From the IMG/VR virus record IMGVR_UViG_3300048997_000049, positions 1 through 47,748 of that record: 47,748 bases of DNA, one strand, 5' to 3'. Positions 1 through 47,748 of this stretch are shown in pieces (positions within the stretch are counted from its first letter, which is position 1; every line of letters begins with the position of its first letter). Source of the DNA: a virus. Below the pieces are notes generated by a model. That model did no database searches. It was not told the origin of the DNA and saw only the letters and a list, made by a program, of their open reading frames with translations. A program made the translations under genes and the position numbers.

Positions 1-127
1 TGCGAAGCGCCACCCGGCGCGTCCTTCTCTTGGGCGCAGGCGGCAACCACCTGAGCCTGCTTCTCGGTCAGCAAAAATTCCGTCACGGAATTATCACCAT
101 GTCTCTGAGTGATGCGTAAGTGGTGCA
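1..127. repeat. Terminal direct repeat, left copy (circularisation overlap)
   Basis: The first 127 bases are identical to the last 127 (47622-47748). The repeat lies wholly inside a small leftward coding gene that becomes complete only when the two ends are joined. A length of exactly 127 matches a widely used maximum assembly k-mer, so the likeliest reading is a circular or circularly permuted molecule cut at an arbitrary point. A true phage terminal repeat cannot be excluded from sequence alone. Confidence 0.95.
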
Positions 128-194
128 TTCCCGGCATGGCTCCCGGTAGTCTCACCCATTCCACTTTTATGTCTCGAATCTCTGGATCAATCAT
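1..194 (-). CDS. Small accessory protein, N-terminal part (crosses the circular junction)
   Basis: The start codon is at 194-192 and overlaps the stop of the gene on its right in an ATGA arrangement. Reading leftward the frame is open to base 1 and continues from 47621 to a TAG at 47611-47609, giving a 68-residue protein. It begins MIDPEIRDIKVEW and contains HGDNSVTE and LLTEKQAQVVAACAQEK. Most of its length is a clear paralogue of the C-terminal half of the gene at 45416-45781, and its last residues match the end of the 56-residue gene at 47150. Function is unknown; it belongs to the mosaic accessory tail of the leftward operon. Confidence 0.75.
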   Translation of the reverse strand, partial: MIDPEIRDIKVEWVRLPGAMPGMHHLRITQRHGDNSVTEFLLTEKQAQVVAACAQEKDAPGGAS

Positions 195-1030
195 CTAATT
201 TCCCCTTTCTCTTGGGCGCAGGCGGTGCAGTGGCCACCTTGTAATTTGAATCTGCGAGACTCTGATAAAGATTTCGCTTGCGGCGGCTCCACCCAAAACT
301 CCTTGCCGTGCCGGGGGCAGGGTCCGAGTTCGGCTTGCTGGACAGCGGCGCGACAGGCAGCAAGGCGCTCGCATTCTGGGTTTATGTCCTTCTGGACCTC
401 GGTGCATTCCGTGTGGGACATCGCTTGACCGTGCCACCACTGCGCTTCCTCCAGCCGCGTCTTCTTCACTTCCGCCGCGTGCTCCTGCTCTCGTCGTTCG
501 AGTTCGAGTTGCTTCACAGCGGCACAGCCTTCTGGTGGCGCAGCTTCCCAGTTTTTGCCGACCCTCTCACACTCTTCCATGGTTCCATCGCAGGGAATGC
601 CAATCGCCCAATGGAACTTCTTGTGCCACCATTCCGATTCCCCCAGCCGCGCCGCCTTCACTTGCGCCGCGTGTTCCTGCTCTCGTCGTTCGAGGAGACG
701 CTGATCGTGGCGGGCTAGAGCGCCTGGCTCACCGCCACTATCAAAAATGGCCGCACGGAGCATTTCTGCGTATTCCATTGCCTTTGCTTCGCCGAAGTTT
801 TCAAGGAAGATCAAAACTTTATTTTCGGTTTCTTTTTCAGTAACTTCCTCTGCGGCTTTGATATTCTCCACATGTTCATTCTCTCGTCGTTCGAGGAGCG
901 CGAGCACGGCGGTACGGTGAGACGCCGGACATCCCGGTACGTGGTAATTAGGAGCACATCCGTTGTACAACTTACCTGTGTTGCACTTCAAAATCTCCTC
1001 CACCTGTTTCTCGATGGGCTGGTCAGTCAT
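191..1030 (-). CDS. Repeat-containing hypothetical protein, 279 aa
   Basis: I do not recognise a family. The ATG at 1030-1028 overlaps the stop of the upstream gene (TGATG) and follows a GGGAG ribosome site by five bases, so it is preferred to the GTG one codon earlier. The protein carries three copies of a charged helical unit: LLERRENEHVENIKAAEE near residue 45, then two longer copies starting LERREQEHAA, each followed by a WWH motif, scattered cysteines and an ECER motif. It is likely a helical or coiled-coil protein. The C-terminus (CTACAQEKGEIR) shares the ACAQEK segment with two other small genes. It is the last sizeable gene of the early leftward operon before the small-gene mosaic. 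Confidence 0.8.
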   Translation of the reverse strand: MTDQPIEKQVEEILKCNTGKLYNGCAPNYHVPGCPASHRTAVLALLERRENEHVENIKAAEEVTEKETENKVLIFLENFGEAKAMEYAEMLRAAIFDSGGEPGALARHDQRLLERREQEHAAQVKAARLGESEWWHKKFHWAIGIPCDGTMEECERVGKNWEAAPPEGCAAVKQLELERREQEHAAEVKKTRLEEAQWWHGQAMSHTECTEVQKDINPECERLAACRAAVQQAELGPCPRHGKEFWVEPPQAKSLSESRRFKLQGGHCTACAQEKGEIR

Positions 1031-1851
1031 CACATCTCCCTTTCTCCAGGTTCAGTTTGATCAACTTCACCTTCGATGGGTTCAATGTCAAGTTTACCTT
1101 TCGATTTCGCTTCGTAGACCATTGAAAATGCGCTTTGAGCGATCTTGTACATTTCTTCTGAAACCCAACCCGCGTTTTTAATCACGGGGACGTAATAGGC
1201 TTGCCCAGCGGCATTTGAATCTTCAGCTGATGCCAGTGAGTAAACCCCCGCGAACGCAGCGCGGGCGCCGCGCATCTGCATTAGTGCGTTAAGGTCGGTT
1301 GCGGCGTCAAGCCCTGTTGATTTGAGCGACATCACGACCATTGACTCAGGCCCTGGCAAGCCTTTTTCGGGAAGGGCTAAAATGATATAGTTGTGAAACA
1401 GCGTGCAGCGTGGCGGTTTTCGCTTTCCATCGGTTGCTTTACCCCACAATGAGAGTGGGCATACTCGACATTCGCCGCCAGGTTCGCCAACACCCATCTT
1501 CGCGTCTTCAGCGCGGCACAACAAACCACCGCCTTCATCTTGAGGGGTAAACAGGATGCGCGACTTGTACCACAATAATGGCACAAACTTCAAACCGCTG
1601 CCGAAGATTTTACCCGTGATCGTATTAAAAAAATGTCCTTCTTCGAGTCCTTCGATGTACTTCGGGTCAGTTCGTTTGCGTTGCGGGGTCATAGATTGAC
1701 ACAGGGATAATCTCGGCATTTTAAGATCAGACCGCTCCATGCCGTCTAGACCTAATACTCCCTCGCCTTCCTGCTTGCGAAGGTATTCCGGAACCGCATT
1801 TGTCACAAGCGCTACTTCTGGCTCTCTATTTGCCAACTTATCTTTTGCCAT
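1030..1851 (-). CDS. Conserved phage replication-module protein, possible ssDNA-binding protein
   Basis: The 273-residue product has the pattern MPRLSLCQSMTPQRK, then a GHFFNTITGKIFG segment, then a beta-rich stretch around PLLWYKSRILF. That layout recurs in phage proteins encoded beside replication genes and sometimes annotated as single-stranded DNA-binding proteins. A cysteine cluster (LLCRAED, GECRVCP and PPRC) around residues 110-145 could bind zinc. The C-terminus is acidic (PIEGEVDQTEPGE), as is common for phage SSBs, where the tail contacts partner proteins. The ATG lies seven bases from the stop of the preceding gene, with GGAGAG upstream. The SSB assignment is an inference from position, acidic tail and remembered pattern, not from a diagnostic motif. 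Confidence 0.7.
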   Translation of the reverse strand: MAKDKLANREPEVALVTNAVPEYLRKQEGEGVLGLDGMERSDLKMPRLSLCQSMTPQRKRTDPKYIEGLEEGHFFNTITGKIFGSGLKFVPLLWYKSRILFTPQDEGGGLLCRAEDAKMGVGEPGGECRVCPLSLWGKATDGKRKPPRCTLFHNYIILALPEKGLPGPESMVVMSLKSTGLDAATDLNALMQMRGARAAFAGVYSLASAEDSNAAGQAYYVPVIKNAGWVSEEMYKIAQSAFSMVYEAKSKGKLDIEPIEGEVDQTEPGEREM

Positions 1852-2569
1852 TTTTCTTTACTCTCCGTTTTCCGAGGCGTTTCCGCCTCTTACTCGTGCC
1901 TTCGATTTTAGAAATACCTCGACGCCTGGCGGCGGTTCCTGCCCGTTGATTAACCTTTCTTTTGTTAATCCAGCGAGTGTTTGATAATTGACCGTCAACA
2001 ATTCTAACATTCCCTCCACCATCACCCACGCTCGAAGTTGATCCTTGTCCACGTTCGCCGGGTACACCTCGATCTGCACGAATACCGTCTCCCCCGTGTT
2101 CAAGTGTACGCTCTGCGTCTCGGAGTTTTGTAAGTTCTGGACTAATAATTGCGACATCGCTTCCATCTCCGTTGAGCAAAGCGAAACTTCCTCCTCCAAC
2201 TGCCTTTTCCTGGCCCTCGCGATTGAAAATCTCCTGGCTAGCTCGGGCGTCTCGAGGTCTGTCATTGCCTCCTTGTACAAATCGATCTTCGCCTGCCACC
2301 CCTGATCCTCCTGCTTTTCCTGTAGACCCAATTTCTGCTTCAATTGCCGCAACTTTTCGGTCACGCTCAACTTTGCCATCGTTCACCTCTTTCTCACATC
2401 TTTTACACGTTAGATAGTGGTGTACCTGCGCCGATAGAAATTTGCCACCTCTCGAATCTTCCGTAATCTGAATTGCGTGTCCTTTTTGTCCCATGGCCCA
2501 CACAACACGAACCGCCTCGTGCATATGTTCTTCCTGAAAGATTCTTGTTACGCCTAAGAGAAAACTCAT
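1838..2569 (-). CDS. Small CxxC protein whose frame stays open across the next gene
   Basis: The ATG at 2569 overlaps the upstream stop (ATGA) and has AAGGAAAC just upstream, so translation initiation is well supported. The first 63 codons look genuine (MSFLLGVTRIFQEEHMHEA, then HYLTCKRCEKEV) with a CxxC that could bind zinc. The frame then meets no stop for about 180 codons and runs through the entire 173-residue gene in a different frame, ending at 1838. That second part is a Gly/Arg/Lys-rich sequence typical of off-frame reading. Either the original stop was lost by an indel, or a 243-residue product is really made over the next gene. The C-terminal boundary is uncertain. Confidence 0.5.
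   Translation of the reverse strand: MSFLLGVTRIFQEEHMHEAVRVVWAMGQKGHAIQITEDSRGGKFLSAQVHHYLTCKRCEKEVNDGKVERDRKVAAIEAEIGSTGKAGGSGVAGEDRFVQGGNDRPRDARASQEIFNREGQEKAVGGGSFALLNGDGSDVAIISPELTKLRDAERTLEHGGDGIRADRGVPGERGQGSTSSVGDGGGNVRIVDGQLSNTRWINKRKVNQRAGTAARRRGISKIEGTSKRRKRLGKRRVKKNGKR
1858..2379 (-). CDS. Hypothetical protein with N-terminal coiled coil, 173 aa
   Basis: The start is well supported: GAGGTG lies five bases before the ATG at 2379. The first 80 residues (MAKLSVTEKLRQLKQKL, then ARKRQLEEEVSLCSTEMEAM) are strongly helical and probably form a coiled coil. The second half is a mixed domain with VHLNTGETVFVQIEVYPANVDKDQ. It sits between the SSB-like gene and small early genes, so a role as a replication or recombination accessory is plausible, but I recognise no family. 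Its whole length is also open in another frame on the same strand (see the ORF at 1838-2569); the frame given here has the more protein-like composition. Confidence 0.8.
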   Translation of the reverse strand: MAKLSVTEKLRQLKQKLGLQEKQEDQGWQAKIDLYKEAMTDLETPELARRFSIARARKRQLEEEVSLCSTEMEAMSQLLVQNLQNSETQSVHLNTGETVFVQIEVYPANVDKDQLRAWVMVEGMLELLTVNYQTLAGLTKERLINGQEPPPGVEVFLKSKARVRGGNASENGE

Positions 2570-2769
2570 AGTTTCCTTTTGAAGTCGAGATAACACCGCG
2601 ACGGCTCAATTTTTAACTGCGAATTGTCGTGAAACTCTGGTAGCATGATTCGCAAAATTCCATAGTCAGGTGAAAGGTACACAGTGCAAATAACCTCTTT
2701 ACCGGCGCGAAGTACAGCCTTCACCATACCTTCTTTCGTCGCGCTTTCTTCCCACATTGGCTCGCTCAT
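2566..2769 (-). CDS. Hypothetical protein, 67 aa
   Basis: A small beta-rich protein (MSEPMWEESATKEGMV, then VICTVYLSPDYGILRIMLPE) with no recognised family. It is bounded by ATGA overlaps on both sides, upstream with the zinc/HTH gene and downstream with the CxxC gene, so it is clearly part of a translationally coupled operon. The composition (two tryptophan/tyrosine-rich strands and a basic C-terminus YLDFKRKL) is compatible with a small folded domain. No function can be assigned. Confidence 0.75.
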   Translation of the reverse strand: MSEPMWEESATKEGMVKAVLRAGKEVICTVYLSPDYGILRIMLPEFHDNSQLKIEPSRCYLDFKRKL

Positions 2770-2966
2770 AACCCTTCAGCCCGCAGTCGTCGCAGCACAT
2801 AAAATCGAGTCAACCCAAACTGCCTGCCAATTTCCGCATAGGACAATCCACGCTTGCGATATGATCGCGCCAGGCGAGCAATCTTATGCCACTTCGAGCG
2901 GTTATGCTGCGCGTCTCGACCTAGCATAAATTCTGACCCACAAAAACCACAGGTTACCGAAGTCAT
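2766..2966 (-). CDS. Small zinc-finger/helix-turn-helix DNA-binding protein, 66 aa
   Basis: The N-terminus carries TCGFCGSEF followed by histidines at QHNRSKWH, a C2H2-like metal site. The C-terminal half, GLSYAEIGRQFGLTRFYVLR, is a textbook helix-turn-helix. I chose the ATG at 2966 because GAAGG lies seven bases upstream and the ATG overlaps a short upstream ORF (ATGA); a TTG eight codons earlier would add PEDEGNS. It is likely a sequence-specific DNA-binding regulator or nuclease accessory made early in infection. It ends in an ATGA overlap with the next gene. Confidence 0.75.
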   Translation of the reverse strand: MTSVTCGFCGSEFMLGRDAQHNRSKWHKIARLARSYRKRGLSYAEIGRQFGLTRFYVLRRLRAEGL

Positions 2967-3049
2967 CGAATTGCCTTCATCCTCCGGCAAAGTTCGTTAA
3001 TACGCGGTTCGTCGAACGGGCAGCAAAATAACCACCTAAAAAGTCTCAT
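2963..3049 (-). CDS. Possible 28-residue coupled peptide
   Basis: A short ORF starts at an ATG inside the last codons of the SNF2 helicase gene (14-base overlap) and ends in an ATGA overlap with the zinc/HTH gene. The peptide is basic and cysteine-containing (MRLFRWLFCCPFDEPR, then CRRMKAIR). No strong ribosome site is visible; if translated it would rely on coupling to the helicase gene. Its main value may be to carry ribosomes onto the downstream start. Treat as tentative. Confidence 0.4.
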   Translation of the reverse strand: MRLFRWLFCCPFDEPRINELCRRMKAIR

Positions 3050-4529
3050 TATCATTTTCAAGCTCCTTGCGCCAACGTGAGGTAGTCCAGCGTGCTAAAT
3101 CTTCCTTCAATCGTAATGCTTTCACAATCATGTGGTCAATTGACTTCTGTCCACGTGGGCCTGTGGCTAAACAGTCTACGTAAGTGACGGCGGCAAGTTG
3201 ACCAGGGCGATGGCAGCGGTCCTCGGATTGTAGACGAATCCCCAACGAGAAGTCATTGGATAAATACACCACGTTGGTGGCGGCAATAAGATTGAGGCCG
3301 TGTCCTCCGGCGTGAGGTTGGGCGACAAGTACTCTTCGTTGGTCGTTATTCGTGGAGAAGGCATTAACCGCAGTTTGGCGCGCATTTTTTGATTGGCCTC
3401 CATATAATTCGTACACGCATATATCATTGCATTTTTCGCGTAAAAGTTCGACCAGGCGTTCTCTTTCACGTCTCCAACGACACCAGACGATGATCGCGTG
3501 TGACGCACATTCCTGTAAATATTCAACGCACCAGTCGAGTTTTTCAGAAGAAAAATTGGTTACAAGATCGGTTATGTCGTATGTGCCCTCGTCAAGCGTC
3601 AGTACCCCGTGTCCCAAATGCCCGCTGGTTAACTGCGCAAGTCTCATCAACCGCACCGCAGCGTTAGGCTCCAGTAATTTGTCGCCTGAATCAAGCGTCA
3701 TTACAAAGTCTTTCTTCAACTCCTGATACCGTTTCCATGACTCTTCAGTTAAAGCCACTTCACGATGTGTATATAACTTCTCGGGAAGGTCGAGGCAATC
3801 TTTCTTTAATCTTCGCAAGGCGTAGGGAGCGATTATCTCTGATAACTTGTCGAGATTTTTCCACTTAATGACTTGCTTAAAATTCCAACCACCCATAACC
3901 GCAAATGAATTTCGAAAGTGGTAGTAATTCTTGTACTTTTTACCAAGTATGTTTCGGTCAAGTACCAACATCTGTGCCCACAGGTCTAACGGCGAATCGG
4001 TCACGGGGGTGCCGTTCAACAGGACACACCGTGTACAATGCGAGCGAAGCTCAGCAATAGCTTCAGTTTGTGTCGCCGAACGGTTCTTGATGTAGCTCGA
4101 CTCATCAAGCACGAGCATTACCCGGTCAAACAGGACGCTAATCAAATCTTTAAGCCGTTGTTTACTTCGCAAAAATTCGTAGTTGGTTACGATCCAATAA
4201 AGTCGTGGATTTGACAATTCATCTTGCCACACGGTCCTATACTTCGTGTGAAATTCTTCGACTTGCGAACTTACCCATGAATGTTTCTTTATCTCGCCAA
4301 TTTCCTTGTCAACCCAGACGCAACGTACAGCGGCGGGCACAACAACAAGAACGATAGTAATGTCTCCCGTAGCGGCCAACGTACAAGCGGCGTCAATCAC
4401 CTGCTTAGATTTTCCGCTTCCCATCTCATCAAATAAAGCGAAACTTGGATGACGCACCAAGGCCTTAATACCTTCAAGTTGATGCGCGAAAGGTGGCGTC
4501 TTAAACCGAGTTGGGTCGAGTTCGATCAT
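3036..4529 (-). CDS. SNF2-type superfamily 2 helicase/ATPase
   Basis: A 497-residue protein with the full SF2/SNF2 motif set: Walker A at about residues 34-43 (DEMGSGKSKQ), motif II as VLDESSYIKN (DESS in place of DEAH), motif III LLNGTPVTDSPLDLW, and C-terminal motifs V and VI in GGHGLNL and SEDRCHRPGQ. The length is that of the compact phage SNF2 helicases that sit with DNA polymerase and VRR-NUC nuclease genes. It probably remodels or unwinds phage DNA during replication or recombination. The ATG overlaps the stop of the pyrophosphohydrolase gene (ATGA), tying it to the nucleotide-metabolism operon. Confidence 0.93.
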   Translation of the reverse strand: MIELDPTRFKTPPFAHQLEGIKALVRHPSFALFDEMGSGKSKQVIDAACTLAATGDITIVLVVVPAAVRCVWVDKEIGEIKKHSWVSSQVEEFHTKYRTVWQDELSNPRLYWIVTNYEFLRSKQRLKDLISVLFDRVMLVLDESSYIKNRSATQTEAIAELRSHCTRCVLLNGTPVTDSPLDLWAQMLVLDRNILGKKYKNYYHFRNSFAVMGGWNFKQVIKWKNLDKLSEIIAPYALRRLKKDCLDLPEKLYTHREVALTEESWKRYQELKKDFVMTLDSGDKLLEPNAAVRLMRLAQLTSGHLGHGVLTLDEGTYDITDLVTNFSSEKLDWCVEYLQECASHAIIVWCRWRRERERLVELLREKCNDICVYELYGGQSKNARQTAVNAFSTNNDQRRVLVAQPHAGGHGLNLIAATNVVYLSNDFSLGIRLQSEDRCHRPGQLAAVTYVDCLATGPRGQKSIDHMIVKALRLKEDLARWTTSRWRKELENDNETF

Positions 4530-4918
4530 GTTGTCAACTTATCAATAAACTGCTGCAAATCTGGCGGTTCATAACTCGCACCTTTACCCGACGGCCCGTA
4601 CTTTTGTCCAGCCTTAACGCGATGATCCTTACTCATATTGCTTCGATGCACCTCTCGAAAAGCCGCGTCGAACACCGGTAACAACCCATACGACACCACA
4701 GTGCCCAACACAACGTAAGTCAAGTCACAGAGTGCGTCCAGAATTTGCTCTTTGTCGTAGATGTGCATCGCCTCGACAAGCTCACCAAGCTCTGTCGCCA
4801 TCAGCTTAATTCGCAGCAGCTCAACGTCTCGGTCAAGGTCGAAATACTTGATTGCTAGCGGAATGTCGCCGCGAACCTCGTGAAACTCTGCGACCAGCTC
4901 TATCCAATTCTTTTCCAT
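4526..4918 (-). CDS. All-alpha (MazG/PRA-PH-like) nucleotide pyrophosphohydrolase
   Basis: A 130-residue helical protein with the acidic metal-binding pattern of this family: E43 and E46 in ATELGELVEAM, and D61 and D65 in ILDALCDLTYVV, followed by the conserved tail FREVHRSNMSK. Such enzymes hydrolyse NTPs to NMP and pyrophosphate. In phages that replace cytosine, an NTP pyrophosphatase (dCTPase in T4) removes dCTP and feeds dCMP to the hydroxymethylase, so this gene may serve that step here; the substrate cannot be read from sequence. The start follows a strong GGAGG site. It overlaps the helicase downstream (ATGA) and follows the VRR-NUC gene by 12 bases. Confidence 0.85.
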   Translation of the reverse strand: MEKNWIELVAEFHEVRGDIPLAIKYFDLDRDVELLRIKLMATELGELVEAMHIYDKEQILDALCDLTYVVLGTVVSYGLLPVFDAAFREVHRSNMSKDHRVKAGQKYGPSGKGASYEPPDLQQFIDKLTT

Positions 4919-4930
4919 CGTTTTACCTCC

Positions 4931-5281
4931 TCAAAAAAAGCGCAAAATGCGTTGACAAAGATTGTCAAATGTGTATATGTCATTGCTAGTTAAACCGTCA
5001 GGGTGTTCATCTAGCCTAAATAACCTTCCTCGCCTACTTTCAACATCCCAGATTAAGTACCAACCATGTAACTTCTTAACAATTTCGTACTGAAGCGGTT
5101 CAAAAATCTTCTTGTTATTTGACAACTTTACTTCACAAAATGTAGAGCGTCCATCTTGTGACACGCTGATGTCAGGCCAACCCGCGGTCATCATGTCACA
5201 GTGTTTCCACACGAGAACGTGTGGCGGATACAACTCCCTTAGTTTTTTAACTAGCTTGCGGTTGAAGTCGTTTTCGGTCAT
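4931..5281 (-). CDS. VRR-NUC domain endonuclease
   Basis: A 116-residue protein of the PD-(D/E)XK nuclease superfamily. The catalytic residues are in GWPDISV (Asp) and FCEVKL (Glu-x-Lys), preceded by the N-terminal helix FNRKLVKKLRELYPP typical of stand-alone viral VRR-NUC proteins. These are proposed to cut branched DNA such as Holliday junctions. Its start overlaps the polymerase stop (ATGA), and it is encoded between the DNA polymerase and the pyrophosphohydrolase, consistent with a role in processing replication intermediates before packaging. Confidence 0.9.
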   Translation of the reverse strand: MTENDFNRKLVKKLRELYPPHVLVWKHCDMMTAGWPDISVSQDGRSTFCEVKLSNNKKIFEPLQYEIVKKLHGWYLIWDVESRRGRLFRLDEHPDGLTSNDIYTFDNLCQRILRFF

Positions 5282-7029
5282 TTTCCCATCGCAAGGTACC
5301 AGTTTTTACCAGTACCTACTTGCCACATTAATGGAACTCGCAACTTCAATTCCTGCACCGCCAACAATTCCGTTACAAGTTCGACCGTATTATCACGGGT
5401 AACGTCACCTAAAATTTCATCGTGAAAGGTAAGTCTCGGCGTAAACCCTGTGGTTTTTCGCTCATTGTACAGCCGCAGCATCTTTAACTTCATGTAATCC
5501 GCAGCAGTCCCTTGTAACACAGAATTTAGGGCAGAATAAAATCTGTCTCCTTTAACGTATCTACGCTTTCGACCAATCGTAGTTTTTACCCACCCGCGAT
5601 TTTCTGCCAAACGAGTACAATATCCTAGTAACCGCTTCGCCTCGGGAAATGCTCCATCATACAAGTCATTGGTTTTACAGGCGTCATCATAAGTCAATCC
5701 CGTCATGGCGGCAATTTTATCGGGTCCTGCACCATACAACTTCGCAAAGTTTACGTTCTTCGCAAGTGATCTAATCATAATATCGTGTAGAATATCGTGA
5801 GTCACATAGTCATGAAAGTCGATGTTCGGGTCTTCGTAAGCCTTAATCAACCGTCGCGAGTGCGGGTACGGCACACAAGAAAAATGCGCAAACAAGCGGT
5901 ATTCAATCTGCGAAGCGTCAGTATCTAACAAGTCATTACCGTCAGCACCAAGAAACAGTTCACGCACAATCCACGGTTTAGTAACTTCGTTTTGCTTGTC
6001 TGGCTTGGGTACCTGCTGCATATCGCCTGCATACCGCCCCGTGATCGTACCGCCTTCATCGGCCCGCATTTGATGATAAGTGCCGTACAGCACACCATTC
6101 TTGACCGACTTCAAATATTTATTGCCGCACTTCGACAACCACGACTTCAGTTGCCGTATTTCTAGCGCTAATTGAATCGGCTTGAATTGTTTCGCGTACT
6201 CTTCGAGCGCATTGTCTGCAAATGACTCACGCGTCTTCCCGCTCGCTCCACCCTTTGTCGTATAACCCGTGTGAACCACTCCGAGATGCCGAAACAACTT
6301 GCCCATATCAGCAGAATCAGGATTGACCCGTAATCCGGTAAGTTGCCAAATTGCCAGCGTGCGCTCCAATATAGCCTGCTTAACCTCATCGCACCACCTC
6401 TCAAGCTTTAGAACGTCGAGTGGACACCCGTTTCGCTCCATCGCCAAGGTCGAGTAGATCAACGAATCTTCAAGTTCTAACACCTTACGTAATCCCTCTT
6501 GGTCAATATCATGTTGGTACGATTGCCAGAGGTCGTAGGTTAAGCGCACATCAATGCGAGCGTATTGTACGACCATCGGCGTAGGCAGCTCCCACACCCG
6601 TGGGTGTGGGAGCGCTACCTTGGACCGCCCTAGCCGTTCGAGGGCCAAAGCGTCTAAGCTGAAGGTGCGGCGATGATCGTCAAGCAGCCCCGCACAATGT
6701 TGTACTTCGTGAAGTCGAATGCCTAAATCTTCAAAACTACAACCACCTACTTCAACGGCCACTGTATCAAACTTTGCATTTAGGAAGACTAAGTCTCGAT
6801 CTATCAATTGATCTTCGATCCAATTGATAGATCGTTGATTCCACTCACAACACCACTCATCGTCAGCGGTAGCGATGGAAAAACAGAATGGACGGTCTTT
6901 ACCACGCAAATCTAGACCTGTCGTTTCTGTATCGAATGAGACGAATCCTGGCGGTAATTGATCTGGTAGACGATCAAAACCGCTAGTACGAGATGTCGTC
7001 TTCTCTTGGTATAATGTCATTTGACTCAT
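5278..7029 (-). CDS. Family A DNA polymerase with 3'-5' exonuclease
   Basis: About 583 residues, a compact T7-like polymerase. The exonuclease motifs are FDTETTGL, FLNAKFD and YARIDVRLTYDLW, so proofreading residues are intact. The polymerase motifs are A (DTDASQIEYRLFAH), B (RSLAKNVNFAKLYGAG) and C (TFHDEILGDV). At the position equivalent to E. coli Pol I 762 the residue is Phe (about F428 here). I use the ATG at 7029; a further ATG lies three codons on. The start overlaps the dCMP deaminase gene by about 47 bases. It is expected to copy the genome and, if the hydroxymethylcytosine model is right, to use the modified dCTP. Confidence 0.96.
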   Translation of the reverse strand: MSQMTLYQEKTTSRTSGFDRLPDQLPPGFVSFDTETTGLDLRGKDRPFCFSIATADDEWCCEWNQRSINWIEDQLIDRDLVFLNAKFDTVAVEVGGCSFEDLGIRLHEVQHCAGLLDDHRRTFSLDALALERLGRSKVALPHPRVWELPTPMVVQYARIDVRLTYDLWQSYQHDIDQEGLRKVLELEDSLIYSTLAMERNGCPLDVLKLERWCDEVKQAILERTLAIWQLTGLRVNPDSADMGKLFRHLGVVHTGYTTKGGASGKTRESFADNALEEYAKQFKPIQLALEIRQLKSWLSKCGNKYLKSVKNGVLYGTYHQMRADEGGTITGRYAGDMQQVPKPDKQNEVTKPWIVRELFLGADGNDLLDTDASQIEYRLFAHFSCVPYPHSRRLIKAYEDPNIDFHDYVTHDILHDIMIRSLAKNVNFAKLYGAGPDKIAAMTGLTYDDACKTNDLYDGAFPEAKRLLGYCTRLAENRGWVKTTIGRKRRYVKGDRFYSALNSVLQGTAADYMKLKMLRLYNERKTTGFTPRLTFHDEILGDVTRDNTVELVTELLAVQELKLRVPLMWQVGTGKNWYLAMGK

Positions 7030-7453
7030 CAATCACCCGAATATCCGCCCTTAAAAGTATTTCTTTACCCCGTGTATCAGCGTACTCTTCGGCTACACGA
7101 ACAATTCTTAATGCTGGCAAGTTCGCAAGCATTTTCGCACATTCAAAACATGGAGTGCAGGAACAGTACGCCGTAAACACCTTATCTAAGTCTTTACACT
7201 GTAAAATCGCATTCTGTTCAGCGTGTACGGCTTCACAATTTCGATTATCCCCGTGGCTATCGGTCGCGCCTGGACACGGTGTATCGGTGCAATGCGTAAA
7301 CCCTCGTGGGACTCCGTTGTATCCCGTGGCAAGCATTCGTCCCATTGAATCAACCAGGATACACGCAACCTGTCGCCTGCTGCACGTCGCACGCTTCGCA
7401 AAAATGCTAAGCATCAGGATATAGATTTCGTCTAAAGTTGGACGATAGGTCAT
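6983..7453 (-). CDS. dCMP deaminase
   Basis: A 156-residue zinc-dependent deaminase. The active-site His-Ala-Glu is in AVHAEQNAI, and the other zinc ligands are in CTPCFECAK; the N-terminal signature KRATCSRRQVACILVD is typical of phage dCMP deaminases. It converts dCMP to dUMP, the precursor of dTMP, and in hydroxymethylcytosine phages it balances the dCMP pool against the hydroxymethylase. The ATG at 7453 follows AAGGAG by seven bases. It overlaps the polymerase downstream and the small 87-residue gene upstream, so it sits in the middle of the nucleotide-metabolism cluster. Confidence 0.95.
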   Translation of the reverse strand: MTYRPTLDEIYILMLSIFAKRATCSRRQVACILVDSMGRMLATGYNGVPRGFTHCTDTPCPGATDSHGDNRNCEAVHAEQNAILQCKDLDKVFTAYCSCTPCFECAKMLANLPALRIVRVAEEYADTRGKEILLRADIRVIDESNDIIPREDDISY

Positions 7454-7670
7454 CACTTAACTCCTTGTAAAATGCTGCGATTTCATTTTTGAGATCTTTG
7501 CCAAGCGCGACTTCCTCGTCATACCCACTTGCTTGTTGTCCTTCTGCTACGACCGCAATTGCTCCACAATAAAATACACGCTTCAACTGTGCTTCAGTAC
7601 CAGCGCTCATATTCAGTGGCATCGTTTCTTGCTTAAACGTAAGCCACGCTTCAAGTATGGGAAAGCGCAC
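7407..7670 (-). CDS. Conserved small phage protein, 87 aa
   Basis: The GTG start at 7670 has AGAGGTG just upstream, and the pattern MRFPILEAWLTFKQETMPLN followed by LKRVFYCGAIAVV resembles a widespread phage protein of about 90 residues. Those usually begin with a leu/trp-rich helix, then a short FYxGA segment and an acidic helical tail. It overlaps the thymidylate synthase-family gene by 20 bases and the dCMP deaminase by 47 bases, unusually long overlaps that support coupled translation. The function of this family is not known to me. An ATG at 7622 is an alternative start, but would lose the conserved N-terminal helix. Confidence 0.75.
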   Translation of the reverse strand: MRFPILEAWLTFKQETMPLNMSAGTEAQLKRVFYCGAIAVVAEGQQASGYDEEVALGKDLKNEIAAFYKELSDDLSSNFRRNLYPDA

Positions 7671-8487
7671 GTAGCACCTCTAACGCTTCAACTGATGTTT
7701 GCGAATGGGCAAGCACCTCATAGTAACGGTCCCAAGGTTTGTCGATTACAACCCCATCCGTTGCACTAAATGCATCCTCGAGCCATTTCGGCGGCCGACC
7801 GGGTAACTTTGGTGAGCGATAGCAATTCGATGAAGTTTGCCAAACCACAATCGCGAGGTCCATCTTATCTCGGTACAGGTGCGACGACCCGAGATTCATT
7901 TGTAACCAGCCGCACTCAACACCAAGCTCTCCTGCGAGCATATTCGTTAACATCGAGAAATTAAAAAAGTCATACGGTAACCCGAGCCACACGTCAGACG
8001 AGCGCATTGTAACAATGCAGTTCAGGTGTTTATCCCGCAGTAAAAATTGAAAGTTTAATGTACAGGGGATGTCCTTCGACTCACTCGGCGAAGGTAACCA
8101 AATACTCGCGACACTTTGTCGCGAGTATTCGTCTTTCCGCAATTTTTGGATAATCCAATCCCACTGCGGTTTTAACCTGGGCCCATATGCACCTGAAAAA
8201 GTCAATTTGTCATCAGAAAATTGCGCGATTTGTTTGTTGTATCGCATCAACGAAGCCACGTCAGAGCGGCCTAGAGCGATCCACAGCCACTCGGCGACCA
8301 TGAAACGATAATTAGGTCGTCGTGCATCATTGATAAGAATATTTTCCCTCAAATCGGACATTCGCAGCACGACCCCAAGCTCTTCAAACGTGATCTGACC
8401 GCGCGGAGATTGCAGCTTACCTCGCTCCAGTAGGTGTTTTAACAGCCCAGTCCATACGTTATCGAACCTACCCTCAATCGTAATCAC
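7651..8487 (-). CDS. Thymidylate synthase-family enzyme, predicted dCMP hydroxymethylase
   Basis: A 278-residue thymidylate synthase-fold protein: AYGPRL, SRQSVASIWLP, catalytic Cys142 in DIPCTLNFQFLLRD, phosphate-binding Arg in MRSSDVWLGLPYD, and GSSHLY near the C-terminus. Thymidylate synthases have Asn (E. coli N177) exactly 31 residues after the Cys, contacting the uracil ring. Here that residue is Asp173, also 31 after Cys142, as in T4 gp42 (C148/D179), where Asp specifies dCMP. MRSxDV and GSxHxY also match T4 gp42 better than ThyA. The predicted reaction is dCMP plus methylene-tetrahydrofolate to hydroxymethyl-dCMP; a dCMP methylase is the main alternative. GTG start overlapping the kinase stop (GTGA). 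Confidence 0.88.
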   Translation of the reverse strand: MITIEGRFDNVWTGLLKHLLERGKLQSPRGQITFEELGVVLRMSDLRENILINDARRPNYRFMVAEWLWIALGRSDVASLMRYNKQIAQFSDDKLTFSGAYGPRLKPQWDWIIQKLRKDEYSRQSVASIWLPSPSESKDIPCTLNFQFLLRDKHLNCIVTMRSSDVWLGLPYDFFNFSMLTNMLAGELGVECGWLQMNLGSSHLYRDKMDLAIVVWQTSSNCYRSPKLPGRPPKWLEDAFSATDGVVIDKPWDRYYEVLAHSQTSVEALEVLRALSHT

Positions 8488-9407
8488 GCAGCCCCCAGTC
8501 GAATGTTGCGCAGTCGTTCAACATAGTCTTGACGCCCGTTACTTCCGAACCGTTTGACGTACTGTGGGTGTTCGACGTTTAAGTGGTCCACACCAAACTC
8601 TAACAGTCTGGTATGCGCGACTTCACCTAACGCTATGACCGTCTCAGGTGTCTCAATTGCGCTTACACGGGTGGGTAGGTTCACCTCTCCCTCACTATTG
8701 ATCGCGTTCATAAAAGCAATCTCGCGCTCTTCAAAGCCTGCGTCGTTCAGTACGTCATATAGCCATCCCGAGGAGTTGCGCGTCGTCATAAATGGTAGGT
8801 CAGGTACGCCGTTCGCCCGCTCACCGACAAATAGAAACCGAGGGTTCTGTGACCCAACCCAACCCTGCGGTAATGGCGTGCCGTGCATTACCACTAGCGC
8901 AGCGGCAAATGCAGGAGTCCTATGGCGCGTATAATCGTACCAAACAAAGTTACGGTTGCGCGAATGATTAAATAGTAGGCGCAAATAACTGTCATAAACA
9001 TCGTTAAAAACCCGCGCATGTTGTACATATTCTCCCTCATCATTTTGTCTTTTTAACCAGTTAGCAAATGCGACCCGTCGCAGTGGAAGACAAATCACAA
9101 TTTGCCCATCGACCGCTTCGATGTACCGTTCGATCAGTGATTCAGCTCGTTCTGTCATTGACGAGTTGCCGCGCATAAGTGGGCCATATACGCGGTCTGA
9201 TAGATGCAATCTGTCAAATACCACGGGTAAATTTTCACTTGCGGCGTACAGAGGGTTAAAAAAGTATCTAAAAATGGCTTCCTCACTCGTTAACGCCGCG
9301 TCTGGAGGCACACCAAAATGAATGTTCTTAAACCCGCGCTGTTCAAGTTCACTAGCTAAGGTTGACTTTCCGGCGCCGTCAGGACCTTCCAGGATTATTA
9401 AGTTCAC
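8484..9407 (-). CDS. dNMP kinase fused to a uracil-DNA-glycosylase-like domain
   Basis: Residues 1 to about 170 are a thymidylate-kinase-like P-loop kinase: Walker A LEGPDGAGKST at 6-16, the DR motif in VVFDRLHLSDRVYG, and a lid region with LRRVAFANWLKRQ. Residues from about 185 to the end resemble the UDG superfamily fold: FLFVGERANG, an Asn-containing FMNAINSE strand, VIALGEVAHTRL and a C-terminal HPQYVKRFGS. The kinase would phosphorylate dNMPs, including hydroxymethyl-dCMP as T4 gp1 does. The second domain might sense or handle the base, but its activity is unknown and the glycosylase catalytic residues are not clear. GTG start with GGGAG upstream, overlapping the preceding stop. Confidence 0.8.
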   Translation of the reverse strand: MNLIILEGPDGAGKSTLASELEQRGFKNIHFGVPPDAALTSEEAIFRYFFNPLYAASENLPVVFDRLHLSDRVYGPLMRGNSSMTERAESLIERYIEAVDGQIVICLPLRRVAFANWLKRQNDEGEYVQHARVFNDVYDSYLRLLFNHSRNRNFVWYDYTRHRTPAFAAALVVMHGTPLPQGWVGSQNPRFLFVGERANGVPDLPFMTTRNSSGWLYDVLNDAGFEEREIAFMNAINSEGEVNLPTRVSAIETPETVIALGEVAHTRLLEFGVDHLNVEHPQYVKRFGSNGRQDYVERLRNIRLGAA

Positions 9408-9544
9408 TTACCACTCCCTTTGAACCACCCACAGCGGTCACATAAAAATCGTATCGGAAATAGTATAGCATCGATCACTGAATCGTTTCTAAGCAATGTT
9501 CGCCAGGCGAAGTAAATGGCGACGACTACTGCAAAACCTTTCAT
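9404..9544 (-). CDS. Small membrane protein with C-terminal CxxC, 46 aa
   Basis: GGAG lies five bases before the ATG at 9544, and the start overlaps the stop of the HTH gene (ATGA), so this short frame is preferred to a longer out-of-context reading. The N-terminal 20 residues (MKGFAVVVAIYFAWRTLL) form one likely membrane helix; a second hydrophobic stretch (AILFPIRFL) leads to CDRCGWFKGSGK, a possible metal-binding knuckle. The stop overlaps the GTG of the kinase fusion. It may anchor or regulate an early function at the membrane; nothing more can be said. Confidence 0.65.
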   Translation of the reverse strand: MKGFAVVVAIYFAWRTLLRNDSVIDAILFPIRFLCDRCGWFKGSGK

Positions 9545-9711
9545 TTTTTCTCCAAAAGTTTCTTTGCCCGTCGAATCGCCCGAATTATCGTATGACGCGA
9601 GCAAGTCATTCTTGCCGCAATGTGCACATGTTGCAAGTCGCCCCGTTGGTACCGCTTGTAGATACCTAGGCACATTTCGTCGGTAAATATCTTATGAGCC
9701 GACAACCGCAT
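9541..9711 (-). CDS. Small helix-turn-helix protein, 56 aa
   Basis: The sequence FTDEMCLGIYKRYQRGDLQH then VHIAARMTCSRHTIIRAI fits a resolvase/homeodomain-like helix-turn-helix, with a lysine-rich tail (RRAKKLLEKK). It is comparable to the small HTH gene at 2766-2966 and may be an early DNA-binding regulator. The start is inside the end of the glycosyltransferase gene (20-base overlap); ATG 9711 has GGAG very close, and ATG 9723 is an alternative adding four residues. The stop overlaps the next ATG. Confidence 0.65.
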   Translation of the reverse strand: MRLSAHKIFTDEMCLGIYKRYQRGDLQHVHIAARMTCSRHTIIRAIRRAKKLLEKK

Positions 9712-10702
9712 TCTCCAGCGCATTATCAATATGCGCGAGTGTTTGAGCCCGGTCATTTACCGTATGGTCAAAGAACCATTTCGACTGCCACTCTGCTAAG
9801 TCATGCAGATTGGCAGTATCCATCTTTTCAATTTCTGAAATGCGGTAGGAATAAGGACTATGCCCCGCCTTGCTTTGGTAAAAATCCATCGACAGAGCGT
9901 CAGTAAGACCGCACTTAAGAACATTACCCAAAACAGCAGCGTGATGGTATCTAACGCGCCACCAGCCAGATCCTGCGGACTTATACTCAGGGCATAACAC
10001 ACCCCAGGAAGTTGCATAGTTTTCAAGCACCTCCGCTTCAGGATAATACGTGTCACCCGCACTTTTAGCCCCGAGACGACACACGGGCCACTGTGGATTC
10101 ATTGTCTTCAGCCAATCGTTATGATCTTGTAACGTGGCGTATACCCAACGACGTTGCCGCAGGGATATAAAATACGGTAACTTAATGTTAACAAGAGGTG
10201 TTGGGTCCCATGCAAATACCCGCATGTTATCGAGGTTGTTCCTGACAAGTTTTGTGTGGTCACCCCACGGAAACATCGGCGCAAGCATCGGGTAGTCACC
10301 TGCGAGAATCTTTGTAAGTCCCGCAACAACCGCCTCTTTCTCCGGCTCACTAAACTTCATAAATTCTGACCACTGCGGCATACAGCGTAACGCAGACATC
10401 ATGTTGCCACCCGCAACCGCGATTGACCAGTCGTCACAATAAGTTATCGCTCGTTTTGCCTTCAACAAAGTCCAACACGCTTCATGAGTGTGCCGCGCAG
10501 TTAAAGACTTCGGAGGGCCAATACCGACCAACGCAAGATGGTAGCTCGACAAGTCTTCACCGAACTTAACCGCCCGATGGTCAACTTCGTGTCCTGACTC
10601 ACGAAGCGCGTCAGCAAGGATATATACCGAAGTTAAGTAATCGTACCTTAACTTCTGCGAATTACACATTCTTTGAGTAAAACCCGTGATCAATATTTTC
10701 AT
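9692..10702 (-). CDS. GT-B-like glycosyltransferase, predicted DNA-base glycosyltransferase
   Basis: The 336-residue protein opens with a Rossmann strand and glycine turn (MKILITGFTQRM), followed by TSVYILADALRESGHEVDHR, then LALVGIGPP, and ITYCDDWSIAVAGG, where T4 beta-glucosyltransferase has an equivalent strand ending in TD. The C-terminal half has VLGNVLKCGLTDALSMD and a helical tail, matching the order of a GT-B nucleotide-sugar domain. Similarity to known DNA glucosyltransferases is at the level of layout, not identity. Context is the main argument: it lies between a C5-cytosine methyltransferase and a hydroxymethylase/kinase pair, so hydroxymethylcytosine in DNA is the expected acceptor and a host UDP-sugar the donor. 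ATG overlaps the end of a short upstream frame (ATGA). Confidence 0.65.
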   Translation of the reverse strand: MKILITGFTQRMCNSQKLRYDYLTSVYILADALRESGHEVDHRAVKFGEDLSSYHLALVGIGPPKSLTARHTHEACWTLLKAKRAITYCDDWSIAVAGGNMMSALRCMPQWSEFMKFSEPEKEAVVAGLTKILAGDYPMLAPMFPWGDHTKLVRNNLDNMRVFAWDPTPLVNIKLPYFISLRQRRWVYATLQDHNDWLKTMNPQWPVCRLGAKSAGDTYYPEAEVLENYATSWGVLCPEYKSAGSGWWRVRYHHAAVLGNVLKCGLTDALSMDFYQSKAGHSPYSYRISEIEKMDTANLHDLAEWQSKWFFDHTVNDRAQTLAHIDNALENAVVGS

Positions 10703-10820
10703 GCGATGTCTTTAACCCCTAGCACAGTACGAATCCCCTCGGTATGGTGATAAGATTTTTTTGACTTACCTGTACCCGTACTATCTTTATTCTTACCGCC
10801 ACTTCGTAAGTATACATTTT
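10703..10820 (-). other. Intergenic spacer with a start-less open frame
   Basis: This 118-base spacer separates the methyltransferase stop from the glycosyltransferase start. One frame is open from 10833 to a TGA that overlaps the glycosyltransferase ATG. Its translation (with GGKNKDSTGTGKSKKSYHH and a C-terminal VLGVKDIA) looks like a basic phage tail peptide, but it has no usable ATG, GTG or TTG near its beginning. A second frame gives a 32-residue MYTYEVAVRIKIV peptide. No promoter or terminator is evident. Either a rare start codon is used or this is a remnant. Confidence 0.4.
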
Positions 10821-11960
10821 TTATAAAACATTGTCAACAAATAAATTATCTACATTCCTTTGTTTAACTTCAGCCTTCTTCACTCGCATGTCGGCGGTCT
10901 CACCGGGTTTAATTTCGTAAACATACTCGTTAACTGTTAATGGAGTAAGCAAGGTTTCACCTTGCAAGTTACTACGAACTTCCTCCAATAACCACTTGGC
11001 CACAGGTGGGGCGACGCCCTTACTGAGGTAACACTTTTGCTCTCGCGGCTTGTCGAACTTATAATCTGCGGGAAAGCCAGCGATGACATTGAGTTCGGGC
11101 ATATTGACGGGTCGACCTAGGTAAAGCCAGTTACTAACGCACATTACGGTGTGAGCGAAACCGTCAAGCGGTAGCATTGTGAAGACGTGGCTGTCGAAGC
11201 TAGATATGTTGTACTTTAGCTTCGTTTCATAAATATCAGCCTCTTCGACCGCCGCGATGGTACGTCCAAGATGACCCGTAAATTCGGTGGTGATTAACCT
11301 AATTGACTCATTTGTCATACCGCCAGTTTTAAGTCCATCGCATTGCCTGCTCCAATACTTTTCGGTATACGGATTTTTTTCGCCTTCAATACCCGTGCCT
11401 AAAGCTTCTCCAAGTGTCACGTACTTTCGGGTGTGTCGCAAGATGAGTTGATTGATCAGCCCTTTTCGTACCATGACTGTCCAATAACGTGGACGCCACT
11501 GTGGCACACCGAACGTGCAGGCGTTTTGGAGGATTCGATAACAATCATAGGGATGCGAACTGGCCCACTCGTCATAGAAATCTTTCGCTCCGAGGTAAGC
11601 GCCTGTAACAGACTCGATGACAATAGCGGCAGCGTCAAACGCGGCTGAGTAGTCGAGAACTCGCTTCGTGCAGTTGAAGTGCGACGAGTTAACCCCCTTG
11701 TTCGTTGAATTATTCTGCGCACTAAATGCGGCGCACGGCGGGTGCGCCGCAACGATGCAGTCAGCCAACGCGCGATCATGTAGCATAGGCCAAGGAAGCT
11801 GATCAATATAAGTAAGTCGAGGAAAATTAAGCTTTTGAGTTCCCAGGGCATAGCCAGAGTCCTCCATTGAGGCTAGTATGTCGAAACCTGCCTGTGTCGC
11901 AGCGAGAGTGATGCTTCCCGCATAACTGTTAATAACCAATACTTTATTGAACTGGGACAC
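10821..11960 (-). CDS. C5-cytosine DNA methyltransferase
   Basis: About 379 residues with the C5-MTase motif order: motif I VINSYAGSITLAATQAGF (the usual FxGxG is degenerate), motif IV AAHPPCAAFS with the catalytic Pro-Cys, motif VI IVIESVTG (Glu retained, ENV reads ESV), motif VIII GVPQWRPRYW, and motif X near KGVAPPVAKWL. The catalytic Cys and Glu are both present, so it should be active. Target recognition lies around residues 190-310. The GTG at 11960 is chosen because AAGGA lies eight bases upstream; a TTG nine codons earlier is possible. It overlaps the small membrane gene by 17 bases. Its role beside a predicted hydroxymethylation route is unclear; it may protect DNA or act on the modified base. 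Confidence 0.88.
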   Translation of the reverse strand: MSQFNKVLVINSYAGSITLAATQAGFDILASMEDSGYALGTQKLNFPRLTYIDQLPWPMLHDRALADCIVAAHPPCAAFSAQNNSTNKGVNSSHFNCTKRVLDYSAAFDAAAIVIESVTGAYLGAKDFYDEWASSHPYDCYRILQNACTFGVPQWRPRYWTVMVRKGLINQLILRHTRKYVTLGEALGTGIEGEKNPYTEKYWSRQCDGLKTGGMTNESIRLITTEFTGHLGRTIAAVEEADIYETKLKYNISSFDSHVFTMLPLDGFAHTVMCVSNWLYLGRPVNMPELNVIAGFPADYKFDKPREQKCYLSKGVAPPVAKWLLEEVRSNLQGETLLTPLTVNEYVYEIKPGETADMRVKKAEVKQRNVDNLFVDNVL

Positions 11961-12141
11961 AGGGAGATTCCTTTCCGTCAGGTCCAACGTAACTCATACA
12001 TGGAACAGTGCGGCTGGGAATTGAGCTTTCGATGCGGTCTAGTTGTACTTTTAACTTACTAATATTGTCCGCTGTCATAAGCATCCAAACAAAAATGCAA
12101 GCTACTATAATGAAAGTCCACTTTTCATAGTTCGTGTTCAT
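11944..12141 (-). CDS. Small membrane-anchored protein, 65 aa
   Basis: GAGAGGGAAACG precedes the ATG at 12141, and the start lies inside the end of the primase gene (17-base overlap). Residues 7-25 (KWTFIIVACIFVWMLMTA) form one transmembrane helix, followed by a short amphipathic/coiled segment (ISKLKVQLDRIESSI) and a tail with two cysteines that could form a disulphide outside the cytoplasm. No family is recognised. Position in the early operon suggests a host-takeover or membrane-association role rather than lysis. Confidence 0.7.
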   Translation of the reverse strand: MNTNYEKWTFIIVACIFVWMLMTADNISKLKVQLDRIESSIPSRTVPCMSYVGPDGKESPCVPVQ

Positions 12142-14440
12142 CGTTTCCCTCTCGCAACTTCATACCCACCCAAACGTGGGCATTCCCTGTGCCGATCCCG
12201 GGTACAATTTCGATGTTATACCCCATGGTCTTTAACCTCTTTGCCAAATACTTCGAACTCATCGGGAACCGAATACCATTTTCGCGGCACCACGACTGAT
12301 ATACCTCGTACAGTTTACCGTGCTTCAGATAGTCCTTGTGCCCGTTGTTTGACTTGACAATTAATTGCCGAAGCGCGTCGGCCACCGGGTCCATGTCGTC
12401 GCGCAGCTGCTCGACCGCGTGTAGCACCTTCTGTGGCGGTTGTAGCCCAGTGCGTTGCCACTCCAAGCATCCCTCGACGGCCTTCGCCAGCACGCCTTCA
12501 AGCTCGCCCATAAGCTTGAGCGACAGGGTCTTATCGACTTCAGTCACTCGATACTTAAATGGAATGAAGTGGAGTCGATCCCAGAATGCGTGGGCGGTGT
12601 CGTGCACCTTAGGTACGTGGTTCGTCACGAGGAATAGCTTAAACTGCGGCTTAAACTCAAACTCACCGCTATATAAAAAACGGGCTCGAACTGTGTCCGA
12701 GCCCGTCAAAGACTTTACCATCGCGGCATCCAGAGTTTCTGACTCGTCCGCCTCCGATGCGATCACAACCCTCGAACCCGCCAAGTGTGCAATATCATCA
12801 TTTGGGCCACCGGCCTGTTTCCGCGATAGGAATGTCTGGAACCTAGCCGTTTGCGCGTACTTGTCAAGCAGCGCGTGTAACACTTCGATGAATGTTGTCT
12901 TACCGTTTCGTCCTTCTCCGTGTAAGATGAAAAAGATGCGCTCCGTCGTGATGCCGGTGAGACAATACCCCATAACCCGCCAAAGATATGCGATCATATC
13001 TTTGTCGTTTTCCATAATCTCTTCGAGAAACTTGTCGAACAGCGGACACTTCGCCCACGCGGTATATTCAACGCTTGTGCCGCGAGTCAAGTAATCTGCT
13101 CTTTGTCCTTCAGTCACCGAAGCGTCTTTCAAATCAACTACGCCGTTACCCACCGCAAGCTTCATCGGCTGCTGGTCAAGCAACGTATCTTCAAGCCTCA
13201 ACCTCCACCGCAGCACCGTATCTAGCGAAGTCAACCTGTGCGCTTCTCCAGCCTGTATCGCCCACTTGTATGCACGGGGGGCGTCTTCGTCGCCCGCTTG
13301 CCGCAACTGTAACGAATTGCGCATCAGTTCGCTGGGAACTTGTTCGGTCGCGTGCTTAAGCTCTTGGTCTGCTTCGCGCTGCCACGCAACACCATTCCAC
13401 GACAGCCACTCCTTCCATCTGGTGACGAACCTAAAATTGTCGCCGTTGAGTCTGATGAATATGTCAGAGTTCCCTAGATCGTTGCGGGTGGGAACGTTGC
13501 CGACCTCAGGATCGTATAGTGCGTGGGCGACAGCGCAAGCCTCAGTGATCGTCTTTTGTCCATAGGTCATCGCGCCGCGCCGTTGGTCCCACTTGTCTCT
13601 AATTAGCTTTGACTCGCGAAACAACTTATCTATCCTGATTGGGTCAGCGCGAGTCCAATAAGCTAGCATGACACACAGCGCAAGGTCAGCGCGAGAGTGA
13701 TCGTCACCATAGTCTTCTAGACTGCCGCTCCACAACCTCGTGAATTTGCCGCCGTTCGCTGCATTCGTCGCAAGCAGTATCAGCTCCGTGTCGGTTATTG
13801 CTTGTACTGCGGAAAGCTTACGAGCCTCATCGTCGGGAGCAAGCCGCGGCTTTGGACGTCGCTCAGCATGGGCAGGCACTCCAAATATAAGCTCGTACAT
13901 CTGGTCAAGCTTCGCCTGTCTCTCTTCAATCTGGTTCCAGTTGAGCACGTTGCCGGTGATAGTAAAGTACCGCGCCGTCGAGTACATTTCGATCTTGTTA
14001 CGCCTTACCTCAACTCCGGGAGAGGACGCTTTGACGATGATCTTTACACCTGTACCCGACGGACTGACCTCAACGTAGGACTCCATCGTATCGACGATGA
14101 TTTGGGCCCAATCAACAAGTAAGCCTGTCTCTTCATCGCGGCATTCGTCGATGTCAATGCCTGTAAATGGGTCGTTGTTCGTGAAAACGAAGCCGATACC
14201 CGCGAGATTCTTGTCACGTTCGAAGCATGTGCAGGCCTGCTCGAACGTACCCCAACAAGATGGGTTGGTGACACTCGCGTCTTCACCATCATTCGGATTG
14301 ACGGGCACCTTGGCCGGCTTAGAGTCAACACGGGGGTGTACGCGCCATGCAACCCACTGCGGCGTGTCTCGTAGAATTGCAGGTATATTTACAAAGTTTG
14401 CGGGAATGGACCGATCATACCGAGGGGGACGTCCGCGCAC
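12125..14440 (-). CDS. Bifunctional primase (AEP) and SF3 helicase
   Basis: A 771-residue P4/D5-like replication protein. The N-terminal archaeo-eukaryotic primase domain has the catalytic DxD at D96 and D98 in FTGIDIDEC, then SPSGTGVKI and RYFTITGNVL. A central D5_N-type region is followed by the SF3 helicase: Walker A GEGRNGKTTF near residue 510, Walker B IASEADES, and the sensor strand KLFLVTNHVPKV. The C-terminus (YEVYQSWCRENGIRFPM) is a D5-like winged helix. It would prime and unwind at the phage origin. The GTG start at 14440 has GAGG four bases upstream. Just upstream lies an AT-rich spacer with several dyads, a candidate origin. Confidence 0.92.
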   Translation of the reverse strand: MRGRPPRYDRSIPANFVNIPAILRDTPQWVAWRVHPRVDSKPAKVPVNPNDGEDASVTNPSCWGTFEQACTCFERDKNLAGIGFVFTNNDPFTGIDIDECRDEETGLLVDWAQIIVDTMESYVEVSPSGTGVKIIVKASSPGVEVRRNKIEMYSTARYFTITGNVLNWNQIEERQAKLDQMYELIFGVPAHAERRPKPRLAPDDEARKLSAVQAITDTELILLATNAANGGKFTRLWSGSLEDYGDDHSRADLALCVMLAYWTRADPIRIDKLFRESKLIRDKWDQRRGAMTYGQKTITEACAVAHALYDPEVGNVPTRNDLGNSDIFIRLNGDNFRFVTRWKEWLSWNGVAWQREADQELKHATEQVPSELMRNSLQLRQAGDEDAPRAYKWAIQAGEAHRLTSLDTVLRWRLRLEDTLLDQQPMKLAVGNGVVDLKDASVTEGQRADYLTRGTSVEYTAWAKCPLFDKFLEEIMENDKDMIAYLWRVMGYCLTGITTERIFFILHGEGRNGKTTFIEVLHALLDKYAQTARFQTFLSRKQAGGPNDDIAHLAGSRVVIASEADESETLDAAMVKSLTGSDTVRARFLYSGEFEFKPQFKLFLVTNHVPKVHDTAHAFWDRLHFIPFKYRVTEVDKTLSLKLMGELEGVLAKAVEGCLEWQRTGLQPPQKVLHAVEQLRDDMDPVADALRQLIVKSNNGHKDYLKHGKLYEVYQSWCRENGIRFPMSSKYLAKRLKTMGYNIEIVPGIGTGNAHVWVGMKLREGNDEHEL

Positions 14441-14500
14441 TGCGCCTCACTTATTCAAACTATACATGATTTGGTGTATTGACAGCGCGTTCATATTAAA

Positions 14501-14565
14501 TTGTGCGCAACGCCTGCGCAACAACTATTTTAATTATTTTGATGAGCGCAGTTGATAAGTTGTTG
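14501..14565. other. AT-rich spacer with inverted repeats (candidate origin or control region)
   Basis: Between the DUF932 stop and the primase start is a 206-base AT-rich gap. It holds an imperfect dyad at 14501-14524 built from two TGCGCA palindromes five bases apart, and an 8-bp perfect inverted repeat (CAACAACT at 14519-14526, AGTTGTTG at 14558-14565). On the leftward strand a TATAGT-type -10 element occurs near the primase start, but no convincing -35. Location directly beside the primase-helicase gene makes a replication origin or operator plausible; nothing proves either. Confidence 0.35.
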
Positions 14566-14646
14566 AAATGTTAATATCTTGTGTCGTATGAGTTATAACC
14601 CACACGTTAAAGTGTTGTGTAGTGACGCACCTATGCGTCGCCCGTG

Positions 14647-15381
14647 TCATTCGCCCAACTGCTTGAGACCAAAAAAAGTACCCAGTGCTTGGGTACTTTC
14701 CATGCGCGGGGTCATGCGCATATCTTTAGCAACCTCAGTAAACGCATTGTACAACGACCACCCGGTGCGTGGTTCGAACTCAGCATGGGTAGGTTTGAAG
14801 TAATGTCCAGACACCTTCGGCATTAGTTTTAGCGGCATGACACCCTTGAGAAATGCGTCGTGTATCATGCTCTTCGCTACCGTGTCGGACATTTCTGTCG
14901 CCTTCAGGTCGTTCGTCTGAAATACCAACGCCTGATACTGCGTCTTAAACGTCGCAAGTCCTGCGTCGATCTGGGCGGCGAGGTTCAATTCAATGAGGTG
15001 TTTCTCGCGTAGAAAGATCGTGTCGCCACGCATCACCATGTTGTCACAGACGAACACCGACATACCTGCGACGAACTGAAGACTTAATGATTTGTCGTTC
15101 GCATGTCGAAACCCGATTGCTGCTGACAGGTCGCGCTGTTCACCGTAGGTGATCGTGACGACACCGAACAACGTCGATCCATTGCGACGTACCGCAAATT
15201 GCTCCACGCTAAACGATGCGTGCAACACCGCCTTGACACGATCCTCGAGCGTCTCGATCAGTTCAATGTGTGGGATAGGTTTGTGAAACTTGCCCAGCGA
15301 TTGCGGTTTCGGCAATGCCGCGAGTTGGGCACGGGTGATCTTGGGCGCGTGTGCCATCAATGTGCCTGTTGCTTGTGTCAT
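14647..15381 (-). CDS. DUF932-family phage/plasmid protein
   Basis: A 244-residue protein with the DUF932 hallmarks: an N-terminal beta domain (FGVVTITYGEQRDLSAAIGF), the conserved core FVAGMSVFVCDNMVM near residue 110, and a helical C-terminus ending in TGWSLYNAFTEVAKDM. DUF932 proteins are common on phages and plasmids near recombination and replication genes; their biochemical role is not settled. The start is certain (AGGAGGACAACC before the ATG). The last codons are overlaid by a strong intrinsic terminator, an unusual arrangement. Confidence 0.85.
   Translation of the reverse strand: MTQATGTLMAHAPKITRAQLAALPKPQSLGKFHKPIPHIELIETLEDRVKAVLHASFSVEQFAVRRNGSTLFGVVTITYGEQRDLSAAIGFRHANDKSLSLQFVAGMSVFVCDNMVMRGDTIFLREKHLIELNLAAQIDAGLATFKTQYQALVFQTNDLKATEMSDTVAKSMIHDAFLKGVMPLKLMPKVSGHYFKPTHAEFEPRTGWSLYNAFTEVAKDMRMTPRMESTQALGTFFGLKQLGE
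14671..14698 (-). terminator. Rho-independent terminator inside the end of the DUF932 gene
   Basis: A perfect 9-bp stem (AAGTACCCA at 14676-14684 with its complement at 14690-14698) around a five-base loop is followed, on the leftward strand, by a run of seven T. It encodes STQALGTFFG in the last codons of the DUF932 gene, about 25 bases before the stop. It would end or attenuate leftward early transcription before the primase and modification genes. Confidence 0.75.
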
Positions 15382-15436
15382 GGTTGTCCTCCTGGTTAAC
15401 GCGGTGCGTCGACTTGTGACGACGCTGTGGCGTTAA

Positions 15437-15459
15437 ACACGGGTCTCATAAACCCGTGT
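15437..15459 (-). terminator. Hairpin between early genes (weak terminator or mRNA end)
   Basis: A perfect 8-bp stem (ACACGGGT with ACCCGTGT) around a seven-base loop lies in the 107-base gap between the two early genes. On the leftward strand only a short T run follows, so it is a weak terminator or a 3' stabilising hairpin. Confidence 0.4.
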
Positions 15460-15488
15460 CCACTCCGCCAAGTAAACTGCTGCGCAGG

Positions 15489-16349
15489 TTACTTCTTTGC
15501 CGCGACGGCAACCTCTTTCTTGCCGGATTTGGTTCCCTGAACGGCAGGCGGTTTCGCCGACGTTTCAACCTTCGCCGGTTCGTTCATTGCGTCCAATTTT
15601 GCCGCGGCATTCTTCTCCTCGGCGGCGGTCGGTTTCGGTGCAGGCGCAACGGGGACGGGGGTGACGTCTTTCGTGAGCACGACACCCTCCTTCTCCATCT
15701 TGACCAGGTGCCATCGCACTGACTTCTCGAGCGGGTCCTTTGTTTCGTACCGACCTGTGTTATCGACCCACGACACAATCGTGCCCAGGTCGCACGGTCC
15801 TGTGTGCTTCTGCATGACGCTGACGATGATTGCATCGTGGTTCGTGGTCTGTTCGTTTGCAACTTTCTTCGTGATCGATTCTGGCAACGTCGCGTTGAGT
15901 TCGTAGGTGAACACACGGGACGATGCACGCGGAGTGGATTCTTTCTTGATCTTGTCATTCATCTTGTATCCTCCTGTTTTGATTGATTCGACGACGTTCA
16001 GATAGTGCGCTTCGCGTTCGTCGCGGTTCTTTACAACATTTGTTGTAGGACCGCCGGGGATCTGTTCGTACCACGCATATTGCAGGCGTGATATAGCGGT
16101 CCAACGAATCTCGTCGTATGGTACGGGCACGGGTTGAAGGATTGTGATCTTGCTGTCGGGTCGTTGTTCGCCAATGACAGTCGTTTCGATGCCGAGGTTA
16201 ATTGCGATACGCAACACCGTTTCGCGGGGTAATTCGCCGAATGCGTTGACAAGTTTGACGTTGCCGAACGCCTCCAACGGCGCTTCGAGATTGACGAACA
16301 CGGGTTCGCCGATAGAACACTTCCCGTTCTCAAACTTTACGTAGTCCAT
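15489..16349 (-). CDS. Early protein of 286 aa with an internal start for its winged-helix-like half
   Basis: Translation can start at 16349 (AGGAGG upstream) and run the full frame. Residues 1-125 (FVNLEAPLEAFGNVKLVN, then ETVLRIAINLGIETTVIG) form one domain. Residues from 130 on form another: YELNATLPESITKK, then MQKHTGPCDLGTIVSWVDN and VRWHLVKMEKEGVV look like a winged-helix domain, followed by an Ala/Pro/Lys-rich tail. The junction codes for IKTGGYKMNDK, and its DNA is an AGGAGG ribosome site seven bases before an ATG at 15962, so a separate 157-residue protein is probably also made. The layout suggests two genes fused by loss of a stop. Likely an early DNA-binding or structural protein. 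Confidence 0.75.
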   Translation of the reverse strand: MDYVKFENGKCSIGEPVFVNLEAPLEAFGNVKLVNAFGELPRETVLRIAINLGIETTVIGEQRPDSKITILQPVPVPYDEIRWTAISRLQYAWYEQIPGGPTTNVVKNRDEREAHYLNVVESIKTGGYKMNDKIKKESTPRASSRVFTYELNATLPESITKKVANEQTTNHDAIIVSVMQKHTGPCDLGTIVSWVDNTGRYETKDPLEKSVRWHLVKMEKEGVVLTKDVTPVPVAPAPKPTAAEEKNAAAKLDAMNEPAKVETSAKPPAVQGTKSGKKEVAVAAKK

Positions 16350-16368
16350 GAGCGATGGACCTCCTTTT

Positions 16369-16560
16369 TTATTCGATGTCGTCTGCTAATACTTCTCGTA
16401 CTCCGTCGTCCCAGCGATCAGAAGGTTTTACTTCGACGACGATTGATTCTTCTTCGTCAAGTATAACGTAGTCACCGCTAATCGTTGCTTCAAGACGAGG
16501 ATAACCGTCAGTCGCCTTTAACCAAATCTTTTGACCATCTTTGAAGGTACGCATTGTCAC
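16369..16560 (-). CDS. Small acidic early protein, 63 aa
   Basis: The first gene after the early promoter. GAGG lies four bases before the GTG at 16560; an ATG two codons later is an alternative. The sequence (FKDGQKIWLKATDGYPRL, then ISGDYVILDEEESIVVEV) resembles a small SH3-like beta barrel and is strongly acidic. Being the first and smallest early gene, it could be a host-takeover protein such as a nuclease or polymerase inhibitor, but there is no direct evidence. Confidence 0.7.
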   Translation of the reverse strand: MTMRTFKDGQKIWLKATDGYPRLEATISGDYVILDEEESIVVEVKPSDRWDDGVREVLADDIE

Positions 16561-16598
16561 TCATCCTCGATAAGATTTACAGTCCTCTTGCAGGATCC

Positions 16599-16627
16599 AG
16601 TTTACCAGGTTTGTGATTTTATGTCAA
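16599..16627 (-). promoter_or_regulatory. Early leftward sigma70-type promoter
   Basis: On the leftward strand a perfect TTGACA (16627-16622) is followed after exactly 17 bases by TAAACT (16604-16599), a four-of-six match to the -10 consensus. Transcription would begin near 16592, about 30 bases before the first early gene, leaving room for its ribosome site. A 9-bp inverted repeat lies just upstream of the -35 and is a likely regulator site. Confidence 0.7.
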
Positions 16628-16635
16628 CAACAAAA

Positions 16636-16661
16636 ATAGTACTAATTTTGACTAGTACTAT
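16636..16661. promoter_or_regulatory. Operator-like inverted repeat upstream of the early promoter
   Basis: Perfect 9-bp arms ATAGTACTA (16636-16644) and TAGTACTAT (16653-16661) flank an eight-base spacer. Each arm contains the self-complementary octamer TAGTACTA, found again at 17952-17959 in the rightward block. The centre is about 57 bases upstream of the predicted start, so it could serve an activator or a repressor; the winged-helix gene next door is the obvious candidate protein. Confidence 0.6.
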
Positions 16662-16809
16662 CGTTTCGCTGATGATGGCGAATGTTCGCTTTTTGTACGC
16701 GGTGGATGGATAGCGAAAATCGCTGAGCGACGGAGGTAGGGGACGCGATGGTATGGTCACAGGTGAAATTTTACTGCGTTCGTCTAGGGTGATTGTTAGG
16801 AGAGAGTTA
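16662..16809. other. Non-coding spacer between regulator gene and early operator
   Basis: About 150 bases between the regulator stop and the operator. It contains small dyads such as AGCGA-AAA-TCGCT near 16712-16724 and GCGAA/TTCGC near 16680, but no T-rich intrinsic terminator and no ORF with a credible start. A 92-codon frame covering it also runs through the promoter and is rejected as coding. Confidence 0.5.
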
Positions 16810-17184
16810 CTATTGCCAATATGGGTCATCCTCAAATTGCTTTTGTTGTTCTCGTCTTGATGTGTAACCGTACTCAACATAGTTGTTCATTTCACTGTAT
16901 GATAATTTATCTATGAAATGAACGTCGATACGAACGGGACGAACGAGTGAATATTTTCCTTCAGGAAATTGATGATACAAGTTTTGAGGCGCATTATCAT
17001 AGTGAACGTACCCGCACTTCACGAGAAAACCAAGGTGTTCGCTTATTCTTTTGCGTGATGCGTGAGGAGTGGGCATTCGTAATTGATCCATGATGTCAGA
17101 GAGGGTAAAATCGCCGTTTTCGAGCACAAAAATTAACCTGCGATATTTCTTTTGATATAATAGGTGATCGATTGTGTGATACAT
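16810..17184 (-). CDS. Winged-helix transcriptional regulator, 124 aa
   Basis: The sequence YRRLIFVLENGDFTLSDIMD, then HASRKRISEHLGFLVKCGYV, is a winged-helix/MarR-like DNA-binding domain: a helix, a turn-helix with ASRKRISEHL as the recognition region, and a wing with VHYDNAPQNLYH. The C-terminal third is Tyr/Arg-rich and may dimerise. It is the first leftward gene at the divergent control region. No ribosome site precedes the ATG; instead a -35/-10 pair places transcription start at the A of the ATG, so it is probably a leaderless message, as for lambda cI from pRM. It probably controls the early/late switch. Confidence 0.8.
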   Translation of the reverse strand: MYHTIDHLLYQKKYRRLIFVLENGDFTLSDIMDQLRMPTPHASRKRISEHLGFLVKCGYVHYDNAPQNLYHQFPEGKYSLVRPVRIDVHFIDKLSYSEMNNYVEYGYTSRREQQKQFEDDPYWQ

Positions 17185-17190
17185 AAGTCG

Positions 17191-17219
17191 TTGATAACAC
17201 AGGTTTTTGCGCCTGTCAA
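17191..17219 (-). promoter_or_regulatory. Promoter for a leaderless regulator transcript
   Basis: Leftward strand: TTGACA (17219-17214), 17-base spacer, TATCAA (17196-17191), then six bases to the A of the regulator ATG at 17184. A dyad ACAGG/CCTGT fills the spacer and a second dyad AAACGA/TCGTTT (17218-17234) overlaps the -35, both candidate autoregulatory sites. Confidence 0.65.
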
Positions 17220-17232
17220 ACGAATAGATCGT

Positions 17233-17293
17233 TTCATAATTACCTTCGTATTAAATTATTATTATATTGTTCCTTTATAAAAGTAATTATGAA
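17233..17293. promoter_or_regulatory. 11-bp inverted repeat flanking an AT-rich core in the divergent control region
   Basis: TTCATAATTAC (17233-17243) and its exact complement GTAATTATGAA (17283-17293) bracket 39 very AT-rich bases. The pair lies between the leftward regulator promoter and the start of the rightward block. It could be a paired operator allowing DNA looping, or part of an origin. Downstream, TTGACT at 17388-17393 is a possible -35 for rightward transcription, with a weak TACATG -10 after 18 bases. Confidence 0.5.
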
Positions 17294-17414
17294 CATGACG
17301 ATAAAACAATCTCAATGAAAAAAGATCTATTTTTTAATGTTTTCACCGTGAATATAAATGAAGTTTGTGGAGTTGAGACTTTAGTTGTTGACTTAGTCCT
17401 TTGACCTGTGATAC

Positions 17415-17852
17415 ATGTTTATGTGTATGGAAAGATTGCACAAAGATACTGATGTTGAAATATTCCGCGGAGTTATTGACGGGAAAACGTACCGTCAATC
17501 TGCGGTGGACGCCACTGGGAATGCAGATTTGTCCCGTGCGAGCAACGCAGCGTCGAAAGTTCGCCAAAAAATTTCGCATTATATGGACACCGCTGACCTG
17601 CGTGTCGATCACCTCATTGAGATCTACCTTAAACCCGCGCTCTCCGCCTCTGAGACGAAACATTCGCAGTACCGTGGACAATTCACTGATGAACGTGAAG
17701 TGATCGCGTGGGACACAAGACTACGCGCTCTTGACATCGCATTTCGTCTGCACGGTGGGTACAAGCAGGCGCAGGACGAGGACAAAGACAGTGGAGACAT
17801 TGTCGTTCAGATAGTAAACATCGGTGGTAATGTGCAGGTGAACAATGATTGA
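17415..17852 (+). CDS. Candidate terminase small subunit, 145 aa
   Basis: First gene of the rightward block. The core NAASKVRQKISHYMDTADLR, then VDHLIEIYLKPALSASETK, then DTRLRALDIAFRLHGGY has the helical pattern of small terminases, where the last part links to an oligomerisation region; the tail VVQIVNIGGNVQVNND is beta-forming, as in the C-terminal barrel of some small terminases. Position four small genes before the large terminase agrees. There is no ribosome site; starts at 17415 (used here) or 17427 are both possible, and a weak promoter just upstream may give a leaderless message. Its function would be to recognise phage DNA and start packaging; the assignment is by position and pattern. 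Confidence 0.6.
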   Translation: MFMCMERLHKDTDVEIFRGVIDGKTYRQSAVDATGNADLSRASNAASKVRQKISHYMDTADLRVDHLIEIYLKPALSASETKHSQYRGQFTDEREVIAWDTRLRALDIAFRLHGGYKQAQDEDKDSGDIVVQIVNIGGNVQVNND

Positions 17853-17949
17853 TAACTTAAGTCCTTTCTTTGCAATAAAGGAAACATACTGTTCATTATG
17901 CGACGTTAATAGATGCGCAGGAAGTGGCGTAGTACCAATGGTACTGTGA
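17845..17949 (+). CDS. Tiny cysteine-rich protein, 34 aa
   Basis: The ATG at 17845 follows AGGTG by five bases and overlaps the end of the preceding gene. The peptide (MIDNLSPFFAIKET, then YCSLCDVNRCAGSGVV) has CxxC plus a third cysteine, suggesting a zinc knuckle. It is short, but the ribosome site and coupling argue that it is translated. No family is recognised. Confidence 0.5.
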   Translation: MIDNLSPFFAIKETYCSLCDVNRCAGSGVVPMVL

Positions 17950-17950
17950 C

Positions 17951-17960
17951 GTAGTACTAC
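17951..17960. promoter_or_regulatory. Ten-base palindrome sharing the early-operator core
   Basis: GTAGTACTAC is self-complementary and contains TAGTACTA, the core of both arms of the early operator at 16636-16661. It is immediately preceded by a second small dyad (AGTACC-AAT-GGTACT). It falls in the short gap between two small rightward genes and may be a further site for the same regulator. Confidence 0.4.
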
Positions 17961-17990
17961 TCGTAATTGATTGATACGATTGGAGTTGTG

Positions 17991-18269
17991 ATGCAAAGTT
18001 TTAGAAACGATGACCGTGCCATCGTCGCGCTCAGAAAACGGGCGGGGCGGGGGCCCCATGTCGTCTCGCATCACTGGCCAAAAATCTCGCAAAAAGTTTT
18101 CAACATCCAGCATCTTCGTGTCGATCAATCCAATCATCCAAATTTTATAAATAAATCCAGTCACGTTCACTTCAAAATTAATTTATTGCACGGCGACAAT
18201 CAACCAATGACCACCGTGTCCATCATAAAGCGTGACTGGTTCCTATTCCTAAAGAGGCTATCCAAATGA
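17991..18269 (+). CDS. Hypothetical basic protein, 92 aa
   Basis: GGAG lies five bases before the ATG at 17991 and the stop overlaps the next start (ATGA), which favours this frame over a longer frame on the other strand. The protein is His/Lys/Arg-rich (RKRAGRGPHVVSHHWPK, then VDQSNHPNFINKSSHVHFK) with an aromatic C-terminus (KRDWFLFLKRL). No family is recognised; its place between terminase genes suggests a small packaging or late accessory role. Moderate confidence because composition is atypical. Confidence 0.5.
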   Translation: MQSFRNDDRAIVALRKRAGRGPHVVSHHWPKISQKVFNIQHLRVDQSNHPNFINKSSHVHFKINLLHGDNQPMTTVSIIKRDWFLFLKRLSK

Positions 18270-18409
18270 AGCGAGCCATCACCCAAGTAACAAGTTCCCT
18301 TTACATCGCTATTTTGGTGGCGGAACGCCTCACAGTCGAATACCCCGGTTTCCATGTGCATATCTGGCCCTTCGACGGGACCAATTGGCTGGTGAATCTT
18401 CATGCGTAG
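18266..18409 (+). CDS. Small hypothetical protein, 47 aa
   Basis: GAGG lies eight bases before the ATG at 18266, which overlaps the upstream stop. The sequence (MKRAITQVTSSLYIAILVAE, then YPGFHVHIWPFDGTNWLVN) is compact and aromatic, with a plausible alpha-beta arrangement. The stop overlaps the next ATG by eight bases. No family is recognised; coupling on both sides supports expression. Confidence 0.6.
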   Translation: MKRAITQVTSSLYIAILVAERLTVEYPGFHVHIWPFDGTNWLVNLHA

Positions 18410-18653
18410 CGAAGTCCGAGCCGCGGCACGAGCCAAACGCCTTGCGAAGCAAGGCGTTTTGGAAGTGCTACTTCCTTCGACCCTTACCCGTCAGCAGCTG
18501 CGTCAAGTCGGCCGCGCTGAGGCCAGAAAAGTAGTAAAAGACAAGTTCAACCTTGCCCGTCGCTCGATCCGCCGCGCCGCCGCTATAGTACTCCACGACG
18601 ACGCCTGGCAAAAGCGAGACAAGCAGGCAATAGCGAGGCTGACCCGTGGTTAA
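18402..18653 (+). CDS. Small basic helical protein, 83 aa
   Basis: An Arg/Ala-rich protein (MRSEVRAAARAKRLAKQG, then RQQLRQVGRAEARKVVK and LARRSIRRAAAIV) that is almost wholly helical and strongly basic, so nucleic-acid binding is likely. It starts inside the preceding gene (eight-base overlap) and lies just before the large terminase. A role as a packaging accessory is possible; no family is recognised. Confidence 0.65.
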   Translation: MRSEVRAAARAKRLAKQGVLEVLLPSTLTRQQLRQVGRAEARKVVKDKFNLARRSIRRAAAIVLHDDAWQKRDKQAIARLTRG

Positions 18654-18720
18654 CACCGTGACTAACCAACACGAGCTTCCCGAGACTTTTGAACGTGGGT
18701 ATAAAATGACTTTACTTTGA
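18646..18720 (+). CDS. Possible 24-residue coupling peptide before the large terminase
   Basis: A GTG at 18646, seven bases after GAGG, opens a short frame (VVNTVTNQHELPETFERGYK) whose TGA at 18718 overlaps the TTG start of the terminase (TTGA). It may exist mainly to couple translation onto the weak TTG start. Tentative. Confidence 0.35.
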   Translation: MVNTVTNQHELPETFERGYKMTLL

Positions 18721-20279
18721 ACATCTCCGTTCCACTCCAACCGAAGCAACAGGACATGCTGCGCGAAGCAGAGTCCCCCGCCCACACCATCATTGGCGTA
18801 GGCGGCTCTCGTGGCTCGGCGAAAAGCCACGGGGGCCGCAGCGTCATGCTGCTGCGTCGGCTGAAGTATCCGCGCACAGCAGGACTTATTTTTCGACGTA
18901 AGATGAAGCAACTTCGCGCAAACCACCTCGAAAATGGTTATTTTAAGCAATATCCATTTATGCGCGAGTGGTGGCAAGAATCGAAGCGCACTATCACTTT
19001 GCCTAATGGGTCGCGGATCGTACTCGGATACGCGGAAAATCCCGGCGACATCGACGACTTTCAGGGAGACGAGTACATGGACATTCTCGTCGATGAAGCG
19101 GCGAGGGTCACAGAAAACGAGCTTATCAAGTTAAACGCGGTACGTCGCTGGACAGGGCAGTATGGGGGCAAGTCAATACCTGACCGACTTTGTAAAACCT
19201 TTTGGTTGATGAATCCAGGTGGTCCTGGGCACAATTACATCCGGCGGTTAATGTTTAAGAAGGAATATCACGGGGCGGAAAATCCCGAAAATTACAAGTT
19301 TATTCAGGCTTATGCGTGGGATAATATTGAGTGGGCGAGGGCGGCTCTCGAAGAACGAAATGTGTCGGTTGATGAGTACTACCAGAAGTGGACAAACGAG
19401 GAAAGATTTCAGTTTTTCATTAAAAATACCCAGTATGGCCAGGAGTTGAACGCCCTGCCGCAGCGACTTCGCGTCGGTTGGCTGCTGGGAGATTGGGACG
19501 AGTTCGCGGGGCAGTTCTACGACATCTGGGACGAGGAAAAATTTGTGAAGCGGTGTTTACCCGCCCGCGATTGGCACCCGCGCTGGCTCGGGATTGACTG
19601 GGGATTCCAACACCCGTGTTCAACCCATTGGTTTGCCCAGGAGAAAGAAGTTACCAAGGTTTACCGCGAATTTGTAAACAACTTGCACTCAGCACGAGCG
19701 CAGGCCCAGGAGATAGTGGACAAAACGCCAGAGGATGAGCGCAAGTTAATCGACGCCATCTATCTATCTCCTGACGCATTTCAGCATCGTAATGAACAAG
19801 ATTCATACGCGGAACAAATGGGGGCAATTTTTAGACAATACGGTTTGCCGTACCCCACTCCGGCTGATGATGACCGCAAGCATGGTTCGCAGGCGTGCTA
19901 CGAGCTCATGAGGTATGAGAAGCTTGAAATTGATCCGTCTTGTGTAAAACTTCGGGAAGTACTTCCGATGGTTTGTACTGAAGAGGACGACCCCGAGGAA
20001 ATTGAGAAGTTTGATGGGGACGATGCGTTCGACTCATTTCGTTACGGAGTAAAAAGTCGGCAACGTCCCGGCAAGATGCCAATCCAGGAAGCGGCGCACA
20101 TTAGGGTACAGAAATTTGCAGAGTCTCGCAAAAAGAGTGTTGATGACCTCGACATTAACACCGTTGCGTGCCTCTCGCGACGAGCGCTGGCCCTTGAGCG
20201 AAGGCGTCGGCGTGGACGGCGCGGGGGTTTAGGCCGTATCTGGAAAAATCAGCCGACAGGAGGTATTCCGCTCCAATGA
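18717..20279 (+). CDS. Terminase large subunit
   Basis: A 520-residue packaging motor. The ATPase domain has Walker A VGGSRGSAKS (about residues 28-37), Walker B MDILVDEAAR with D126/E127, and the coupling segment TFWLMNPGGPGHN. The nuclease domain begins at WLGIDWGFQHP, with further acidic residues in YLSPDAFQHR and DDAFDSFRYG. It drives DNA into the prohead and cuts it. The frame has no ATG upstream of the conserved LQPKQQDML region; a TAA blocks it at 18702, so the TTG at 18717, overlapping the stop of the tiny upstream frame, is the best start. The Arg-rich C-terminus is unusual. Confidence 0.95.
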   Translation: MNISVPLQPKQQDMLREAESPAHTIIGVGGSRGSAKSHGGRSVMLLRRLKYPRTAGLIFRRKMKQLRANHLENGYFKQYPFMREWWQESKRTITLPNGSRIVLGYAENPGDIDDFQGDEYMDILVDEAARVTENELIKLNAVRRWTGQYGGKSIPDRLCKTFWLMNPGGPGHNYIRRLMFKKEYHGAENPENYKFIQAYAWDNIEWARAALEERNVSVDEYYQKWTNEERFQFFIKNTQYGQELNALPQRLRVGWLLGDWDEFAGQFYDIWDEEKFVKRCLPARDWHPRWLGIDWGFQHPCSTHWFAQEKEVTKVYREFVNNLHSARAQAQEIVDKTPEDERKLIDAIYLSPDAFQHRNEQDSYAEQMGAIFRQYGLPYPTPADDDRKHGSQACYELMRYEKLEIDPSCVKLREVLPMVCTEEDDPEEIEKFDGDDAFDSFRYGVKSRQRPGKMPIQEAAHIRVQKFAESRKKSVDDLDINTVACLSRRALALERRRRRGRRGGLGRIWKNQPTGGIPLQ

Positions 20280-20644
20280 AGATATTTTCACGAATTTGTC
20301 TTATTCTGCTGTTCAGTTTTTTGTTGCTGCCGTGGCATTTGCTGCTCGCTCAGGGAGTGCCGCACTTTAACGCACTAAGTTGGGGGTTGTCGCCCGACGC
20401 AGGCGTAACGTCGCAGAAGGTTTATCGAGGAACTGTGAAGGGCGGGCCGTACACTGTGTTAACGACTTTAGGACCGACGATAACTACCTTTCAGGATAAC
20501 TCGGTTATAGCCGGTGTAACTCACTGTTATGTGCTCACAGCATTGATTGGTACAGCTGAATCGGTATTTTCAGGGGAGCTTTGCACGATTGACAAGGGGA
20601 CGAACGTAAACCCTCAGGGGTCTCTGGCTGTAACTAGCCAGTAA
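20276..20644 (+). CDS. Exported fibronectin type III-like protein, 122 aa
   Basis: An N-terminal Sec signal peptide (MKIFSRICLILLFSFLLLPW, cleavage after LLAQ) is followed by one fibronectin-III-like domain: NALSWGLSPD, then SQKVYRGTVKGGPYTVL and THCYVLTALIGTAESVFSG. This VYRGTxxGGPYT pattern is very common in secreted proteins of Acidobacteriota, a main argument for the host. ACAGGAGG precedes the ATG, which overlaps the terminase stop. In phages such domains decorate capsids or tails, but an exported single-domain copy is odd; it may coat the cell surface or bind polysaccharide. Confidence 0.8.
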   Translation: MKIFSRICLILLFSFLLLPWHLLLAQGVPHFNALSWGLSPDAGVTSQKVYRGTVKGGPYTVLTTLGPTITTFQDNSVIAGVTHCYVLTALIGTAESVFSGELCTIDKGTNVNPQGSLAVTSQ

Positions 20645-20664
20645 GGTCAGGGACGATAGAAATT

Positions 20665-21066
20665 ATGGCAATGAGACTACTTTTTATCACTATGTTACTA
20701 CTTCCGCTATCGGCGAAGGCGCAGAATCGTACCGCCGATAAGGCGTGGTGGCTCGTCACGGCCGCGTCGGTCGGCGCGACGGTCGCAGACATTGAAAACA
20801 CGCAGTTCTGCATGAAAGACTTTCATTGTCAAGAGGGAAACCCGATTTATTTTTCGCGGCGACCGTCGCGCTTGCGAATGTACTCGATTAATGCGGGTAT
20901 TATGGCGCCGATGTTGTATTACTCGTATAAGTGGAAACGAGAGGACGACGCAGACCGCGCAGCGGGTAGACAACTAGCGAAGTATCGCTGGTACGCCATC
21001 CCTGTGATTAACATCGCCGCACACGGTTTTGGTCTCACAATTACATTGAGTTCGACTGGGAGGTAA
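20665..21066 (+). CDS. Exported or membrane protein of acidobacterial type, 133 aa
   Basis: A signal peptide (MAMRLLFITMLLLPLSAKAQ) precedes NRTADKAWWLVTAASVGATV and later hydrophobic stretches (YSINAGIMAPMLYY and YAIPVINIAAHGFGLTI), so the mature protein probably has two or three membrane helices. Proteins with this plan (TADKxWW, then a Cys-containing loop and NxNAG helix) occur in acidobacterial genomes. It follows the fibronectin-like gene by 20 bases. A role in the cell envelope during infection, such as exclusion of other phages, is an inference. Confidence 0.7.
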   Translation: MAMRLLFITMLLLPLSAKAQNRTADKAWWLVTAASVGATVADIENTQFCMKDFHCQEGNPIYFSRRPSRLRMYSINAGIMAPMLYYSYKWKREDDADRAAGRQLAKYRWYAIPVINIAAHGFGLTITLSSTGR

Positions 21067-21068
21067 GA

Positions 21069-21545
21069 ATGACGGCATATCCAGGCGCTGCAAACGCAAC
21101 GTCCCCCGTGGCCAGCAACTTGTCGCCCATTTCACTGCAAAAAGGCGAGTCAGCCTACGTGTTCGGGGTGTTGAAGGCGGGCGCAACGCAGCTGCCGATC
21201 AACGAGATGAACGTTGACGTAGAAGAGGTTAACGCGGGAACCGCGTCGATTGCGGTGCAACTTGCACAAGGTACTCAAGGCGATCCGCCGCCGATGGCCT
21301 GTATCGAAATTCACTTCGACTCGACGCCGGGCGTATTTGAGGTGGACGTACAGGAGGCGGATACCGACGCTGACGCTTTTTATATCACGCCGACAAATGC
21401 GGCCTACACGATCAACGCGGTAAATGCGACCACTTTTAATGTGCGGGTTGACTTATCTCCTACAGGTGGCAAATTTATGCGGTTGTTTGTAAAGACCTTA
21501 CCAAATGATAGCGATATGTGGGCAAAAATTACGAGACTTTCATAA
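21069..21545 (+). CDS. Putative virion decoration protein, 158 aa
   Basis: A beta-rich acidic protein without signal peptide (SPISLQKGESAYVFGVLKAG, then ASIAVQLAQGTQGDPPPM and FMRLFVKTLPNDSDMW). The alternation of strands and lack of charged helices suggest a jelly-roll or immunoglobulin-like virion surface protein, possibly a head decoration. It begins three bases after the previous stop. I recognise no family. Confidence 0.6.
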   Translation: MTAYPGAANATSPVASNLSPISLQKGESAYVFGVLKAGATQLPINEMNVDVEEVNAGTASIAVQLAQGTQGDPPPMACIEIHFDSTPGVFEVDVQEADTDADAFYITPTNAAYTINAVNATTFNVRVDLSPTGGKFMRLFVKTLPNDSDMWAKITRLS

Positions 21546-21546
21546 G

Positions 21547-23385
21547 ATGAAAAGACTGTTACAGTGGTCTCCGGCGACGACCGTGCTTGCAGGGTTGATA
21601 TTAACCCTATGGCTATCGACCGTTGTGTGGAGTCAGTCGCAGAATTTTCCGGGGGTTGGCGGTAATACTGTCATCCCTGTGTCGAGTACTTATGTACTTT
21701 CGATAAATTGTCCTTCTGGCGCCATTAATTGCTACCAAATTCACGCCGATGGCCAGTCGGTCACTGACGCGGTTTTCACTGCGTCAAGCTCCACGGTCAC
21801 GACGCCGGGAACTGACCCACCGTTCTGCAATGGTACTACGTTACCGTGCTCCACTTATTTAACCGCTCGTGGGCATACGACAGATGTCGGCACGGTATAC
21901 GCCGGGTTTTTCAACTGTCAAGCGAATAGCGAAGCGTCCTGCACTTATAACTGTGCTCAAGGAACAATCTCGGCCGTCAATTCTGCACATAGCATTACGA
22001 TTTCAGGAACGTGCACAAGTAACTCGTCGGCGACGGCCAATTCCAACAACTTCTATTGGGTCTCGGACGATTCGACCCAGTTGACAGCAGCGTTTCAAGC
22101 CATGTCCATCGCTGCAAAAGTTCTTCCCTCGACGCTAAGCTTGCCCTGCGGACTGATCGGCATGGGCACGTCAAGTTTCGTGGACCTGTCTGGCGGTACG
22201 AGGCAATGGCCCATCGGAATGAAGGGCTGCGGGCCTGGCGGCGCCACAACGATTATTCCATTCCCTAAAATGAATTGCGTAGGGGCCTCCGGTCATGGCT
22301 GCCTGATTTTTGATACCTGGTCTAACAATGTCCTAGGCGTGTTGGGAGCCGCCGACAAGTTTAGCGATCTCACGTTTTGGGGCGGCGGACTGGACGAAAA
22401 GGATGCTGCGGCAACTTACTCCGCAGATTCGGGCGTGTTCTGCAATTTCTTTTGCGAACTTGATAATATCTACGTGACCGGGTGGATTTGGAACCACCTG
22501 CCACTCTCAAGTCCTGTCTATGGAATTTACTGCCGAGCTTGCACCATGGTTGCATCGGGATCGTATGCCGGCGGCGATCCTTCTTGCAAGGCCGAGGGAA
22601 ATTCTTCGGTTCCTGCCACAATTATCGGAGGGAGTTGCGGCGCTTCATTGGGAAACGCTCTGCGAATTGGGGCGGGGCAGGTTACTACGACAGGCGTTTA
22701 TTTTAATGCCACCCGCAGCTCTAGTTTTGTAGATCCGCTACAAACCGGAGTCTACAACAATCAGGGAATTTGGGTAGACACGGGTAGTTTCATCGCTGGG
22801 ATGTGGAACGACACTGGCGGTGTGAGCATCATTAATGGCAGCACGATAAACGGTCAAGCGCAACAGTTTGACGTTGTGTTAGGTGGCGGCGAGCTACACC
22901 TCAGAAACATAAAATTAGTTCATAACGGTAATATGACTGGAGGTGCCCTCTATGACGAGGGTGGAAACCCTCCGGGATGGTTCCCCTCTGCATTGACGAA
23001 ATCTGGGGGAGTAATTTACGGAAGTGCCTCAACCACAGGTACCGTCATTACCGCTACCAAGTTGATTTTAAGTGCTGGTTGGGGAGCTTCGGCCGCTTGG
23101 ACTGGCCTCACCGGGGGAACGCAGTTATTTCAAGGTACTGTCACGAACACCGGCGCTGGGCAAGCCGCGAATCCCACGATCACTTATACGTTTCCCGTCG
23201 CGTTTTTAGACGCTACGAATCTTATTTGCGAAATGCACCAGGTTGGCGGGACGCAAGCGATTCTTGCGACGACAGAGTTTTTAACGCCTAGTTCAGTAAC
23301 TACCACAGGGGCCGTGTTTACATATAACGGAACCCCAAACGTAAGCTCAACCGAGGTGTTTCAGGGGTCGTGTAAAATACCATGA
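21547..23385 (+). CDS. Signal-peptide-bearing surface or tail-spike-like protein, 612 aa
   Basis: The ATG at 21547 begins a Sec signal peptide (ATTVLAGLILTLWLSTVVWS, then QSQNFPGVGGNTV). The mature part is Gly/Ser/Thr/Asn-rich with repeated short strands and many cysteines (KCGLIGMG-like turns, LPCSTYL, CNFFCELDNIYVTGW, GIYCRACTMV), typical of a right-handed beta-helix such as pectate-lyase-type tail spikes. The motif QNFPG after the signal peptide is shared with the 591-residue protein at 23977. It may be a host-binding or polysaccharide-degrading protein, but no catalytic residues can be named. The stop overlaps the next start. Confidence 0.7.
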   Translation: MKRLLQWSPATTVLAGLILTLWLSTVVWSQSQNFPGVGGNTVIPVSSTYVLSINCPSGAINCYQIHADGQSVTDAVFTASSSTVTTPGTDPPFCNGTTLPCSTYLTARGHTTDVGTVYAGFFNCQANSEASCTYNCAQGTISAVNSAHSITISGTCTSNSSATANSNNFYWVSDDSTQLTAAFQAMSIAAKVLPSTLSLPCGLIGMGTSSFVDLSGGTRQWPIGMKGCGPGGATTIIPFPKMNCVGASGHGCLIFDTWSNNVLGVLGAADKFSDLTFWGGGLDEKDAAATYSADSGVFCNFFCELDNIYVTGWIWNHLPLSSPVYGIYCRACTMVASGSYAGGDPSCKAEGNSSVPATIIGGSCGASLGNALRIGAGQVTTTGVYFNATRSSSFVDPLQTGVYNNQGIWVDTGSFIAGMWNDTGGVSIINGSTINGQAQQFDVVLGGGELHLRNIKLVHNGNMTGGALYDEGGNPPGWFPSALTKSGGVIYGSASTTGTVITATKLILSAGWGASAAWTGLTGGTQLFQGTVTNTGAGQAANPTITYTFPVAFLDATNLICEMHQVGGTQAILATTEFLTPSSVTTTGAVFTYNGTPNVSSTEVFQGSCKIP

Positions 23386-23621
23386 AATTGCCACTTATAA
23401 CCCGCAAAGAGTACGAGAAGAAGATCGAAATTCTTGAAAAGAGAATCTTCGACCTTGAACGTCACTTTGTAACGAAGCGAGACGAACAAGGCGTCGTCGT
23501 CGAGACGTTGGCGGATGTCCCCGTGGATAAACGCAAGGATGTTAAGAAAGCGCAGCGCGGGATGAGTTGGCAACAGCGTCGAGCAGTGCTCGAACTTACA
23601 GATGGCGGAAGGAGAAGTTAA
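23382..23621 (+). CDS. Coiled-coil small protein, 79 aa
   Basis: The ATG overlaps the preceding stop (ATGA). Residues 8-45 (RKEYEKKIEILEKRIFDLER) form a clear coiled coil with a heptad of Ile/Leu, followed by a basic tail (WQQRRAVLELTDGGRRS). It may trimerise and bind a tail spike or head vertex. No family is recognised. Confidence 0.7.
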   Translation: MKLPLITRKEYEKKIEILEKRIFDLERHFVTKRDEQGVVVETLADVPVDKRKDVKKAQRGMSWQQRRAVLELTDGGRRS

Positions 23622-23622
23622 A

Positions 23623-23937
23623 ATGACGCACTTTATGAATCCGCAGCGCGGAAAGCACATGGACGGTTCAAGTCACGAACCGCCACCTGTTGATAATGAG
23701 GAAGACGGTCAGGGGCAAGACAGCGAAAAACCGCAGATTCACATTCACTCGCACGCCAAGGGCCACACTGTTCACGTGATGCACAAGGATGGCCGGCATG
23801 AAAAGAGTGAACACGCGCACGGTGACACAGAAGGCGTGAAGCAACACATTGACAAACATCTGGGCGATGTTGGCCAAGATCATGGGAGCGAGGGAGAAGG
23901 CTCACATGAAGGTTTTGGGCTCGATACAGAGATATAA
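23623..23937 (+). CDS. Histidine-rich protein, 104 aa
   Basis: GGAGAAGTTAAA precedes the ATG. I count 16 histidines among 104 residues, most in one stretch (QIHIHSHAKGHTVHVMHK, then RHEKSEHAHGDTEGVKQH), alternating with acidic residues, so metal binding is likely. Short His-rich proteins of this pattern are found near structural genes of other phages; I know of no established function. A longer frame begins earlier, but lacks a ribosome site. Confidence 0.75.
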   Translation: MTHFMNPQRGKHMDGSSHEPPPVDNEEDGQGQDSEKPQIHIHSHAKGHTVHVMHKDGRHEKSEHAHGDTEGVKQHIDKHLGDVGQDHGSEGEGSHEGFGLDTEI

Positions 23938-23976
23938 AGAGCGGCAGCGGCCGCACTACTATAAGGAGAACGAAAA

Positions 23977-25752
23977 ATGTTGAAGAAAATAGTAAGCGTT
24001 GTGGGTTTGACGCTACTGGCGTTGGCACTGACGCTAAATGGCGTCATGCCCACACCCGTGGCCGCGCAGAACTTTCCGGGGGCGGCGGGTAACCCGTCTG
24101 TGCTGTCTCGACCGGGAGGGACGTTTTATGCACCTGCGTTTTTTTGGCAGGGTAGGTTAATTTCGGGAAATACGGCGACTGGTTCGCAATCAGTTATTTT
24201 GGTCGGGTCTACCGGCGGTTCTAGTGGGTTGCAACTTACTGACGGTACGACAATTCCCGTGCAGACCGTATTTTCGACGTTGACCCCAGTTGTATTTGAT
24301 CTCGGGCAAGGAGCGCAGGAAAGTGTAACACCGACGGCCGTATCTGTTGGGACTTGCCCGTCAGGTAATTTGGGAATTGGTGGGTCGCTTACCTGCGTCA
24401 CGTTTACCGGGTCATTTGTTAATACTCACGGGCAGTCGGCGGTTGTGGCCGACGGGACGTTTGGCCTTCAGACCGCGATTAACTACGCCTCGCAAATTGG
24501 TAGTGGCGTTGTGTCGGTGGATACCGCTTGGAGACAAATGGGCGGCACAAATGCGATGCTTACCGCCGCAATACCATACCATGACATTTCAATCATGGAT
24601 ACTAGTTTTGGCGTTCCACAATTTTGGAACGCGCAGGGTGGGGCAACAGCGATTGCAACGCCAGCAACTTTGATCGCGGCTACCGCAGGTTTTAGTGTTA
24701 ATGGCGCAAATCTTACCGGTGGATTTTATACCGGTAATAGCACTTATATCGCTTGCATCGCTTACGTGGACATCGCTGGTCAAGAAGGGCCGTGTTCCGC
24801 TTCGTTTACTATTGCCACCAGTGGCGTAGCCGCAACTGATCAGATCGGTTTTACTGCGCCTGCTGCTTCGACTGGCGCAGTTGGGTACACCATTTATATC
24901 ACGCTGGCTAGCGGCGCTTACACGTCGGCCTATAAAGTGCCGTTGGTATCTCAACCAACCGTCGTTGGTGTGTACCCCGTGGCTAACGGGGTTTGTACCT
25001 TAACACAGGTTGAAACTATTACGCCCGCTTGTGCTTTAGGGAATGTAACATATGCTCAAACTGGTAGCGGCGCCGTTGTCTCGGCATTGACTCTAAACAC
25101 GTCTCCAATTGAACCCCAAGCAAGCATCGTTTCTACCACGTCCATTTTTGTTCCCAATCCAGGCGGTCGAACGGCTTATACTTACACTCCTGGTAATCAT
25201 ATTGGGATGCCTGGTATGATTGCGTCGTCTCTTGCATTCCCAGTTTCAGGAAGTGCGGCGACTACCGTTCCTACCGTTTTGGGAACTGTTAATCTTGCCC
25301 CAGGTGTAATGAACTTTGTTGGACGTACTCTTGAAATTTGCGGTAAGTCGGGTATCTCAACAGGTTCTACGACAACGATCCTTACTGTTTCTTTTCAGTG
25401 GGATTCGATGGGACAGAATACAGCTGGGGCCGGGGTAACGATTGGAACGCTCGGATTAACTCCCGTTGCAGCATTTTCGACGAAGGAAATGGACACCTGG
25501 TGCGAAGATTTTATGACTACCGCGGTTGGGGCAACGGCAACTGGCGGGTCAATAAATACAGTGGGCGGTTTCATTAATACTTCTGGCGTTTCTACGGCGG
25601 CGGCTGGACAAGGAGCCGGTAGTGACCCAACATTGGGTGCGACCGCTTCATTGAATCTTGCGGCCGACGCCCGTATTAACGTCGTCTATACCCATACCAC
25701 GGGAACCTTCGCACCTACATTGCAGGGTCTCACGGTTAAGGTTCTAAACTAA
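23977..25752 (+). CDS. Signal-peptide-bearing surface or tail protein, 591 aa
   Basis: AAGGAGAACGAAAA precedes the ATG. The signal peptide (VGLTLLALALTLNGVMPTPV, cleavage near VAAQ) leads to QNFPGAAGNPSVLSRPGG, the same start as the protein at 21547. The mature part is Gly/Thr/Ser/Ala-rich and beta-forming, with a segment TFGLQTAINYASQIG that resembles the pectate-lyase-like entry to beta-helix domains, and a distal jelly-roll-like part (VPTVLGTVNLAPGVMNFVG). Probably a receptor-binding or decoration protein. Why a virion-type protein should carry a Sec signal is unexplained. Confidence 0.7.
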   Translation: MLKKIVSVVGLTLLALALTLNGVMPTPVAAQNFPGAAGNPSVLSRPGGTFYAPAFFWQGRLISGNTATGSQSVILVGSTGGSSGLQLTDGTTIPVQTVFSTLTPVVFDLGQGAQESVTPTAVSVGTCPSGNLGIGGSLTCVTFTGSFVNTHGQSAVVADGTFGLQTAINYASQIGSGVVSVDTAWRQMGGTNAMLTAAIPYHDISIMDTSFGVPQFWNAQGGATAIATPATLIAATAGFSVNGANLTGGFYTGNSTYIACIAYVDIAGQEGPCSASFTIATSGVAATDQIGFTAPAASTGAVGYTIYITLASGAYTSAYKVPLVSQPTVVGVYPVANGVCTLTQVETITPACALGNVTYAQTGSGAVVSALTLNTSPIEPQASIVSTTSIFVPNPGGRTAYTYTPGNHIGMPGMIASSLAFPVSGSAATTVPTVLGTVNLAPGVMNFVGRTLEICGKSGISTGSTTTILTVSFQWDSMGQNTAGAGVTIGTLGLTPVAAFSTKEMDTWCEDFMTTAVGATATGGSINTVGGFINTSGVSTAAAGQGAGSDPTLGATASLNLAADARINVVYTHTTGTFAPTLQGLTVKVLN

Positions 25753-25905
25753 ATGCCTTGGGTTTCAAAAGCGCAGGCCGCGTGGGGAAATAGCCCATCA
25801 GGAGTTGCGGCCTTGGGAAAAGAAGGCGTAAAAGAATGGAATCGCGCAACACCGAAGGGTAGTTTGAAGAAAAAGCATGTTGGGGTGAGGAAAAAGAAAA
25901 AGTGA
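25753..25905 (+). CDS. Small basic protein preceding the portal, 50 aa
   Basis: Starts directly at the previous stop. The sequence MPWVSKAQAAWGNSPSGV, then LGKEGVKEWNRATPKG and a Lys-rich tail, matches a frequent small phage protein pattern (PWVSxxQxxWGNSPxGxxALG) found next to portal or capsid genes. It is probably a minor virion or assembly protein; the role is not known to me. Its stop overlaps the GTG start of the portal (GTGA). Confidence 0.75.
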   Translation: MPWVSKAQAAWGNSPSGVAALGKEGVKEWNRATPKGSLKKKHVGVRKKKK

Positions 25906-28349
25906 TAGACGAAGACAAACTCGACTTGCAACCTGAAACTGATGAATCGTCTGAAACTGACGAGTCGTTAGAATTAGGTTCATCTGACCCGCTCGAAGGC
26001 GATGAAGACGCTCAAAATGCGTTGATTGCCCTCTACGCGCAGTGCAAGAGCGATGATCGTTACCCGCGGGTTGTTGAAGTAAAAGATGTAAAGCAAGAGG
26101 AGTTTTATTGGGGCGGTAGGCAATATATCTGGTGGTCAACCCAAGATCAGAAATGGAATTTGCCGACACAGCAAGTTTCAGGGGATATTGACGTTGAAGA
26201 CATGCCGCGATTTGAGTTTGTGACGAATATCTATCAAGCTCGCGGGTTGATGATGATTGCGGCGGTTGCGGGCGCGCCGCCGCGGATTCGATTCTTCCCG
26301 AATGACGCAGACGACCAGGCCGACCTCGAAACTTCCGAGGCGCGAACAAAGCTTGCGAAGTTAATCGAACGGTGGAATCCGCCACAGAAGCTTTTGCAGG
26401 AAGAAACGTATCACGCCTGGACAGGCGGGTTTATCGCCTGGTGGTCGCGGTTCATTCCCAACGGTGAAAAGTACGGAGTTGACCAGTTTCAGACAATGAA
26501 GCAAGGGCAACAAGACGTAGACAAGTCAATTCTATGCCCACAGTGTGGTTGGTCTGCACCAGCCGATCAGGCAGTACCACCAGTGCCTTGTCCGCAGTGT
26601 GGCGCGATGTTAAGCGAAGAAAACATTACCGAGGAAGAACCGATTCCGACGCTTGAGGACGGTGACGATCAAGAAATTGCGAAGGGTCGCCAAGTCATCA
26701 GCGTCTATGGGGCGTTGAACTGCTCTCGTCCGATGCACACGAACCACCAAAGCCAGTGGCATTACTTCGGTCTTGAAGAAGAATTTCACTACGCGATCTT
26801 ACGTGCCGAATTTGAAGATAAGGCTGATAAGATTAGGCCTGGTGCAAGTCAAGGACCTGACGATATTTTTGAGCGGAATGCACGGCTCGCCGTTGCGGAG
26901 AATACGAGACTTGTCTCGCAATCTGGCGCAAGTACGCAAAAACTTTGTACGTTGGTTCGAGCCTGGTTTCGACCGTCGGCCTTTTGGATGATCGAAGATA
27001 AATCGACGCGAGATAAGTTGAAGCAAACATTCCCCCGTGGCTGTCGCCTGGAGTTTACAGGTACCACGTTTTGCAAAAGTGTGTCTGAGTCGATGGATGA
27101 TGCGATTGTATCATGTCACGCAATGCCAGGGCGCGGCCAGCATCGCCCATCGTGCGGGCGATCGATGGTTTCGATTCAGGATCGCGTCAATACGTTCTCA
27201 AACATTGAGGCGGAAACGTATGAATATGGCATTCCGATTACTTATCGGGCCGCAGATACTTTTGCATCAGATGCGAATGAGGATCAACGAGCAGCGCCGG
27301 GTTTGGAGATCGAAGTGGCTTTGGGGCCGAGCCAGATTATTCAGAACCGCATTATGCAGGTACGGGCCGACACTACATCTCCTGATATGTATAAGCATAA
27401 TAATGAGCTTATTGGTCCTATTGCTGACCAAATTACAGGAACTTATCCTGCCGTAACGGGTGCGGGAGCGGATCAAGGCGCGCCGGAAACCGTCGGGCAG
27501 CAAGCGATGCAGCGGGACCAAGCGATGGGCCGTATGGGCATCTTTTACGTCAACTTGAAACAGGCTCATGCAGATGTAATGACCATCTCGTGCCGCATCT
27601 TTGAGCAGAACACGACCGGACAGGTAAAGATACCGACATTAGGTGCGTCGGGAGACTTTGAATCTGAAGCGGTTGACATATCGGCGCTTGAGGGTGACGC
27701 TGAGGCGTATCCAGAGGGGGATGAGAATTTCCCCGAATTGTGGAACCAGCAGCGCGCTACAATGATGTCCATTATGGACACTCCCTATGGCGCTGAACTT
27801 GCGAAGGACCCGGATAATGCCGAACTGTTCTCGAAGATGACGGGGATCAATGGCCTCAAAATTCCAGGACGGGATGCGTGGCAGAAACAACTTAAAGAGA
27901 TTTCTGACCTTACGAAGATTCCTAATGGAGAAGAAATGCTTGCGGGCATCGCACCACAAGTTGAAGTCGATTCAGATGATTTTCACGAGATTGAGTCGGC
28001 GGCGTGTAAGTGGTGGATGAGCAGCAAGAAAGGTCAAGAGTTAAAACGTCAGAATCCGATGGGTTTTATGGCGGTAAAACAACACAAGGCTGAGCATGAC
28101 CACGCAATCCCACCGCCACCGCCTGCGGAGAAGCCTATCGGGCGTAATGTGACTTCTAATGTGAAGGATATGCCGCCTGAAGCGCAGGCGCAATGGTTTG
28201 AGAAGGAGTTGGGTATTAAGGTTGATCCACAAGCATTTATACAGCAAGTAGCATTTGAGAAGGCAAAGAAACCCGCAACGGGCCTGGCTGGCCCGACCGC
28301 GCCGCCTAAGGGTGAGTCGGTAAATCAGCCTAGCGGGTTAGGAGCGTAA
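25902..28349 (+). CDS. Portal protein with an inserted zinc ribbon
   Basis: An 815-residue portal of the large podovirus type. After an acidic N-terminus, the clip/stem region contains FVTNIYQARGLMMIAAVAGA and TKLAKLIERWNPPQKLLQEE; the C-terminal part has QQAMQRDQAMGRMGIFYVNL and a final acidic/proline-rich tail. An insertion at about residues 211-234 carries two CPQCG knuckles, a complete zinc ribbon not expected in a portal. The ring would dock the terminase and the connector and let DNA pass. GTG start overlapping the previous stop. Annotation rests on length, gene order (terminase, portal, scaffold, capsid) and pattern. Confidence 0.82.
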   Translation: MIDEDKLDLQPETDESSETDESLELGSSDPLEGDEDAQNALIALYAQCKSDDRYPRVVEVKDVKQEEFYWGGRQYIWWSTQDQKWNLPTQQVSGDIDVEDMPRFEFVTNIYQARGLMMIAAVAGAPPRIRFFPNDADDQADLETSEARTKLAKLIERWNPPQKLLQEETYHAWTGGFIAWWSRFIPNGEKYGVDQFQTMKQGQQDVDKSILCPQCGWSAPADQAVPPVPCPQCGAMLSEENITEEEPIPTLEDGDDQEIAKGRQVISVYGALNCSRPMHTNHQSQWHYFGLEEEFHYAILRAEFEDKADKIRPGASQGPDDIFERNARLAVAENTRLVSQSGASTQKLCTLVRAWFRPSAFWMIEDKSTRDKLKQTFPRGCRLEFTGTTFCKSVSESMDDAIVSCHAMPGRGQHRPSCGRSMVSIQDRVNTFSNIEAETYEYGIPITYRAADTFASDANEDQRAAPGLEIEVALGPSQIIQNRIMQVRADTTSPDMYKHNNELIGPIADQITGTYPAVTGAGADQGAPETVGQQAMQRDQAMGRMGIFYVNLKQAHADVMTISCRIFEQNTTGQVKIPTLGASGDFESEAVDISALEGDAEAYPEGDENFPELWNQQRATMMSIMDTPYGAELAKDPDNAELFSKMTGINGLKIPGRDAWQKQLKEISDLTKIPNGEEMLAGIAPQVEVDSDDFHEIESAACKWWMSSKKGQELKRQNPMGFMAVKQHKAEHDHAIPPPPPAEKPIGRNVTSNVKDMPPEAQAQWFEKELGIKVDPQAFIQQVAFEKAKKPATGLAGPTAPPKGESVNQPSGLGA

Positions 28350-28351
28350 TC

Positions 28352-29689
28352 ATGGAAGGCGAAGAACTACTCACAGTTGACACAGGAGCAATCGAGGACG
28401 CCGGTGGAGACCTTGATCTTGGAGCAGTTACTGAAGAAACTAGCACCGATACCGACTCGTCCGTTGACGAAACGACTAAAATTGCCGACGAGTCAACCGA
28501 AGAGGAACAGCCCAAAACGTCAAAAGAAGAACCTGAATTAGCTGAGTTCCACGGGCAGGTATCGTCGAAACTTCGGGCAATTGTGAAACAAGCTCCTGAA
28601 CTTGCGCAGGTATTTCAGAAGTATCCGAAGTTGAAGGATCAGATCGAGGCCACCTTCCGCCGAGAGACGGCTTTGCGGGAAGTATTCCCCACTGTGGCTG
28701 AAGCGCGGTTCATGCGAGATCAGTTCCCGAACGGGCAGGCCGACGTACAAGCGCTTCGCGATGACGTTCAGGAGCTTGAAGCCCTCGACCAGGCATTTGA
28801 CAAGCGCGGGCAGGATGGCACGTTTCCTGGGCATCGCACGATCATCAGCAATATGTTCGAGCGCAATCAGGAAACCGCCGTCTCATTTATGAAGGAGTTT
28901 CCCAAGGTTTGGGCACAACTTCATCGTGACAGCTACGATGAAGTCATGGGAAAAGTTGTAGGCGCCACGTTGAACGCGCGAGGAGTTCCCGATTATATCG
29001 GGCGGCTTGCCGAATCCTTGAAAGAGGATCAGCCCGACGCTTACCAAGGGTTGATGAGTGTAGTTGCGTGGATGCAGAAGTTTAGCGCCGACAAACCCCA
29101 GCCGAGTGAAGATGAACAGCGACTTTCACGAGATAAGGCCGAATTTAACCGGGAGCGCGGAGAATCGAATAAGCAAGTAAACCAGCGATTTCACAGTGAA
29201 TTTATCGCCTCATCTAAAAAATTACAGACAAGTACGATTTCACTTCACCCTGCAATAAAGAGGCTTGAGTTGGTTAAGGCGTTATCTCCCGAAAAGCGAG
29301 CGTCAATCATCGAGCAGATTCGAGTAAATACCGAGCGGTTGTTGTCGAAAAGTCCCTCGTTTATGAGAAAACTTCGACCGCTCTACGAAGCGCGCAACCT
29401 CGAAGAGATTGAGAAATTGCAAAAGGCCGCATGGTCTCAACCGTGGCTAATTAACTCACAAATTCGTCGGGTACTTTCAAAAGAAGTACCTCAGATGGTA
29501 CAGCAGAATCGGGATGCCGCGGCACGACGCGCCGGTACTACGCGGCAGGCTTCTCCTGTAAACTCCGGTGAAAAGCAACCTACCACCGCCCGTAAGGGAG
29601 CTCGACAGGTTGGTGGACGGTGGTACAAAGAAGACGGGAAACTGTTTTCAACCGCAGAGTTACTTGCAGGAAAGCATCTTCAAACTTAA
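28352..29689 (+). CDS. Putative scaffolding protein, 445 aa
   Basis: AGGAG seven bases upstream. Residues 1-65 are extremely acidic (VTEETSTDTDSSVDETTK) and the middle is helical with many charged residues (LRDDVQELEALDQAFDKR, RLSRDKAEFNRERGE); the C-terminus is basic (AARRAGTTRQASPV, then RQVGGRWYKEDGK). A long acidic/coiled protein between portal and major capsid protein is the usual position and character of a scaffold. The basic tail would contact the capsid shell. No protease motif was seen. Confidence 0.75.
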   Translation: MEGEELLTVDTGAIEDAGGDLDLGAVTEETSTDTDSSVDETTKIADESTEEEQPKTSKEEPELAEFHGQVSSKLRAIVKQAPELAQVFQKYPKLKDQIEATFRRETALREVFPTVAEARFMRDQFPNGQADVQALRDDVQELEALDQAFDKRGQDGTFPGHRTIISNMFERNQETAVSFMKEFPKVWAQLHRDSYDEVMGKVVGATLNARGVPDYIGRLAESLKEDQPDAYQGLMSVVAWMQKFSADKPQPSEDEQRLSRDKAEFNRERGESNKQVNQRFHSEFIASSKKLQTSTISLHPAIKRLELVKALSPEKRASIIEQIRVNTERLLSKSPSFMRKLRPLYEARNLEEIEKLQKAAWSQPWLINSQIRRVLSKEVPQMVQQNRDAAARRAGTTRQASPVNSGEKQPTTARKGARQVGGRWYKEDGKLFSTAELLAGKHLQT

Positions 29690-29701
29690 AGGAGAAAATA
29701 T

Positions 29702-30955
29702 ATGGCGCCGCCAGGAAACATCCAAAGTATCGCGCTTCAGCTCGAAAAGGTGCGGAAGAATGTTCCGACCGCCTATGAGCAGGAGCACGTACTGTTGGAC
29801 ATGATCGACAAGAAAGACGTGGTTGACGCTTCAACCCGCAATATTCGCTTACCGATGTTGGTACGGCCCGGAGGCAAGGGGTCGCAAGGTACGGCGGATT
29901 TTGACGACATGGGTCGCGGTTCGGGGTCGATTTGGGATGTGGGAACTCTTTCGACCTTGCAATTCCGATGGGCTTTTGAAGTTTCAAAGCTCGCGGAGTA
30001 TGCGACCAAGGGCAAGGACAAGGCCATCGAAGACGTTGCTACCCGCGAAGTTGCGGAAGCGATGAAGATGTTCAAGCGGTTCTTAGACTGTGTGTACCAG
30101 ACGCCCGGTAACGGGCAGATGGACACCATCTCCGTAATCGCGGGGGCTACGCTTACCGTCGCAAACCCCAATATGTTTTACTTCAACCAGGATATTCAAG
30201 TGTACCCCACGGGTCTCGCTTCAGCGGCCCGCGGAATGTGTACCGTCACTCAGGTTGATCCGCTGCTGAAAACGATCACGGTCAATGCGCTTCCGGCTGG
30301 CACCATCGTCGGCGATGCGTTGGTCATCAACATTTCGCAAGGCGCAGGTGGCGCAAACCCCGTGTCTCTCGAAGGGTTGTTGTACAACCACGTAGACTCG
30401 GCCTCGGGCTCATGGAACAATTTACCGCGGTCTACGTACCCTGAAGTCTTGAAGACTCCGCATGTTGCCGCGGGGGGTGCGTCAATCACTCCGGCGCTTC
30501 GACGTTTGGGTGAGAACAAGTTGCGGCGAGTTCTCGGAGTCGACTTTGACGAAGAGATGGTCGCCTTTATGAACGTGGACCAGGAAGCCGCCTGGGAGAA
30601 CGTGGGGATCACAGTAACCACGAACATCATGCAGCAGATGGAGGGGAAGAACTCAGAAGATATGCTGAAGCGTCGGCCTCCGAAGACGTTCGGCGGCATT
30701 CCGATTAAGACTTCGATCCACGCGGCCATCCAACGGATTGATGTGCTCTGCCTCAAACATTGGGGCCGGGGCGTCACGAAGGAAGTTGATCTCTTCGAAG
30801 AGGGCGGTCAGACCGTGTTCCAATTGTACGGTCAGTCAGGCGGCCTTCTCGCGGGGTACATTTCGTACTTCGACACTGTATTTAACGTCTTCATGGACTG
30901 TCCTAGGTTTGGGTTGTTCTTTGATGGACTTGCCTTACCTGTTGGAGGTTACTAA
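29702..30955 (+). CDS. Major capsid protein (HK97 fold)
   Basis: A 417-residue protein with a strong AAAGGAGAAAATAT site, directly after the scaffold. Features typical of HK97-fold capsids include the spine-helix region (RWAFEVSKLAEYATKGKD), the P-domain beta sheet and a central insertion (VNPITVNALPAGT-like strand run, TVSVIAGATLTVANP), and C-terminal strands FGGIPIKTSIHAAIQRI and YISYFDTVFNVFMDCPRFG. It forms the icosahedral shell. No N-terminal delta domain or maturation protease is evident, which agrees with a separate scaffold. Confidence 0.85.
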   Translation: MAPPGNIQSIALQLEKVRKNVPTAYEQEHVLLDMIDKKDVVDASTRNIRLPMLVRPGGKGSQGTADFDDMGRGSGSIWDVGTLSTLQFRWAFEVSKLAEYATKGKDKAIEDVATREVAEAMKMFKRFLDCVYQTPGNGQMDTISVIAGATLTVANPNMFYFNQDIQVYPTGLASAARGMCTVTQVDPLLKTITVNALPAGTIVGDALVINISQGAGGANPVSLEGLLYNHVDSASGSWNNLPRSTYPEVLKTPHVAAGGASITPALRRLGENKLRRVLGVDFDEEMVAFMNVDQEAAWENVGITVTTNIMQQMEGKNSEDMLKRRPPKTFGGIPIKTSIHAAIQRIDVLCLKHWGRGVTKEVDLFEEGGQTVFQLYGQSGGLLAGYISYFDTVFNVFMDCPRFGLFFDGLALPVGGY

Positions 30956-31000
30956 TCTCGACTAACCTGGCTGGGGAGAACCGGGTGGCTGAGCGCAGTT

Positions 31001-31030
31001 AGGGGGATGTTCTGGGAAGGGCGTCCCCCT
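31001..31030 (+). terminator. Hairpin downstream of the major capsid gene
   Basis: AGGGGGA (31001-31007) pairs with TCCCCCT (31024-31030) across a 16-base loop, followed by TAAATTTC. The T run is poor, so this may be a partial terminator or a processing hairpin that keeps capsid mRNA abundant relative to downstream genes. Confidence 0.5.
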
Positions 31031-31052
31031 TAAATTTCAAAAAAAGGAGATT

Positions 31053-31496
31053 ATGATGGACAACGCATCGGCAGCAAGGGTAGCGGATACAAAAGCTGAA
31101 GATCGACCCGACCACTTTGAGGGACTTCCTGAAGAGACTCATATTGTGTCGGGAACCATCGTCGGCAACGGTTCAACAGAGCTTGCGTCGGAGAAAGCTC
31201 ACTTAAGCGCAAAAGTTATTAAGCTTGAGCGCACTCCGGCGGGCGGCATCGACTATCAACTCGCAATTGTCGTGAGCGAACCCGCACCGCCGAAAGCCGC
31301 TGAACCGTCGAAGCCTCAGGAAGACCCGAAATTCCTGGCGGCTGTTGACTACTTTATGAGCAAAGGTCAGTCAGAGACCGACGCTCGTAAGAAAGTCAAC
31401 CTGTTCGGAGTTGATCGCGTTCTGAAGGCCCGTGAAGCCGAACTTGACTCTGACTTGAAGAAAGCTTTGGAACCCGACGCTTCCTCACCGGGATAA
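31053..31496 (+). CDS. Hypothetical virion-region protein, 147 aa
   Basis: An AAGGAG site precedes two tandem ATG codons. The N-terminal part has a beta segment (THIVSGTIVGNGSTELASEK), the middle a proline-rich linker (PAPPKAAEPSKPQEDP), and the C-terminus a helical hairpin (LAAVDYFMSKGQSETDARKK, then DRVLKAREAELDSDL). It could be a minor head protein. No family is recognised. Confidence 0.65.
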   Translation: MMDNASAARVADTKAEDRPDHFEGLPEETHIVSGTIVGNGSTELASEKAHLSAKVIKLERTPAGGIDYQLAIVVSEPAPPKAAEPSKPQEDPKFLAAVDYFMSKGQSETDARKKVNLFGVDRVLKAREAELDSDLKKALEPDASSPG

Positions 31497-31497
31497 A

Positions 31498-32163
31498 ATG
31501 GCGCCCCGGACCCCAGAGCGTATCGAACACCACACCTGCCCTGAGCAGGTGGTTAATGAGTTGCGGCTCGCCGGAGGTAGCAATATCTTCGGTGAGCCTA
31601 ACTTTCGTGTCGTGTGGGGTTATGATCGGATCATTCCCATCCACGGCGAGTGGCAGGATTTTGAGCAATTTGTCGGGAAGCTCACGGACAAGATTACCGG
31701 GTATACCGAAACTCGCAAGTTTACAAAGCTTGTTAAGAGCGTTATTGAAACTCGCATGGTGCCAAAATACCTACCGGGAAATTGTTGGCACCTCGAAATG
31801 TGGCGACCACCTGAAGAGTATGGCTCACCTGAAGACTGGGGAAAACAAGGTGAGGAAGTTGTCGGGTACATGACGCTCGATACTGCGGGGCCGTATCCCA
31901 CCCGTGGTGAATACGAACTTTGCTACCCGTTAACTCACGACGGTACAAGTCGGGGTACACCAATTCCGCTTGTATCAACCGTGGTGAGCGATTTGGTAAA
32001 GATGATCGTCTTTAGTCGAAACAATTTTAGCTTACAACAAAGAAGGGCGGCAATAGAACAAGAACAAGTTAGGAAAGATAACGGGTACGTTCGAGTGGCA
32101 CAAGATGTCTTGAATGAAGCAAGACGCCCATTTTTGGGTGAAGCGTTTATCGTCAGACCTTAA
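31498..32163 (+). CDS. Hypothetical structural protein, 221 aa
   Basis: Begins one base after the previous stop. The sequence is mixed alpha/beta with many aromatic residues (NFRVVWGYDRIIPIHGEW, then YLPGNCWHLEMWRPPEEYG and GEYELCYPLTHDG), ending in a long helix (VSDLVKMIVFSRNNFSLQQ). Position between capsid and connector genes suggests a head-completion or connector role. No family is recognised. Confidence 0.65.
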   Translation: MAPRTPERIEHHTCPEQVVNELRLAGGSNIFGEPNFRVVWGYDRIIPIHGEWQDFEQFVGKLTDKITGYTETRKFTKLVKSVIETRMVPKYLPGNCWHLEMWRPPEEYGSPEDWGKQGEEVVGYMTLDTAGPYPTRGEYELCYPLTHDGTSRGTPIPLVSTVVSDLVKMIVFSRNNFSLQQRRAAIEQEQVRKDNGYVRVAQDVLNEARRPFLGEAFIVRP

Positions 32164-32174
32164 AGGAGGTCGTG

Positions 32175-33044
32175 ATGTCACAGGTAAGTTTGGTAATTAA
32201 TGTTGGGAGTCGCTCACAATCGCATCAGAATGGTTTGTCGGGTACTTGGACGGTATCTGGAAAAGAAAAGAACGAATTTGGGCTGTTGGTCATTTATCCG
32301 ACGGTTGAGATTCAGGACATCGGGGACAACCGCCGGACAACTCATTTTCTGAAGTCAAGGCCGATTGCGCGAGACATCGTGGGGAACCAGTCGGACGCCG
32401 CGGCGCACTCATTTGGTTCACCTGGTTCAAAAGAAAAGTGGGGTTTGCTGCTCTGTGAGGCTGAACCTGACATCCCCCGTGACCTTGAAAATGCGCTGGA
32501 AGAAGAAGCCCTCTTCCTCAATGAAAATACACCCGATATTAAGATGAAGAAAGACCCAAAGTCAGGCGCGTTGGTCGCCTTGAACATCGAAGATGAAAAG
32601 ATCAAGGTTAGAAAAATCGAATTGTCAGAACAGGTACAAACCTTACGAGCAGAGTTTGAGAAGGAGTGCCGTCGCCTCGTAATGAAAACAGAGGTACAAA
32701 AGGCACGAAAAACGTACCTAACTGAGTGTCAACGTCTTGTCGCAGAAGCTGATAAGATGTGGGCCACCGGTAAAGATCAGGTACGAGCGTCGATCAACGA
32801 ACTTCACATAGATGCTTGTACCTTTTTGGGGCAAGAGCGCCCTTGGTGCTACGTACCGCAGGAGCTTGTCGATTGCCCAGGGTGTGGTGCGAAAATCAAG
32901 GATGACATCTTAACCTGCCCGCAATGCGGCGGGTGGCTCGCCGAGGGAATTAAAGAGCTTCGGCAGATGCATACCAAAGATCGCGCAATGGCGATGTATC
33001 CTAACCGTTATGAGAAAACGACCATTAGCGCCGAAGGGGTCTAA
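32175..33044 (+). CDS. Zinc-ribbon coiled-coil virion-region protein, 289 aa
   Basis: A perfect AAAGGAGG site precedes the ATG at 32175. A beta N-terminal half (FGLLVIYPTVEIQDIGDN) is followed by a coiled coil (KIELSEQVQTLRAEFEKECR) and a C-terminal zinc ribbon CPGCG plus CPQCG at about residues 234-255. It is the second zinc ribbon in the structural region; the first lies in the portal. Possibly a head-completion or tail-adaptor protein. No family is recognised. Confidence 0.7.
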   Translation: MSQVSLVINVGSRSQSHQNGLSGTWTVSGKEKNEFGLLVIYPTVEIQDIGDNRRTTHFLKSRPIARDIVGNQSDAAAHSFGSPGSKEKWGLLLCEAEPDIPRDLENALEEEALFLNENTPDIKMKKDPKSGALVALNIEDEKIKVRKIELSEQVQTLRAEFEKECRRLVMKTEVQKARKTYLTECQRLVAEADKMWATGKDQVRASINELHIDACTFLGQERPWCYVPQELVDCPGCGAKIKDDILTCPQCGGWLAEGIKELRQMHTKDRAMAMYPNRYEKTTISAEGV

Positions 33045-33824
33045 ATGCCCGTATTAGGTTCATCAACGTATCAAACGGTTGAGGACGTTCTCAACCGTGC
33101 GAGAATGATCCTAAACGACTCTGAAGTCGTAGGCGGGGACGTGTTGACCGACACGGCCCCGTTTACCTTCGATCTTGTTAACGGGGCATATGAAAAAGTG
33201 CAAGCGGACCTGTCAACCTACGGTATTGAAACTTACGTTACCGACTGGTGGTTGATTGGACTGCCAGTCGTGCCGACCGTCGATCCCGAAGCGCGGTTGA
33301 TTATCGACGATACGGGAACTAACATCATTTACCCAAACGGAGTGGGGAATGTATTTAGCCTAACTCCGCAACTTCCGGTAGATTTGGTCGTGCCACTGCG
33401 AGTTTGGGAGCGTCAGACAAATACGACAAATATCCTCGGACCGCCTATGTGGCAACCTAACGGTGGGTTGTGTAGTCGTCAGCAACAAAGTTGTTTAGGC
33501 GAGTGGGAGTGGAAGGCCGACGGTCTGCGGTTTCGCGGTGCGTTGCAATCCCAAGACCTTAAGATCATGGGCGAAAAGTCGTTGCCTAAATTGGCAGCCC
33601 CAACCGACCCCGTGCCCATTCGTGGGGTAACAAACGCGGCAGCGTACTACATGGCGAAGATTTTTACTGAGTCACGCGGCGGTGCAGTTGCCCCAATTTT
33701 TGCGAAAGATGCACAAGATGAGATTTTCAACATTCAATCAACTTCGGTGCGACGACGACAGCGAAAACAAGTTCGTAGACGACCATACTCGGGAGGCGGC
33801 GGACGACGGTCGCTACCGATCTAA
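33045..33824 (+). CDS. Head-tail connector (adaptor, tail tubular A-like), 259 aa
   Basis: The N-terminus TVEDVLNRARMILNDSEVVG and FDLVNGAYEKVQADLSTYG shows the four-helix layout of podovirus adaptor proteins (T7 gp11/P22 gp4 type). A beta insertion follows, then the helix VTNAAAYYMAKIFTESRGG and a basic C-terminal tail (RRRQRKQVRRRPYSGGGG). It would form the ring under the portal. Its ATG directly follows the previous stop. Confidence 0.72.
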   Translation: MPVLGSSTYQTVEDVLNRARMILNDSEVVGGDVLTDTAPFTFDLVNGAYEKVQADLSTYGIETYVTDWWLIGLPVVPTVDPEARLIIDDTGTNIIYPNGVGNVFSLTPQLPVDLVVPLRVWERQTNTTNILGPPMWQPNGGLCSRQQQSCLGEWEWKADGLRFRGALQSQDLKIMGEKSLPKLAAPTDPVPIRGVTNAAAYYMAKIFTESRGGAVAPIFAKDAQDEIFNIQSTSVRRRQRKQVRRRPYSGGGGRRSLPI

Positions 33825-33835
33825 CGGAGGAAACA

Positions 33836-34207
33836 ATGTCATTAAAAATTTCAGTTACAAGCATGAATACCGCGGGTCAGCAGGTTCGCATCTTGTTCAA
33901 CGTCATTCCGACAGGGAATTATGTCACTGGCGGCGATACGTTGGACTTTAGTCAGATGGTTCAAGACCCAGCGTTTCAGGGTATTTTTGGAAACATTCCC
34001 TCGTCACAGCCAGCGCAGCAAATTGACGTGTGGGGTCAAAACGGTGACCTCGGTAACCATTATTACCCCGTGGTTGGTTCGCTTCAGACAAACAACAAAC
34101 TGAAGATTGATTCTGCATTTAACACTGAGCTTAGCGCGGCAGCGTATCCTGCGCCCGTATTGGCCGATAAGATCGTCGGCGAAGCAATTTTTGCAAAACT
34201 GCTGTAA
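33836..34207 (+). CDS. Small beta-rich structural protein, 123 aa
   Basis: GGAGGAAACA precedes the ATG. The product (MSLKISVTSMNTAGQQVRIL, then GNYVTGGDTLDFSQM and NGDLGNHYYPVVGSLQTNN) is a single beta-sandwich-like domain located between connector and nozzle genes. It could be a head decoration or a tail-ring protein. No family is recognised. Confidence 0.65.
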   Translation: MSLKISVTSMNTAGQQVRILFNVIPTGNYVTGGDTLDFSQMVQDPAFQGIFGNIPSSQPAQQIDVWGQNGDLGNHYYPVVGSLQTNNKLKIDSAFNTELSAAAYPAPVLADKIVGEAIFAKLL

Positions 34208-34243
34208 GGGAGAACCGTTACGCTTTATCCAGACCTACAGGAC

Positions 34244-37200
34244 GTGCCGATTGAGGTCTTCGGCGGTTATAATCCTGCCATACCTCCTCAGGATTTGCCG
34301 CCGGGCGCTTCACCCGCTTGTCAGGACGTGGTGTTCCCGATGGGGACGGTACGTACTCGCGGAGGTCTGCAAGCGCAGTTCGCAGGCGGGCCTATTCCTG
34401 GCGGGGCGAACATTAACGGTTTGAAGACATTTACGACGCCTCAACTTGTAAGCGAATTAATGGCCTGGGACTCACTTGGTAATCTTTACAAAGAAAATCC
34501 TCAAGGTACGTTAAACCTGTTATTCACAAGGCCTTACCACGATCTCTTCTACCAATCAAATACAATCTTCGGCCGTGAATATCAGGCATTTTTCAACTCA
34601 ACCGGCGGGTTTGACATTCCTCGACAATATGATGATCTTAACTGGGACCGAGTAAGTCACGGGGGTCCTGGGGCTGCGCCGACGGCCGCTGATTCTGGAA
34701 CCGCGGGAAACATTGTAGCGGGTAAACACCAAGTTAGCGTCTGTTTCATCAATAGGCAAGGTTGGATTTCGATGCCTGCGCCTAACCCCACGACCTGGAC
34801 AGCAGCAGGATCGAAGCAAGTTGACCTTTCTAACATTGCTGTAGGTCCTTCTAACATTATCGCCAGGCTGCTTATATTCACCCCTGTGATTACCGCGCCC
34901 GCTGTTACGGGGAGTTTTTATTCACTGCCGACTGGCACGCAGCAACTTGCCACTCCGACGGCAATGCTTATTAACGACAATACCACGACAACGCTTACCG
35001 TCGACTTTACCGATACGATTCTCATCGCAGGTTTTCAGGCAAATTTTCTCTTTACACAGCGAGTGTTGGGAGAATGCGCGTTTACAGCGGGATATAACTC
35101 ACGGGTCGTCTGGCTTGGGGAGCGGAATCGGCAACAGAACTTTGTGAACATGGACTTTGAAGGTGGGTTTAGCGGCACTCCTGCATCAACTTCAACTGGG
35201 CCGAATAGCCCTTCGATTGCCGCAAATGGTCCTCACGCTAACGTTGCTTGGACTTCACCAGGTAACGTTTTTGTAGTTGACGGGATTGTATCATCTGCCT
35301 CATTATTACCATCAAGGGGTACCGATCTACTTAACGTTTCAGGTTATGGATTTGCCATTCCTTCTAACGCCACAATTACCGGTATTATCGTGAGAGCGCT
35401 TTCAGGTTCAACTGACGGGCAAATCAGCTTTAATCTAGTAGTTCTTCGTAAGGCTGGAGCGATCACTGGTACCGATCACTCTAACGGAGTTAATTTACCC
35501 CCTGGATTAGCAAATCAAATTTATGGAAATAGCCTTGATATGTGGGGTACGACATGGACTCCTGCTGACATTAATAACCCCGGTTTTGGCATCACATTTT
35601 TTGCCTTGCACAATACTATTTCTGGCCCAGCTGCTACAGTAAACATAGACTATGTTTCTATCGAGGTTTTTTATACAACTCCTGGCGCTGGTGCTGTACC
35701 GCTAGGTTGGACAGCTGGCGCAAGTAATGCAGGAGGTTCATCAGCAAATGCCGGTGGATTTCCTGGCGATTGGCAAGAGGCTTATGCCATTACCGGTGAC
35801 GGCGCAACAGCAATTCGCGGACAAATTACCCAGTCCGCGTATCAAGATTATCTTAATGTGCCGTTGATCGCACGTGACACCGCATATCGCGTCAGAGCGC
35901 GTGTAAGAATCTCTGGGGCCATCTCTCAGGGCACCCTACACATCAATTTACAATCGACATCGGGCGCATTTGTGACCCCTGGCCTTGCCGTACAAGTAAA
36001 TCAAGCAACGGCAGATTATGCTGAGTTCGATGGGTTACTAACGACGGCGTTAGTATCTCCGCCTACTGACCTTTTACTTCAGGTATACGTCGATGGCACT
36101 CCTACGAACAACGGGATATTTTTAGTTGACTCAATCGAAGTCTACCCAACAAATATCCCTTACAATTATTCAACAGCCTGGTTCTCACACGCTTTTAATC
36201 CAGAGTCTTACGATAACACCCTAAGCGCCATTCAGGTGCGACCGAACGATGGCCAGCAACTTCGCGCGGGTTTTTCGATCCGCAATAATTACTACCTTGC
36301 CAAGGACCATTACCTGTGTTATGTTACCGACGACGGGGTGAACGAACCAGCATCTTGGCCTGTTAACGAGGTGTCTTCAACCATCGGTATCTGCGGTCCT
36401 AATGCGTGGGACGTAACTGAAGAGTGGGGTGTCTTCGTCGAACGATCAGGAGCCTACGTCATTTGGGGAGCAGATCCAGTAAAAATTACACCTGAGATTC
36501 AGGAAGACGCCTCTCAAACCGGCAAGATCGTCTGGAACTCGATAAATTGGCAGTTTGGTCATACGATCTGGGTTCGTATTGATCGCACAAATAAACGAGT
36601 TCTAATTGGCGCTCCCGTGAATGGTGCAACTTCACCAAACGCGGTCTTTGTCTTAGACTTTGTGTGGCTTGACAACGCTCAGGATATCGCAAGCTCGCCC
36701 ATCGTGACGTACTCTGCATTTACGGGCAAAATTTTAGCCCATGGGCGCGGTCGTCGCTGGACCTATTGGAACATCACGGCTAATTCAATGTGCTTCGCGG
36801 AGCGTGCTGACGGCACCTCACAACCATTCTTTGGCAATGGTTCATCAAACGGAAAAATTTATAAGCAAGTTGACGCACCGACGCAGTTGTCCGATGATGG
36901 CGCCCCTATCAATGGGTATTGGCAGTCGCACTTTGCACCATCGTCAGTTGAAGAACAAATTATGCACCTCGGCGGGCATCGCAAACTGTTCGGTTACCTG
37001 AAATTCCGCGCAATCGGTTTGGGGAATATGCTACTTACAATTTTTACCTCAAATCGTACAACCACGCTACGCGGTTATATGCTTTCGACTGTTCCCGCAG
37101 GCGACGGCGGACGACCCGTGAATATGCACGCCGAACGATTTTCGATCCGCATTGGTACAAACGCGGTGGGACAGTGGTTTCAGCTTGAAAAACTTTCTCC

Positions 37201-37249
37201 GCAATTAAAAATGGCACCGACGATTGTAGTACGAGGAGTTTCGCAATGA
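34244..37249 (+). CDS. Nozzle-like large tail protein with carbohydrate-binding-type insertions, about 1001 aa
   Basis: The opening VFGGYNPAIPPQDLPPGA, then CQDVVFPMGTVRTRGG, resembles the start of podovirus tail tubular B/nozzle proteins. Two beta-sandwich insertions follow: one at about residues 350-480 (FVVDGIVSSASLL, with FAIPSNATITGIIVRAL) and a jelly-roll like carbohydrate-binding module at about 490-650 (YRVRARVRISGAISQGTLHI). The C-terminal part (YVIWGADPVKITPEIQ, then YSAFTGKILAHGRGRRWTY) returns to propeller-like repeats. It would form the tail tube tip and contact the cell surface. The start is unclear: GTG at 34244 is used, but codons upstream read TLYPDLQD in frame right after a GGGAG site. 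Confidence 0.75.
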   Translation: MPIEVFGGYNPAIPPQDLPPGASPACQDVVFPMGTVRTRGGLQAQFAGGPIPGGANINGLKTFTTPQLVSELMAWDSLGNLYKENPQGTLNLLFTRPYHDLFYQSNTIFGREYQAFFNSTGGFDIPRQYDDLNWDRVSHGGPGAAPTAADSGTAGNIVAGKHQVSVCFINRQGWISMPAPNPTTWTAAGSKQVDLSNIAVGPSNIIARLLIFTPVITAPAVTGSFYSLPTGTQQLATPTAMLINDNTTTTLTVDFTDTILIAGFQANFLFTQRVLGECAFTAGYNSRVVWLGERNRQQNFVNMDFEGGFSGTPASTSTGPNSPSIAANGPHANVAWTSPGNVFVVDGIVSSASLLPSRGTDLLNVSGYGFAIPSNATITGIIVRALSGSTDGQISFNLVVLRKAGAITGTDHSNGVNLPPGLANQIYGNSLDMWGTTWTPADINNPGFGITFFALHNTISGPAATVNIDYVSIEVFYTTPGAGAVPLGWTAGASNAGGSSANAGGFPGDWQEAYAITGDGATAIRGQITQSAYQDYLNVPLIARDTAYRVRARVRISGAISQGTLHINLQSTSGAFVTPGLAVQVNQATADYAEFDGLLTTALVSPPTDLLLQVYVDGTPTNNGIFLVDSIEVYPTNIPYNYSTAWFSHAFNPESYDNTLSAIQVRPNDGQQLRAGFSIRNNYYLAKDHYLCYVTDDGVNEPASWPVNEVSSTIGICGPNAWDVTEEWGVFVERSGAYVIWGADPVKITPEIQEDASQTGKIVWNSINWQFGHTIWVRIDRTNKRVLIGAPVNGATSPNAVFVLDFVWLDNAQDIASSPIVTYSAFTGKILAHGRGRRWTYWNITANSMCFAERADGTSQPFFGNGSSNGKIYKQVDAPTQLSDDGAPINGYWQSHFAPSSVEEQIMHLGGHRKLFGYLKFRAIGLGNMLLTIFTSNRTTTLRGYMLSTVPAGDGGRPVNMHAERFSIRIGTNAVGQWFQLEKLSPQLKMAPTIVVRGVSQ

Positions 37250-37437
37250 TGAAGCTCTGTGAAGGTTTCGACTGTGTACAGTGGGCGCAGTGGCGGGCAA
37301 CGTTACCCGACAAGTCCCACAAACTTTTTTGTCAACCTCACAAGGATAAGATTGAAAAACTTTCAAAAGATGTAAAATTCATCTTTGTAGGAGCGATTCC
37401 CGATGGCATTTCAGATACCCAACTTAGACAAAATTAG
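37246..37437 (+). CDS. Small cysteine-containing protein, 63 aa
   Basis: GAGGAG lies seven bases before the ATG at 37246, which overlaps the nozzle stop. The sequence MMKLCEGFDCVQWAQW, then KSHKLFCQPHKDKIEKL, has two Cys and two His arranged like a small zinc finger. The C-terminus is a short beta/helix segment. No family is recognised; it may be a minor tail or assembly protein. The last 35 bases are overlapped by the next gene. Confidence 0.6.
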   Translation: MMKLCEGFDCVQWAQWRATLPDKSHKLFCQPHKDKIEKLSKDVKFIFVGAIPDGISDTQLRQN

Positions 37438-37564
37438 TAAGGAAGACCCGAAACTTGGCGAAGCATTGCAGAAGGTGCAGGTGTACGTAGGTCAAAATGT
37501 CACGACGGCGGCGGGGAACAAACAAACTCCCCCGAGCGGGTTTGTGAATCCGAGTGGCACATGA
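37403..37564 (+). CDS. Small tail-region protein, 53 aa
   Basis: The ATG lies within the previous gene and the stop overlaps the next start (ATGA). The product (MAFQIPNLDKISKEDPKLGE, then ALQKVQVYVGQNVTTAAG, PPSGFVNPSGT) has the shape of a trimerising tail stub: a short helix followed by a Gly/Pro-rich end, as in minor tail-fibre proteins of related soil phages. Overlap on both sides supports translation. Confidence 0.6.
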   Translation: MAFQIPNLDKISKEDPKLGEALQKVQVYVGQNVTTAAGNKQTPPSGFVNPSGT

Positions 37565-37956
37565 TTATCATCAGAAAATTTGAATCTGAAGATATCCCGC
37601 GCCTTGTTTGTTTGCACCAAAAGCAAGGTTTGAACTACGACTTACCAAAAATTAAGGAAGGTAATATACTCGGCGCCGTCGTCGAAGAGGATTGTGTCGT
37701 TACCAACGTTTTGCTACTTAGGCGTACCGCAGAAATTTACTGGATTTTTGACCCTGAAGGTACAAAGCGAGACAAGTTGGGACGGTTTCTAGCATTAAGC
37801 CGGGAGCTTCCGCTAATTGCAAAACATGGCGGGTATGAAGATCTTCACTGTTGGATACCGCCCGAGATTTCGCAGGATAAAAAGTTCGACGCAACAATGC
37901 ACAGGATGGGTTGGACCCGTCCCCTGTGGACATCGTATGCCATGGAGGTAAAGTAA
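37561..37956 (+). CDS. GNAT-like N-acetyltransferase, 131 aa
   Basis: The N-terminus IIIRKFESEDIPRLVCLHQ and the strand-helix run ILGAVVEEDCVVTNVLLLRR, then LALSRELPLIAKHGGYEDL, fit the GNAT fold, with a short helix after a strand where the acetyl-CoA loop should lie; the loop motif itself is poorly conserved. Similar GNAT-like genes occur among phage tail genes with no proven substrate. ATGA overlap upstream, next gene directly downstream. A virion-associated or host-modifying role cannot be decided from sequence. Confidence 0.65.
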   Translation: MIIIRKFESEDIPRLVCLHQKQGLNYDLPKIKEGNILGAVVEEDCVVTNVLLLRRTAEIYWIFDPEGTKRDKLGRFLALSRELPLIAKHGGYEDLHCWIPPEISQDKKFDATMHRMGWTRPLWTSYAMEVK

Positions 37957-38487
37957 ATGGCGCGTGGACAATCGGCTGCGGCAAGTGGTCAACTGAATAC
38001 TACGAATCAGATAGGTGCGGGAGCGCTTGACAGGTCGAAACAACAGCAAGACGCGCTAACTCCTGGTTATACTTCGCTAATGGATACGGGTTATCTTAAT
38101 CCTGAAGAGGCGTCAGCGGCTACCACAAGCGAAATGGGCGCGGCGACACAACCGTTTGAGACTCAAAATTTTAACGCTTCTAACCGTGCCGCTTCGACAA
38201 GAAATGCTTCAGATTTAACGGCGCAGCAAGATCAACTTGCGCTCGATCAAGGGCGAACGGCGGGAGATGCAGCTGCAAACTTACAAAAAGAAAAGATGGC
38301 GAATCAAGAGGCGGGCATGTATGGCTTAAGTCACGAAGCCGATCAGTCCCAACAGCTTGGTGAATCAATGTACGGGTTAGGGCCGTCAACATTACAAGCT
38401 CGTGCCGCAGGACAGTCTGGAGATCAATTAGCCGCTGGGTACATTGACGCGGCGGCGGGCGGAATTAAAGCCCTGAAAGGAAAATAA
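37957..38487 (+). CDS. Ejection-type internal virion protein, small, 176 aa
   Basis: Ala/Gln/Gly-rich and mostly helical (MARGQSAAASGQLNTTNQIG, then LDRSKQQQDALTPGYTSLM and ASDLTAQQDQLALDQGR), without transmembrane segments. This composition and the position before two further internal-type proteins suggest the first of a set of three ejection proteins, which line the head and form a channel in the cell envelope. It starts at the previous stop and ends just before the next GTG. Confidence 0.6.
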   Translation: MARGQSAAASGQLNTTNQIGAGALDRSKQQQDALTPGYTSLMDTGYLNPEEASAATTSEMGAATQPFETQNFNASNRAASTRNASDLTAQQDQLALDQGRTAGDAAANLQKEKMANQEAGMYGLSHEADQSQQLGESMYGLGPSTLQARAAGQSGDQLAAGYIDAAAGGIKALKGK

Positions 38488-39711
38488 GTGAACGACTATC
38501 CTGGTGTGATGACCGACGATGAAGAGGAGGAGAAGTCCGCATATCCTCCAGTGCGAACGATGCCGCAACCTAACGCTCGTCAGCAGATAATTCCACCCGC
38601 TAATGCTGAACCTGACCTTGGTGGAATGTCTATGCCCCCTGTGGATATGGGTCCTCGTGAACCGTCGCCTCCACCAAGACCCTCGGAATATGCTCCGATA
38701 GAGCGCCACGGTTGGGGGCGTATAGGGCAAGTTGCTAACGACTTGTTTACGGGTCAGTCGGGACGTGACGAGTCTCGCCAGCAAGAACGAGCTTCGGCCG
38801 CAACTAAAAATTACGACACTCAACTGAAACAAGGACAAGAACAACGTGAATCAACTGCGAAAATCAGTCACGAAGCTGCGCAGGGAGAGCATGAACAAGC
38901 GACGGCCGAAGCGACTCGCGAGGGAATGAAGAATGTTACGATTCTTGGCCCTAATGGCACAACTTATAGTGTACCACAAAAGGACGCCGAAAAGCTCATG
39001 GGTACAATTGCGGCACAAGAAGGTGCCACAGGCCGAGAAAATAGCCGAGAAAAATCTCAGGAGGGTATCGCCGGCGGTAAGAATAAAACCGCCGAGGAGA
39101 TTGCTCGTGGAAAAGCTGAATCAGCTGAGCGTATTGCCACCGGTCATAATCTCGCGCAGACAGAGATTGCGCGTATCCGAGCAGACGCGGCGAACGACCC
39201 GAACAAGCTTACTAACACGATGAAGACGATGAAACAGCAGGCGCAGGCAACTTTACCCAGAATTGCTACTACACTTGATGAAACTGAAAGAATTGCTGGG
39301 ATGTTGGGACCGGTTGAAGGTCGCTGGAATGAATTTATGACCGGTAAGATCGGCGCTGGTGACCCGAAGTTCAAACATTACTTAGACGAGGTTGGCATGG
39401 TCCAAAGCGCTGTAACGCTTGCGCACGCCCGCGGTCGTATGTCAGACTCACTCTTCAAACACTTTGAAAAGATGTTTGACGCTGGGCAACAAACTGCTGA
39501 AAATATGATTCAGGCTCTCACAGTCGCACAAGAGTGGCTTACCGATTATGCAAATATGGGTGAGCCGGGTTCCCCTGTGGGTAACAAGCCGATGGCCACG
39601 GGTAGCGGTGCGAGTAGCGGCGACATTTACGCTCGAGACCCGCAGGGTAAATTGCATAAGGCGGCGGCAGGAACTGCACTGCCTAAAGATTGGAAGCAGG
39701 AGAAACGATAA
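38488..39711 (+). CDS. Ejection-type internal virion protein, middle, 407 aa
   Basis: GTG start right after the previous stop. An acidic, proline-rich N-terminus (MTDDEEEEKSAYPPVRTM) leads into a long Lys/Glu/Ala/Gln coiled region (ISHEAAQGEHEQATAEATRE, then KTAEEIARGKAESAERIATG). The C-terminal third has a globular helical part (IATTLDETERIAGMLGPVEG). This matches internal virion proteins of podoviruses. Its TAA shares a base with the next ATG (TAATG). Confidence 0.65.
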   Translation: MNDYPGVMTDDEEEEKSAYPPVRTMPQPNARQQIIPPANAEPDLGGMSMPPVDMGPREPSPPPRPSEYAPIERHGWGRIGQVANDLFTGQSGRDESRQQERASAATKNYDTQLKQGQEQRESTAKISHEAAQGEHEQATAEATREGMKNVTILGPNGTTYSVPQKDAEKLMGTIAAQEGATGRENSREKSQEGIAGGKNKTAEEIARGKAESAERIATGHNLAQTEIARIRADAANDPNKLTNTMKTMKQQAQATLPRIATTLDETERIAGMLGPVEGRWNEFMTGKIGAGDPKFKHYLDEVGMVQSAVTLAHARGRMSDSLFKHFEKMFDAGQQTAENMIQALTVAQEWLTDYANMGEPGSPVGNKPMATGSGASSGDIYARDPQGKLHKAAAGTALPKDWKQEKR

Positions 39712-42278
39712 TGGCGGGGACAACTGGCGGGTGGACAGCTGTAGACGAACCAACGCAAGGCTGGACACCCGTTGATGAGGAAGATCAACTAACAAAGAAA
39801 ACGAATGAGGTCGCTAAATCTGCGGGAGCTCAATTTAACGCTCCTAGTGTAGGTAAACCGTCAACTCCTACGACTAAGCCTTCGATGTCTAATCAAGAAG
39901 GGGATAACCTCAACATTGCCGCTTGGCAACATCGTCCAAACCCTAAGCTTGGCGAATTTCCAGATTATGCAACTGGTGGAGAAATGGCTCCGGTTAATGT
40001 AGGACTTGGTGTTTCTGGTGTATCGTCTGCCGTTCGCGGTATTCGCGCCGCACCGTCGATTGGCCAAGGCGCATATCAGCATGTTGTATCGCCGCTATTA
40101 AAGGCGTATGCCGGTTCTGAAGTAGGTCGAGTCGCTGGTAAAGGCATAGATGCCGTATTTCATACAAAACACGGTGAACAAGTAGGACAAACAGCGGGTG
40201 CGTTAGCGGGTCCGTTCGTAAGCGGAAAATCGTTTGCACGACTTCCCATGGGTGCTGGTCGCCTGGTCGCTTCAAACGAGGAATATGCAGCCGCCCTCGC
40301 TGAACGCAAACTCGCTCAACGCAATGCAGACCTCGCCGTAGGTCTTCGCACGTCGAAACCTGTGGATGAAGTCGCGTCGGCGGTCAGGAACCGCACCGCA
40401 AATTGGTTGCCGACGAAATTACCGCCACCTGAAGTAACTCCCATGACCGAATCGCCATACTATAACGACTACGCGGCGGCCAAGTCAAATGCGCGAGAAG
40501 AAGCTGCTAACAACGCAATGAATCGACCAGGATGGACAGCACCGCTTCCCGCGAGGGTTGGCGGTGGTACAGGAATCGAAGGGGCAGGCAGCGGAGGTGG
40601 CAGAAACGGTGTTGGTCTATTCCCAGAACCTCGTGAACCGCTCCCGCAGGATCGACCCGGCGCAATGTGGTCAGTAAAACGTCAAAGCACGTTGCCTGCG
40701 GCGGCGCTGCGCGGCGCACCAGGAGCCGGAGACGTACTTCGTAACCTCGGTAAACCTGTGTTATTTGAGCCCCGCGAAGGCACGGGGTATGGAGGACCGC
40801 GGCAGGAATATTCTTCGGTTGGGCCTGAACCTCAGCCTCCTACAGGCGAAATACCAGCAGGAAACCAAACACCATTTGAAAATAAAAATTCACCCGCATC
40901 GTCTAAAAATGATATAATCAATCAGGGTGAAAACATGAAAAAACCACAAAAAATTGATGAAGGTAAAAAGAAGATTTCGACAGTACCAGGTGATAAGTAC
41001 CCTCCTCCTGATGAAGAAGAACAGTTTGCTAGAAAACGGGCCGACGAGTGGCTTGCAAAGCATAAACCTACAAAAGAACAAATCGCTAAAGCGACCAAGT
41101 TGGTTGTGGATCGCGGCGACATGACTGAAGATGACCCGCATTTTAAGGCGTATCTCGCTGATAAATTAAGCGATATAATGCCAGAAACTGTTGAAGAAAT
41201 TCAAGAAGCTGTCAAAAATTTAACCGCAAAAGGTTTAACGCCAAGTAGTCCAAAGTGGAAAATGGAATATAACGATGAAATTAGTTATATGCGACAAAAA
41301 GAATTTATGGACCCAGACGAGCGCGCACTTCACGAAATGGATAAACAAGAGACTGAGTCTCTTGGAAAAGCGATTAAAAATTCACTCCTTGCTTCTGACG
41401 ACGTTAAAAGCCCTGTTGACCGTCGTACCACGCCACGCGCCACAGCGCTAAACTCGTCTCCTGTTGACCCGATACGCGAAGCGCGAGTAAACGACCTTCG
41501 CGAGATCGTACGCGATTCGACGGTACCTGAGCGAGACAGGTCAATTGCACAAGCGCAGTTAAACGACCTCGAAGCAAATCCAGGCGAACGCAACGAGTTG
41601 GGTGATAACCCTGCGAAGCTCAAAAAAGCAAAGCAGACTATGAGTCGTGAAGAGGCGGAAGCAAGTAGCAAGAAACGAACTGAAGGACGTACTAAAAGGT
41701 TCAAAGATACCAAAATTCCCAAAAAACACTCTACGACCCTTGCCGACTCTGAAAACATGAACGACCCTGATACGCGTTTCACCGCGGCAAAACATGAAGC
41801 AGGTCACGCGGTCATTGGCGAACTTCTGCGACCAGGTTCAGTTGAGAACTCATCGCTTGGTGAACGTGGTGGCGAAACGAACATTACTCCTCCAGCGGGT
41901 AAAACGAACGTTGGTCAATTGAATCGAGATGAACTGCACGACATGCTGACGGCAAGCTTCGCAGGTGGAATGGCCGAAGATGGTGGCACGACAGTAACTC
42001 ATGCAAGCGGTGATCGTAAGGTTAGGAATCAACTTACAGGGTCGCAAGCGAGCACCCCCGCGCAAAATGCTTCGAGGTTCGCGTTTGGTAGGACATTTAA
42101 CGACCCAATGCTACAAGCGCCAAACGCACAGGCAGCCGCCAGAGCGAAAGTGACAGCATTGCTCGCCGACCCAAAAACCCACGATCTTATTAACTCCGTT
42201 GCTGAAAAACTTTCACTTGGCGGTAAGCTGTCGGGAGACGAGATTCGACAAATTCTGAAACTTAAGGGCAAAAAATGA
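39711..42278 (+). CDS. Large ejection protein with C-terminal FtsH/M41-like zinc protease domain, 855 aa
   Basis: The N-terminal half is Gly/Ala-rich and could associate with membranes (MAPVNVGLGVSGVSSAVRGI, then EQVGQTAGALAGPF). The middle is charged and helical. The last 180 residues match peptidase family M41: the zinc motif HEAGH with H695, E696 and H699 (AAKHEAGHAVIGEL), then SFAGGMAEDGG where FtsH has GGRxAE, and D768 in HASGDRKV where FtsH has its third zinc ligand; the 69-residue distance is close to that in FtsH. It may digest an envelope or virion component during DNA entry. The AAA domain of FtsH is absent. TAATG overlap with the previous gene. Confidence 0.72.
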   Translation: MAGTTGGWTAVDEPTQGWTPVDEEDQLTKKTNEVAKSAGAQFNAPSVGKPSTPTTKPSMSNQEGDNLNIAAWQHRPNPKLGEFPDYATGGEMAPVNVGLGVSGVSSAVRGIRAAPSIGQGAYQHVVSPLLKAYAGSEVGRVAGKGIDAVFHTKHGEQVGQTAGALAGPFVSGKSFARLPMGAGRLVASNEEYAAALAERKLAQRNADLAVGLRTSKPVDEVASAVRNRTANWLPTKLPPPEVTPMTESPYYNDYAAAKSNAREEAANNAMNRPGWTAPLPARVGGGTGIEGAGSGGGRNGVGLFPEPREPLPQDRPGAMWSVKRQSTLPAAALRGAPGAGDVLRNLGKPVLFEPREGTGYGGPRQEYSSVGPEPQPPTGEIPAGNQTPFENKNSPASSKNDIINQGENMKKPQKIDEGKKKISTVPGDKYPPPDEEEQFARKRADEWLAKHKPTKEQIAKATKLVVDRGDMTEDDPHFKAYLADKLSDIMPETVEEIQEAVKNLTAKGLTPSSPKWKMEYNDEISYMRQKEFMDPDERALHEMDKQETESLGKAIKNSLLASDDVKSPVDRRTTPRATALNSSPVDPIREARVNDLREIVRDSTVPERDRSIAQAQLNDLEANPGERNELGDNPAKLKKAKQTMSREEAEASSKKRTEGRTKRFKDTKIPKKHSTTLADSENMNDPDTRFTAAKHEAGHAVIGELLRPGSVENSSLGERGGETNITPPAGKTNVGQLNRDELHDMLTASFAGGMAEDGGTTVTHASGDRKVRNQLTGSQASTPAQNASRFAFGRTFNDPMLQAPNAQAAARAKVTALLADPKTHDLINSVAEKLSLGGKLSGDEIRQILKLKGKK

Positions 42279-43366
42279 AACGACTTCTATTTTTAATCTT
42301 ACTTTGCTCATCTATTTGTTATGCGCAGAATCGCAGCGACGGGGTAATTTCGGTGCGCAGCGGACAACCTGCATCGGGAGCGCGTATCGCCGTGTGTACA
42401 CAACCTGCGACGACCTCGGCACCCTGTTCGCCGCTAGCGACCTTGTATACAGACTCGAGTCTCGGCACACCATGCGCGGGAACATTACTTCCGCCGAATG
42501 TCCCCGGTTCACCGTGCTCAAATCCGATGACGGCCGACGGCTTAGGAAATTATCACTTCTACGCCTCGCCTGGTGTTTATACCCTGATGTTTTATGGGTC
42601 GAGCACCACGACCTACATTCAACCTGACTTTTCACTACCAATTGCTGGTGGCCCTGTAACGAATGCTAACTTACCCAACCCGATGAATTTGACGGATACA
42701 TTGTCCATCAACGTAACCTCTGGCTTAGGATTACACATCACTAATTCAGGCACAAATATTTTTGCCCAGTTTTCAAGCACATCTTTTCCTAGTTCAGGTT
42801 TAGGCTTCAGTTTCCAAGTCCCCGGAGTCCCGTCCATTCTGGGAAATAGCGGGCTTGGCAATTCTCAATTTATTTTTACCTCAAAAGATTTGAGATTTAT
42901 TCCTTTCGCTGGTCTTACTGGAGGAGTTTTTGGTGTAGGTCCATCTGGTACAGAATGGCAGATTACCACCGATACGTCAAAACTCACTAAGTATGCCGCT
43001 GCGTCAACGGCGGGTAACGGCCAACCAGTCATTCGCGCCGCCGTTAATCAAACCATCGAAGTCACAGGTAATTCGGGAACTTTAACACTCTACACCCCTT
43101 CGTCTAACAGCGATATGTATAGACTTGTCGTATACACGGTGATTTCGACGAATGTGGCAACCTCAACAATTCAGTGGACGGTAAGTTATACTGATGTGAC
43201 AGGCGCGAGAACCACAGTGGGTTCGTCAATTTTAGGTGATACTGCGGGTACCCATGCGGGTGAAACTTTCTCATTTGAGGTTGAATCAGGGGTTGCAATT
43301 ACGCTTGCAAACGCGACAGCAAACAGTCCCAAGTACAAGTACTACATTCGACTTGAAGAACTCTGA
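42275..43366 (+). CDS. Signal-peptide-bearing tail fibre-like protein, 363 aa
   Basis: The ATG overlaps the preceding stop. A signal peptide (MKRLLFLILLCSSICYAQ) is followed by a carboxypeptidase-regulatory-like beta domain (GVISVRSGQPASGARIAVCT, then GLGNYHFYASPGVYTLMFYG), a pattern frequent in acidobacterial secreted proteins and tail proteins of soil phages. The rest is beta-rich, with a final lectin-like domain (LYTPSSNSDMYRLVVYTVIS). It is the last structural gene before the lysis cassette, typical for a tail fibre. It may bind host glycans. Confidence 0.7.
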   Translation: MKRLLFLILLCSSICYAQNRSDGVISVRSGQPASGARIAVCTQPATTSAPCSPLATLYTDSSLGTPCAGTLLPPNVPGSPCSNPMTADGLGNYHFYASPGVYTLMFYGSSTTTYIQPDFSLPIAGGPVTNANLPNPMNLTDTLSINVTSGLGLHITNSGTNIFAQFSSTSFPSSGLGFSFQVPGVPSILGNSGLGNSQFIFTSKDLRFIPFAGLTGGVFGVGPSGTEWQITTDTSKLTKYAAASTAGNGQPVIRAAVNQTIEVTGNSGTLTLYTPSSNSDMYRLVVYTVISTNVATSTIQWTVSYTDVTGARTTVGSSILGDTAGTHAGETFSFEVESGVAITLANATANSPKYKYYIRLEEL

Positions 43367-43375
43367 GGTTAACCC

Positions 43376-43813
43376 ATGGACCAGCTCACCTACGATGCGA
43401 CCATTGACCGTCTTGCTGATAAACTTGCGAAAGCAATTGCACTTGCAGAGGGATTTTATGCGGCTGATTCTCTACCCAGCCGCATAAATAACCCAGGCGA
43501 CCTTGAGCTTGGTGATCGAGGTTTTGGCACTCACAACAAAAAGACAGGGTATGCGAAGGCTGACATCGCCGGTGACATTGCCGACAAAACGGATGGCTTC
43601 TCAGCGTTGCGTCGGGAATGCAGGGCGATCTTAACAGGCGCATCGTCGATATATCATGTCAATTTTACGTTCGCAGCAATTGCGTTAAAATGGACAGGAA
43701 ATGATAATCCTGGCGCTTGGTGCAAGATCGTTACTGAGAAATTAAATCTTAACCCGATGACCACGATAGTCGATTGGGTTAAGGGGGAAGTAGACAATAA
43801 TGAACTTACATGA
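43376..43813 (+). CDS. Endolysin-type muramidase/transglycosylase, 145 aa
   Basis: The motif AIALAEGFYAADSLPSR, then INNPGDLELGDRGFGT, is that of phage lysozyme-like proteins related to lytic transglycosylases, with Glu in AEGF as the likely catalytic residue; the C-terminal WTGNDNPGAWC matches their usual ending. It would cleave peptidoglycan for release or, if packaged, for entry. No signal peptide, so a holin is needed; candidates follow directly downstream. Start at 43376, ten bases after the fibre stop. Confidence 0.75.
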   Translation: MDQLTYDATIDRLADKLAKAIALAEGFYAADSLPSRINNPGDLELGDRGFGTHNKKTGYAKADIAGDIADKTDGFSALRRECRAILTGASSIYHVNFTFAAIALKWTGNDNPGAWCKIVTEKLNLNPMTTIVDWVKGEVDNNELT

Positions 43814-44039
43814 GTGGAAAGATATTTTGCTCTCATTCATCGTGGGGTGTTCGGTTGCCCACACGTTTCTACCGCCCTGGGATGCGCCACCATTTCAACC
43901 ATTTCCTACCTTTCAGAAGTATTACCGCGTGCTGATCTACGTAGTTGGGTATCTTGGAATAAATGCGCGTAGCACGGTGTATCCGTCAATCTCGATTAAC
44001 AATCCAACAGGCGTAAATAACCAGGGAAAGGAATTATGA
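43800..44039 (+). CDS. Small membrane-associated protein, 79 aa
   Basis: The ATG lies inside the endolysin gene (14-base overlap). Residues 8-22 (DILLSFIVGCSVAHTFL) and 43-55 (RVLIYVVGYLGIN) are hydrophobic, with a proline-rich loop (PPWDAPPFQPF) between. It is in the lysis cassette and could be a holin-like or antiholin protein, though membrane helices are short. The stop overlaps the next start (ATGA). Confidence 0.6.
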   Translation: MNLHEWKDILLSFIVGCSVAHTFLPPWDAPPFQPFPTFQKYYRVLIYVVGYLGINARSTVYPSISINNPTGVNNQGKEL

Positions 44040-44245
44040 ACACTTGGCTCATTCCAGTAACAACGGTCATCTTGGCAGCAATTTTTGCTTTATGGCGTGA
44101 TATGCGCAGTGAAAACCGACGGATTGACGGGGAAACAGAAAAACGGCATTTAGAAAATCAGATCAGGTTTACAGCCCTCGAAACAGAAATTAGACCGATT
44201 GCCAAGTGGTTTAATAACGGTCGTCGAGACCGTACTGGAGAATAA
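44036..44245 (+). CDS. Single-pass membrane protein with coiled coil, i-spanin-like, 69 aa
   Basis: One N-terminal membrane helix (WLIPVTTVILAAIFALW) is followed by a charged coiled segment (RDMRSENRRIDGETEKRH, then IRFTALETEIRPI). This N-in plan with a periplasmic helix fits an inner-membrane spanin, but no partner lipoprotein is seen. An alternative is a small holin accessory. ATGA overlap with the upstream gene. Confidence 0.55.
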   Translation: MNTWLIPVTTVILAAIFALWRDMRSENRRIDGETEKRHLENQIRFTALETEIRPIAKWFNNGRRDRTGE

Positions 44246-44297
44246 ATCTCGTGAGGCGTAATTACTTATCGCGCACACGAATTTTAGGAGTAACAAA

Positions 44298-44468
44298 TTG
44301 AAGACGACAACGAAAGTTTTGGCAGGGGTAATCGCGCTGATTGGTATGATCGGACCGGCTGTGTCTCCCGCATTACAAAATATGGTCTCAGCACACCCGC
44401 TCGTAAGCACGGTGATTGCGGCAGTTACGGCCATTTTGGCCCTATTTCATAACCCTGTGGCCGCATGA
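44298..44468 (+). CDS. Holin-like protein, 56 aa
   Basis: A TTG at 44298, seven bases after AGGAG, starts a very hydrophobic protein with two likely membrane helices (VLAGVIALIGMIGPAVS and STVIAAVTAILALFH), short basic N-terminus (MKTTTK) and little else: the form of a class II holin. The stop overlaps the next ATG (ATGA). It would form membrane lesions to release the endolysin. No ATG gives this frame, so a TTG start is required. Confidence 0.65.
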   Translation: MKTTTKVLAGVIALIGMIGPAVSPALQNMVSAHPLVSTVIAAVTAILALFHNPVAA

Positions 44469-44842
44469 GCCTCGGACTTGTTTTCGACCTACCAGGAGCG
44501 TTGGTTCAACTTTACGGGGTCATTAAAAAAGATCAACAACTTGCCGCGTTCCTGGGGCGCATTACCGATTGGGTAAAACTTATCCTGTCGTGCGTCTTTA
44601 GTGGGTTAATCGCCCTATTAGGTGCGTGGGGTGCGGCATTACTATCTCACTCAACGCCTTGGGTGGCATTTGGCTACGGCTTAGGAGGTTCAGCCGTAGC
44701 CATTTTCACTGTACTTCTTCGTATGCCACAGGGGCGGTCATTGATGCTTGCTGTACCTAAAAGCACGGTAGAGCAATACGCGACAGACGAGCAAACAATC
44801 ATCGAACCCGTGGACAATCAGCAAAGTCCGCCAAAACCGTAA
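44465..44842 (+). CDS. Membrane protein of the lysis cassette, holin candidate, 125 aa
   Basis: Two membrane helices (LILSCVFSGLIALLGAWGAAL and WVAFGYGLGGSAVAIFTVL) lie between an amphipathic N-terminus (DLPGALVQLYGVIKKD) and a soluble acidic C-terminal tail. Together with the preceding small holin-like gene this could form a holin/antiholin pair. It is the final gene of the rightward block and overlaps the convergent gene by 25 bases, with no intrinsic terminator between them. Confidence 0.65.
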   Translation: MSLGLVFDLPGALVQLYGVIKKDQQLAAFLGRITDWVKLILSCVFSGLIALLGAWGAALLSHSTPWVAFGYGLGGSAVAIFTVLLRMPQGRSLMLAVPKSTVEQYATDEQTIIEPVDNQQSPPKP

Positions 44843-45444
44843 GCTTCACCACACATCGTAGAACCATCGGGGGCAAGTTGGTAGCCCCCATTACCTTGTT
44901 TAAGACCATTGGCGTAGAACAGCGCAAATGGTGAGGCAATCAGTTCCGGGCCGTGTGCCTTCCATGCTCCGCCATTGGCCCGAAACATCACTTTGCTGTT
45001 GGGGTCTGGATTCACGATTTTCCCGTTCACGACCGTCTTGCTGGTCAGGAAATCAAGCGAAGAGAAGTTGTGTACCGGATCGGGGTCCACGTTCGTGAAC
45101 AGGAAGTGATACCACTGCCCCGCCACGACCAGTGGCATTTGCGGGAACACGATGAGCGGATAACCGCCGTTATTCACCCACTCGGGAAATTGGCGATCAT
45201 CAACAATGCGACCGGCCGCGAGTGGCTTTCCCGGCACGCCCCCGGCATCCAGGCAGAGATCACACTGAAGTTTCCCGCCCGTCCCGCCCATGTAGCCCGT
45301 TTTACCGATGGGATTCTTGGTGATGAAGTTGGTTCGGATGGCAGCCAGCGGCGAAGAATAGGCCACCTTGAAAGCTGCATCCCACTGTTCGTTCCAGGTG
45401 CCGCCTACTTGCCCATTACTGAGTCCACTTGTTGGATACAGCAT
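44818..45444 (-). CDS. Beta-sandwich-like hypothetical protein, 208 aa
   Basis: The ATG at 45444 has AAAGGAGAAAAAA upstream. The product (MLYPTSGLSNGQVGGTWNEQ, then WYHFLFTNVDPDPVHNFSS and GYMGGTGGKLQCDLCL) is rich in beta strands, aromatic and Gly residues, suggestive of a jelly-roll fold of the kind used for surface or carbohydrate contact. No signal peptide is present. It is the terminal leftward gene. Its end overlaps the convergent lysis gene by 25 bases. A CDLC pair could bind metal. Confidence 0.65.
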   Translation of the reverse strand: MLYPTSGLSNGQVGGTWNEQWDAAFKVAYSSPLAAIRTNFITKNPIGKTGYMGGTGGKLQCDLCLDAGGVPGKPLAAGRIVDDRQFPEWVNNGGYPLIVFPQMPLVVAGQWYHFLFTNVDPDPVHNFSSLDFLTSKTVVNGKIVNPDPNSKVMFRANGGAWKAHGPELIASPFALFYANGLKQGNGGYQLAPDGSTMCGEAYGFGGLC

Positions 45445-45781
45445 TTTTTTCTCCTTTTTGCGCGGCCTTCTCTTGGGCACAGGCAGCAGCCACTTGAGCC
45501 TGCTTCTCGGTCAGCCAAAGTTCCGTGACGGAATTATCGCCATGTGTCTGAGCAACGTATAGATGACGCTCTCCGTTCATGGCTCCCGGCAGTGTTACCC
45601 ATTGCACTTTTATATCTCGAATCTCTGGATCAATCATGATTCCCCCTTCTCTTGCGTAGGCTCCCTGATTCCCGCCAACGCGCACAGATATTAAGCCAGT
45701 GTCTTCGTATTCCTTGATAACACGCGCTGGAACGAGAACACTTTGTCCAACTCGAAACTTCGGCTTACTTCGCTTTGCCAT
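45416..45781 (-). CDS. Small accessory protein, 121 aa (paralogue of the junction gene)
   Basis: AAAGGA precedes the ATG at 45781, which overlaps the upstream stop. The N-terminal half (KFRVGQSVLVPARVIKEYED, then LISVRVGGNQG) is an SH3-like beta domain; from residue 49 on (MIDPEIRDIKVQW, then HGDNSVTELWLTEKQAQVAA) it is a close paralogue of the junction-spanning gene at 1-194/47609-47748, about three quarters identical over 57 residues. The extra domain here suggests that one copy was fused or the other truncated. It overlaps the next gene by 29 bases. Function unknown. Confidence 0.7.
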   Translation of the reverse strand: MAKRSKPKFRVGQSVLVPARVIKEYEDTGLISVRVGGNQGAYAREGGIMIDPEIRDIKVQWVTLPGAMNGERHLYVAQTHGDNSVTELWLTEKQAQVAAACAQEKAAQKGEKNAVSNKWTQ

Positions 45782-46002
45782 CACACATTTCCTTTCGGCT
45801 CAGCGGGTTGCTTCTTCGCGTATTCTTCTTCGACGATGCTTCGTTCAATTGCATCCAACTCGCCGACCCAGCCTGAAAATATAAATTCAGGTTCATGCCC
45901 GGTGATTTCTTTGTAAGCCTTAAATACGGCCTTACGCATAGGAGAATCGGCTCCGTGCGGAACAGACTCAATCTCGCCAATCTTGCAGGTCCAAATTTTC
46001 AT
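45781..46002 (-). CDS. Hypothetical protein, 73 aa
   Basis: Bounded by overlaps on both sides. Mixed alpha/beta (MKIWTCKIGEIESVPHGADS, then KAYKEITGHEPEFIFSGW and ELDAIERSIVEEEYAKKQ). The C-terminus AEPKGNV shares the EPKGN segment with the next upstream gene, and the matching DNA (a GAAAGGAAA ribosome site) is duplicated at both gene ends. Similar small proteins occur widely in phage accessory regions; no function is known to me. Confidence 0.7.
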   Translation of the reverse strand: MKIWTCKIGEIESVPHGADSPMRKAVFKAYKEITGHEPEFIFSGWVGELDAIERSIVEEEYAKKQPAEPKGNV

Positions 46003-46238
46003 TGTGCGTTTCCTTTCGGCTCAGGCACGGCGGGCGGCCCTGTTACTATAGGAGTTCCGTAGGCCCAATGCTCAAACGTTTCTCTGCTATCAAAGGAAAT
46101 GTACTCATTTTTTCGTGGATCAAACACAATGACCGCTCCATCAGTTGAACAGGAAGTTGCCGTATAACATAGCCCATCCGTAGCAACAAACACCCTTCCC
46201 GCTAGTTTTGTCGCCTCATCTTTTGTGAAAGTATTCAT
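45999..46238 (-). CDS. Hypothetical protein, 79 aa
   Basis: AAAGGAGATTCT precedes the ATG at 46238, so this start is preferred to a longer reading that covers part of the broken gene upstream. The sequence (MNTFTKDEATKLAGRVFVAT, then CYTATSCSTDGAVIVFDPRK) is a small beta domain with three cysteines and a proline-rich end (GPPAVPEPKGNAQ). No family is recognised. Confidence 0.7.
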   Translation of the reverse strand: MNTFTKDEATKLAGRVFVATDGLCYTATSCSTDGAVIVFDPRKNEYISFDSRETFEHWAYGTPIVTGPPAVPEPKGNAQ

Positions 46239-46248
46239 AGAATCTCCT

Positions 46249-46516
46249 TTATGTTTGCGATGCCTTCCGCAGAAACGGAGCGAGCGCGGCTTCGAGTTCG
46301 TCGGCGCAAATTTAATTGCGTAAGCCTCATGACTCTTGCGTCGTTCGTTCGAGCCTCTTCGCGCCACTTCGCTACCAGTTCCACTAGCTTGCTGACTTCC
46401 TCGTCCCGCTGGGCGGTGGCGGCGTTCCAGCCTGCCTCATATCATCGCGCGTAGACCTTCTGTTCAGCGGCTGAAAGTGCTGCCGGGTAAGATAGCTCTT
46501 TGGCATCAAACGTCAT
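46249..46516 (-). pseudogene. Broken small phage gene (in-frame stop and two frameshifts)
   Basis: Starting at the ATG at 46516 (AGAAAGGAACAGGGAA upstream, ATGA overlap with the gene before) the frame reads MTFDAKELSYPAALSAAEQK then VYAR and meets TGA; the same frame continues YEAGWNAATAQRDEEV, then LVAKWREEARTNDAR. The next part of a sensible protein (SHEAYAIKFA) is one frame over, and the last part (ADELEAALAPFLRKASQT, TAA at 46251) another frame over. One lost base at each switch and one changed base at the stop would restore a helical protein of about 88 residues. The pieces look like a common phage accessory protein. Sequencing error is possible, but three lesions favour decay. Confidence 0.6.
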
Positions 46517-46797
46517 TTCCCTGTTCCTTTCTCTCGATTCCCCCTGGGGCGGAAACGCACAGTAATTCGCTGCTGTTTACGCCATCGCGCTGTCAATCGA
46601 GTTATCCTATTGGCCCTGAATTGCACATGTGGTTTGCCTTTCTTGTCAAAGAGAACGCGAAAATCCATCCCGTGAACCAATCCGCAATCGCAGCACACCA
46701 TTTGGTACCCGTGCATGATGGGCTGCTCCCAGCCCCTAGGGTTTAGTTTCCCAACATCCCGTAAGCGAATACTCTTCGTCTTGGCTGGCAGTTTCAT
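46513..46797 (-). CDS. Conserved phage CxxC protein, 94 aa
   Basis: The sequence GYQMVCCDCGLVHGMDFRVL, then VQFRANRITRLTARWRK, belongs to a small protein pattern widespread among phages: a CCDCG metal knuckle followed by a beta strand and an Arg-rich helix. A nucleic-acid-binding role is likely but unproven. The ribosome site (GAAAGGAACAGGGAA) lies in a 20-base direct repeat shared with the broken gene downstream. Confidence 0.75.
   Translation of the reverse strand: MKLPAKTKSIRLRDVGKLNPRGWEQPIMHGYQMVCCDCGLVHGMDFRVLFDKKGKPHVQFRANRITRLTARWRKQQRITVRFRPRGNREKGTGK
46514..46533. repeat. 20-base direct repeat carrying a ribosome site (copy 1)
   Basis: CATTTCCCTGTTCCTTTCTC occurs here and at 46795-46814. 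In both places it contains the start codon and ribosome site (leftward strand) of a small gene, so leader-plus-start units have been duplicated along this accessory stretch. Confidence 0.8.
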
Positions 46798-46814
46798 TTC
46801 CCTGTTCCTTTCTC
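46795..46814. repeat. 20-base direct repeat carrying a ribosome site (copy 2)
   Basis: Second copy of the repeat at 46514-46533, here giving the leader and ATG of the 94-residue CxxC gene. Confidence 0.8.
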
Positions 46815-46843
46815 CCGCTCGGCCTCGGGTTTGAGATAATCCC

Positions 46844-47107
46844 TCATTGCTGGTAACTTTTGCTGCCTTCCTCCAGTCCGAGCTTTCTACGGGCCAAAAC
46901 CGAAAGATAAGGCTCCATCCAATCTGGCTTCAGATAGACAATCCACGCAGTCTTGCTCAATGACCTGGAGGGAAGGAATTCACCAAGTATGTCATAAATC
47001 CATGCCAGCGTCTTCCTGTGTAACGGCCCCTCGCGAGCTTCTTGTAAATAACGATTAAATGTTGCCTCGTCTTGCGTCATTATGAATTTTGAGAGCTTCT
47101 TAGGCAT
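46844..47107 (-). CDS. Hypothetical helical protein, 87 aa
   Basis: GGGAGGATAGATCAA precedes the ATG, a leader also seen upstream of the gene at 47543. The protein (MPKKLSKFIMTQDEATFNRY, then TLAWIYDILGEFLPSRSL) is largely helical with several tryptophans. No family is recognised. It lies between two CxxC proteins in the mosaic of accessory genes. Confidence 0.65.
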   Translation of the reverse strand: MPKKLSKFIMTQDEATFNRYLQEAREGPLHRKTLAWIYDILGEFLPSRSLSKTAWIVYLKPDWMEPYLSVLARRKLGLEEGSKSYQQ

Positions 47108-47149
47108 TTGATCTATCCTCCCATCACATGTAGTTCCCTCTAAAAAACG

Positions 47150-47320
47150 CTACGACTCTCCCTGCGAAGCGCCACCCGCGGCCTGAAAGCTGTCACAATC
47201 GACTACGGGAAGATGAATTCCTAACGACCAGACATAAATCAACTTAGCGCCGATGGCTTGCGCATAACTATCATGCTGCTCTTTCATGGCACCGCATTTC
47301 TGGCAGAGAGGTTCAATCAT
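47150..47320 (-). CDS. Small CxxC protein, 56 aa
   Basis: Reads MIEPLCQKCGAMKEQHDSYA, then LIYVWSLGIHLPVVDCDS, ending GGASQGES. It has a CQKC metal knuckle and overlaps the preceding gene by eight bases. Its last residues and about 35 bases of DNA are the same as at the end of the junction-spanning gene, an apparent exchange of 3' ends. No ribosome site is obvious; coupling to the upstream gene is the likely way in. Confidence 0.6.
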   Translation of the reverse strand: MIEPLCQKCGAMKEQHDSYAQAIGAKLIYVWSLGIHLPVVDCDSFQAAGGASQGES

Positions 47321-47543
47321 TTATGGCGGCTTCGATGTTCTCTTCTGTTGCCCACTCCAAAAGAAACTTCACGCAATCAGTTTTGCGCTCCTCTGCGTTC
47401 CATGCCCGAAAGGATGCTTCATGGACTGCATAGCCCCACGGTTGGTGCATGAACGAGTCGTGCGGCCAAGACCAGATTCTCGGTTGCCAGGAACCAACAT
47501 GGCCGTGAATGAGTTTTTTAATTTCTACTGGGTTCAGTGCCAT
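47313..47543 (-). CDS. Hypothetical protein, 76 aa
   Basis: GAGAGGATAGGTCAAATACCA precedes the ATG. The protein (MALNPVEIKKLIHGHVGSWQ, then HQPWGYAVHEASFRAWNAEE and CVKFLLEWATEENIEAAI) is helical and tryptophan-rich. The leader is similar to that of the gene at 47107. Its stop overlaps the start of the 56-residue gene. No family is recognised. Confidence 0.65.
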   Translation of the reverse strand: MALNPVEIKKLIHGHVGSWQPRIWSWPHDSFMHQPWGYAVHEASFRAWNAEERKTDCVKFLLEWATEENIEAAIND

Positions 47544-47608
47544 TGGTATTTGACCTATCCTCTCATTCGACTACAAATCCCCGCGAGAAGCAGGGTGATC
47601 CAAAAACG

Positions 47609-47748
47609 CTACGACTCTCCCTGCGAAGCGCCACCCGGCGCGTCCTTCTCTTGGGCGCAGGCGGCAACCACCTGAGCCTGCTTCTCGGTCAGCAAAAATT
47701 CCGTCACGGAATTATCACCATGTCTCTGAGTGATGCGTAAGTGGTGCA
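47609..47748 (-). CDS. Small accessory protein, C-terminal part (continuation of the gene starting at 194)
   Basis: This is the 3' part of the junction-spanning gene, ending at the TAG at 47611-47609. Bases 47622-47748 duplicate 1-127. The C-terminus reads ACAQEKDAPGGASQGES; the GGASQGES ending is shared with the gene at 47150. In a circular map this joins to the start codon at 194-192 to give 68 residues. Confidence 0.75.
   Translation of the reverse strand, partial: HHLRITQRHGDNSVTEFLLTEKQAQVVAACAQEKDAPGGASQGES
47622..47748. repeat. Terminal direct repeat, right copy
   Basis: Identical to bases 1-127; see the left copy. Joining the ends at this overlap gives a 47,621-base circle and restores the split small gene. 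Confidence 0.95.

Follow-up and report, generated by a model that had tools for sequence, protein, structure and literature searches.

Bacteriophage T4 produces DNA containing glycosylated hydroxymethylcytosine (hmC) through the actions of gp56, gp42, gp1, and its glucosyltransferases. An operon in the virus record IMGVR_UViG_3300048997_000049 raises the question of whether a much more compact phage could build a similar base by a similar route. The window analyzed here is the entire 47,748-nucleotide stretch of this record. Positions 1-127 and 47622-47748 are identical, and this 127-bp direct terminal repeat suggests that the genome, at roughly 47.6 kb, is probably represented in full, in agreement with the size given in the first-pass annotation. 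That annotation had also described the phage as podovirus-like, a description weakly favored by a short match to a tail tubular protein A. Family searches with the phage structural proteins mostly produced no matches.

The minus-strand operon spans positions 3036-14440 and is tightly packed, with overlaps of 4-50 bp between most neighboring genes. Its ORFs were assigned to families by searches of Pfam and PHROGs (Table 1). All ORFs named in the first-pass annotation are present on the minus strand at or near the positions it had assigned, and its calls of a family A polymerase (PolA), a dCMP deaminase, and a C5-cytosine methyltransferase (C5-MTase) homologue agree with the Pfam and PHROGs matches. 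Endonuclease-like proteins of the kind encoded at 4931-5281 also follow PolA in the related loci L008, L010, L011, and L018. In addition, the window encodes a 286-aa protein at 15489-16349 that has a homologue near the cassette in its closest relative, L025.

Table 1. Features of the minus-strand operon, with the evidence for each assignment
Coordinates	Strand	Feature	Evidence or remark
3036..4529	-	SNF2-type helicase	Pfam SNF2-rel_dom 1e-21; downstream operon end (context)
4526..4918	-	All-alpha NTP pyrophosphohydrolase (NTP-PPase; PRA-PH/MazG type), candidate dCTP remover	Pfam PRA-PH 3e-11; PHROG 671
4931..5281	-	Small endonuclease-like protein, ancillary	PHROG 93 endonuclease 3e-7
5278..7032	-	Family A DNA polymerase with 3'-5' exonuclease-like region	Pfam DNA_pol_A 6e-43
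6983..7456	-	dCMP deaminase	Pfam dCMP_cyt_deam 2e-16; PHROG 174 5e-36
7407..7670	-	87-aa ORF within operon	No family match in Pfam or PHROGs
7651..8487	-	Putative dCMP hydroxymethylase (TS family)	Pfam Thymidylat_synt 5e-28; D143-x-x-C146-T147, D177
8484..9407	-	P-loop kinase ((d)NMP-type) fused to UDG-superfamily domain	AF2 model, Foldseek; Pfam and PHROGs weak
9404..9673	-	89-aa ORF with paired CxxC motifs	Sequence; no significant Pfam match
9692..10702	-	BGT-like GT-B glycosyltransferase (GT), proposed hmC-DNA glycosyltransferase	AF2 model, fold matches
10821..11987	-	C5-cytosine methyltransferase homologue, motif VI altered (E-S-V)	Pfam DNA_methylase 2e-12
12125..14440	-	Primase/helicase	PHROG 1829 5e-184; upstream operon end (context)

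The case for hmC begins with the thymidylate synthase (TS) family enzyme, which was aligned with E. coli ThyA, T4 gp42, and SPO1 gp29 and is described here with E. coli numbering. It carries Asp143, Cys146, Thr147, and Asp177, the same residues as T4 gp42; the corresponding residues are Leu, Cys, His, and Asn in E. coli TS and Asp, Cys, Asn, and Asn in the SPO1 dUMP enzyme. This alignment confirms the dCMP-type Asp that had been proposed for the window protein. A published signature of hydroxymethylases places an Asp three positions ahead of the catalytic Cys (PMC6400193), and the window enzyme reads KDIPC at this site. Arg166 and Ser167 are retained as well, and a Ser at position 167 is characteristic of enzymes with deoxynucleotide substrates (PMC5175136). 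The C-terminal tail of TS is absent. The suggested comparison with gp42 reveals one signature that differs, namely Ser94 (Ser or Thr two residues before the catalytic Tyr), which is Gly in the window enzyme (GAYG) and is likewise absent from SPO1 dUMP hydroxymethylase. Among 77 cassette TS enzymes, which are not a random sample since they were gathered by similarity to the window enzyme, Thr147 is present in all 77, Asp143 in 76, and Asp177 in each of the 76 that can be aligned at this position. The best match among solved structures is MilA, a CMP hydroxymethylase. These sequence comparisons support the view that the enzyme is dCMP-hydroxymethylase-like.

For two other nucleotide-handling proteins, the first-pass assignments were upheld in part. 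The protein encoded at 8484-9407 had been called a dNMP kinase, and its kinase character is upheld, but rather than a plain dNMP kinase it appears from AF2 and Foldseek results to be a fusion of a YorR-type kinase with a domain of the UDG superfamily. Its AF2 model (pLDDT 91.3) has an N-terminal half that resembles YorR and thymidylate kinases and a C-terminal half that resembles UdgX and the UDG of T. thermophilus. The Pfam UDG match (3e-4) falls under the curated cut-off, and the P-loop kinase match is weak. The region of UDG motif A (GEAPG) reads GERAN in the window protein, and the His of motif B (HPS) is replaced by Pro in 20 of 36 kinase-UDG sequences, which suggests that a binding role is likelier than a glycosylase role. 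The Pfam PRA-PH match marks the protein at 4526-4918, the gene for which adjoins the cassette in most relatives, as an NTP-PPase that is a candidate dCTPase; neither BLAST nor HHalign yielded a credible match to T4 gp56.

The GT has no Pfam match, and comparison of its profile with PDB sequences yielded nothing credible. Because this sequence search was empty, fold comparison was used instead. An AF2 model built from 49 sequences (pLDDT 90.6) adopts a GT-B fold, and the top PDB match identified by Foldseek is T4 BGT (1j39, E 1.2e-6, TM 0.63). Indeed, T4 BGT fills ranks 1-6 and T4 AGT rank 7, so the earlier suggestion of a GT-B-like glycosyltransferase holds in the model. When the same model is compared with viral models, the best matches appear to come from the GT's own family, and one of them is a Gordonia phage Phendrix protein. 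Asp90, Asp91, Trp92, Arg249, and Arg251 are invariant among the 49 GT sequences, although the invariance of the GWWRxR motif is partly selected because this motif doubled as a search pattern for relatives. In the predicted structure, Asp91 follows a strand much as does the catalytic Asp of BGT (D100), a suggestive correspondence assigned by strand position only. HHalign comparison of the family with the single T4 BGT sequence returned a weak and uninformative N-terminal stretch. Thus, the modeling supports a confidently predicted GT-B fold that is closest to those of T4 BGT and AGT. The family to which this GT belongs is widespread, BGT-like, and unnamed, with most members annotated as hypothetical. 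Such a family, tied to dCMP hydroxymethylases, may be new.

The tie is seen in gene neighborhoods. A cassette of kinase-UDG, TS, deaminase, PolA, GT or C5-MTase, and NTP-PPase genes recurs in many viral contigs. When loci were picked by GT alone, with at least 8 kb of flanking sequence on both sides, the resulting 26 loci (some of them near-duplicates) included TS in 25, PolA in all 26, and kinase-UDG in 16. All six isolated GT-bearing phages examined (GMA2, Sixama, DSL-LC01, Rgz1, FBB1, and phiAS4) encode a TS with the residues D/E143-T147-D177, and in the T4-like phages FBB1, Rgz1, and phiAS4 a normal TS is present beside the D177-type enzyme. Behind the GT gene, many contigs as well as DSL-LC01 and the Gordonia phages carry another GT paralogue, a divergent one that perhaps adds a second sugar (L022, 11312-12292; L019, 13148-14137).

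MW202657, one of the phages related to AXL3, has both TS and GT, whereas a scan run without a positive control found no GT in MW202621, AXL3, L006, L008, L011, or L015. The presence of the cassette in AXL3 and these four L loci without a detected GT indicates that the GT is not obligatory. Stenotrophomonas phage AXL3 (47,545 bp) shares the kinase-UDG, D177 TS, deaminase, and NTP-PPase with the window. Of 37 enzymes applied to its DNA, only a pair whose sites consist of A/T cut it, and the 35 that have G/C in the recognition site all left it uncut (PMC7504290). This wet-lab result from a relative favors the modification reading, and it speaks to G/C modification in general rather than to the GT. 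Homologues of the TS and kinase are also present in the 38-56 kb group that includes PW916, HTVC200P, and the Manatee Spring phages. The claim that a compact version of the pathway would be notable therefore fails, as phages of 38-56 kb with related cassettes (AXL3, PW916, HTVC200P, HTVC119P, and the Manatee Spring phages) are already in databases. Two side observations concern loci that lack a detected GT. In L008, the stretch between the TS and dCMP deaminase genes (8744-11748) encodes one HAD-like protein, one nucleotidyltransferase of MobA-like type, and a pair of proteins without assigned function, a possible alternative decoration module. Two class I methyltransferases (5240-5977 and 9120-10097) flank the cassette in L006.

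We consider it highly probable that the products of this operon yield DNA with glycosylated 5-hydroxymethylcytosine along a route resembling that of T4, in which both the formation of hmC and its glycosylation are inferred. The NTP-PPase would lower dCTP levels and supply dCMP, part of which the deaminase, given the function of its family, would send to dUMP and dTMP. The TS family enzyme, as its residues suggest, would hydroxymethylate dCMP. The kinase-UDG fusion would then phosphorylate hm-dCMP, and its UDG domain may recognize the modified base. A host NDP kinase could finish hm-dCTP, as is established for T4, for incorporation by PolA. After replication, the GT, judging from its predicted fold, would move a sugar from a host UDP-sugar onto hmC, and the C5-MTase might act on DNA cytosines or on hmC. 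The expected outcome is resistance to host restriction. A literature search found no nucleoside analysis for the window phage or for any carrier of this GT. Of the original proposal that genomic cytosine is replaced by glycosylated hmC, the hmC-based pathway is supported by the TS residues and the GT fold, while the replacement of all cytosine, or the choice of any one sugar, would go beyond this support.

Other readings of the same genes must be weighed. The gene names and order fit a path from dCMP through dUMP and dTMP to dTDP, which is how the AXL3 genes have been read (PMC7504290). The operon would then be an ordinary thymidylate-synthesis cluster, with TS producing dTMP, the kinase producing dTDP, and the DNA left unmodified. 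This reading is extremely improbable given the coexistence of such a TS with a normal TS in T4-like GT carriers and the resistance of AXL3 DNA to enzymes with G/C sites, and plain thymidylate synthesis was rejected on the grounds that every relative examined has other residues in place of Asn177 and His147. A second prospect is that the TS family enzyme is a dCMP methylase like that of XP12, which would yield 5mC DNA and leave the GT to act elsewhere, such as on the cell surface. Literature cited in PMC8670742 indicates that Asp177 by itself turns TS into a dCMP methylase, and the operon also includes a C5-MTase. We judge this very unlikely, as the water-activating Asp143 is kept in all but one of the 77 cassette enzymes, the TS tail is missing, the GT fold is nearest to those of DNA glycosyltransferases, and the GT gene is linked to a D177 TS.

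A variant that is compatible with glycosylated hmC concerns the sugar itself. UDP-galactopyranose mutase genes adjoin the GT homologues of phiAS4, FBB1, and DSL-LC01, and genes for an arabinose-5-phosphate isomerase and a nucleotidyltransferase adjoin that of Morganella phage Rgz1. Genes of the latter kind have been proposed to function in UDP-arabinose synthesis in RB69 (PMC6024577). These neighbors provide independent support for sugar transfer to hmC and hint that some GT members use arabinose or furanose donors. Thus, hmC might be made as proposed but decorated with a furanose or pentose, either arabinose or galactofuranose, in place of glucose, a possibility that we regard as real but improbable. 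No recognized sugar-nucleotide enzyme gene was found in the window genome, which means that such a donor would need to come from the host, and HHalign detected no relation between the GT and RB69 ORF003c, a proposed arabinosyltransferase.

Glycosylated hmC, whatever its sugar, would place the operon alongside several known systems. With T4 it shares the dCMP hydroxymethylase residues, a dCMP deaminase, a kinase, and a GT of BGT/AGT fold in one genome. It differs from T4 in having a 47.6-kb genome, a family A polymerase, an NTP-PPase from a different family, and a C5-MTase, as well as in its YorR-type kinase with a UDG domain and in a GT whose detectable sequence similarity to BGT is limited to the weak N-terminal stretch. 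The phages Rgz1, FBB1, and phiAS4 likewise combine a dCMP hydroxymethylase with a GT homologue that is about 24-26% identical to the window GT, but all three are large Straboviridae in which the phage itself encodes sugar-nucleotide genes adjoining the GT. The Actinomycetia phage DSL-LC01 and the Gordonia phages GMA2 and Sixama share the GT family, C5-MTase subfamily, D177 TS, and a MazG-like or dUTPase-like gene, whereas they differ in their 103-129 kb genomes, their second GT paralogue and, in DSL-LC01, the mutase. MetaGPA associated Asp177 TS, PRA-PH, and dCMP deaminase with cytosine-modified contigs, and the 5-carbamoyloxymethylcytosine cassettes from that study share this core but carry a carbamoyltransferase as the decorating enzyme in place of the GT (PMC8670742). 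It is largely supported that the window operon is a compact and modular member of the hmC hypermodification systems with an unnamed BGT-like GT family.

What merits further attention is the GT family, together with the kinase-UDG fusion and the unusual C5-MTase, rather than the small size, which has precedents. Fold, linkage, and co-occurrence with dCMP hydroxymethylases tie a large and mostly "hypothetical" phage protein family to DNA glycosylation. If this tie is true, phages with modified cytosine could be predicted from metagenomes, and candidate DNA glycosyltransferases would be at hand, including those from the cultured phages GMA2, Sixama, phiAS4, FBB1, and Rgz1.

Canonical C5-MTases carry the sequence ENV at motif VI. 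The window C5-MTase keeps PPC at motif IV, and its motif VI reads ESV. All 24 aligned cassette members have E[S/C]V at this site, while the sole matching solved C5-MTase structure carries ENV. A cassette C5-MTase in which the motif VI Asn is replaced by Ser or Cys may be new. Relatives in the phage collection comprise 11 records (nine Gordonia records, DSL-LC01, and one Rhodobacteraceae phage). A scan of viral contigs queried with this C5-MTase alone gave no match, and the relatives for alignment were taken from the cassette loci instead. The enzyme occurs in cassette loci with or without the GT. It might belong to a divergent subfamily, marked by E[S/C]V at motif VI, of dedicated hypermodification enzymes that apply Cys-C6 adduct chemistry to hmC in DNA, giving a final base beyond glycosyl-hmC, but we consider this unlikely. 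In L011, which has a dCMP-type TS and no detected GT, the C5-MTase gene adjoins one (11789-12802) for a protein with a 5-hmdU DNA kinase helical domain (PF18723, E 2.3e-35), a possible hmC DNA kinase.
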